Shown: positions 1 through 32,408 of the stretch, in pieces
Layout: every line of letters starts with the position of its first letter
How positions within the stretch are numbered: position 1 is the stretch's first letter
Origin: Acidobacteriota bacterium
GTDB lineage: Bacteria; Acidobacteriota; Terriglobia; Acidiferrales; UBA7541
Length of the DNA stretch: 32,408 bases
Direction of reading: 5' to 3'
Assembly: GCA_003224235.1 (NCBI GenBank)
Contig: QHYU01000079.1
Location: 1-32,408 of the forward strand
Position numbers and translations under genes: made by a program
The notes under the pieces: model-generated
Told to the model about the DNA's origin: nothing
The model's database searches: none
Seen by the model: the letters and a program-made list of their open reading frames with translations, nothing else

Positions 1-1
1 C

Positions 2-370
2 CTCGAAGGCCGCGGCACAATAGGTGTGCGCGGGCCAAGGCTGCGCGGCCTGGACATAAGGGCCGCATACCTGCTCGAGAAGTTTCGGCCGGGCGCCAGC
101 CAATTTGCGGCAGCCGACGCCCGCTTCTCCCTGGCCGCCGGTAAGATCCAGGTCGAAAGTCTCCGGCTCTCGGACCGCGGAGACAATCTGGAGGCCGAGG
201 GCAGCGTGGATTTCTCGCGCACGCTCGATTTGCGCCTTCACGCTCTGGTGCGACCAGACGACAAACCGGCTGGCGACCCTCCTGGCAAAACGATTCGCAT
301 CATGGGTCCCCTTGACGCGCCGCAGATCAGCCCGGTCGAGTCTCGCAGCGGAATGCCCGGCGGCAATTGA
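2..370 (+). CDS. C-terminal end of an AsmA-like protein (5' end outside window)
   Basis: The frame is open from the left edge of the window to a TGA at 368-370, so this is the last ~122 residues of a longer protein. A GTG at 26 exists, but the reading frame is open upstream of it. The pattern is alternating short beta strands with a closing block like IRIMGPLDAPQIS, which resembles the end of AsmA/YhdP-type proteins, where a last strand is followed by G-x-L-x-A-P-x. Such proteins are inner-membrane-anchored periplasmic bridges linked to lipid transport and outer-membrane assembly. The stop overlaps the next start (TGATG), suggesting translational coupling. Family assignment is tentative because the diagnostic N-terminus is missing. 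Confidence 0.55.
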   Translation, partial: LEGRGTIGVRGPRLRGLDIRAAYLLEKFRPGASQFAAADARFSLAAGKIQVESLRLSDRGDNLEAEGSVDFSRTLDLRLHALVRPDDKPAGDPPGKTIRIMGPLDAPQISPVESRSGMPGGN

Positions 371-1419
371 TGGCTCGACTATGGCGCTTCGCGCGTTTCC
401 GGGCGCTGGAATTGTCTGGTGGGAAACGGCGTGCTAGCGTCCGGTCGATGAGTGATTTAGTCTGTAGCGTGATGTGGTGCCTGCTGGGCCTGCTGGTTCC
501 TCCGGTAGTCGCGCAGGAGAAGCCGCTGGAACGCAGTTTTCTCGCGGGCATGAGCGCCAGCTACCGCATCCAACTCCTTGTGCGCAGCGAGATTCAGGGC
601 CAGCAACCCGTCCAGATCGGCGCGAAGACTTACGTCAAGCCGTTCTTGCGCGAGGCCCATGGGCGGCTCTCCTGGCGGGCCACCCAGCACGTGATCTCCG
701 TCAGCGCTGACGGCACCGCAGACATAGAGGAAGTGCTGGATGAAGCTGAGAGCGCGCAAGCCAGCGGGTCGAGCGCTGACGAGGAGACCGAAAAGTTGGT
801 CAAGGCCGTGCTCGAGGCATTTGAAAAATGGGGTGTGATGCGCGTGCTGCGCTACCACGAAACCCGCGCGGGCCAACTGACTGACCTCAGCCCGGATGGC
901 GCGCCACCACTGGAAGAGGCGTCTCCGCCGGTGCTGACGCTCTGGCTGCTGCGGGCGCTGCGGCCGGGGGTCGCGCTGCCTGCGGCTCCCATCCGATTTG
1001 GAGAACTTTGGCAGGAGCCACGCACGGCGCAACTCCCGCACTGGGCCGATGCGCGCGGTTCGGAAGTCGGCGGATGGCTTGCGACGACTGGATTTCCAGA
1101 GCCTGCGGCGCGGCTGCACGTCGTGCAGCAACTCTCGGGGACCGTGGTTTCGGGCGTGGAGAAGCCGCCGGAGGGCACGGCCCAGGCGCGCTTCCATGCC
1201 GAATCGGTGAACACGGTTTCGCTGGGCGATGGTCGCCTGATGGCCGCCACTCGCTCAGCCACGCGCGAGATCACCTGGATGCTGGCGCCGGTCAAAGGCC
1301 TGCGCGAGCAGCCGGAGTTTCGGGGACGATTGTCCGTTGAGGTTCAGATCGAGGCCTGCAATGACTCGCCTTGCCTATCTCCTAAGCCTGGTCGCTCTGC
1401 TCTGGGCGAGCGGGAGTAG
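370..1419 (+). CDS. Exported protein of unknown function (about 350 aa)
   Basis: I do not recognise a named family. The ATG at 370 overlaps the stop of the previous gene by one base; a TTG at 367 and an ATG at 448 are alternatives. Translation from 448 starts directly with a signal peptide (MSDLVCSVMW..., predicted cleavage after PPVVA), so 448 may be the true start. The mature part begins with a F-L-A-G-x-x-A-S-Y-R-I-Q motif, has an acidic, probably helical middle with many E and D, and then beta-rich segments to the end. The following gene opens with a similar F-x-x-G-x-x-x-x-Y-x pattern, so the two may be distant paralogues. The 3' end overlaps the next gene by 59 bases. A periplasmic location is inferred; the role is unknown. 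Confidence 0.7.
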   Translation: MARLWRFARFRALELSGGKRRASVRSMSDLVCSVMWCLLGLLVPPVVAQEKPLERSFLAGMSASYRIQLLVRSEIQGQQPVQIGAKTYVKPFLREAHGRLSWRATQHVISVSADGTADIEEVLDEAESAQASGSSADEETEKLVKAVLEAFEKWGVMRVLRYHETRAGQLTDLSPDGAPPLEEASPPVLTLWLLRALRPGVALPAAPIRFGELWQEPRTAQLPHWADARGSEVGGWLATTGFPEPAARLHVVQQLSGTVVSGVEKPPEGTAQARFHAESVNTVSLGDGRLMAATRSATREITWMLAPVKGLREQPEFRGRLSVEVQIEACNDSPCLSPKPGRSALGERE

Positions 1420-2470
1420 CGCTGCTCGGCCCTGTCCGTGGCCGCTCCAGCAGTCCGGTGGGAGTCGCGTGCGTCGCGCAGCCGAGCCGCCGCAGCGTGT
1501 CGTGCTCGCGCCGCAGTTTGTCCCCGGACGCGTGCTGCGCTATCAGATGGAAATCCGCACCACAACCGAGGGCCGGCGCACGGGGCTGGTTGAGGATCCG
1601 CAGGCGCCTACGCAACTGGAAATGACTTGGGCCGCTATTGTGCGCGTCGAGGTGTTGGGCGGAGAGACGACGCCCATAAAGTCGGGGCCGGATGCCTCTG
1701 GGCAGCCGGGAAACCCATCCGGCGCACGTTCCAGAAATCCCTCCGGGGCAGGCTGGATACGGCTGCGCACAACGTATGAGAAATCCACGGCCACCGCTCG
1801 CAGTGATACCTTCGATCCCGAAGCCGCTACCATCGAAGAGCAGTACGGGAAGCTTGCAGGGCGCACGATCCTGTTCACGCTGGATGCCCATGGGAAAGTC
1901 ATCGATGTCGAAGGCCTGCAGGAAATTCTCTCGGATGAGAGGGCCGCCAACGCAGCCCGCGAATGGATCGGGCAACTCGCCCTGGGGGCCGCGCTGCCGA
2001 AGGAAGGTATTGTGCCGGGGCAGAAGTGGTCCTTGGAGCAACCCGCCCCCTCCGCGCCCATTGCTGGCACCGTCTGGCGCAGCGAGTCCACTTACTTGCG
2101 GGACGAGCGGTGCCGCCCCGCGACCCCCGCCGGCGCGTTGGCCCCCAACGACGTGTTGCCGTACGAAACCTGCGCGGTCATCCTCAGCCGCTATGCCATG
2201 CTCCAGCCGCACCCTCTCCGCGACCCCACCCCGGAGGAGTACCGCAAGAACAGCCTGCGCACCGCCGGCAAGTGGACTGGTTCAGGCGAAAGCCTTAGCT
2301 ACGTCTCGCTGCGCACGGGCTGGGTGGTAAGCGTGACGCAGTCAGGCACCCAGGACCTCGACGTCACCGTGTCTACGGCGGCCGGTGAGTCGCGCGTGCG
2401 CTACGCCGGCAGCGTGCGCAGCCAGTCGCAGATCACGCTGCTGCCCGAATCCGCGCCCCCGCCACGCTGA
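1361..2470 (+). CDS. Exported protein of unknown function, possibly DUF6263-like
   Basis: The start at 1361 is chosen because GAGG at 1351-1354 sits six bases upstream and the product then begins with a clean signal peptide (MTRLAYLLSLVALLWASGSSA). A TTG at 1337 would add eight residues in front of it. The mature protein opens with a F-V-P-G-R-V-L-R-Y-Q motif followed by beta strands, and it contains a S-L-R-T-G-W-V-V-S stretch near the C-terminus. This layout recalls DUF6263-like exported proteins of Bacteroidota and Acidobacteriota, but that is only a resemblance. The 59-base overlap with the previous gene and the shared N-terminal motif suggest the two are co-translated and perhaps act together. 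Confidence 0.7.
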   Translation: MTRLAYLLSLVALLWASGSSAARPCPWPLQQSGGSRVRRAAEPPQRVVLAPQFVPGRVLRYQMEIRTTTEGRRTGLVEDPQAPTQLEMTWAAIVRVEVLGGETTPIKSGPDASGQPGNPSGARSRNPSGAGWIRLRTTYEKSTATARSDTFDPEAATIEEQYGKLAGRTILFTLDAHGKVIDVEGLQEILSDERAANAAREWIGQLALGAALPKEGIVPGQKWSLEQPAPSAPIAGTVWRSESTYLRDERCRPATPAGALAPNDVLPYETCAVILSRYAMLQPHPLRDPTPEEYRKNSLRTAGKWTGSGESLSYVSLRTGWVVSVTQSGTQDLDVTVSTAAGESRVRYAGSVRSQSQITLLPESAPPPR

Positions 2471-2637
2471 ATCTCCGAAATCATTGAAAGGAAAGAGAAA
2501 TAAATGACGTGGCTAGAGAGATTTGAACTCGTGGATTGGAAGATTCGTGGCTTGGTAGCATAAGCTTTGCGTGCGCGGCCTGAATCCCTAACAGCCTGCC
2601 GAAAAACTCTCCGGCGCACTCCACGCGGCAACTTCTA

Positions 2638-2776
2638 GGCGGGTGCCCCATCCTCGGGCAGCTTGGGTGGGCCTGTCATCTCTGAAAGCGCCTTCCGTCA
2701 TTCCGAGCCCCGCCAGGGGTGGGATAAACTCCGCGAGGAATCTCTCTTCGATCTCCTACTGGACGAAGATTTGCGT
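2638..2776. repeat. Dispersed 139-bp repeat, copy 1
   Basis: By eye this segment aligns without gaps to 27567-27705 with about 11 mismatches over 139 bases. It contains the core GTCATTCCGAGCCCCGCC and ends in GACGAAGATTTGCGT. A third partial copy of its right end starts at 28667. It is intergenic here, between the second exported protein and the TetR gene. The flanking 2471-2637 holds no gene I can support. No transposase or terminal inverted repeat is visible, so the way it spreads is unknown. Confidence 0.8.
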
Positions 2777-2806
2777 GCCCAAGGAAATCTTTTTGAAACT
2801 TTCCGC

Positions 2807-2834
2807 TTGACACCGGCATCTATACATGCATACT
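2807..2834 (+). promoter_or_regulatory. Candidate sigma70 promoter of the TetR gene
   Basis: A perfect -35 hexamer TTGACA (2807-2812) is followed by a 16-bp spacer and CATACT (2829-2834, 4 of 6 matches to the -10 consensus). The -10 box lies inside the palindrome at 2826-2843, the usual arrangement for autorepression by a TetR protein. Confidence 0.55.
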
Positions 2835-2843
2835 GGTTGGTAT
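2826..2843. promoter_or_regulatory. Predicted TetR operator, site 1
   Basis: The 18-mer ATGCATACTGGTTGGTAT fits the palindrome ATAC-N2-AC-N2-GT-N2-GTAT at 11 of 12 defined positions. The same palindrome occurs perfectly at 3542-3559 in front of the exporter genes. It overlaps the -10 box of the regulator promoter, so binding should block its transcription. Confidence 0.6.
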
Positions 2844-2878
2844 GTTATGGAGAGGCGGCAGCAGCGAAGGTGAGTAAG

Positions 2879-3490
2879 ATGGCGACACACCGAAATCCGG
2901 ACTTAACCCGACGCAGTCTGCTAGGAGCAGCCTTTCGAGAAATGTACAAGTCTGGGTTCCAAGCCGCAAGCCTCGACAATATCTTGTCTAACGCGAATGT
3001 CACCAAGGGAGCCCTCTATCATCATTTTGGCAGCAAGCAAGAATTGGGCTACGCAGTGGTGGATGAGCTGATACGCGAGCACATACTCAATAGATGGGTG
3101 CGTTCCTTGGAGAAGGCCGAGAATCCCATCGATGGTCTGTTGGCCATTCTTCGCGCGAAAGAGCCGCACCCTGGCTTTGATCAACGTCTGGGCTGTCCCC
3201 TGAACAACCTGGCACAGGAAATGTCACCTCTGGATGAAGGGTTCCGGAAGCGGCTGGAGGGTGTCTTCCGCGAGTGGCGACAGGGGATCGCGAAAGCGTT
3301 ACGGCGAGGCCAGGAAAGGGGCCAGGTAAGATCTGACGTCGATCCACTTGAATCCGCCGATTTCTTCATTGCTGCCTTAGAAGGCAGCCTGTCCCTGGCG
3401 AAGAACGCTCAGGACACAGACGTGTTTGATAACTGCAAGGCAGGCTTGGCGAGCTATTTGAAAGGCTTGCGCACCCCGGGCTCCAGCTAA
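2879..3490 (+). CDS. TetR/AcrR-family transcriptional regulator
   Basis: The product (203 aa) starts at ATG 2879, with GAAGG at 2866-2870 eight bases upstream. The frame extends further up into the dispersed repeat, but that part is not protein-like. Residues ~9-57 form a typical TetR helix-turn-helix region, including the recognition helix block VTKGALYHHFGSK. The C-terminal ligand domain carries GCPLNNLAQEMS, a motif of the LmrA/YxaF-like and TetR_C_13-type branch. Proteins of this branch usually repress a neighbouring transporter or oxidoreductase and are released by a small hydrophobic ligand. The palindrome shared by its own promoter and the exporter promoter supports repression of itself and the genes from 3595 on. 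The inducer is unknown. Confidence 0.93.
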   Translation: MATHRNPDLTRRSLLGAAFREMYKSGFQAASLDNILSNANVTKGALYHHFGSKQELGYAVVDELIREHILNRWVRSLEKAENPIDGLLAILRAKEPHPGFDQRLGCPLNNLAQEMSPLDEGFRKRLEGVFREWRQGIAKALRRGQERGQVRSDVDPLESADFFIAALEGSLSLAKNAQDTDVFDNCKAGLASYLKGLRTPGSS

Positions 3491-3541
3491 TCAGGAGGGA
3501 ATCCTTGTTTGCTTGGCGAAGGTGGTTTGCGGCGTAACTAA

Positions 3542-3559
3542 ATACCGACTGGTACGTAT
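3542..3559. promoter_or_regulatory. Predicted TetR operator, site 2 (exporter promoter)
   Basis: The 18-mer ATACCGACTGGTACGTAT is symmetric at twelve positions (ATAC-N2-AC-N2-GT-N2-GTAT). It lies in the 104-bp gap between the TetR gene and the first exporter gene, 36 bases before the start at 3595. ACTGGT and the following GTATGTT are shared with site 1 in the same relative positions. Confidence 0.65.
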
Positions 3560-3594
3560 GTTCTGGAAATGAAGTTGCGTGAGGTGGCCCCAAG

Positions 3595-4734
3595 ATGAAC
3601 TTCGTTGCCTGGAAGATGCTGGTGGCCGATCGGGCCAAGTATTTCAGCCTGATCTTCGCCATTGCCTTCGCTTCGTTCCTGCTGGCCAATCAGATTTCCA
3701 TTTTCATTGGCATCATGACACGGCCCGCCAGCCAGATTCTCGACGTTGTGGACGCCGATATCTGGGTGATGGATCCCCAAACACTTTATAGCGATGAAGT
3801 GTACGCCCTGCGGGATTACGACCTTTATCGAGTCCGCAGCGTGCCCGGAGTCGAGTGGGCGGTGCCGCTCTACAAGGGGCTGGGACGCGCGAAAGCCCCG
3901 GACGGAAAATTCCGCAACGTGATTCTCTTGGGTGTGGACGATGCGACGCTTGTGGGTGCTCCTCGGAAGATGCTGGTGGGTTCGATCTATGACCTCGGTC
4001 AGCCGGATGCGGCCATCATTGACAAGGCGGGATTCCGGTATTTCTTCCCTGGTGAGCCCCTTCAAGTGGGCAAGACTCTTCAGATGAATGAGAGGCGGGT
4101 CTTGATTGTCGGGATCAGTGACGCATCGGCTCCGTTTCAGAGCTTCCCTGTCCTCCACACGCGCTACAGCCAAGCGCTTGGGTTTGTGGGACGCGAGCGC
4201 AATCTGCTCTCCTTTGTTCTCGCCAAGCCCGTGGCGGGGCTTTCAACTGGGGAGGTGGGCCATCGGATCGAGGCTGCGACGGGACTGAAGGCCAGAAGCA
4301 ATGAAGAGTTTTCCTGGGACGCGTTCCGTTTCTACCTGCGGAACACAGGCATCCCCGTGAACTTCGGCATTACGGTAATGATTGCTCTGATCGTCGGCAC
4401 TGTGGTACCCGGCCAGACCTTTTACATCTTCACCATCGAGAACCTGAAACAGTTTGGCGCTCTGAAGGCCATCGGCGTAACGAATCGGCGAATCATCGCC
4501 ATGATCTTGCTGCAAGCCATGGTTGTGGGCGCCACCGGCTACGCCCTCGGCATGGGCATGGCCGCGGCCTTCTTTGCGAGCTTCTTGAACTATCTGCCGA
4601 CGCGCGGAATCGTTTTGCCCTGGCAGGTCATGGCAGGCATCGCGGTAGTCGTGCTCTTTGTGGTCGGACTGGCCAGCCTGATGAGCATCCGCCGCGTCAT
4701 CGTCCTCGAACCCGCAGTGGTTTTCCGGGGGTAA
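3595..4734 (+). CDS. devC: DevC-like ABC exporter permease (FtsX/MacB fold)
   Basis: The 379-aa product is an inner-membrane permease of the FtsX/MacB type. A first transmembrane segment lies at ~16-40, a large periplasmic domain (~41-255) follows, and three more segments lie at ~258-278, ~302-332 and ~345-365. The N-terminal signature NFVAWKMLVADRAKY and the motif DADIWVMDP are typical of DevC-like permeases, which in cyanobacteria export heterocyst glycolipids with DevA and DevB. The ATPase gene starts four bases after the stop, then come the adaptor and an outer-membrane channel, so the whole transenvelope pump is encoded together. The substrate cannot be read from sequence. The predicted TetR operator 36 bases upstream implies induction by a compound. 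Confidence 0.92.
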   Translation: MNFVAWKMLVADRAKYFSLIFAIAFASFLLANQISIFIGIMTRPASQILDVVDADIWVMDPQTLYSDEVYALRDYDLYRVRSVPGVEWAVPLYKGLGRAKAPDGKFRNVILLGVDDATLVGAPRKMLVGSIYDLGQPDAAIIDKAGFRYFFPGEPLQVGKTLQMNERRVLIVGISDASAPFQSFPVLHTRYSQALGFVGRERNLLSFVLAKPVAGLSTGEVGHRIEAATGLKARSNEEFSWDAFRFYLRNTGIPVNFGITVMIALIVGTVVPGQTFYIFTIENLKQFGALKAIGVTNRRIIAMILLQAMVVGATGYALGMGMAAAFFASFLNYLPTRGIVLPWQVMAGIAVVVLFVVGLASLMSIRRVIVLEPAVVFRG

Positions 4735-4738
4735 GCAC

Positions 4739-5530
4739 ATGGTTGCAGATGGAATTGCGGTTTTCTCGCGTGACGTAACAAAAGTCTTTGGCCGTGGGGA
4801 CACACAGGTCCACGCCCTGCGTGGCATTGACCTTGAAATCCGCCTGGGCGAGCTCACGATGTTGGTCGGGCCGAGCGGCAGCGGCAAGACAACTCTGCTC
4901 AGCGTGATCACAGGTCTGCTCGACGCCACTTCAGGCGAGCTCGTCGTCTTGGGCGAACGCCCCACAGCGCTTTCGCCGGAGGAGCTCATTCTCTTTCGAC
5001 GAGAGAATCTGGGCTTTGTCTTTCAGCAGTACAACTTGATTCCTGCTTTGACCGCCGCAGAAAACGTGGCTGTGCCCTTGCTGGCCGGTGGAGTTAAAAG
5101 GCAGCAGGCAGTCGCGCGAGGCAAAGAGCTCCTGGCTACTCTGGGCATGGCCCATCGGGCCCACGCGTTGCCCTCTGAGCTCTCGGGCGGGGAGCAGCAG
5201 CGGGTGGCCTTGGCCCGAGCACTGGTTCACGAGCCGAGGTTGATCGTTTGCGACGAACCGACGTCAGCCCTTGACGGACGCACCGGTCATGCGGTCATGG
5301 AGCTGTTGAGTGCGACAGCAGTTCGGCCCGACCGCGCCGTCATCATCGTCACCCATGATGCCCGCATTTTCGATTTCGCCGACCAAATCGCCCATATGGA
5401 CGACGGCCGGATTGTGTCCTTAGAGGAAAACCGAAAGAACGGGGCTCTGACGAACGGTCTTGTGGCAGCTTCTGAAACATGGTCATTGGCGGAGCCAGAC
5501 GCAAGGTCTTACACGACGACAGGAGACTAG
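4739..5530 (+). CDS. devA: DevA-like ABC exporter ATP-binding protein
   Basis: The 263-aa product has all the parts of an ABC ATPase of the LolD/MacB/DevA class. These are the Walker A motif GPSGSGKTT (residues 44-52), the Q-loop in VFQQYNLIP, the signature LSGGEQQRVALARAL, the Walker B LIVCDEPTSALD and the switch histidine in VTHD. It should power the FtsX-like permease encoded just upstream by ATP hydrolysis at the inner face of the cytoplasmic membrane. The last ~35 residues after the ATPase core are not conserved. GGGGGTAAG just before the ATG can act as ribosome site. Confidence 0.95.
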   Translation: MVADGIAVFSRDVTKVFGRGDTQVHALRGIDLEIRLGELTMLVGPSGSGKTTLLSVITGLLDATSGELVVLGERPTALSPEELILFRRENLGFVFQQYNLIPALTAAENVAVPLLAGGVKRQQAVARGKELLATLGMAHRAHALPSELSGGEQQRVALARALVHEPRLIVCDEPTSALDGRTGHAVMELLSATAVRPDRAVIIVTHDARIFDFADQIAHMDDGRIVSLEENRKNGALTNGLVAASETWSLAEPDARSYTTTGD

Positions 5531-5534
5531 GATC

Positions 5535-6626
5535 ATGAAGAAAACCATACCTTTGATCGCGGCCATCGCGTTGGTTTTTGCTGTGGGCGCAGTGATTGCC
5601 ATGAAGCCGGTCCGTCATGGGGAACCCCCGCCATCTCCTCCTCCGGCCACCAAGTTTCAATCGGCTGTGGGAGCGGTTGGCTTGGTCGAAGCCAGCACCG
5701 AAAACATTGACCTTAGTTGCGCCGTCTCGGGCATGGTCACAGGGGTGTACGTGAAAGCGGGCGACCGTGTTCAAGCAGGACAGAAGCTCTTCTCGCTGGA
5801 TGACCGCGACCTACAGGCGGATCAACGAGTCAAGCGCGCGGCACTTGAAGCAGCGCGAGCACGCCGCACGAAGCTCGAAGAGCAACCGCGCGCGGAAGAC
5901 ATCCCACCGGCAGAGGCACGCGTGCGCGAGGCGCAGGCGAATTTGGCGGACACAGAGGTACAAGTGAGATTGATCGAAAGCGTCACGGATAGGCGGGCTG
6001 TCCGTGAGGAGGACGTTCAGCGCAGGAGACTTGCATACCAAGCGGCACAGGCGCGTTTGGCCGAGGCGCAGGCCCAACTAGCTTTGTTGAAGGCGGGCGC
6101 CTGGGCGCCCGATATTGCCGTGGCGAAATCCGAGGTGGCCCAGGCAGAAGCTCAGCTCAAGCTGGTTGAGACCAACGTTGATCGTCTAAGCATGCGCGCC
6201 CCGATCGCTGGAGTCATTCTGCAGAACAAAGTACGGCTCGGTCAGTACGGGCAATGCGGCCCGCTCAGTGAGCCTCTAATGATCCTCGGAAGTGTCACTC
6301 CTTTGCATGTTCGCGTGGATGTGGATGAGCACGATGCCTGGCGCGTGCAGGGAGGTGCCCCCGCCCTGGCGTCGCCTCGCGGCAACGGTTCTCTGAGAAT
6401 CCCTCTGGAGTTCGTTCGTTTTGAGCCTTATGTGATCCCTAAAAAGTCGTTGACAGGCGATAGCACCGAACGCGTGGATACACGCGTTCTGCAGGTCATC
6501 TATCGCGTGAAAGACCAGGACGCGCCTCTCTATGTGGGGCAGCAAATGGACGTGTACATCGAAACGCCGCTCACATCGAGGACATTCCGTCAGCATTCCG
6601 GCCCCGCGGTAGGAGGTGGGCAGTGA
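5535..6626 (+). CDS. devB: DevB/HlyD-family periplasmic adaptor
   Basis: The start at ATG 5535 is set by AGGAG (5521-5525) nine bases upstream; the open frame before it lies inside the ATPase gene. The 363-aa product begins with a membrane anchor (KKTIPLIAAIALVFAVGAVI). A half lipoyl motif with VSGMVTGVYVKAGDRVQAGQ comes next, then a long Ala/Glu/Gln/Arg coiled-coil hairpin (~95-205). The second lipoyl half has RAPIAGVI, and a beta-barrel region closes the protein. This is the plan of membrane-fusion proteins that link an inner-membrane exporter to a TolC-like channel. The last residues overlap the start of the channel gene by four bases (GTGA), so the stoichiometric partners are translationally coupled. 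Confidence 0.93.
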   Translation: MKKTIPLIAAIALVFAVGAVIAMKPVRHGEPPPSPPPATKFQSAVGAVGLVEASTENIDLSCAVSGMVTGVYVKAGDRVQAGQKLFSLDDRDLQADQRVKRAALEAARARRTKLEEQPRAEDIPPAEARVREAQANLADTEVQVRLIESVTDRRAVREEDVQRRRLAYQAAQARLAEAQAQLALLKAGAWAPDIAVAKSEVAQAEAQLKLVETNVDRLSMRAPIAGVILQNKVRLGQYGQCGPLSEPLMILGSVTPLHVRVDVDEHDAWRVQGGAPALASPRGNGSLRIPLEFVRFEPYVIPKKSLTGDSTERVDTRVLQVIYRVKDQDAPLYVGQQMDVYIETPLTSRTFRQHSGPAVGGGQ

Positions 6627-8104
6627 AAGGGCTAAGTTCGGTCGTAGCCGTCTTTTCGTTTCTTCTGCTGACGGGTTGTGCGGTTGGCCCGAACTACAAA
6701 CGGCCGCAGGTTGCGGTTCCCGGACAGTGGACGGCTGCGCCGGCTCGCGGAACCTCAACGAAACCACTGGAGACAGACGAGTGGTGGGCATCGTTTCAAG
6801 ACTCGGAGCTCAACTCTCTGATCGAGCGCGCTGTGCGTCGAAACCTGGATCTCAAGCTGGCTCTCGAACGAGTAGTGGAAGCCCGCGCAGCACGAGGCAT
6901 CGCGCGATCAGGTTATTTTCCCTCCGTCGGCGCCAACGCTTCGGCGACGCGGCTGCGGGGAGGAATCAGTCAGGGAGTGATCCGCGCGGTGCCATCCTCC
7001 GCTGACCCCAATGCGCGCCCGAGCTTGATCTCTCCGTTTGAGACCAACTCCTTCCAGGGAAATCTGAGCGCCTCCTGGGAGCTCGATGTTTTCGGGGGAA
7101 CTCGTCGCGGCGTCCAGGCAGCCACTGCGGATGTGGCGGCAGCCGAGGAAAATCGCCACGACGTGCTGGTGATTCTGTTGGGAGATGTTGGCCGCGTCTA
7201 CGCGCAACTGCGTGGCTTCCAACGTCGGCTGGAGATCGCAAACAAAAACATCCAAACACAACAGGACACTCTTGATCTAACTACCGCCAGAGCGAAGGCA
7301 GGATTGGCTACTGAACTCGATGTATCGCGCGCGGCAGCGCAACTCGAATCCACAAAGGCTGTGGTTCCGACCCTTATCAGCGGAATCGATGTTTCCATTC
7401 ATCGTTTGAGCGTTCTTCTGGGAGAAGAGCCCGGCGCCCTGCGTGGCGAGCTGGAGAAAACGGGGCCGATTCCACCTGCAGGCCCCGATGTCGAGGTCGG
7501 CCTGCCATCGGACCTCTTGAAGCGGCGTCCGGATATCCGCCGCGCCGAAGCACAGTTGGCTGCGGCGACAGCTCGAATCGGCGAGGCGAAAGCGGACTTG
7601 TTTCCTCGCTTCGTCCTAACCGGCACGGCCGGGCGTCAGGCTACTCAACTTCATGATCTCACCCTAGGAGTAGGCAACTTCTTCTCGGCTGGTCCCGGGA
7701 TAAGCTTGCCGTTATTCACCGGGGGACGCATTCGCTCCAACATCGCCGTGCAGACCTCGCGCCAGCGTTCGGCACTAATTAGCTACCAATCAGCCATCCT
7801 GAATTCTCTCGAAGAAGTCCAAGATGCATTGGTTAACTATTCGCAGGAACAGGAGCGTCGCGATCGGCTCAACGAAGCGGTACAACACAGCCAGTTGGCA
7901 GTCGATCTCGCTACCGAGCAATACAGGGCGGGTCTCGTTGACTTCTTGTCGGTACTGGAAGCGCAACGCGAACTCTATGCTAACGAAGATCAACTTGTTC
8001 AAAGCCAAACGAGTGTCACTACCAATCTCGTTGGATTGTATCGCGCTTTGGGTGGCGGCTGGAGCGTAGGTGGCGCTGTATCCATGAACAAACCGACACC
8101 ATGA
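6623..8104 (+). CDS. TolC-like outer-membrane efflux lipoprotein (NodT family)
   Basis: A GTG start at 6623 overlaps the adaptor stop and is preceded by a near-perfect ribosome site, AGGAGGTGG (6611-6619). The 493-aa product has a lipoprotein signal with lipobox LLTGC (Cys19), directly followed by AVGPNYKRP, the hallmark N-terminus of NodT/OprM-type channels. Two outer-membrane-efflux repeats follow (~65-270 and ~285-475), with the typical DLLKRRPDIRRAEAQLAAA at the start of the second. It should form the trimeric outer-membrane and periplasmic duct that completes the DevCAB pump. Length is normal for the family. It is the last gene of the tightly spaced exporter operon. Confidence 0.94.
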   Translation: MKGLSSVVAVFSFLLLTGCAVGPNYKRPQVAVPGQWTAAPARGTSTKPLETDEWWASFQDSELNSLIERAVRRNLDLKLALERVVEARAARGIARSGYFPSVGANASATRLRGGISQGVIRAVPSSADPNARPSLISPFETNSFQGNLSASWELDVFGGTRRGVQAATADVAAAEENRHDVLVILLGDVGRVYAQLRGFQRRLEIANKNIQTQQDTLDLTTARAKAGLATELDVSRAAAQLESTKAVVPTLISGIDVSIHRLSVLLGEEPGALRGELEKTGPIPPAGPDVEVGLPSDLLKRRPDIRRAEAQLAAATARIGEAKADLFPRFVLTGTAGRQATQLHDLTLGVGNFFSAGPGISLPLFTGGRIRSNIAVQTSRQRSALISYQSAILNSLEEVQDALVNYSQEQERRDRLNEAVQHSQLAVDLATEQYRAGLVDFLSVLEAQRELYANEDQLVQSQTSVTTNLVGLYRALGGGWSVGGAVSMNKPTP

Positions 8105-8212
8105 ATGTTTCACGTCAAAGGAGGCTGTCGCCTATCGCCGTGCACTCATCTTCAGGGGCGGCTCGGCTCGGCCTCAAGTTAGGCGATTCAAGGACAAAGT
8201 GAGGAGGACACA

Positions 8213-8740
8213 ATGAGTTTCTATGGACCCAAGCAGTTGGCAGGCAGCATGCGCACGGTGCGCAAGAACACGATTTTAATCGCCGAAGACATTCCGGAAA
8301 AGGACTATGGCTATCGTCCCGTGCCGGAAAGCCGCTCCGTGACGGAAACGCTTGTCCATATTGTGTTTCGATCGCAGTTCGATCGTTTTCTCCACGAGGA
8401 AGAACACCTCTCGTCGCTGGAGGGCTTCGATTTTGGGGCGCTCCTTCAGAAATCGAACCTCGAGGAGAAGCGCGCAAGATCAAAGGACCAGATCGTCGAC
8501 TTATTGCGCACGGAAGGAGAACGGTGGTCTCGGTGGGTGGAGGGCCTTCCAGAGGCGCTGCTGGCTGAACAAATTCGGATGCCCGGCGGTGCTTCGCAAA
8601 GCCGTTTTGAATGGCTGCTCGGGACCAAAGAACACGAAATGCACCATCGGGCGCAGCTCATGGTGATCGAGCGGTTGCTTGGCATCGTGCCTCACCTGAC
8701 ACGAAACCGCCAGCCGGTGCGCGAGACGGCCGAATCTTGA
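8213..8740 (+). CDS. DinB-fold (DinB/YfiT superfamily) protein
   Basis: The 175-aa product follows a strong ribosome site, GAGGAGG (8201-8207). It shows the three-histidine metal site of DinB-like four-helix bundles: His49 in the helix ETLVHIVFRS, and His141 and His145 in KEHEMHHRAQL. Proteins of this superfamily include bacillithiol- and mycothiol-dependent transferases and hydrolases, but many members are uncharacterised, and the name does not imply DNA damage induction. It lies 108 bases after the efflux operon and 49 bases before a dehydrogenase on the same strand. It may therefore belong to the same detoxification region, though no copy of the TetR palindrome was seen in front of it. Confidence 0.9.
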   Translation: MSFYGPKQLAGSMRTVRKNTILIAEDIPEKDYGYRPVPESRSVTETLVHIVFRSQFDRFLHEEEHLSSLEGFDFGALLQKSNLEEKRARSKDQIVDLLRTEGERWSRWVEGLPEALLAEQIRMPGGASQSRFEWLLGTKEHEMHHRAQLMVIERLLGIVPHLTRNRQPVRETAES

Positions 8741-8789
8741 GTCTCAGGGAGACACATCGAAATCAAGTTGATCTACTAGGAGGCAAATT

Positions 8790-9656
8790 ATGATCGATAA
8801 AAAAGTAGCTTTAGTGACGGGAGTATCGTCTGGAATTGGGCGGGCTACCGCAACGCTGCTGTCACGTCGAGGGTTTCGAGTCTTCGGAACGATGCGGAAA
8901 CCCAGTGAGATCAACGGGCCGTTGGAAGGTGTGGAACTGGTTCGGCTGGATGTTCGCGATGAGGAGTCCGTGCGTTCCTGTCTGCGAACCGTGCTCGATC
9001 AAGCCGGGCGAATCGATGCCCTGGTCAACAATGCTGGTTACACGTTGATTGCATCCTTGGAAGAGACCAGCATAGAAGAAGCCAAGGACGTTTTCGAAAC
9101 GAATTTCTTTGGCGTTCTACGAATGAGCCAAGCGCTTCTGCCCATTATGCGGGAGCAAGGGTATGGGCGCATTGCCAACATCAGCTCAGTCCTCGGATTT
9201 CTGCCCGCGCCTTACCAGGGGATCTACGCCGCGAGCAAACATGCTCTCGAGGGCTACTCCGAATCGCTGGATCATGAAGTGAGACAGTTTGGGATTCGCG
9301 TATCCGTGATTGAGCCCGGATTCACTAGAACAAGTATCGGCCAGAATGGTCAGCTAGCCGGTCAGCCCCTCGTGGCTTATGCCAGCGATCGCAATCGCGT
9401 TCTTGATGCCATCCGAGAAAGTATCGCCAAGGGTGAGGACCCTGTCAGAGTAGCTTCGGTTGTCATGGAGGCGCTCACGAGTCGCTCTCCGCGATTGCGA
9501 TATCCAGCCGGGCGCGAGGCGAAGTTTCTCAGCCTGCTGAGGAGATTTGCTCCGGCCAGGCTCTTAGACAACGGCCTTCGCAAACAGTTCGGATTGCAAA
9601 CCCCACGGAGCAGCGATCCACCGCCCGATATCAGGCTGGGCGAGAAGGTTCCGTAG
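8790..9656 (+). CDS. Short-chain dehydrogenase/reductase
   Basis: The 288-aa product is a classical SDR. The cofactor loop TGVSSGIG is at residues 10-17, NNAG at 80-83, Asn105 in ETNFFG, the catalytic serine in NISSVLG (~132/133), and Tyr146 and Lys150 in YAASK. The loop lacks the arginine typical of NADPH preference directly after it, so the cofactor is undecided. AGGAGG lies seven bases before the ATG. The C-terminal ~35 residues beyond the Rossmann domain are variable. The substrate is unknown. Its position after the TetR exporter and DinB genes hints at a role in handling the same class of compound, which is inference only. Confidence 0.93.
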   Translation: MIDKKVALVTGVSSGIGRATATLLSRRGFRVFGTMRKPSEINGPLEGVELVRLDVRDEESVRSCLRTVLDQAGRIDALVNNAGYTLIASLEETSIEEAKDVFETNFFGVLRMSQALLPIMREQGYGRIANISSVLGFLPAPYQGIYAASKHALEGYSESLDHEVRQFGIRVSVIEPGFTRTSIGQNGQLAGQPLVAYASDRNRVLDAIRESIAKGEDPVRVASVVMEALTSRSPRLRYPAGREAKFLSLLRRFAPARLLDNGLRKQFGLQTPRSSDPPPDIRLGEKVP

Positions 9657-9676
9657 AGCTTCAGCAGTTAGATTAC

Positions 9677-9695
9677 CGTTTCTGGGTCCGAAACG
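9677..9695. terminator. Hairpin between convergent genes, possible weak terminator
   Basis: CGTTTC (9677-9682) and GAAACG (9690-9695) form a perfect 6-bp stem with a seven-base loop. The hairpin lies 20 bases after the dehydrogenase stop and just before the end of the convergent small gene. No uridine run follows, so termination is only a guess. Confidence 0.3.
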
Positions 9696-9700
9696 TCAGA

Positions 9701-9916
9701 TCAAGATCCATGGGTGCGCTGGTCAACGATTCTCAGTCCACAAGCCCCAAAGATACCGAAGGCGCCGAGAAGGAGCGTCAGCCAAAAAAGCGGATGCCCC
9801 AATGTCCGAGTAAGCAGGCTCCAACCTAAAAGCAATAGAATGACTGCACACATTACCCCAGAGAGGAAATAGCAGGCGCGGAGGAACGGTGAGAAGTAGC
9901 GTATGATCAGTGTCAT
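9701..9916 (-). CDS. Small membrane protein of unknown function
   Basis: The 71-aa product has two hydrophobic segments (~8-34 and ~41-60) joined by a short loop, and a polar C-terminal tail, so it should be an integral membrane protein. No family is recognised. It is the last gene on the minus strand of the signalling operon, 50 bases after the receiver gene at 9967. A GAGGA lies 15 bases before its ATG, farther than usual, which lowers confidence in the start. The overlapping alternative frame (9723-9992) lacks protein-like composition. Confidence 0.5.
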   Translation of the reverse strand: MTLIIRYFSPFLRACYFLSGVMCAVILLLLGWSLLTRTLGHPLFWLTLLLGAFGIFGACGLRIVDQRTHGS

Positions 9917-9966
9917 CGATGTTCATGAAAATCCTCGGGCGTCCCGGCCGGCTATCACACCCGTGG

Positions 9967-10314
9967 TTAGGTTCGCTGTTGCGTTGATACATTGGGTTCT
10001 TTCTGCAGGAAAGCCTTCGCCCCGGCCTTCAGAGCCCGATCTTTGTTTCCGCGGTGGTCACGGGCCGACACGACGATGATAGGAATCACCGCAAGGTGAG
10101 TGTTTGCTTTTAGCCTCTCCATGACAACGAATCCGTCGCCGGCGGGCAAACCCAGGTCGAGGATAATCAAGTCCGGTTGGTGCTTGCGTGCCTCCGTGAT
10201 GCTGACAAGCGCATCGGCCGCAAAGAAGGTATCGTAATTGTTTGCTTTGAGGCGGATGTGGTACCCCAGCCGCACGTCGGGATCGTCCTCGATAATGAGA
10301 ATTTTCTTATTCAT
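9967..10314 (-). CDS. Stand-alone response-regulator receiver domain
   Basis: The 115-aa product is a single receiver domain without an output domain. It has the acidic pair Asp10/Asp11, the phosphoacceptor Asp53 in ILDLGLP, the switch Ser83 in VVSARD and the conserved Lys105. Such CheY-like proteins act by protein contact or as phosphate relays. The gene overlaps the end of the upstream REC-histidine kinase gene by eight bases, so that kinase is the natural phosphodonor. The C-terminus is short for a receiver, with alpha5 replaced by PNVSTQQRT, which may affect dimerisation. Function beyond signal relay cannot be inferred. Confidence 0.9.
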   Translation of the reverse strand: MNKKILIIEDDPDVRLGYHIRLKANNYDTFFAADALVSITEARKHQPDLIILDLGLPAGDGFVVMERLKANTHLAVIPIIVVSARDHRGNKDRALKAGAKAFLQKEPNVSTQQRT

Positions 10315-11890
10315 GATGGATAGTTCTCGTGTTGATTTCCGACTTGATTAGCGCTTCGATTCTTGCGGCCATCTTCCCCACGGTGTTCTCCGAGAGTGCG
10401 ACTGCGTCCGTGGGGGGCGGCTTCAGGAATTTGTAAGAAACTGAAAAGGTCAGGCCTGCTTGCTTAAGTTGTTCAAGTTGCCCGAATTGTTCTCGGATCC
10501 GTTTGGCAAGTACTGCCGCGCCTTTGTCATTCGCAAAGGCCACGACAAAGAAGACTTCCCCGGCTCCTCCGGAATCCATTTTCGGCAAGAGCACATCCAA
10601 ATCCGGAAGCATACATTTTTGTATGAGGATGCGGCTCTCGCGCGACCATCGCTCGCGCTTCTCCTTGGAAAGCCAGCCATCCTGTGAGCCAATCTCCACG
10701 CTCATCAGGGCGACCGAATCCGCCGGCCAGGCTTCATTCCTGAGCAGCGGGGCAATCAGGCTGCCTAGAGAAAAAACGGGCAATGTAAACGAAAAGATGG
10801 CTCCTTGCCCCGGAGGGCTCTGGACCCAGATTTGGCCACCCTGTCGCGTAACCAACTCTTTGCAGATGTATAACCCAAGTCCAAGGCCCTCGCGGGCAGC
10901 CAAAGCAGGAGCTGCTACTTGATAGAGGCGTTCAAAAATCCGCTCGGTCATATCCGGGCTGATCCCGCATCCCGAGTCAGAAACCTCCACGAGCAAGAAA
11001 CTCGGATCTGCCTCGAGCGCCCGGGCCTGGACCTTCACTGCGCCGCCGTTGGGCGTAAACTTAATGGCGTTATCGAACAAAATGAGCAGGATCTGCCGTA
11101 AGCGAGTCGGATCGGCGTAAGCGGACGGCACGCGCGTGGAAAGATCGAAGGAGAGAGTAATTTCTTTGGCTAGGGCAGTTGCTTGGAGCGTACTAACGGT
11201 GTAAACGATGGCATCGGAAACGGAGACACATTGCGGCTCAACGTTGAGTTTACCCGCCTGCGCTCGAGTGGCCTCGAGCAAGTCATCAATCATGGATTGA
11301 AGCTGCCGCACATTCCTCAAAATGATTTGGAGGTACTCGCGCTGTTCCGGTTTCGTCTCACCCGCCAATCCATCCGCGACAATCGTCACAAATTGATAGA
11401 TCGCAGTGAGGGGCGAACGAAGCTCGTGCGATACATGGGACAGGAAATCATCCTTCAGCTGTAGCTGCAGTTTCCTGATCTGGTCTGTCTCCACCTGCAT
11501 ACGCTGGCGCTCGATGGCATAGCGCAGGGATCGAAGAAGCGCGTAGGTCTCGATTTGGCCTTTGATGAGATAGTCTTGGGCGCCCTCCTGCAAAGCTTGA
11601 GCGGCCAATACTTCGTCGTCCAGGCCCGTCAGCACAACCAGCGGGACGCTGGGCGCGACCGCGTGCGCCTGCCGCACGGCTCCTAATCCTTGTGCATCGG
11701 GCAACCCGAGGTCGAGCAAGATAATGTTCACCGCACTCGCCGCAAGATGATGCACGGCCTCGCTCATGCACCCGAGGTGTGTCAATTCGATTTTGAGCGA
11801 GCCTGGCTCATTGAGCATCTCGCGCAGCAAACGGGCATCGCCGGCGTTGTCCTCGACAAGAAGAATTCTGATGGTTTTTTCGCTCATCAC
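10307..11890 (-). CDS. Hybrid receiver-histidine kinase with a degenerate GGDEF-like tail
   Basis: The 527-aa cytosolic product has an N-terminal receiver (~7-125) with Asp60 in LLDLGLP. A dimerisation helix carries His155 in [10 protein letters not shown]. The ATPase domain has Asn274 in [14 protein letters not shown] (305-310) and GLGLGL (335-340). Residues ~385-490 look like a decayed GGDEF domain: [14 protein letters not shown] stands in place of GGDEF, followed by LAKRIREQF and FSVSY. There is no transmembrane segment, so input probably comes through the receiver. GTG 11890 and ATG 11887 both overlap the upstream stop. The kinase likely receives phosphate from upstream partners and passes it to the receiver encoded next. 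Confidence 0.92.
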
Positions 11891-12345
11891 TTTGCAACGG
11901 TCGGGAGTTTGACAATGGCCAGCCAGAAATTGTCGATAGTCTTGACGACTTTCAGGAACTGGTCCAGGTCCACAGGCTTGGTGATGTAGCAGTTGGCATG
12001 AAGCTGGTAACTCCGCAGGATGTCCTCTTCAGCCGCCGAGGTGGTCAAGATGACCACAGGGATACTTTTCAGGCTGGGGTCCAGCTTAATTTCCTCCAGA
12101 ACCTCCCGGCCACCCTTTTTGGGCAGGTTCAGATCCAACAGGATAAGATCCGGGCGAGGCGCATTGGCGTGCTTCCCTTGCCGCCACAGGAAGGATGTCG
12201 CTTCCATCCCGTCCGAAGCAACATGCAGGGTGTTTTGCACCTTGGCGTCTCGCAGGGCCTCCTGAGTGAGCCGTACATCGCCGGGGCTGTCTTCCACCAA
12301 GAGAATCTCTATGGGCGTGCCGTTTTCCCCTATGTTTATGGCCAT
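11887..12345 (-). CDS. Rcp1-like response-regulator receiver
   Basis: The 152-aa product from ATG 12345 starts one base after the stop of the PAS kinase gene; a TTG at 12369 would lie inside that gene. It is a single receiver with Asp19/Asp23 around VEDSPGD, phosphoacceptor Asp71 in [11 protein letters not shown], the switch residues TTS (101-103) and Lys123 in ITKPVD. The tail FWLAIVKLP is typical of Rcp1-type receivers, which partner with phytochrome-class histidine kinases. Its direct upstream neighbour is such a kinase, so the pair is probably cognate. It overlaps the next gene by a few bases (GTGATG), consistent with coupled expression. Confidence 0.92.
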
Positions 12346-12346
12346 T

Positions 12347-13696
12347 TCATCGCTTTTCCGGGAGAGCAAAGTAAAAGGTCGAGCCCTTTCCGGGCTCGGA
12401 CTCTACCCACATCCGGCCGCCGTGGCGTTCCGCGATCTTCTTGCACACCGTCAAGCCGATTCCGGTGCCGGAAAACTCTTCTCGGCCGTGCAACCGCTGA
12501 AACATAACGAAAATCTTCTCGAAGTACTTAGGGTCGATGCCAAGTCCGTTGTCTCGCATGGAAAAGATCCATTCGTTGCCGCCATTTTTCTTGGCAGATA
12601 CGTGGACGCGCGGGAGTTCCGCGCTGCGATACTTGATGGCATTGCCGACGACGTTCTGAAATAGCTGTACCAATTGAGCGCCATCTGCAATCACGGTGGG
12701 CAGCGGATCGTGCGTGACCACCACGCCGCTCTCCTGGATCGCACCCTCCAAATTCAAGAGCGCCTGTTCCAATGCGGCTTCACTGGAAGTTTCACGCAGC
12801 TCCTTTCCTGTTGTCCCCACACGGCAATAGGCCAGCAGATCTCCGATCAAGAGCTGCATGCGATGGGCCCCGTCCACCGCATAAGCGATGAACTCGTCGG
12901 CGTCGGAGTCCAGACGCCCCTTGTAGCGTTTGGCCAGGAGCTGCGTGTAACTGGCTACCATGCGCAAGGGTTCCTGCAGGTCGTGCGCGGCGATGTAGGC
13001 AAACTGCTGCAGTTCATCATTCGAGCGCTTCAATTCCACCGACCTTCGCTCCCGTGCTTCCTGATGTTTCAGGGCTTCCTCGGATTTCTTGCGCTCGGTG
13101 ATATCACTCAAGATAGCTGTAAAGAAAGTATCTTCGCGGGTCTTCCAACTGGACAGCGAGAGTTCGAGAGGAAACTCTGTGCCGTCTTTTCTCCGGCCGG
13201 CCAATTCGACGGTCTTACCGATGACGCGGGCCTCGCCGGTCCTCAGAAAGCGATCCAATCCTTGCCGATGAGGATCGCGGAACCGCTCTGGCATGAGGAT
13301 GGTGAGTGGCTGGCCAATGATCTCCGTCGGGGAATAAGAAAAGATACGCTCGGCCGCAGGATTGAAGTAGACGATCTTGCCACAGCTGTTGGCCGAGAGA
13401 ATGGCGTCGTTTGCCGCTTCCGCAAGGTTTCGAAACTTCTCTTCACTTTCCGTGCGCTGGGCCACACGGTCTTCCAGATCTATCGTCAACTGAATTAACC
13501 CGGCATTGGTACGCTGCAATTCATCATGCGCTGCCCGGAGTTGCGCCGTTTGTTCATCGATGCGCTGCTCTAATTCCAACGACAGTGCGATCAATCCACG
13601 GTTTGTCTCGGCCAGTTCCGCCTGGAGCGCGTGAATGGTTTCCTCGGCATCCGTCGACGGTTGCTGGAAATCGTACTTGGACATTCCGCTTGCCAT
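12347..13696 (-). CDS. PAS-domain histidine kinase of the phytochrome kinase class
   Basis: The 449-aa product opens with a long coiled coil (~20-85), followed by a PAS domain (~85-205) ending in [12 protein letters not shown]. The dimerisation domain has His238 in AHDLQEPLR, the motif of cyanobacterial-phytochrome-type kinases. The ATPase domain has Asn352 in [14 protein letters not shown] (382-387) and GTGIGL (410-415). No transmembrane helix or GAF/PHY chromophore domain is present, so it senses something in the cytoplasm or receives its signal from partner proteins. AGGAG lies two bases before ATG 13696, and a second ATG at 13684 is possible. It follows the Rsb genes and precedes an Rcp1-like receiver, linking the partner-switch to phosphorelay. 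Confidence 0.93.
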
Positions 13697-13722
13697 CTCT
13701 CCTAGCAGTCTGCCGACTCCGC

Positions 13723-14769
13723 TTATGCGCCCTCGGCCGTTCCCGCTAGGTTTCCCGCACGCTTGACCACGACGACGGTGGCATCATCGGTCTCCCGAGC
13801 AAATGCGCGCAATAACTCCTGGGCGGCCACCGTGGCTGACGCCTCGGCGAGATGAGGAAAATCGCTCCACCGCCAGTGCGGGATCAGTCCGTCCGAATAA
13901 AGCACCATCACATTGCTCAGTTCCTAGCGGTGCTGCGTCACCACTGGACGCCGTGCGTTCAGTCCCAGAACTCCACGCGGATAGACGAAATTCATCGGTT
14001 CCGGACTGCCAAACACGCGGGCCTCGACGTTGCCAACGCTGGCAAATGTCAGCGTGGCCCGCCCCCAGTCGAATCGCGCCAACCCCATCACGACACCACG
14101 AGTTGCACGACAGGTGCGAGCCACCCCTCGAAAAATTTCGTCGAGTGACTGGTCAAAATGACGCTCGACGTATTGCCGCGCAGCCTGAGCGGCGCGGTAG
14201 GCCAACTGTCCGTGACCTAAACCATCGATCACGCCTACCAGTGCGCTCTCCCCCCATTGCTGAATTACGAAGGTGTCACCATTTACGGACATCAACGGGT
14301 AGGGACGAGTAGCGACGCCAAAGACAAGCGGGCAGGCTAGCGTAGGTGGAACGTCCAGTCGTAGCCATCGCTTACACACAATGCTCGTACCGGCTCCCGC
14401 CCGGGAAGCGACATCAAATTCGTCCATCAGCCGGTTAACCGTGCCCAAACCGCAGCCCAGGCTCCCCGACGTAGAAAAATCGTCGGCGATGGCCTCCTCC
14501 ACATTGGTGATGCCGGGGCCCTGGTCTTCGGAATCGATCTGAATTCCGGTCCTCCCATCTTCCTCGGCTCGTCGCAGCCGCAAGATGCCGTCTTTCGCGT
14601 GCTTGACGAGATTGGTGGCCAACTCGCTGACAACAAGCGTGATTTCCTCCACGGCCCGCTCATCGAAGCCGATTGCCGTGCTCATGGACCTAGCCGCCAG
14701 CCGGGCTGTGCCGAGATCGCCGACATCCGAGATCGAGATGGTTTCCTGCACCGCAGGGCGGTCTGTCAT
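13723..14769 (-). pseudogene. RsbT-like kinase / RsbX-like phosphatase fusion interrupted by an in-frame TAG
   Basis: ATG 14769 overlaps the rsbT stop (ATGA). The first ~135 residues form an RsbT/RsbW-type ATPase domain (ELATNLVKHAKD, EDQGPGI, SLGCGLGTVNRL). The next part is a SpoIIE/RsbX PP2C-like domain with DGLGHG and SVGNVEARVFG. A TAG at 13924-13926 ends translation after 281 residues. The same frame then continues for 66 residues with MVLYSDGLI and [11 protein letters not shown], the two missing metal-binding motifs of the phosphatase. The codon sits where relatives often have tryptophan, so TGG to TAG is a likely single change. Either the phosphatase is lost, the stop is read through, or it is a sequencing error. 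The intact gene would reset the RsbS/RsbR switch. Confidence 0.85.
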
Positions 14770-15179
14770 GTTCCCTTCCGCCACTTCTTTATCGTAATCT
14801 TAGTGCCTTTCCCCACTACGGACTCGATTTCCATCTCGTCCATCAGGCGTTTGGCGCCTGGCAAGCCAAAGCCCAATCCCCCACCGGATGTGTACCCTGG
14901 CTGCATGGCTTGGTCGATGTCGACGATGCCCGGGCCATGATCCTCAACAATCAACTCGAGCCCAACTCTGTCGGACCCATTCAGCACCCGGCACCGTACG
15001 ACCCCGGAGCCCGCATACAGAAAGACATTCCGTGCTAATTCTGAGGCAGCCGTAATGATGCGCGTAACATCCGTGATCCCGAAGCCCAACCTGGTCGCCG
15101 CTTCCCGAACAGACTTGCGCACGACTATGATGTCAGTTTCCGTCCTGAGGGCAATTTCTTCGGGAAGGGAATCATTCAT
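14766..15179 (-). CDS. rsbT: Anti-sigma-type serine kinase RsbT
   Basis: The 137-aa product is a GHKL ATPase of the RsbT class. The N box is ASELARNVFLYAG (Glu47, Asn51), followed by EDHGPGI (79-85) and GGGLGFGLPGAKRLMDE (99-115). In Bacillus, RsbT is held by the RsbR/RsbS stressosome, phosphorylates both on stress, and is released to bind its target. The gene overlaps rsbS upstream and the fusion gene downstream with ATGA-type junctions, giving the canonical order R-S-T-X. No RsbU phosphatase or sigma factor gene is seen in this window, so the released kinase may act on the histidine kinases encoded next, or on distant partners. Confidence 0.93.
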   Translation of the reverse strand: MNDSLPEEIALRTETDIIVVRKSVREAATRLGFGITDVTRIITAASELARNVFLYAGSGVVRCRVLNGSDRVGLELIVEDHGPGIVDIDQAMQPGYTSGGGLGFGLPGAKRLMDEMEIESVVGKGTKITIKKWRKGT

Positions 15180-15553
15180 GGCTTTTGCACCTGTTGGGAC
15201 CCATCCCGCAGGATTTCAAACGCCCGATCTACACTCAAGGCGGTCCGCGTCTTGCCCAGCGTCAATCCGAGTTGGGTGAGGGTGATGGCGACACTCGGCC
15301 GGATCCCGGTCAGGACCGTGCGTCCACCCATCAAGCCGACCATTCGCGTCGTCTCAGCAATCATCCGGGCGAAAAACGAATCCAGCGAGTCGACGGCCGA
15401 GACGTCCAGGACAACGCCCCTGGCTGTCGACCGCTCCATCGCCAGCAATACCCTCTCCTGGAGCGCCGAGACGGTTGCGTCATCCGGGTCGGCAGGCATC
15501 GTGACCATGAGGATGTCGCGGACTTTGATGATCGAAAGCCTTTCCTCGCTCAT
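15176..15553 (-). CDS. rsbS: STAS-domain stressosome protein RsbS
   Basis: The 125-aa product is a single STAS domain. It carries LDVSAVDSLDSFFARM, in which Ser59 matches in position the serine that RsbT phosphorylates in Bacillus RsbS, and the later block TVLTGIRPSVAITLTQLGL, nearly identical in style to RsbS proteins. RsbS forms the core of the stressosome together with RsbR and sequesters RsbT. Both ends overlap their neighbours by four bases (ATGA), so the three proteins are made in a coupled way. Length is normal for the family. Confidence 0.93.
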   Translation of the reverse strand: MSEERLSIIKVRDILMVTMPADPDDATVSALQERVLLAMERSTARGVVLDVSAVDSLDSFFARMIAETTRMVGLMGGRTVLTGIRPSVAITLTQLGLTLGKTRTALSVDRAFEILRDGSQQVQKP

Positions 15554-16431
15554 TGCGCATCTTTCCTACCGCTTCCATTGCCGCTAACCATCTGCAAGTT
15601 CAGAAGGTTCAGCGCCACGCGCAAGCCCGCCGCAAGCGTAGACCGCGTGGTGATGTTGCCCAAATCGACGCCGAGGTGTGCGAGCGTTTGCGCAATCGCG
15701 GGGCGCACACCCGTCAACACCGCTTGAGCGCCTAACAAGCGCACCGCAGTGGTCGTTTCGGCCAAGTGTTGGGCTGTGCGTGTATCGATGGTGGGAACAC
15801 CGGTGACGTCCAGAAGGGCCACTGCTGAGTCCGTTTCGACAATACGTTCCAGCAACCGTTCCATGAGCTGCTGCGTGCGTTCACTGTCGAGCGTGCCGAC
15901 CAGCGGCGCCATGAGTATGCCGTCCCAGATCTGAATGACAGGCGTGGAAATCTCAATGATTTCGCGCGCCTGCAGGGTTGCTTTCTCTTCCGCCCGCTTA
16001 CGCTCGGTCAAATCACGCATAACTTTGCCGAAGCCGCACAAGGTCCCGCCTTGATCGCGCAAGGCGGTAATCACCTGGTTCGACCAGAATCGTGACCCGT
16101 CTTTCTTCATCCGCCAACCTTCATCTTCAGACCGACCTTCCGCTGTCGCCACTTTCAGTTCCATTTCGGGCTTTCCACGTTGAACCTCTTCGCTGGGGAA
16201 AAAACGGGAGAAGTGCTGGCCGATGATCTCACTTGAGCGATACCCCAGGATGGTCTCTGATCCTGGGTTCCAACTGGCTACCCGGCCGCTGGTATCCAGA
16301 ATGATGATCGCGTAGTCTTTCATGTTGTCAACTAGCATGCGGAAGTGCTCTGCGGTCGTCTGCAGAACCGCGCCAGCTTGGTTCGCTGCCGAGGGCCTCT
16401 CCAACGTGTTCGCTTCTGTGCTCTTGGTCAT
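15550..16431 (-). CDS. rsbR: PAS-STAS stressosome sensor, RsbR-like
   Basis: The 293-aa product has an N-terminal PAS domain (~25-145; DYAIIILDTSGRVASWN, then WRMKKDGSRFWSNQVITAL, ending in RDLTERKRAEE). A short linker leads to a C-terminal STAS domain (~160-280) with STPVIQIWDGILMAPLVGT and DVTGVPTIDTRTAQHL. Thr217 lies where RsbR proteins carry a phosphorylated threonine. Bacillus RsbR has a globin-like sensor; here a PAS domain replaces it, so a small ligand, redox state or light-linked cofactor could be the input. The protein is cytosolic and should co-assemble with the RsbS encoded next. Its start overlaps the stop of a small upstream frame (ATGA). Confidence 0.93.
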   Translation of the reverse strand: MTKSTEANTLERPSAANQAGAVLQTTAEHFRMLVDNMKDYAIIILDTSGRVASWNPGSETILGYRSSEIIGQHFSRFFPSEEVQRGKPEMELKVATAEGRSEDEGWRMKKDGSRFWSNQVITALRDQGGTLCGFGKVMRDLTERKRAEEKATLQAREIIEISTPVIQIWDGILMAPLVGTLDSERTQQLMERLLERIVETDSAVALLDVTGVPTIDTRTAQHLAETTTAVRLLGAQAVLTGVRPAIAQTLAHLGVDLGNITTRSTLAAGLRVALNLLNLQMVSGNGSGRKDAQ

Positions 16432-16661
16432 GGTGATCCTCCTCTTTTTTGTTCTACGGTCCTTCTCAGATTCGATCCGGTCGATCTCTGGCAGAATCGC
16501 CGTACCCCCGCGCGGTCACGCCGCCGCCCCCACCCGGGGCAATTGTGACGTACTCGTGTCGGCGCCCAGACGGCTGAAACAACACCGAGGACGAGAAGAA
16601 GCACAAGCGCTGCACCGAACGCGAGTTGCACCTTCCGATTCAACAGGGACTTGCTCTTCAT
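16428..16661 (-). pseudogene. Fragment with a CHASE3-type membrane-anchor start
   Basis: The frame begins MKSKSLLNRKVQLAFG followed by a leucine- and valine-rich membrane segment, the style of N-termini of CHASE3-bearing histidine kinases. After about 30 residues the similarity stops and the rest is rich in Arg and Cys without protein-like pattern. It ends overlapping the rsbR start. I read it as the head of a sensor gene with an internal deletion or frame change, although expression as a 77-aa membrane peptide leading the operon cannot be excluded. Confidence 0.45.
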
Positions 16662-16764
16662 TTCACATCACGTTAGGAATGGAAGTTCTATTCCGGACAC
16701 GACTCTGAGGGCTGAAAGAGGGCAGCCTGTAGCCGCGCGTGCCGGTTTTTTGGAAGGGAACTTA

Positions 16765-16792
16765 ATCCTATACCAGCCTTATGTAGGGTCAA
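16765..16792 (-). promoter_or_regulatory. Candidate promoter of the rsb operon
   Basis: On the minus strand TTGACC (16792-16787) is followed by a 16-bp spacer and TAGGAT (16770-16765), 5 of 6 and 4 of 6 matches to the sigma70 consensus. It lies about 100 bases before the first start codon at 16661. No alternative sigma motif is recognised. Confidence 0.4.
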
Positions 16793-16850
16793 GCTGGGTT
16801 TGCAGGCAGGTGTCGAATAGACCACGAGCGGAGAACTTTTGCGTGTGAAT

Positions 16851-16905
16851 GCTTGGAAACCAAGCGAGCCATACAAATTTTACGCGAATGCGGTGCATGG
16901 CTCGC
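16851..16905. repeat. Two adjacent perfect inverted repeats
   Basis: GCTTGG (16851-16856) and CCAAGC (16860-16865) form a 6-bp stem with the three-base loop AAA. GCGAGCCAT (16864-16872) and ATGGCTCGC (16897-16905) form a perfect 9-bp stem around a 24-base spacer. The two share bases 16864-16865, so they are alternatives or sequential structures. They lie in the divergent gap between the rsb operon and the DUF1772 remnant. Confidence 0.6.
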
Positions 16906-16971
16906 GCCGGCGCTCAGTGTCTTTTCAACTTCGTTAGGTCACCAGATTAGGGCTCTTAGAGAGGAGGGCGA

Positions 16972-17360
16972 ATGGACTTTCCACGGGGAACCGCTCAATT
17001 CTGGCCACCTTGTCTTGTAGCTTCTTTGCAGGCGCAGCTCTCTACATCAACCTCGTTGAGCAAGCTACAGGCGGGCGACCGTAATGCAAGCTTCTTTGGC
17101 GGTGTCCAGCTCCGTGTTCTCAATCGCGGCGTGGCTCGTGGGAGGCAGTGGCTTGTGGCTTCTGGCGGCATTCTGATCGGAGCGGTTGTTCGCTTCACCT
17201 TTGTTGCCATCGTGCCAACGGACAAGCAGTTGCTCGATCCAGCCCTCGACAGAAAGTCAGACCGAACGAGACAGCTGCTCTCGCAGTGGGCGCGGCTGCA
17301 TGCGGTACGAGGCCTCTTGAGTTTCCTGCCGCCCATAATCTTTTTGTACGTGCTCGGAGT
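16972..17360 (+). pseudogene. DUF1772 (anthrone-oxygenase-like) membrane protein, broken over three frames
   Basis: An ATG at 16972 with AGGAGGG just upstream starts the frame, but the protein signal is spread over three frames. Frame 3 from ~17005 reads SCSFFAGAALYINLVEQ and stops at TAA 17081-17083. Frame 2 from 17084 reads MQASLAVSSSVFSIAAWLVG. Frame 1 from ~17165 reads ILIGAVVRFTFVAIVPTDKQ, LLDPALDRKSDRTRQLLSQW and ARLHAVRGLLSFLP. Together these follow the order of a DUF1772 protein: first helix, QASLA helix, PT(N/D)K and W.RLH motifs. About 20 residues between the first two blocks appear to be deleted. It is clearly decayed and non-functional. Confidence 0.75.
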
Positions 17361-17439
17361 GGATCGCGCCGCTCAAATGCAAACCGGCGCTAAGAAGCGG
17401 CTGCGCCGGCCGATGCAGCGGCGACCAAGTGAGGGCCCG

Positions 17440-17718
17440 ATGCGGCTATTTTTTTCTCGCGGTCTGATGTTTTGTTTCTTGTGCGCGCTTTCTTCGCCCC
17501 TGGCGTTCGCGCGGACTCCGGAGAGACCACAAGCAAAGTCCCGCGATCCGAGAGTCGAAGAGGGTTACCTCATGGCTCCAACAATCAGCCAGATAAGTGC
17601 AACTGCTGCGGCAGCTACTGTCCACCTTAAAGGAGTTTTTATAAAGAGTGAAATAATAAGTATCGCCGCTGACATACCAAAATTAATGTATATGGTTGTG
17701 AGTCTGCGGTTGCTATAG
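17440..17718 (+). other. Signal-peptide-like frame without a recognisable mature protein
   Basis: From ATG 17440 the frame of the DUF1772 remnant continues into a good signal peptide (LMFCFLCALSSPLAFA, cut after AFA), then ~65 residues with no family resemblance. It may be the truncated head of an exported protein. It overlaps the opposite-strand membrane fragment at 17565-17753, so at most one of them is real. Confidence 0.25.
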
Positions 17719-17753
17719 GCGGTGCCTAAGGCGCGCGGAAAGGACCAGCACAA
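17565..17753 (-). pseudogene. C-terminal fragment of a membrane protein in an AT-rich patch
   Basis: The minus-strand frame encodes two strong hydrophobic helices, one around IYINFGMSAAILIISLFI and one around WTVAAAAVALIWLIVGAM. In-frame residues upstream of the ATG add a third hydrophobic stretch (SYLFFLLCWSFP) before a TGA at about 17801-17803. The pattern suggests the end of a polytopic protein rather than an independent gene. The DNA at ~17620-17710 is visibly richer in A and T than its surroundings, consistent with separate origin. The family is not recognised. Confidence 0.35.
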
Positions 17754-17825
17754 GAGGAAAAACAGATAGCTCGCAGTCGTAGTAAGCAGAGGCAGCTGCC
17801 TGTTTCAGACGGCGAAATGAACCGA

Positions 17826-17854
17826 TTTACCCCAATGGATTTCTGCCGTATGAT
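17826..17854 (+). promoter_or_regulatory. Candidate promoter of the GH3/GH144 operon
   Basis: TTTACC (17826-17831), a 17-bp spacer and TATGAT (17849-17854, 5 of 6) fit a sigma70 promoter upstream of the beta-glucosidase gene. The stretch between it and the gene shows no clear operator. Confidence 0.4.
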
Positions 17855-17957
17855 GCGGGGTTTAGGGTAACCGCGTGAAGGCACACGGAATGGCTTCTTC
17901 TCTCTTGACGTGGAATCACGCTTGGCCCTAAAGCCAGCACGAAACGAAATCTTACAC

Positions 17958-20381
17958 ATGGCACAGGTCGAGGCTATGCTTCTACATCTCCGCGAGCCGA
18001 GGAAGAGCGGCCGCGCCGCAAGCCGGCGCAGCACACGCTGTCTTTTCCTGACCATCGCTTTTCTTTTCCTTATCTTCGCGAAGAGTTCCGTTGCTCAGAC
18101 GCGCCCGACGCCAAGACCAGAGGGCTCCCGAGGTTCGTCCGCCCTCAGCTCCCCACTTCTTGAGGCGCGGGTCAGCGAGCTCCTTCGCAAGATGACACTT
18201 GAGGAAAAAATCGGCCAGCTCGTCCAGTATTCCGCCGGGCAGCCGACGGGCCCGGGCACCGGCCGCACCGACTATGAAGACATGATCGCCAAAGGCCAAA
18301 TCGGGGCGCTGTTCAATATCGTGACGGCAAAGCGGACCAACGCCTACCAGCGGATTGCTGTGGAAGAATCGCGATTGCACATTCCGCTCCTGTTTGGCTT
18401 GGACGTGATTCACGGCTTCCGTACGGTATTTCCGATCCCGCTCGGGCTGGCCTCCACTTGGGATCCGACGCTCGTGGAGCACACGGCCCGTGTCGCCGGG
18501 CGCGAAGCCTCCGCGGCGGGCATTCGCTGGACGTTTTCCCCAATGGTGGACATTGCGCGGGACGCCCGCTGGGGCCGCATGGCAGAGGGGGCCGGCGAAG
18601 ATCCGTACCTTGGTGCTGCAATGGCGCGCGCATACGTTCGTGGCTATCAGGGCGCCCGCCTCGATGACCCGGAGAGCATCGCCGCCTGTGCCAAGCATTT
18701 CGTGGCCTACGGCGCGGCTGAGGGTGGCCGCGACTACAACACCGTCGAGCTTTCCGAGCGCACGTTGCGCCAGGTTTATCTTCCTCCCTTTCAAGCGGCC
18801 GTGAATGCTGGCGTAGCTTCACTTATGAGCGCGTTCAACTCGCTGAATGGCCTACCGGCTTCCGCCAATCCCTTCACGCTGAAAAAAATCCTTAAGGAGG
18901 AGTGGGGATTCCAGGGCCTGGTGGACAGCGATTGGACTGCCGTGGCCGAGCTCGTTAATCACGGAGTTGCCAGAGACGGAGCCATCGCCGCGCGCAAGGC
19001 TTTTCTTGCGGGCGTAGATATGGATATGGCGAGCAGCCTGTATCACGACCATCTGGCGAAACTCGCGCGCTCCGGCGAAATTCCCCAGGCCGCGGTAGAT
19101 GACGCCGTGCGCCGCGTCCTGCGCGTGAAGTTCGCACTAGGACTTTTTGAGCATCCGTACGCGGATGAAAAGCGGGAGAACACGGCAATGCTCAGCCCTG
19201 ACAGCATTGCCCTGGCGCGCGAAGCTGCGGAACGGTCCTTCGTCCTGCTGAAGAATTCGGCGGGGGCTGCCGGGGTACCTCTGCTCCCTCTCTCTCCGGA
19301 CACGAAGACGATCGCGTTGATCGGGCCGCTCGCAGATGATGCAGGCGACATGCTGGGGTCATGGGCAGGCCAGGGCAGGCCAGAAGATGTAGTGACGCTG
19401 TACGCTGCACTGTCGCAGCGGATCGGCACAACCCGAATCCGCTATGCGAAGGGCAGTGCAATCATCGAGGGGTCGGACGAGCAAATCGCCGAAGCGGTCC
19501 AGCAGGCGCAGCAATCCGACCTGGTGATTCTGGCGCTCGGCGAGAACGCGCCGGAGATGACGGGAGAGGCGGCGTCGCGAGCGCACCTCGGTTTGCCCGG
19601 CCGACAGCAGCTGCTGCTCGAAGCGATTGCCGCCACCGGAAAACCTGTCGTGCTCATTCTATTCAGTGGCAGGCCCTTGACGCTGCCATGGACGTTTGAA
19701 CACGTGCCTACCGTTCTCGCTGCGTGGTTTCCGGGTATGCAGGCTGGGCCGGCTCTTGTGGGCACACTTTTCGGCGAGTCGACGCCGAGCGGAAGGCTTG
19801 TGGTGAGCTGGCCGCGAAGTGTGGGGCAGGAGCCCCTGTACTACAACGCGTTGAGTACGGGACGTCCAGCGGGCGACACGGATCTGAGCCGGCCGCCGCC
19901 GGGCGGCACCGCGAAGTATGTGTCCCGCTACATCGACGAGCAGAACAGCCCACAGTTTCCCTTTGGTTTTGGGCTGTCCTACACCAGCTTCCGCTATGGC
20001 CAGCCACAGATCAGCGTGAAGGAAGTGAGCGCCCGAGCTTTGAATCAGGAACTTCGTTTAAGTAAGCGGCAAGCGGGCGGCAGAGTGAGCGTCAGCGCCG
20101 AAGTCACGAACACCGGCGTGCGTGAGGGCGAGGAAACCGTGCAGTTGTACGTGCGCCTTCAGGGCACGAGCGTGGCGCAGCCGGTGCGCGCGTTGAAGGG
20201 TTTCCAGCGCATTAGACTCGCCCCCGGGGAAACGCGCAAGGTGACTTTTAACTTGAGCGCAGACTCCTTCTCTTTTTGGAACGATCAAAACAAGTTTGAA
20301 GTCGAGCCAGCGTTGGCAACGATCTGGATCAGTCCCGACTCGGCGCGCGGCTCCGCGGTGACTCTAGAGATCGGGAAATAG
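17958..20381 (+). CDS. bglX: GH3 beta-glucosidase (BglX-like), exported
   Basis: The product (~807 aa from ATG 17958; GTG 17910 and ATG 17976 are alternatives) has a long basic n-region and a signal helix (CLFLTIAFLFLIFAKSSVAQ). The GH3 barrel contains KMTLEEKIGQL, GLDVIHGFRTVFPIPLG, AACAKHFVAYGA and the nucleophile Asp in GLVDSDW. An alpha/beta sandwich domain with LGENAPEMTGEAASR and a C-terminal fibronectin-III-like domain (VTNTGVREGEETVQLYV) follow, which is full length for periplasmic BglX. It removes glucose from the non-reducing end of beta-linked oligosaccharides. The GH144-like gene starts 11 bases after its stop, so it probably finishes oligosaccharides released by that enzyme. GH3 members acting on beta-1,2-linkages are known, but linkage cannot be read here. 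Confidence 0.94.
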   Translation: MAQVEAMLLHLREPRKSGRAASRRSTRCLFLTIAFLFLIFAKSSVAQTRPTPRPEGSRGSSALSSPLLEARVSELLRKMTLEEKIGQLVQYSAGQPTGPGTGRTDYEDMIAKGQIGALFNIVTAKRTNAYQRIAVEESRLHIPLLFGLDVIHGFRTVFPIPLGLASTWDPTLVEHTARVAGREASAAGIRWTFSPMVDIARDARWGRMAEGAGEDPYLGAAMARAYVRGYQGARLDDPESIAACAKHFVAYGAAEGGRDYNTVELSERTLRQVYLPPFQAAVNAGVASLMSAFNSLNGLPASANPFTLKKILKEEWGFQGLVDSDWTAVAELVNHGVARDGAIAARKAFLAGVDMDMASSLYHDHLAKLARSGEIPQAAVDDAVRRVLRVKFALGLFEHPYADEKRENTAMLSPDSIALAREAAERSFVLLKNSAGAAGVPLLPLSPDTKTIALIGPLADDAGDMLGSWAGQGRPEDVVTLYAALSQRIGTTRIRYAKGSAIIEGSDEQIAEAVQQAQQSDLVILALGENAPEMTGEAASRAHLGLPGRQQLLLEAIAATGKPVVLILFSGRPLTLPWTFEHVPTVLAAWFPGMQAGPALVGTLFGESTPSGRLVVSWPRSVGQEPLYYNALSTGRPAGDTDLSRPPPGGTAKYVSRYIDEQNSPQFPFGFGLSYTSFRYGQPQISVKEVSARALNQELRLSKRQAGGRVSVSAEVTNTGVREGEETVQLYVRLQGTSVAQPVRALKGFQRIRLAPGETRKVTFNLSADSFSFWNDQNKFEVEPALATIWISPDSARGSAVTLEIGK

Positions 20382-20392
20382 GGGAAAGGCCG

Positions 20393-21706
20393 ATGGCCAG
20401 CAGCTCCAAACTCACCAGAAGAGAGATGCTGCAGCTTTGTGGAACGGGCCTGCTTTCCTCGGCGCTGGTGGGCTGCCGGCAAAAGACGGCGGGAACGTTT
20501 GTGAATCCACTCGGAACTCCCTATGAGGGAACCAACGAGCAGCTTCTGGACGAGATCCAGCGTGCCGCGTTTGATTTTTTCTGGAATGAAGCGAGCCCCA
20601 ATACCGGCCAGGTGAAAGACCGGGCCCTCGCCAACGGGAACGATTCACGCCGGATGTCCAGCATCGCGGCGACGGGCTTCGGGCTGGCAGCTCTTTGCAT
20701 TGGAGACCGGCGAGAATACGGCAGGCCGGCGGATATCGCGGACCGGGTGCGCAGGACACTGCGCTTCCTCGCGAAAGACCTCCCTCACGAGCACGGCTTC
20801 TTCTATCACTTCATCGACATGGAGACGGGCCAACGCTGGACAAACTGCGAGCTCTCGTCGATGGATTCCACGATCCTGCTCTGCGGCGTACTCACCGCGC
20901 GGCAGTACTTTGCGGATCAGGAGATCAAGGACTTGGCCACGGCGATCTACGAACGGGTTGATTGGCCGTGGATGCAGAACAGCGGCCGAACTCTTTCGAT
21001 GGGGTGGCTGCCGGAATCGGGGTTTCTGGATGCTCGGTGGGAACATTACTGCGAGCTGATGATGATCTACCTGCTGGGGATCGGTTCGCCGTCGCACCCC
21101 TTGCCGGCTGACACGTGGAACGCGTGGACACGCCCGAAAATTACCTATCAGGGGACGGAATACATCTCCGGCAACGATCCGCTCTTCACGCACCAGTATT
21201 CTCAAGCGTGGTTCGATTTTCGGGGAAAGCGCGACGCGTACGCCGACTATTTCGACAATTCCGTGAAGGCGACGAAGGCCCACAAACTGTTTTGCTTATC
21301 CCTGCGCGACCGTTTTCCGGACTACAGCGACGAGCTGTGGGGCATCACGGCTTCTGATTCCATCAAAGGCTATGTCGCATGGGGAGGCCCGCCACCGCAG
21401 GGTCCGATCGATGGAAGCGTAGTCCCGTGTGCCTGCGCCGGTTCGCTGCCCTTCCTGTTTGAGGATTGCATGCGCGTCCTGCGCAACATCCGCGGCCGCT
21501 ACAAGGAGAGAGCCTGGGCGCGATATGGCTTCGTCGATGCCTTCAATCCGCTAACCGGCTGGTACAACCCCGACGTTATCGGGATCGACTTGGGAATCAC
21601 GATGCTGATGGCGGAAAACCACCGCTCCGGTTTCGTTTGGAAGACCTTCATGAAAAACGCTGAGCCACAGGTCGCCATGGACAAGGTGGGGTTCCACAGC
21701 ACGTAG
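20393..21706 (+). CDS. GH144/glucoamylase-family lipoprotein, probable beta-1,2-glucanase
   Basis: The 437-aa product begins with a twin-arginine-like signal (LTRREMLQLCG) ending in a lipobox ALVGC at Cys28, so it is likely a Tat-exported lipoprotein. The rest is the (alpha/alpha)6 glycoamylase domain (PF10091 type), with AAFDFFWNEASPNTGQVKDR, SIAATGFGLAAL, GFFYHFIDMETG, SQAWFDFRGKRD, WGITASDS and GFVDAFNP. Relatives classed as GH144 are endo-beta-1,2-glucanases. The assignment to beta-1,2-glucan is from family and from the partnered GH3 gene; a similar gene may act on another beta-glucan. GGGGAAAGG precedes the ATG, and the 11-base gap to the GH3 gene indicates one transcript. Confidence 0.88.
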   Translation: MASSSKLTRREMLQLCGTGLLSSALVGCRQKTAGTFVNPLGTPYEGTNEQLLDEIQRAAFDFFWNEASPNTGQVKDRALANGNDSRRMSSIAATGFGLAALCIGDRREYGRPADIADRVRRTLRFLAKDLPHEHGFFYHFIDMETGQRWTNCELSSMDSTILLCGVLTARQYFADQEIKDLATAIYERVDWPWMQNSGRTLSMGWLPESGFLDARWEHYCELMMIYLLGIGSPSHPLPADTWNAWTRPKITYQGTEYISGNDPLFTHQYSQAWFDFRGKRDAYADYFDNSVKATKAHKLFCLSLRDRFPDYSDELWGITASDSIKGYVAWGGPPPQGPIDGSVVPCACAGSLPFLFEDCMRVLRNIRGRYKERAWARYGFVDAFNPLTGWYNPDVIGIDLGITMLMAENHRSGFVWKTFMKNAEPQVAMDKVGFHST

Positions 21707-21789
21707 ATCGTGGCCTTCGCTCTTCAGACGTGCTCTCTTATTCTCCAATCTCGCCGCTCAAAGGTCCAGCAACGCTCAGGAGGGCAAGA

Positions 21790-21813
21790 CGAGCGTGCAA
21801 TGCTCGCCTTTTT
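21790..21813 (+). terminator. Probable rho-independent terminator
   Basis: CGAGC (21790-21794) pairs with GCTCG (21802-21806) over a seven-base loop, followed by CC and five T residues (21809-21813). It lies about 84 bases after the GH144-like gene and would end the GH3/GH144 transcript. The stem is short, so efficiency is uncertain. Confidence 0.45.
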
Positions 21814-21915
21814 CAGAGTCAAAGGGGAAATCTCGATTGTCTGCTCCAACCATTGCGGTCGCGGTGTTGCGCCGAATCGGAGACAATGGGTCAAAGGCGT
21901 TACAGCCGACGATCC

Positions 21916-22301
21916 TCACTTGATACCGGAGCCTTCGATGATCGAAATGTAGCGGTCCACTGGCAGCTCGGTAAAAACATCCACGCGGCGGCCGCTCGGC
22001 TGCGGCCAGCGGATCTCCAACTTGTCGATTTTCGTGCGCCTACCGATCCCCAGCACCTCGCCGTCGCCTGCTTCACTTCGCGCAAGTCCCGCCGGTAGCC
22101 CTCGCGCAAGGACAAAATGGCGCGCCCAGAGCCAAACATGCGCTCCCAATAATGAGGAAACGGATGCGGCGGAGCGCTGGCATCCACTTCGATCGTCTCT
22201 GCGCGCCCCGGAGTTTGCGTGCAGACAGGCGGAGTGACACTCGACAACGCCAGACTCAGGCAAACTGCACAGAGGAGAGCTTTCGTCTTAGACAGGTTCA
22301 T
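21916..22301 (-). pseudogene. Chimeric remnant: GH39 xylosidase head joined to an ASPIC/UnbV tail
   Basis: From ATG 22301 (GGAGAA eight bases upstream) a signal peptide is followed by VDASAPPHPFPHYWERMFGS, GRAILSLREGYRRDL and REVKQAT, the start of GH39 beta-xylosidase-type proteins. At about 22060 the similarity ends. In the neighbouring frame the DNA then encodes VLGIGRRTKIDKLEIRWPQP and FTELPVDRYISIIEGSGIK, ending at 21916, the last ~45 residues of FG-GAP/ASPIC-UnbV (CRTAC1-like) proteins. Neither part is a complete domain and the frames differ, so the locus is a deletion fusion of two former genes. It lies directly downstream of the TonB receptor gene, where glycan-locus enzymes would be expected. 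Confidence 0.75.
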
Positions 22302-22389
22302 CGTGACGGTTCTCCGGTGCGGGTAGAGTGTATGAGAGTGGCGGGTCTTGGCAACCCATCGCTCTCGTGTGGGGAGGCGTTGCTCTTTT

Positions 22390-25300
22390 TCAGAAGTTGA
22401 ACCGTGCCTGGAACTCGATCACGCGGCCCGCCAGCCCGCTCGGCGATTGGCCGAAGCGCGGATTCTCGATTCGCGCCTGGTCCGATCCGAAGGCAATGGG
22501 CTGCAGGTTGAGTTTGTTGAAGGCGTTGAAGAAGTTCCCGCGCAGTTCGAGGCTGGCGCCCTCCCCGAGAAACTTCACGGAGGGCAGACTGAACTTCTTT
22601 ACAACACTGAAGTCCAGACCGAAGTAGTGCGGTCCTCGGAAGGAGTTGCGTCCGATGCCCGGCGCAACCCTGTCACAGATATCGAAGTATGGCGCTCCTT
22701 GAAGCGGTCGTCCGTTGGTCGGATCGCAGTTCCCGTTCCGGACGATCCCCGGGAAGTTCGCATCGGGTATAAGAAACGCACCGTTTGACGTATCGCTGCC
22801 CGGCTGTTTCAGGAGCGCACTCGGCCGAGTCGGATTGATGGTATCCGCATTAGTTATAGCCACGGAGTTGAGTAGGCCAGTCACGGGCGTCCAAGGGAAG
22901 CCGCTATGTGCACTGAGGATCCCGTTGATCTGCCAACCGCCGAAGACCCTGCCGATCCAGTCGGCACGGGTCCGGAAGACCGGCAGATCCCACAAACCAA
23001 ACACACTCACGTAGTGTTTCGTATCGAAATCGGACGGCCCGTGCTCGTTCTGTGGACGCGCCGGGTCGGTCTGGTTCGTCTGCGCGCCGGGCCCTTCGCT
23101 CGAGAGTTGGTCAATGCTCTTGCTGTAGCGGTAGTAAAAGCTGAACTGCAAGCCACCGGAGAACTGCCGGCGCATTTGCATGTTGAGTGCGTGATAGTTC
23201 GAGTTGACGTCGCTGGTGGGTAAGAACACCGCAAAGAAAGCCGGATTCGGCTTTTGCAGGAAATTCTGATTCACCAAACGGATCAGCTTGTGGCCGGCGC
23301 TCCCCTGATAACCGGCCGTCGCGATCAGTTTCCACGGCAAACGGTGCTCCACGTCGAAGGAGTAGATGTAGACGTAGGCGTTGCGGAACTTGGGCGAGCC
23401 GCCATAGATCTCGACAGCCTGATCGAAGGTGCAAGCCTTGTCCCCGCAGACCCCTCCGTTCTTCGGGTCAATCCCGAAGCCGAGGGCGGGGTTTATCGGA
23501 TAACTCGTCGCTGAATTACTGCTGCCCAGCGTATAGAGGATCGTACCGCCTGCAAACGGCGAGCCGAAATCCGTCGAAGCCGTGCCGCAGCAGATGTTGA
23601 ACCGGGCAAATGCCGGTGGATTCCCGCGCGCATTGGCGAAGAGCACATCATCGGTGCGGTTGTACGCTACACCGAAACCACCTCGCACGACTGTGGTCTC
23701 ATGAAATCGCGACGGACTCCAGGCGAGGCCGATGCGGGGCCCAAAATTGTTCCTGTCGGGTTGGATGAGGCGCGAAGCAAGGCCGACTTTCGAATCCACC
23801 AGGCCGGTCGACCCAAAAGTTAAGTTGGATAGCTGGTCTTTCGTGTCGCTGAGCGGAGGGTAATACTCGTAGCGGAGGCCGAGATTTAACGTGAGATTCG
23901 GCTTCACCTTCCAGTCGTCCTGGAAGAAGAAAGCGGTAGCCTTCGACCGCAGGTACCGCTGCGCTGCGGCGGGCCCCCCGGTCCGCGGGTCCGCGTTGAT
24001 GCCCTCGAAGATGGGCGTGTCGTTCGCAAAGTTCCAGAGGCGGAAGTTGCTGTAGATCGGCCGGGCACCTCCGAGCAGGTTGTTGTTGTCCTGCTCCGCG
24101 CTGAGATCGAAGCCGAACTTCAGCGCGTGTGTACGGATGACCTTGCTCAGTGTGTCCCGGAAATTGAACGTGTTCTGAACCAAAACAGCCGGAGTCGTTT
24201 CGGAGCGATCCGCGCCAAACCGGATGCGATCGAAACTGTAGCCCTCGATTTCGATCCGCGGGATTCCGAAGTTGACATTCTGATTGGCAGTCACCTGATT
24301 GAAGGCGAAGCGCGTGAAATTCACGCGAAATTCATTGACCAGGGTCGAGGATAAGGTGCGGATCCACGCGAACGCTTCCGTCTGGTTCTGCGGTTGTGTC
24401 GCGATATCCCCTTGCGGACGGCTGCGGCCGCCAAAGTCGGTGCCCAGGTTGTTCGCCCGAGTGAGATACATGCTGAATGCGAATTGGTTGCGTCCCAGAT
24501 AGTAATCCAACCTTCCGTTGTACTGATTCCCGTTGGTCGAGCTCGGCTGTGCAAGCTGAACGAACTGAATATCCGGGATTCCGTCCAGTCCACCGCCGGT
24601 AAAATTACCTATAAGAACATATTGCCCTTGGGCTCCCGTCGGGGACCCTACATCCAGCCCGCCCGAAACAACCTGGCACTGCGCTGAGTTGTTAATGCCC
24701 GCGTCCCCACAAGTTGCATCGAGCACTTTTGCAATTCTCGGTGCGACTCCCGGAGACGTCAGGATTTTTGCCGCGATGCTGCCCGTTCGCGCATTGGCAA
24801 CAAGCTGGCGATACTGCGACGTCTCCACCCAGATGGGAGCCGAGATTTCCACGTTATTGCTGCGGAGGCCCTCATAAGAGAAGGAGAAAAAGAATTTCTC
24901 CTTGTAAATGGGCCCGCCGAGGCTTGTGCCAAACTGGCGGAAGTTGTTGTTCACACGAGAGGGCACCCCACCGTTCGCCGCGTGGAACTTGTTGAACGCA
25001 TTCCAATTCGGATCCTGATACTTGAAGAATCCGCTCCCGTGATAGTGATTCGTGCCGCTCTTGGAAACCACTTTGACCTGGGCTCCGGAGCCGCGGCCGT
25101 CTTCGGCGGAGTAGGAATTGGAAAGAATGGTGATCTCCTGGATCGATTCCTGGTTGGGGGTGATGACCGCGGCACCACCGAATCCAAGACTGTTCACGCT
25201 GACGCCGTCAATCGTGAAGGTATTCGAGGCAGTACGCTGGCCATTGGCCGATACCTGAACCTGGTTTTCAATTTGGAAGATTGATGAGATCGAGCCCCCG

Positions 25301-25857
25301 GGCCCGGAATTGTTTGGCAAATTTACAGCATTACCATTTCCCGCGTGCGCGCCGTCGCCGAAGACGCCAGGGGTGAGGCGCAGCAACTCGTAAGGGTCAC
25401 GTCCGACCTGCGGCAAGCGCTGAATCTCCTGCGCGGACATCGTTCCGGCGGTATTGGCGTTCTCGGTCTGGAGAGCTTCGGTCGAAGCGGTAACGGTGAC
25501 GGATTCTTGCACTGCGCCGACCTGTAGGGGGACATCGAAGCCCCGCGGCTGCTCGGCCTCCACAACGACGTCCTTCGTTACCGACTTCTTGAAGCCGGGC
25601 GCTTCAACCGTGACGGTGTACTTCCCCGGAGGAAGCAGGGCGATTCGATAGAAGCCCTCCTCGACGCTCACCGTGTCCCGGCTTACGCCGGTCTCTTGAT
25701 TGACAATCGTGACCTTGGCGTCGGCCACCGCGCCGCCCTTGGCATCGGTGATGGTGCCCTGCATGCTGGCCTTGAACTGCGCCTGGGCGGGCAAGACGAA
25801 TGCCAAAAGAAACAACGTCGCGAGGGCATAGCAGAAAGGGCGAATCGGACGAATCAT
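22390..25857 (-). CDS. Oar-like TonB-dependent outer-membrane receptor with carboxypeptidase-regulatory domain
   Basis: The start at ATG 25857 is set by GGAGG six bases upstream and by the signal peptide that follows (FCYALATLFLLAFVLPAQAQ). The open frame extends 39 codons further without protein-like sequence. The 1155-aa product has a CarboxypepD_reg-like beta domain (~27-115; GTITDAKGGAVADAKVTIV, GKYTVTVEAPGFKK). A plug region follows (~120-260) with FTIDGVSVNSLGFGG, then a long beta-barrel ending in the aromatic RFNF. Such receptors import large or scarce substrates using TonB energy, and in Acidobacteriota they replace SusC. Lying opposite the GH3/GH144 operon and next to a second GH144-like gene, it may take up glucan oligosaccharides. 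No SusD-like partner is present. Confidence 0.93.
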   Translation of the reverse strand: MIRPIRPFCYALATLFLLAFVLPAQAQFKASMQGTITDAKGGAVADAKVTIVNQETGVSRDTVSVEEGFYRIALLPPGKYTVTVEAPGFKKSVTKDVVVEAEQPRGFDVPLQVGAVQESVTVTASTEALQTENANTAGTMSAQEIQRLPQVGRDPYELLRLTPGVFGDGAHAGNGNAVNLPNNSGPGGSISSIFQIENQVQVSANGQRTASNTFTIDGVSVNSLGFGGAAVITPNQESIQEITILSNSYSAEDGRGSGAQVKVVSKSGTNHYHGSGFFKYQDPNWNAFNKFHAANGGVPSRVNNNFRQFGTSLGGPIYKEKFFFSFSYEGLRSNNVEISAPIWVETSQYRQLVANARTGSIAAKILTSPGVAPRIAKVLDATCGDAGINNSAQCQVVSGGLDVGSPTGAQGQYVLIGNFTGGGLDGIPDIQFVQLAQPSSTNGNQYNGRLDYYLGRNQFAFSMYLTRANNLGTDFGGRSRPQGDIATQPQNQTEAFAWIRTLSSTLVNEFRVNFTRFAFNQVTANQNVNFGIPRIEIEGYSFDRIRFGADRSETTPAVLVQNTFNFRDTLSKVIRTHALKFGFDLSAEQDNNNLLGGARPIYSNFRLWNFANDTPIFEGINADPRTGGPAAAQRYLRSKATAFFFQDDWKVKPNLTLNLGLRYEYYPPLSDTKDQLSNLTFGSTGLVDSKVGLASRLIQPDRNNFGPRIGLAWSPSRFHETTVVRGGFGVAYNRTDDVLFANARGNPPAFARFNICCGTASTDFGSPFAGGTILYTLGSSNSATSYPINPALGFGIDPKNGGVCGDKACTFDQAVEIYGGSPKFRNAYVYIYSFDVEHRLPWKLIATAGYQGSAGHKLIRLVNQNFLQKPNPAFFAVFLPTSDVNSNYHALNMQMRRQFSGGLQFSFYYRYSKSIDQLSSEGPGAQTNQTDPARPQNEHGPSDFDTKHYVSVFGLWDLPVFRTRADWIGRVFGGWQINGILSAHSGFPWTPVTGLLNSVAITNADTINPTRPSALLKQPGSDTSNGAFLIPDANFPGIVRNGNCDPTNGRPLQGAPYFDICDRVAPGIGRNSFRGPHYFGLDFSVVKKFSLPSVKFLGEGASLELRGNFFNAFNKLNLQPIAFGSDQARIENPRFGQSPSGLAGRVIEFQARFNF

Positions 25858-26156
25858 GGTCAACCTCCGCAATGATCTGGCGCAAGAAACTGCTGAGAAT
25901 TGAGCTCCGGCGTTTGGGGTTGAAATTTTTGCAGTGTTCTCCACGTCTGGACAATGGGAATTCGCTGGCCGCACCGACCTTGAGCATGTGGCGGCTTAAG
26001 CGCGGAGTAAAAGACGCCGATGGTTGCGTCTTCAGCCTGCAGAAGAGCCAACGTGTCGCCGCTGATCGTCACGAAGTCAGCAGGATCCCCAAACACACGA
26101 CGACCATCAAGCTGAGTGCCACCAGCCTTGAGATTTTCATCTCACACCCGGGCGGG

Positions 26157-26185
26157 ACTCTAGTCATCCAAAATGCGGATGTCAA
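26157..26185 (-). promoter_or_regulatory. Candidate promoter of the TonB receptor gene
   Basis: On the minus strand a perfect TTGACA (26185-26180), a 17-bp spacer and TAGAGT (26162-26157, 4 of 6) form a good sigma70 promoter. It lies about 300 bases before ATG 25857. The interval 25858-26156 carries no gene I can support and would be a long untranslated leader. Confidence 0.5.
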
Positions 26186-26341
26186 GGATTATTAAATTCG
26201 ATTCTAGGTCGTCAGAAAGGGGGTGCCAGTCCTTGTCCGTCCCGGCAAGCTGCCCTCGATGGAACCCAAGTTTTGGCCCGCGCGTGGTACCCTGCGTCCG
26301 ATTCCCCTTAACCCAAACTACTAAGCTGAGGCGTGAACCCT

Positions 26342-27567
26342 ATGTCTAATTTTCTCCTGCGCGCAACTCTAACGCTACCGGCTGCTTCCCGTTTGTTCCG
26401 TGCCCTCACAGTGGGAGCCGCCATCCTCTCCACCACCACCGTTTTGGCCGATACCGAGTACTACCGCCACACCTTCTTCGACAACAGCATCACTTCGGAC
26501 AGTTACTACTACAGTTCCGGCAAGGCCGTTGTTCCCAGCATCTTGAAGCTTCGGGACGGCAAGCTCCCCGTGGACTCCTCCACTTTCGTCACGCCGCCGA
26601 ACTCACTGCGTCTTGCCTGGCAGTCCCTTGCCGGCGGAAGCTGGCAGGCGGAAATCACAGTCGTTGATTTCCGCAATCGCGAAGTCCTTTTTCGCGGAGA
26701 CACACTCTCCTTTTGGTGCTATTCGGCAGAGGCGCTCCCCGCCGCAAAGCTTCCCCAGCTTCGGTTTCTGGACGCCCATCACAATTTTTCCGCCCCGCTG
26801 CGCATTGTCAGCGCATCAAAACGGACTCTCTCCATAAACTTGATCCTCATCGCCTGGAAAGACTTGTCTTCGGCCAAGGAGTCGCCGACGGCACCGAACA
26901 CGCGCTCCTGCTCGATGAATTCCGGATAGATGACGCTGCAATCGACGCCGGTACCCCCATCCTCCTCGCTCCCCAGAATCTTCAGGCCCGGGGCTACGAA
27001 CTCCACGTGGATCTCTCCTGGGATTCCGTCTCCGGCAGCGAGCTCGCACGCTACATCATCTATCGCTCCGACGACGCCAAACAGTTTCGCCCCGTCGGTA
27101 TCCAGGAGCCTGGCATCAACCGCTACACGGACTTTCTCGGCAAGACCAATCTGACTGTGTATTACCAAGTCACTGCCTCGGGTCGCGACTATCGCGAATC
27201 GCCCTCCTCCGTGGTCAACTCCTCCACTCGTCCGTTCACCGACGACGAGCTCCTCACCATGCTTCAGGAAGCTTGCTTCCGTTATTACTGGGAAGGCGCT
27301 CAGCCCGATTCCGGTCTCGCTCGCGAGAATATTCCCGGCGAAGATCGCCTCGTCGCCACCGGGGCTTCCGGCTTCGGCATCATGGCTCTCGTTGCCGGAG
27401 TGGAACGCGGCTTCATCACTCGCGAGCAGGGTGTCCAGCGCCTGACCAAAATCGTGGACTTCCTGGAAAAAGCGCCACGCTACCACGGTGCCTGGTCACA
27501 CTTCATCGACGGCCAAACGCTCCCTGTCTTCGGCATCTTCGAAAACGGCGGCGACATTGTCGAGACG
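26342..27567 (+). pseudogene. Second GH144/glucoamylase-like gene, frameshifted and cut off by a repeat
   Basis: From ATG 26342 a signal peptide (VGAAILSTTTVLA) and a beta-sandwich N-terminal domain run in frame 2 to about 26840. The protein then continues in frame 1 (LDPHRLERLVFGQGVADGTE, HALLLDEFRIDD), which points to one lost base at about 26800-26850. An FN3-like stretch (YELHVDLSWDSVSGSELARY) leads into a glycoamylase domain (LLTMLQEACFRYYWEGAQPD, ATGASGFGIMAL, GAWSHFIDG). This stops after NGGDIVETA, where the 139-bp dispersed repeat begins. The C-terminal ~300 residues of the catalytic domain are absent and not found downstream. It is probably a former partner or paralogue of the intact gene at 20393. 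Confidence 0.85.
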
Positions 27568-27705
27568 GCGGGTGCCCCATCCTCGCGCAGCGAGGGTGGG
27601 CCTGTCATTTCTGAAAGCGTTTTGTGTCATTCCGAGCCCCGCCAGGGGCGGGATAAACTCCGCGGGGAATCTCTCTTCGATCTACTACTGGACGAAGATT
27701 TGCGT
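27567..27705. repeat. Dispersed 139-bp repeat, copy 2
   Basis: Aligns without gaps to 2638-2776 in the same orientation, with about 11 mismatches counted by eye. Its left edge coincides with the point where the GH144-like coding similarity is lost, and its right end runs into the duplicated kinase segment. Confidence 0.8.
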
Positions 27706-27985
27706 TGGCATTAGACTCCAGTCAACATACTTTAGCTGCGGCTTAATCCGGCGAAAATGCTGCGCTGTTCTCACTGTGCAACCGAGGTGGCGGAGTCTGC
27801 CCGATTCTGCTCATCGTGCGGAGCGCCCACGAGTTCGCTTTCACAGATGCCGACGGCGCCACCCTCTCCTGTCGCGGGCGCGGGCCGAGCAGCCACAGCA
27901 ACTCCGGTGGGCTAGGGTCGCGGATTTGCCCCGGGTGTCGTGCTCGCCAGCCGCTTCCGGATCATCGGCCTGCTGGGGCGGCATG
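27681..27985 (+). pseudogene. Truncated copy A of the 5' end of a zinc-ribbon Ser/Thr kinase gene
   Basis: From ATG 27757 this encodes a zinc ribbon (LRCSHC...RFCSSCGAP) and stops at a TAG after ~50 residues. The DNA continues through GCGGATTTGCCCCGGG and the start of the kinase domain (FRIIGLLG in another frame), and ends at 27985, where the cupin gene begins on the other strand. It is a near-identical direct repeat of 28667-28978 apart from scattered changes and small indels. Confidence 0.8.
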
Positions 27986-27988
27986 TCG

Positions 27989-28498
27989 TTACTTCGCTGA
28001 GCAGATCTCCTCCTTCAGCCGCGAGCCGTTTGCCGCTAGTTCAGCGCGGCGATCGAGCGGCACCATGGCCGAGCCCTTCAGGCCCGACGGCACCAGCTCC
28101 ACAATGAGTATCTTCGCCGGCTCCTTGCCGCGGTTGACGGCGTTGATGTTCACGTCGCCGGGCTCGTAGAAGTATTCGCCTGCGCGGACGAGCTGCTCTT
28201 TCTTGGTATCCGCGAAGATCAGGGTTACTTCCCCGGCGAGCATCCTGCGAATCCCCGGCCCAAAGTGGTAGTGGTCTTTGATCGAGCCGCCGGGCTCGAC
28301 CTCCACTTCGGTGGCTCGCAAGTCCAGCTTGCCATTAAGCGCCGTGAAGAAGCCTTCCACGGGAGTCTGCATCTTCAGCGCCGGCTTTACCCCGGTCATC
28401 TCTACAGCCGAATGGCTGGCCGGCATCTGGCTATCGAGCCGCGCCACCGCCGCTCCCAGACACAGCAGTGCCCCCACAATGAAAAACCAGGCTTTCAT
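27989..28498 (-). CDS. Exported cupin-domain protein
   Basis: The 169-aa product has a signal peptide (WFFIVGALLCLGAAVA) and a single cupin barrel. Motif 1 is GGSIKDHYHFGPGIRRMLAGEV and motif 2 is GEYFYEPGDVNINAVNRG (~108-124). Only His76 and His78 of the usual metal ligands are visible; the glutamate of motif 1 and the histidine of motif 2 (here Asn) are missing, so metal binding may be altered or absent. AGGAGG precedes the ATG at good spacing. Two direct repeats of a kinase gene fragment flank the gene. The role is unknown; single-cupin exported proteins are often binding or protective proteins. Confidence 0.88.
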   Translation of the reverse strand: MKAWFFIVGALLCLGAAVARLDSQMPASHSAVEMTGVKPALKMQTPVEGFFTALNGKLDLRATEVEVEPGGSIKDHYHFGPGIRRMLAGEVTLIFADTKKEQLVRAGEYFYEPGDVNINAVNRGKEPAKILIVELVPSGLKGSAMVPLDRRAELAANGSRLKEEICSAK

Positions 28499-28666
28499 CG
28501 CTTCCTCCTTGTTTGGTGAATGTCTGCCCGAGGGAATTCGCGCGTACGATACTCTGCGTTCTCTGCCCCGTCAACGTCGTGTGCTTCCTTTACAGGCAAT
28601 GACGACCAATTGCCCTTGTGCAACTGTCAGCGCTGGGTGGCGGAGGCGGCGGGGTCTTGAGTGGAT

Positions 28667-28978
28667 TCTACTACTGGACGAAGATTTGGGTTGGGATTAG
28701 ACTCCAGTCAACATACTTTAGCTGCGGCTTAATCCGGCGAAAATGCTGCGCTGTTCTCACTGTGCAACCGAGCTGGCAGAGTCCGCCCGATTCTGCTCAT
28801 CGTGCGGAGCGCCCACGACGAGTTCGCTTTCACAGATGCCGACGGTGCCGCCCTCTCCTGCCGCGGGCGCGGGCCCAGCCGGTACAGCAACTCCAGTCCC
28901 CACGGCCGCGGATTTGCCCCGGGGGTCGTGCTCGCCGAGCGCTTCCGGATCATCGGCCTGCTGGTGCGCGGCGGCATG
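28667..28978. repeat. Direct-repeat copy B flanking the cupin gene
   Basis: This segment repeats 27681-27985 from TCTACTACTGGACGAAGATT to the GGCATG in the kinase glycine loop. Within it the shared run CTTTAGCTGCGGCTTAAT and the zinc-ribbon start are almost unchanged. The two copies enclose ~680 bp with the cupin gene in opposite orientation. Confidence 0.8.
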
Positions 28979-29400
28979 GGTGAAGTCTACCGCGCCGACG
29001 ACCTCAAACTCGGCCAGCCGGTGGCCCTGAAATTCCTTCCGCCGGCGCTTGCAGGGGATGCCGCGCTGCTCGAACGTTTCCACGCCGAAGCGCGCAACGC
29101 GCGCCAGGTGTCGCATCCGAACGTTTGCCGCGTCTACGATATCGGCAAGGTGGACGGCCAGCACTTCCTCAGCATGGAGTACGTGGACGGCGAGGATTTG
29201 GCCGCGCTGCTGTACCGCATCGGGCGCCTTCCCGCCACCAAAGCGCTGGAGATGGCGCGGCAACTGTGCGCGGGCCTGGCGGCGGCACACGAGAAGGGTG
29301 TGCTGCACCGCGATTTGAAGCCCTCGAACGTGATGCTGGACGGACACGGCCGCACGCGCATCACGGACTTCGGCCTGGCGCTCCGCGCGGCTGAAGTCAT
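28743..29400 (+). pseudogene. Zinc-ribbon Ser/Thr protein kinase, frameshifted and truncated (copy B)
   Basis: ATG 28743 starts a zinc ribbon with Cys4, Cys7, Cys18 and Cys21 and a Pro/Ala-rich linker in frame 3. The kinase domain continues in frame 2 with [40 protein letters not shown], the catalytic loop [12 protein letters not shown] and DFG. The frame change lies near 28910, at GCGGATTTGCC. After DFGLALRA the similarity ends at about 29395; the APE motif and the whole C-lobe are missing, and a stop follows at 29441-29443. Zinc-ribbon kinases of this style are abundant in Acidobacteriota. The locus cannot produce an active kinase. Confidence 0.82.
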
Positions 29401-29443
29401 CGAATGCGACACCTCGGGCAACTATCCGTGCCCACTCGAATGA

Positions 29444-29722
29444 CAGCCTTGCTCGCAAACTGGGCTCAGAATCAGTGGGCTTGTTCTGTTCGCCGGATTT
29501 CTTGCCGCTCTCAAGTGGGTGCGGCAATAACACCCCCGGCTACGAGTGGGACTAGAGAGGCCAAGCCACGTGCTCGGCAGGCACGGGCTGCTCTAGCCGG
29601 GATTGGCGCTTCACCCTATCCCTGCCCCCCGCGACAGATTAGCACGCCCGCCATGCGCACACCCCGTTCATTCTCCGAATAGGCGCGCCGGGGCGCTCCA
29701 GCGTCCAGTCAACCAGAAAGAA
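29444..29722. other. Non-coding stretch between kinase remnant and defence pair
   Basis: No convincing gene, RNA or repeat is seen. Short open frames here lack family patterns. It probably contains the 3' end region of the convergent DUF4276 gene and leftover sequence from the rearranged region. Confidence 0.5.
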
Positions 29723-30307
29723 TCAACAGTCCTGTACTTTCTGCCTGAAATCAGCAAAAGAATGACAATGGCGCTCAAGCATGCCGAGGTCCGCTGCGGC
29801 GGCGATGCGCCGGGCCATTGCGGACGTGTAGCCAACACCCCGTTGGCTAAGCCTGCGCTCCAATTCCACCTTCGGGTCCACGAGTGCCTCGGGGGACTGG
29901 TTCAGCCGCAGCGTGGCGCGGCCGCCCCCTCTGTTTGACGGAATTGTGTTGATCGCGTTGAGGTCTCCTAGCAGCCAAGCTTCAATTTCTCTAACGACCA
30001 CACAGAATCGGACTCCTTCGCGAAAACTGTACGTTCTTCCGCTTATCTTGTTCTGCATTTGAGCCTCTAGCGCGGCGGGGTTACGCCCGTTCGAATCAAC
30101 CACCACCAAAGCCTTCTCTACGGGACCACCTTGAAACTCGTATTGGAGGGCAGCCAAATACGCGGGAAACTTTTGCATCACACCCGCGACGCCTCCGCAG
30201 GTATACGCTCTTATGAACGCGGCAGCTGATGTCAGCCTCATAATGAATTCAGAAATGGCGGCCTCATCGTACGTGCCTTCAACGACGAGGCCGAAGCTAT
30301 CGGGCAC
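29723..30307 (-). CDS. DUF4276/TOPRIM-like protein, partner of an OLD-like ATPase
   Basis: The 194-aa product shows a TOPRIM-like layout. An N-terminal strand has VVEGTYDEAAISEF (Glu10, Asp14/Glu15), then ALVVVDSNGRNP (Asp71), then VVREIEAWLLGDLNAI (Glu107/Glu109, Trp111), the last being typical of DUF4276 proteins. TOPRIM nucleases use these acidic residues to bind Mg2+ for phosphodiester cleavage. Its start overlaps the ATPase gene by 11 bases, so the two are co-translated. In single-chain OLD nucleases an ATPase and a TOPRIM domain are fused; here they are separate proteins, as in several two-gene phage-defence systems. It ends with normal length for the family. Confidence 0.8.
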   Translation of the reverse strand: MPDSFGLVVEGTYDEAAISEFIMRLTSAAAFIRAYTCGGVAGVMQKFPAYLAALQYEFQGGPVEKALVVVDSNGRNPAALEAQMQNKISGRTYSFREGVRFCVVVREIEAWLLGDLNAINTIPSNRGGGRATLRLNQSPEALVDPKVELERRLSQRGVGYTSAMARRIAAAADLGMLERHCHSFADFRQKVQDC

Positions 30308-31484
30308 TGCTAAGCGCCCCGGAGTAGAATAAGTCGCCCAGGCCGACTTCTTTTCTTTCGAGCAGTCCCCTCAGATGGTTCTTGTGCGTTGGTCGGGTGC
30401 AGATCGTTGCACCTTCGCGCTTCTCCACAACGAGCAGTTCGTCCAACTTGAACTGGTCGACCAGATAAGGCGAGTGAGTGGTCAAAATCACTTGGGCCCG
30501 CTGATCAGGTGGACGGGCCTCATGCTCTTGTCTGAGAATCTCGGCGAGTATTTCGAGCAATCTAGGGTGAAGGTGATTCTCGGGTTCTTCGACACAATGT
30601 AGAGGCGCTCCAACGTCGTCTGGGCTCAGAATGAGTGAAAGAAACGCCAGGAACGCGAGCTCTCCGTCTGACATCTGAAGACAAGAAACGGGATGCCGGA
30701 GAAACTTCTCTCTTGAAGACAGGAATACAGTGGATTGCTGAGTCGGAACCGTAAACAGGCTTTCTAGGTCAGGAAAGGCATCCTTCATAACTGCCTCAAT
30801 CCGGGCAAAGGACTCGCGGTGCGTCGCTTGAAGGGTCATCAACCACGACGAAAGGTTATCCCCGTGCTCCCGTAGGAATCGCTCACCCAGCATCTGGTTC
30901 ACCTTTTTCATGGCAGGGGGAAACGGGCGATGGAATTGAATAGCGGTGAAGAAAAGGCGCAGCGGGTTCCCCTCCCAGTCGGGAATCTCGTATTCCAGTG
31001 CCGAGCGGCTCGATTCGTTTATATCCGAAATCGTCCGGCCGTCTGGCCGAAAAATCCTTCTCTGACCGGCATCAGTCCTTACCAAATCGCTTCGCGTGGT
31101 ACCGGTCGTGAAAGTCAGTGACTCATCTTGGACCCTTAGGTTGTACCCCCGCTGATCTGCAACGATGCTGATTCCATAGTCCCATTCTGTGGTCTGAGAA
31201 TTTGGCTCGGTGCCGGGGAGTTCTCCCTGTAGCCGAAGGGAGAGCAAGTTCGAGTCCGACCCCTTCCAGGCAAGTTCCCAAAACCCTCCGACGGCTTGTA
31301 CGGCGTTCGGCAGGCCAAAACTTCCGCCGCCAGAAGGTAGCACCATCCGTGTCAGGAATCGAAAAACGTCAACCAAGTTACTCTTGCCTGACATATTCGG
31401 GCCCACCAATACGTTCACAGGGCCGAACTCCAGGTCAAGTTCCCGGATTGATTTGAAGTTCTTCACCTGCAGGCGTCGAATCAT
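30297..31484 (-). CDS. OLD/RecF-like AAA family ATPase (AAA_21), probable defence component
   Basis: The start at ATG 31484 has AGGAG four bases upstream; a GTG at 31496 lies on that ribosome site. The 395-aa product has an ABC/SMC-like ATPase core. Motifs are FKSIRELDLEFGPVNVLVG with Walker A GPNMSGKS (28-35), a signature-like MSDGELAFLAFLSLI (271-285), Walker B LHCVEEPENHLHPR (295-308) and the switch His337 in TTHSPYLVD. The middle (~60-260) is the variable insert of such ATPases. Partner genes with a TOPRIM-like product, as here, form phage-defence modules in which the ATPase senses infection and activates the nuclease. The DNA looks less GC-rich than its neighbours, which fits horizontal gain. 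Confidence 0.87.
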   Translation of the reverse strand: MIRRLQVKNFKSIRELDLEFGPVNVLVGPNMSGKSNLVDVFRFLTRMVLPSGGGSFGLPNAVQAVGGFWELAWKGSDSNLLSLRLQGELPGTEPNSQTTEWDYGISIVADQRGYNLRVQDESLTFTTGTTRSDLVRTDAGQRRIFRPDGRTISDINESSRSALEYEIPDWEGNPLRLFFTAIQFHRPFPPAMKKVNQMLGERFLREHGDNLSSWLMTLQATHRESFARIEAVMKDAFPDLESLFTVPTQQSTVFLSSREKFLRHPVSCLQMSDGELAFLAFLSLILSPDDVGAPLHCVEEPENHLHPRLLEILAEILRQEHEARPPDQRAQVILTTHSPYLVDQFKLDELLVVEKREGATICTRPTHKNHLRGLLERKEVGLGDLFYSGALSSAR

Positions 31485-31555
31485 AATTCTCCTCACGCAA
31501 GGGAGGACCTTACAGGCGAACTGTACAACCGTTTACGAACAATTTCAAAGGGTCG

Positions 31556-31577
31556 GCCAGGGGTGTTTCGCCCTGGC
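31556..31577. promoter_or_regulatory. Perfect 7-bp stem-loop upstream of the ATPase gene
   Basis: GCCAGGG (31556-31562) and CCCTGGC (31571-31577) pair perfectly around the eight-base loop GTGTTTCG. It lies 72 bases before the ATPase start codon, so it could sit in the leader or act as an operator or as the end of an upstream transcript. No T-run follows on either strand. Confidence 0.35.
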
Positions 31578-31589
31578 GGGTAGTTTACC

Positions 31590-32408
31590 GGCTGAATAGC
31601 CGACGCTCGCCCTGTCCCTACCACAGCAAGTAATTGAAACAGGGGCGGGCGTGGTGCTGCGAGGTGCCAAGTGACTCGGTAGGAGGTGCCACGTTAACCT
31701 CGCGGCTGGTGGAGAAAACGCTTGCGGCTTTGAAACCCGCCGCAAGCAGCTGACGCACACTGAAGCGCGTGCCGACTCCGGCCCCATACCTCACCCTCGA
31801 CGAGGTCTTGACTGGCAGGGCCTGGTGCGGCCCCTTGGTACTTCCTCGACACCGAACGGTGCTTGCTACCTTTTCCAAAGATGCTCAGTGCCGTTCCAAC
31901 TTGATTTGGCTACAGTCCGCACCCACTCCCAGTCCAAGTGATCAGCCTTCTCATCCAGAGGGACAGCTCCAAATAGTTGGAACGGGACTAGGACTCTACC
32001 AGTTGTTGGGCGACGTCATTGCGAGTCTTGCGCATTTTCTTTGGCGTAGCGCAGTTTTCCCGTTGACGGCTACTCCTGCCGAGGTAACATGAGGTGCAAA
32101 GCCCGCCAAGAGCTTTTGCGGAACCGACCGACTGTTACCTCATGAAGCTGTGCCTCATCTCAGCGACCGACTCTTGCAACGTGACGCTCTCCCGCACGTC
32201 CGTGCTGGCAATCCCTTTAGAATCCGCATCTATGAGACACGCACCGGTGTCAATTCTTTTTCTACTAGGGATCTTTTGTCTTTTTTGTCTTTTCGGGCAC
32301 ACCTCCTCGGAGGCGGCAGGAGGCCGCCGGAGAGGACGAGGTTGAACAGCGCCGTTCGGCATCAGCTCGGTTCGAGATTCGTCCTACCCTGGGGATCGAC
32401 CGACGACT
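31590..32408. other. Right-hand end without a supportable gene
   Basis: Several short frames on both strands cross this stretch, none with a recognised motif. From ATG 32232 a 37-aa frame has a hydrophobic core (SILFLLGIFCLFCLFG) followed by a basic tail, like a signal peptide or tiny membrane peptide, but no ribosome site precedes it. GGCGGC-AGGAG-GCCGCC at about 32311-32327 is a further perfect small hairpin. The stretch may be decayed sequence bordering the defence pair. Confidence 0.35.

Follow-up and report, generated by a model that had tools for sequence, protein, structure and literature searches.

Background

Palindromes of the ATAC type are bound by many DNA-binding proteins of the TetR family. 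The described regulators that are closest to the one considered here are the Streptomyces autoregulator receptors ArpA, ScbR, CprB and AvaR1 on the one hand and the NemR/AcuR/AltR branch on the other. For AvaR1, the 18-bp motif AWWCCRBBHDDNMSGTWT has been published (PMC5744401), and in the structure of the CprB-DNA complex the residues Lys43, Gly44, Tyr47 and Phe48 touch bases (PMC4150764). The response of NemR to reactive chlorine was tied to Cys106 and Lys175 in a review (PMC7464077), and in a later sensor study the cysteine was needed and no lysine bond was present in the construct used (PMC8748444). AltR, a relative of NemR, is released by thiosulfinates via a conserved cysteine (PMC13178969). 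On the exporter side, DevCA has been described as MacB-type (PMC5985334). These statements, and the comparisons that are based on them below, refer to excerpts of the cited articles.

The window, that is the whole stretch of 32,408 bases that was analysed, contains a tetR gene followed by genes for a DevCAB-TolC-like exporter, and two 18-bp palindromes lie in front of tetR and devC, respectively (Table 1). The TetR-family repressor encoded between the palindromes would use both of them as operators, and it probably represses itself and the exporter operon through these two sites. The kind of system is ordinary, an autoregulated TetR protein guarding an exporter; less ordinary are the conservation of the predicted operator across phyla, its promoter-shaped asymmetry, the mixed family resemblance of the regulator and the apparently swapped partner. 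In the open PMC literature, with subscription journals outside its scope, none of the listed titles describes this TetR subfamily, and among the matches listed for the exact operator words no title deals with TetR operators.

Table 1. Coordinates of the predicted regulatory elements, genes and residues of the tetR-devC region in the window.
Feature	Position	Strand	Evidence
-35 hexamer TTGACA of the tetR promoter	2807..2812	+	Consensus scan, 10/12 with CATACT, 16-bp spacing
-10 hexamer CATACT, entirely within operator 1	2829..2834	+	Consensus scan; conserved at homologues
Operator 1 (predicted), tetR promoter, ATGCATACTGGTTGGTAT	2826..2843	.	Weak half left, strong half right; pattern, homologue conservation, matrix
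Operator 2 (predicted), before devC, ATACCGACTGGTACGTAT	3542..3559	.	Strong half left, weak half right; pattern, conservation, matrix
tetR, 203 aa, TetR_N and TetR_C_13	2879..3490	+	Domain searches; alternative start codon GTG at 2870
Recognition helix region VTKGALYHHF (residues 41-50)	2999..3028	+	Alignment; CprB contacts (PMC4150764, excerpt)
Codon of Cys106, invariant in 108/108 rows	3194..3196	+	TetR homologue alignment
Codon of Lys175, Lys in 106/108 rows	3401..3403	+	TetR homologue alignment
devC-like, MacB/FtsX-type permease, 379 aa	3595..4734	+	ORF and family searches
devA-like, ATPase, 263 aa	4739..5530	+	ORF and family searches
devB-like, membrane-fusion protein	5535..6626	+	Chosen ATG; start of the mechanical ORF at 5460
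NodT/TolC-type outer-membrane channel, 493 aa	6623..8104	+	TIGR01845 above its cutoff
DinB-superfamily protein, probably co-transcribed	8213..8740	+	Family search; no promoter or terminator match in preceding gap
SDR oxidoreductase, probably co-transcribed	8790..9656	+	Family searches; clusters with devCAB in L156 and L158

Two predicted operators in the window and in the host genome

A search of the window with the pattern ATACNNACNNGTNNGTAT, allowing up to two mismatches, yielded exactly two matches, one at 2826-2843 with one mismatch and one at 3542-3559 with none, at 0.18 matches expected by chance; two matches were obtained in 1 of 100 shuffles. The palindrome that a preliminary description had reported as shared by the two promoters was recovered at the same positions, with 11/12 and 12/12 matching nucleotides. 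Its proposed overlap with a -10 box was borne out, as the whole CATACT hexamer lies inside the first site, and the 35 bases that separate each site from its start codon (ATG 2879 and ATG 3595) agree with the distance of 36 bases given earlier for the devC-like gene. At operator 2, the consensus promoter scan recognised no promoter.

When the host genome (4,565,077 bases or 4.57 Mb, 237 contigs) was scanned with the bare pattern, 27 places with up to two mismatches were detected, compared with 23 for the mirror-image control pattern. Accordingly, the bare pattern is weak at the genome level and proves little by itself. Four places were left at no more than one mismatch: both sites of the window and, on contig C179, a pair of copies with the same sequence. 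A scoring matrix was built on 107 sites found at TetR homologues, to which three near-copies contributed but the window did not, and was applied solely to the 27 pattern matches. The window sites scored 24.4 (operator 2) and 22.5 and were the best two among these places, followed by values of 15.1, 14.5 and 14.5, which stand at the bottom of the range since the training sites themselves span 14.5 to 28.1. The C179 copies (positions 3641-3658 and 3875-3892 on this contig, 234 bp apart) are located in a stretch that is repeated within one 546-aa open frame; being part of a coding repeat of one frame, they are probably not operators and were rejected as regulon members. At C27:4806, the match (matrix score 15.1) overlaps with the beginning of a mechanical ORF and represents a possible further regulon member. 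All further places score at most 13.7.

Conservation and asymmetry of the operator at TetR homologues

Homologues of the window TetR were collected from two sources, 299 genomes belonging to the same class, of which 24 matched at E <= 1e-25, and 256 relatives on genome contigs, of which the best 80 were used. This gave 108 loci including the window. Without three duplicates, one locus lacking upstream DNA and the window itself, 103 non-redundant tetR homologues were available. Of these, 84 have a site with a fit of 10/12 or better in the 250 bp upstream (dinucleotide shuffles, 0.94), and 72 have one with a fit of 11/12 or better (shuffles, 0.04); the mirror pattern at 10/12 or better occurs upstream in 7/103, with about one expected. 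The 19 homologues devoid of a 10/12 site include 12 with the usual recognition helix, and of all homologues with 30-42% identity, six in number, two have the site. As in the window, a further site lies in the 130 bp behind tetR at 18/104 homologues versus 0.4 expected, namely at one of 43 loci with an MMPL gene directly after tetR and at 17 of 61 elsewhere. At L017, the nearest homologue (71-72% identity), the upstream site reaches only 9/12 and there is none downstream; the operator of this locus may be spaced differently. The sequence CTTCATACCGTTCGGTAT, holding the shorter palindrome ATACCGTTCGGTAT, is located 45 bp before the tetR gene of L017.

The consensus of 67 tetR-proximal sites, window included, is ATACATACTGGTYGGTAT with flanking C and G and with TTGAC upstream. 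In 48 of the 85 upstream regions with a site, this TTGAC begins 19-21 bp ahead of it. Since it stands at a fixed promoter distance from the site (TTGACA-16-CATACT in the window), the -10 hexamer CATACT can be regarded as part of the operator, and in tetR promoters one operator half-site doubles as the -10 hexamer. Two strong halves are combined in only 4/104 sites versus 21.6 expected under independent halves. The weak half is on the promoter side in 53/53 unequal upstream sites with TTGA at promoter distance, and in the downstream sites the strong half is on the left in 17/19 and both halves are strong in 2/19, counts that overstate the number of separate events because rows that are related do not represent independent cases. 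The window and the family agree in that the strong halves face tetR. Some gammaproteobacterial sites, at loci of the L053 type, lie farther away, 100-130 bp before tetR, and in the opposite orientation: the strong half is on the left in 12/85 upstream sites, none of them with a reverse-strand TTGA at promoter distance. Overlapping ACC-N4-GGT registers, which would permit a dimer-of-dimers reading, were noticed by eye in the site logo, and no claim is made on them.

Domain composition and candidate sensor residues of TetR

The helix-turn-helix domain TetR_N was detected with 46.2 bits (Pfam cutoff 24). The whole protein falls below the cutoffs of the NCBIfam models for AcuR (NF051457, 99.7 of 247 bits) and ScbR (NF041196, 86.6 of 150 bits). 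With the DNA-binding domain alone ScbR is the best NCBIfam model (61.1 bits; AcuR 42.7), and with the sensor domain alone it is AcuR (54.2 bits; ScbR 26.5). A PDB search placed the DNA-binding domain nearest to AvaR1 and CprB, and the sensor domain nearest to 3qbm and 3bru, the latter of which we take to be AcuR. The window TetR looks like a mosaic of an autoregulator-receptor-like DNA-reading domain and an AcuR/NemR-like sensor, a reading based on score differences and not on proven recombination. In the homologues L052 and L063, scanned as whole proteins, ScbR outscores AcuR.

At the base-contacting positions of CprB the window TetR aligns without gaps and carries Lys43, Gly44, Tyr47 and His48. 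Of the 88 rows with a site, 87, 88 and 85 retain the first three residues, respectively, and position 48 is occupied by His in 65 and by Tyr in 23. With respect to the sensor domain, the invariant Cys106 and the near-invariant Lys175 align with Cys106 and Lys175 of E. coli NemR, which suggests a thiol-reactive electrophile or oxidant as the best guess for the inducer class.

Probable extent of the exporter operon and apparent exchange of target genes

Neither the tolC-dinB gap nor the dinB-SDR gap contains a promoter-like or terminator-like match. In related loci the SDR gene is clustered with the exporter genes: at L156 an SDR gene with 78% identity follows tolC, and at L158 an SDR gene overlaps the start of devC. 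The dinB and SDR genes had initially been placed outside the core regulon for want of a site of their own. In view of the gaps and of the clustering in relatives this exclusion does not hold, and both genes are probably co-transcribed with devC-devA-devB-tolC. Frames on the minus strand at 9967-13696 that resemble response regulators and sensor kinases by eye adjoin the exporter cluster. The reversed locus L155 (10,415 bases; reverse strand, 939-2110) contains devC-devA genes with about 70% identity to those of the window, directly followed by a frame that matches only the tail of tolC (90%), with no devB, which points to a deletion or an assembly fault.

Searches from both the tetR side and the devC side revealed the tetR-devC pairing only in the window. 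Among the 107 other TetR loci, many of them with only 1.5 kb of flanking DNA, no devC beside tetR was matched. The comparison of orthologous TetR-devC pairs that had been suggested as a check therefore finds no pair to compare. In many Gammaproteobacteria the tetR homologue is followed by MMPL plus LolA-like genes, in Acidobacteriota by genes for SnoaL-like, LytTR-domain or unassigned proteins, and at L017, which the window joins with a support of 100/99 in the tree of the 108 TetR proteins, by an RND adaptor gene. With coarse class labels, 20 changes of the target class were counted on this tree versus 48.6 in shuffles, so the targets follow clades and yet changed repeatedly. As judged from these comparisons, what is conserved is tetR together with the gene behind it, whichever this may be.

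Seen from the exporter, 13 of 16 DevC orthologues (51-84% identity) have a TetR gene of another kind upstream (L125, seen in L154, as well as L126, L127, L129-L136, L139 and L140). Two of these regulators were scanned and contain TetR_C_33; the rest are related to them by BLASTP. The remaining orthologues are L128, which is preceded by an SDR gene, and L137 and L138, which run up to the ends of their contigs. Since homologues of the window TetR occur without devC and the DevC orthologues usually have another TetR, the window exporter appears to have exchanged its regulator. The usual DevC-side TetR had no match in the window genome at E <= 1e-5, an empty result that shows nothing by itself. 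The nearest devC (84% identity) is located in another family of the class, so that lateral movement seems likely. Plasmid records matching the window TetR number 973, all under 60% identity.

Proposed regulatory model and alternative explanations

We infer binding and repression at both sites as follows. As the -10 hexamer of tetR lies inside operator 1, a repressor bound there would block RNA polymerase, and tetR would repress itself; the weak half of this operator would also have to serve as -10 hexamer. On operator 2, the repressor would shut off devC-devA-devB-tolC and probably also dinB and the SDR gene behind them. An inducer acting on the sensor domain would make the repressor let go, and the pump would be made. 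The earlier proposal that TetR represses itself and the DevCAB-TolC pump is well supported by the conservation of the site at homologues.

It is unlikely that TetR represses only itself via operator 1, with operator 2 being a relic or of minor importance and devC being driven by read-through from tetR. Such an arrangement would fit the lack of a recognised promoter at operator 2, the 86/104 homologues that have no second site and the next gene that often lies close behind tetR, but operator 2 is the better match of the two (12/12, matrix score 24.4), and the second site is kept in 18/104 homologues at an expectation of 0.4. Even less likely is another TetR-family protein of the same genome as the main binder. 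Although the genome encodes two further relatives with 28-30% identity and ATAC-type palindromes suit many TetR proteins, the palindrome accompanies the homologues of the window TetR across phyla, and the DevC orthologues with a different TetR lack it, the best match within 1.5 kb being 9/12. A chance resemblance of the two sites, which might be suggested by the 27 loose genome matches compared with 23 obtained with the control pattern, is hardly credible in view of the fixed promoter distance, the matrix gap between the window sites and the next genome match, and the conservation at homologues, on which a chance origin was rejected even though the bare pattern is unremarkable genome-wide.

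Repression of tetR and of the exporter operon by the window TetR may be one case of a broader scheme, on which we are evenly divided. According to this scheme, a widespread TetR subfamily of Acidobacteriota and Proteobacteria would join an autoregulator-like DNA-reading domain and palindrome with a NemR/AcuR-like Cys106 sensor and act as a portable switch on unrelated genes (DevCAB-TolC, RND pump, MMPL, SnoaL-like and others). In its tetR promoters, the -10 box would be supplied by the weak half of an unequal operator. The analysis provides a concrete predicted operator for the subfamily at more than 100 loci, mostly of uncultured bacteria, and targets can therefore be listed from sequence; moreover, it names a likely sensing residue and presents one case of a repressor-operator pair moved between unrelated genes and one of an exporter changing its repressor, both as predicted.

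Comparison with known regulators and exporters

The window combines devC-, devA- and devB-like genes with a NodT/TolC-type gene in one run, as in the DevBCA-TolC and MacAB-TolC exporters, but differs from DevBCA in that all three proteins stay below the NCBIfam cutoffs (DevC 60.2 of 290, DevA 220 of 296 and DevB 63.8 of 129 bits).

The autoregulator receptors resemble the window TetR in the DNA-binding domain, as indicated by AvaR1 and CprB in the PDB and by ScbR in NCBIfam, and in the type of operator. The excerpted AvaR1 motif, an autoregulatory element (ARE), is fitted by operator 2 at 17/18 positions and by 100/107 homologue sites at 15 or more; the fit of operator 1 (15/18) is not distinctive, as 107 of 32,391 window positions reach 15. 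The window TetR differs from these receptors by its sensor domain, which is closer to AcuR, by the score of the whole protein below the ScbR cutoff, and by His or Tyr in its family in place of Phe48 of CprB.

With the NemR/AcuR/AltR branch the window TetR has the TetR_C_13 sensor domain in common, at 27% identity to NemR. It differs by its recognition helix, VTKGALYHHF instead of VPKGSFYHYF. The upstream region of nemR holds TAGACCGACTGGTCTA, presumably the NemR box, and no 18-mer of the window-operator type was found near nemR. In the excerpt on the Pantoea alt cluster, the unassigned inverted repeat IR2 is given as TTACCAAC-N6-GTTGGTAA, with a half-site that is nearly the ATACCRAC of the present family and with wider spacing (PMC13178969). 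According to the same source, AltR is likewise autoregulated via an inverted repeat over the -10 region and needs its conserved cysteine.

Follow-up and report, generated by a model that had tools for sequence, protein, structure and literature searches.

The window, a stretch of 32,408 nucleotides on contig QHYU01000079.1 of a soil-dwelling Acidobacteriota bacterium, carries a fused kinase-phosphatase gene that is interrupted by an in-frame TAG. A single base change from TGG to TAG, a nonsense mutation of recent date, probably created the stop codon; the gene is part of an RsbR-RsbS-RsbT cassette that was most likely acquired horizontally.

The interrupted gene and its operon

The minus-strand frame from 14769 to 13723 consists of 281 codons, the TAG at 13926-13924, 66 sense codons and a TAA. 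Its translation agrees with the first-pass annotation, which had described a TAG at 13924-13926 followed in the same frame by 66 residues with SDGL and ETDDAT. The tail past the TAG carries YSDGL and [11 protein letters not shown]. When the 66 residues alone were searched, against the 76 homologues described below only, they matched the intact fusion proteins with E values of 1e-14 to 9e-32. Because the tail by itself matches intact fusions, the frame downstream of the TAG is not a product of chance, and judged by the sequence the TAG is an interruption and not the natural end of the gene. The gene and its neighbours are as follows.

15550 to 16431, minus strand: RsbR-like PAS-STAS protein (Pfam)
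15176 to 15553, minus strand: RsbS-like STAS protein (Pfam)
14766 to 15179, minus strand: RsbT-like kinase (Pfam), its stop overlapping the start of the fusion gene (ATGA)
13723 to 14769, minus strand: full frame of the RsbT-like kinase/RsbX-SpoIIE-type PP2C fusion, 348 codons plus TAA, broken at codon 282 (translation, Pfam, 76 uninterrupted homologues)
13924 to 13926, minus strand: in-frame TAG, codon 282, at a conserved Trp position
12347 to 13696, minus strand: PAS histidine kinase, probable output, with a [15 protein letters not shown] linker in its N-terminus, which is part of the shared cassette
13449 to 16447, minus strand: 3.0-kb RsbR-S-T-fusion cassette

The genes for R, S and T come first and the phosphatase last (16431-13723), and they overlap or nearly abut, as in one operon; three response-regulator genes follow the PAS histidine kinase. 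Gene content and order identify an RsbRST-type signalling module in which the feedback phosphatase and a second kinase domain form one protein. Phosphatases of the RsbX type are established to reset the stressosome, removing phosphate from RsbR and RsbS (PMC9237108), and by analogy the fusion of the window would act likewise. Elsewhere in the window (29726-31496) a DUF4276 gene adjoins a gene for an AAA_21 (OLD/AbiEii-like) ATPase; the two look like a mobile or defence-type pair.

Domains and the expected consequences of the stop codon

The following features of the fusion gene were assigned from Pfam, structural comparison and alignment.

14359 to 14748, minus strand: HATPase (RsbT/SpoIIAB-like) kinase domain, intact (Pfam PF13581, HATPase_c_2, E 1e-14; Foldseek match to SpoIIAB)
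13750 to 14328, minus strand: PP2C (SpoIIE/RsbX-type) domain, cut by the TAG (Pfam PF07228, SpoIIE; PDB 3zt9 and 3w40)
13726 to 13923, minus strand: 66-codon tail past the TAG with two core strands, a helix and the SDG and DD motifs (secondary structure of the model; tail-only BLAST)
13891 to 13893, minus strand: codon of Asp293 (SDG motif), an invariant metal-ligand position past the TAG (alignment to the SpoIIE SDG motif)
13783 to 13788, minus strand: codons of Asp328-Asp329 (DD motif), invariant, past the TAG (alignment to the SpoIIE DD motif)

The kinase half scored above the Pfam cut-off and has a HATPase fold with an N box and a DxGxG motif, in which E49, N53, D82 and G84 are invariant. 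PF07228 was recognised only when the frame was read through the TAG. The first PP2C motifs, GD (D165) and DGxGHG (D182), are present upstream of the TAG and invariant. The SDG and DD metal-ligand motifs are in frame but past the TAG and, under the standard code, are absent from the translated product. Counted over 77 fusions, D165, D182, D293, D328 and D329 are invariant in every one.

The read-through frame was modelled with AlphaFold from 42 natural sequences, which gave a pLDDT of 91.9 and a pTM of 0.87. Foldseek matched the model to Moorella 3zt9 with a TM score of 0.94 and to B. subtilis RsbX (3w40) with 0.82, both taken over the target, and its other half to SpoIIAB. These matches and the two Pfam domains agree with the domains named in the first-pass annotation, an RsbT-like kinase and an RsbX-type phosphatase. 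In the model the TAG falls directly after the strand of residues 278-281, and the strands 287-291 and 330-337 with the helix between them are removed. In an alignment with SpoIIE, D293 and the DD pair fall on its SDG and DD motifs, whose D746 and D795 bind metal (PMC8080068); alignment and model thus bear out the suggested loss of metal-binding motifs behind the TAG. Because the TAG removes two core strands and these metal-ligand motifs, the phosphatase activity of the encoded product is expected to be lost.

In the proposed mechanism a G to A change on the coding strand would turn TGG into TAG, and the product would end at residue 281. The whole HATPase kinase half would be retained, but only some two thirds of the PP2C domain, and the lack of two core strands and of both the SDG and the DD motif should abolish phosphatase activity. 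Provided that the kinase half is still produced and folds, resetting of phospho-STAS proteins would fall to the genome's other phosphatase alone, if they are reset at all, and the switch might lose its reset step.

That other phosphatase belongs to a second module on another contig (L166 822-4749, contig C232), which, named from sequence, comprises RsbR, RsbS, RsbT, a separate phosphatase, a histidine kinase and a LuxR-type regulator. The separate phosphatase is intact with SDG and DD present, shares about 31% identity with the fused phosphatase and might in principle substitute for it. The first-pass interpretation of a switch deprived of its reset is partly supported: what stands is the identity of the domains, the Trp that relatives encode at this site and the removal of metal ligands.

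Relatives, probable transfer of the cassette and age of the stop codon

A single-sequence scan of genome contigs gave no match, and an alignment-based scan of public genomes then yielded 80 related loci (L073-L152) from many bacterial phyla and some archaea. The kinase-PP2C fusion was uninterrupted in 76 of them. In the column of the TAG, Trp is present in every one of the 30 homologues that are at least about 45% identical and in 55 of the 76 overall, and none of the 76 has a stop there. The nearest homologue is L073 (JABCYV010000031.1), from an Acidobacteria MAG, with 84% amino acid identity; it has TGG at codon 282, in the context CAC CGC TGG GCG compared with CAC CGC TAG GAA in the window. 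The TGG of L073 and the Trp of the 30 closest homologues answer the question whether relatives have a Trp codon at this place, and the single G to A step from TGG proposed earlier accounts for the TAG.

Two of the 80 loci have a break elsewhere in this gene, a deletion in L123 and a frameshift in L094, both in the kinase half. Two further loci without a full fusion (L088 and L102) reach near a contig or locus end and are probably cut off there. In QHYQ01000210.1 (G029; L007 1287-2070/L123 1516-2300), from another Acidobacteria MAG, about 90 codons of the kinase half are lost and the frame is changed; the phosphatase half is still open, the mirror image of the lesion in the window.

The cassette is 88% identical in nucleotides and almost gap-free to positions 2716-5713 of L073, with unrelated flanks. 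In the same two genomes rpoB showed mostly about 77% nucleotide and 78.5% protein identity over the part compared, and the matches of a beta-glucosidase-like protein of the window in the genome of L073 were only 26-37% identical. Because the cassette is so much closer to L073 than rpoB is and its flanks are unrelated, it has most likely moved horizontally, as judged from these identities.

Inside the histidine kinase gene, some 83 codons from its start, the cassette breaks off sharply behind the segment [23 protein letters not shown]. This N-terminal part of the histidine kinase (13449-13696) contains a linker motif, ELxETNRGxxALxxEL. A related motif, E/D-TN-R/Q/K-G-x-x-AL, was found in genes downstream of the fusion in 46 of 76 loci, and in none of the 76 in the 1.8 kb upstream of the fusion or on the other strand. 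By analogy with RsbT and RsbU, for which a linker mechanism has been described (PMC12143880), the motif is a candidate contact or docking site for the RsbT-like kinase.

Comparison of the window with L073 gave a dN/dS of 0.25-0.29 upstream of the TAG and nominally 0.73 downstream, or 0.44 without the last 12 codons (Fisher test on codon positions, p = 0.05). Relaxed constraint as a reading of the raw dN/dS was rejected: when the differences were polarised with 30 outgroups, most changes fell on the L073 branch or in the unconserved C-terminal extension. In the conserved tail (283-336) nearly all differences lie on the L073 branch, and no more than about 2 residues are derived on the branch of the window. 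A tail evolving neutrally from the split onwards should have gathered about 16 changes, as calculated from a synonymous divergence of 0.27, halved, over about 120 sites; as a rough estimate, the probability of 2 or fewer is about 2e-5. Because of this deficit the TAG appears to be young, and by this rough estimate it cannot be old. A long-decayed pseudogene was rejected as well, since changes at the conserved sites of the tail are not in excess on the branch of the window. The absence of tail decay fits a young stop, a strain variant, a consensus error or a tail that is still translated.

Explanations for the stop codon and comparison with known systems

A consensus base error or a minority-strain variant in a metagenome-type assembly, with the gene intact in most cells, is an unlikely though serious alternative. 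It would account for exactly one disabling change in a gene with an undecayed tail and all catalytic motifs kept, and the genome is a draft of 237 contigs. On the other hand, we estimate that stop-creating consensus errors are rare compared with true nonsense alleles, and the scanned genes of the window included no other that was obviously broken.

Functional bypass, by amber readthrough or by reinitiation to give a full-length or two-piece phosphatase, is improbable. The tail was under constraint up to the present, but a recent mutation explains this equally well, and the 76 homologues without a stop at this site speak against it. The search for a suppressor tRNA weighs against suppressor readthrough, readthrough being an alternative raised in the first-pass annotation. 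ARAGORN assigned a CUA anticodon to none of the 43 Rfam tRNA hits of the genome, a list that is probably incomplete with some expected tRNAs missing; one hit left uncalled by ARAGORN reads ACG by eye. Two pattern searches of the genome for CUA loops revealed no tRNA of this kind either, and a suppressor tRNA was rejected on these standard anticodons. A pyrrolysine system was likewise rejected: PylS had no match above cut-off in the genome, only sub-threshold matches as in control genomes. Separately, two class-II tRNAs with a long variable arm (L162, G000 C69:11644-11736, and L163, C209:25066-25151) were called by ARAGORN with the anticodons GTT (Asn) and GCC (Gly), which are unusual for Ser/Leu-type bodies.

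Reinitiation is conceivable from the sequence at the following site.

13906 to 13911, minus strand: candidate reinitiation starts, in-frame GTG and ATG, 12-15 nt past the TAG

An AGGA overlaps the TAG and precedes the in-frame GTG by 10 nt and the ATG by 13 nt, and L073 lacks AGGA at this place. Yet the spacing between AGGA and the starts is longer than usual. We know of no split PP2C.

Selected loss, in which the truncated protein would bias the switch as a kinase or adaptor devoid of phosphatase, is just as improbable as bypass. The intact kinase half (Pfam) would suit it, G029 has lost the other half (the kinase) of the same gene, and there are precedents in E. coli RssB, where part of the PPM domain is missing and phosphatase activity is absent (PMC12143880), and in selected sigB-operon alleles of Listeria (PMC13068326). 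But the TAG occurs in one genome only, with no sign of an old or shared allele. Least probable of all is a functional TAG that yields a kinase with a phosphatase stub and, by reinitiation or readthrough, a C-terminal fragment of about 62 residues, with activity restored in trans or at low dose; translation would then set the reset rate.

If the TAG is the nonsense allele that we favor, the window holds a small natural experiment, in which a stressosome-type cassette loses its fused phosphatase and keeps its kinase and output genes while a second module is intact. Such a case suggests that regulators of this type can disappear step by step once they have been transferred horizontally, and it leaves the picture of how the switch works unchanged.

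The phosphatase gene of the window follows RsbRST, an arrangement shared with the RSTX modules known from Vibrio and others (PMC9237108). Its read-through frame shares the PP2C/SpoIIE fold with the RsbX feedback phosphatases of B. subtilis (3w40) and Moorella (3zt9), but it is fused behind a second RsbT-like kinase domain, and its two last motifs lie past a stop codon. The intact kinase-PP2C fusions among L073-L152 have the same architecture and the same position downstream of RsbT, and many also share the downstream linker-bearing effector; they differ in being uninterrupted, and their codon 282 encodes Trp or another amino acid. RssB resembles the predicted product in being a PPM-family domain without part of its fold, yet it is a fixed functional adaptor, while the window has a single recent allele. 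A close parallel to the lesion itself is the natural rsbU Q317* allele of Listeria monocytogenes, which removes the C-terminal Mn site and amounts to a loss of function (PMC13068326). There, too, a PPM phosphatase from this pathway loses its C-terminal metal site to a late nonsense codon, although the gene is RsbU and not an RsbX-type fusion, and the loss of function was tested in Listeria. Taken together, the TAG most likely represents nothing mechanistically new, but an ordinary, recent loss-of-function mutation, to which this published Listeria allele is comparable, or else a base error in the assembly.
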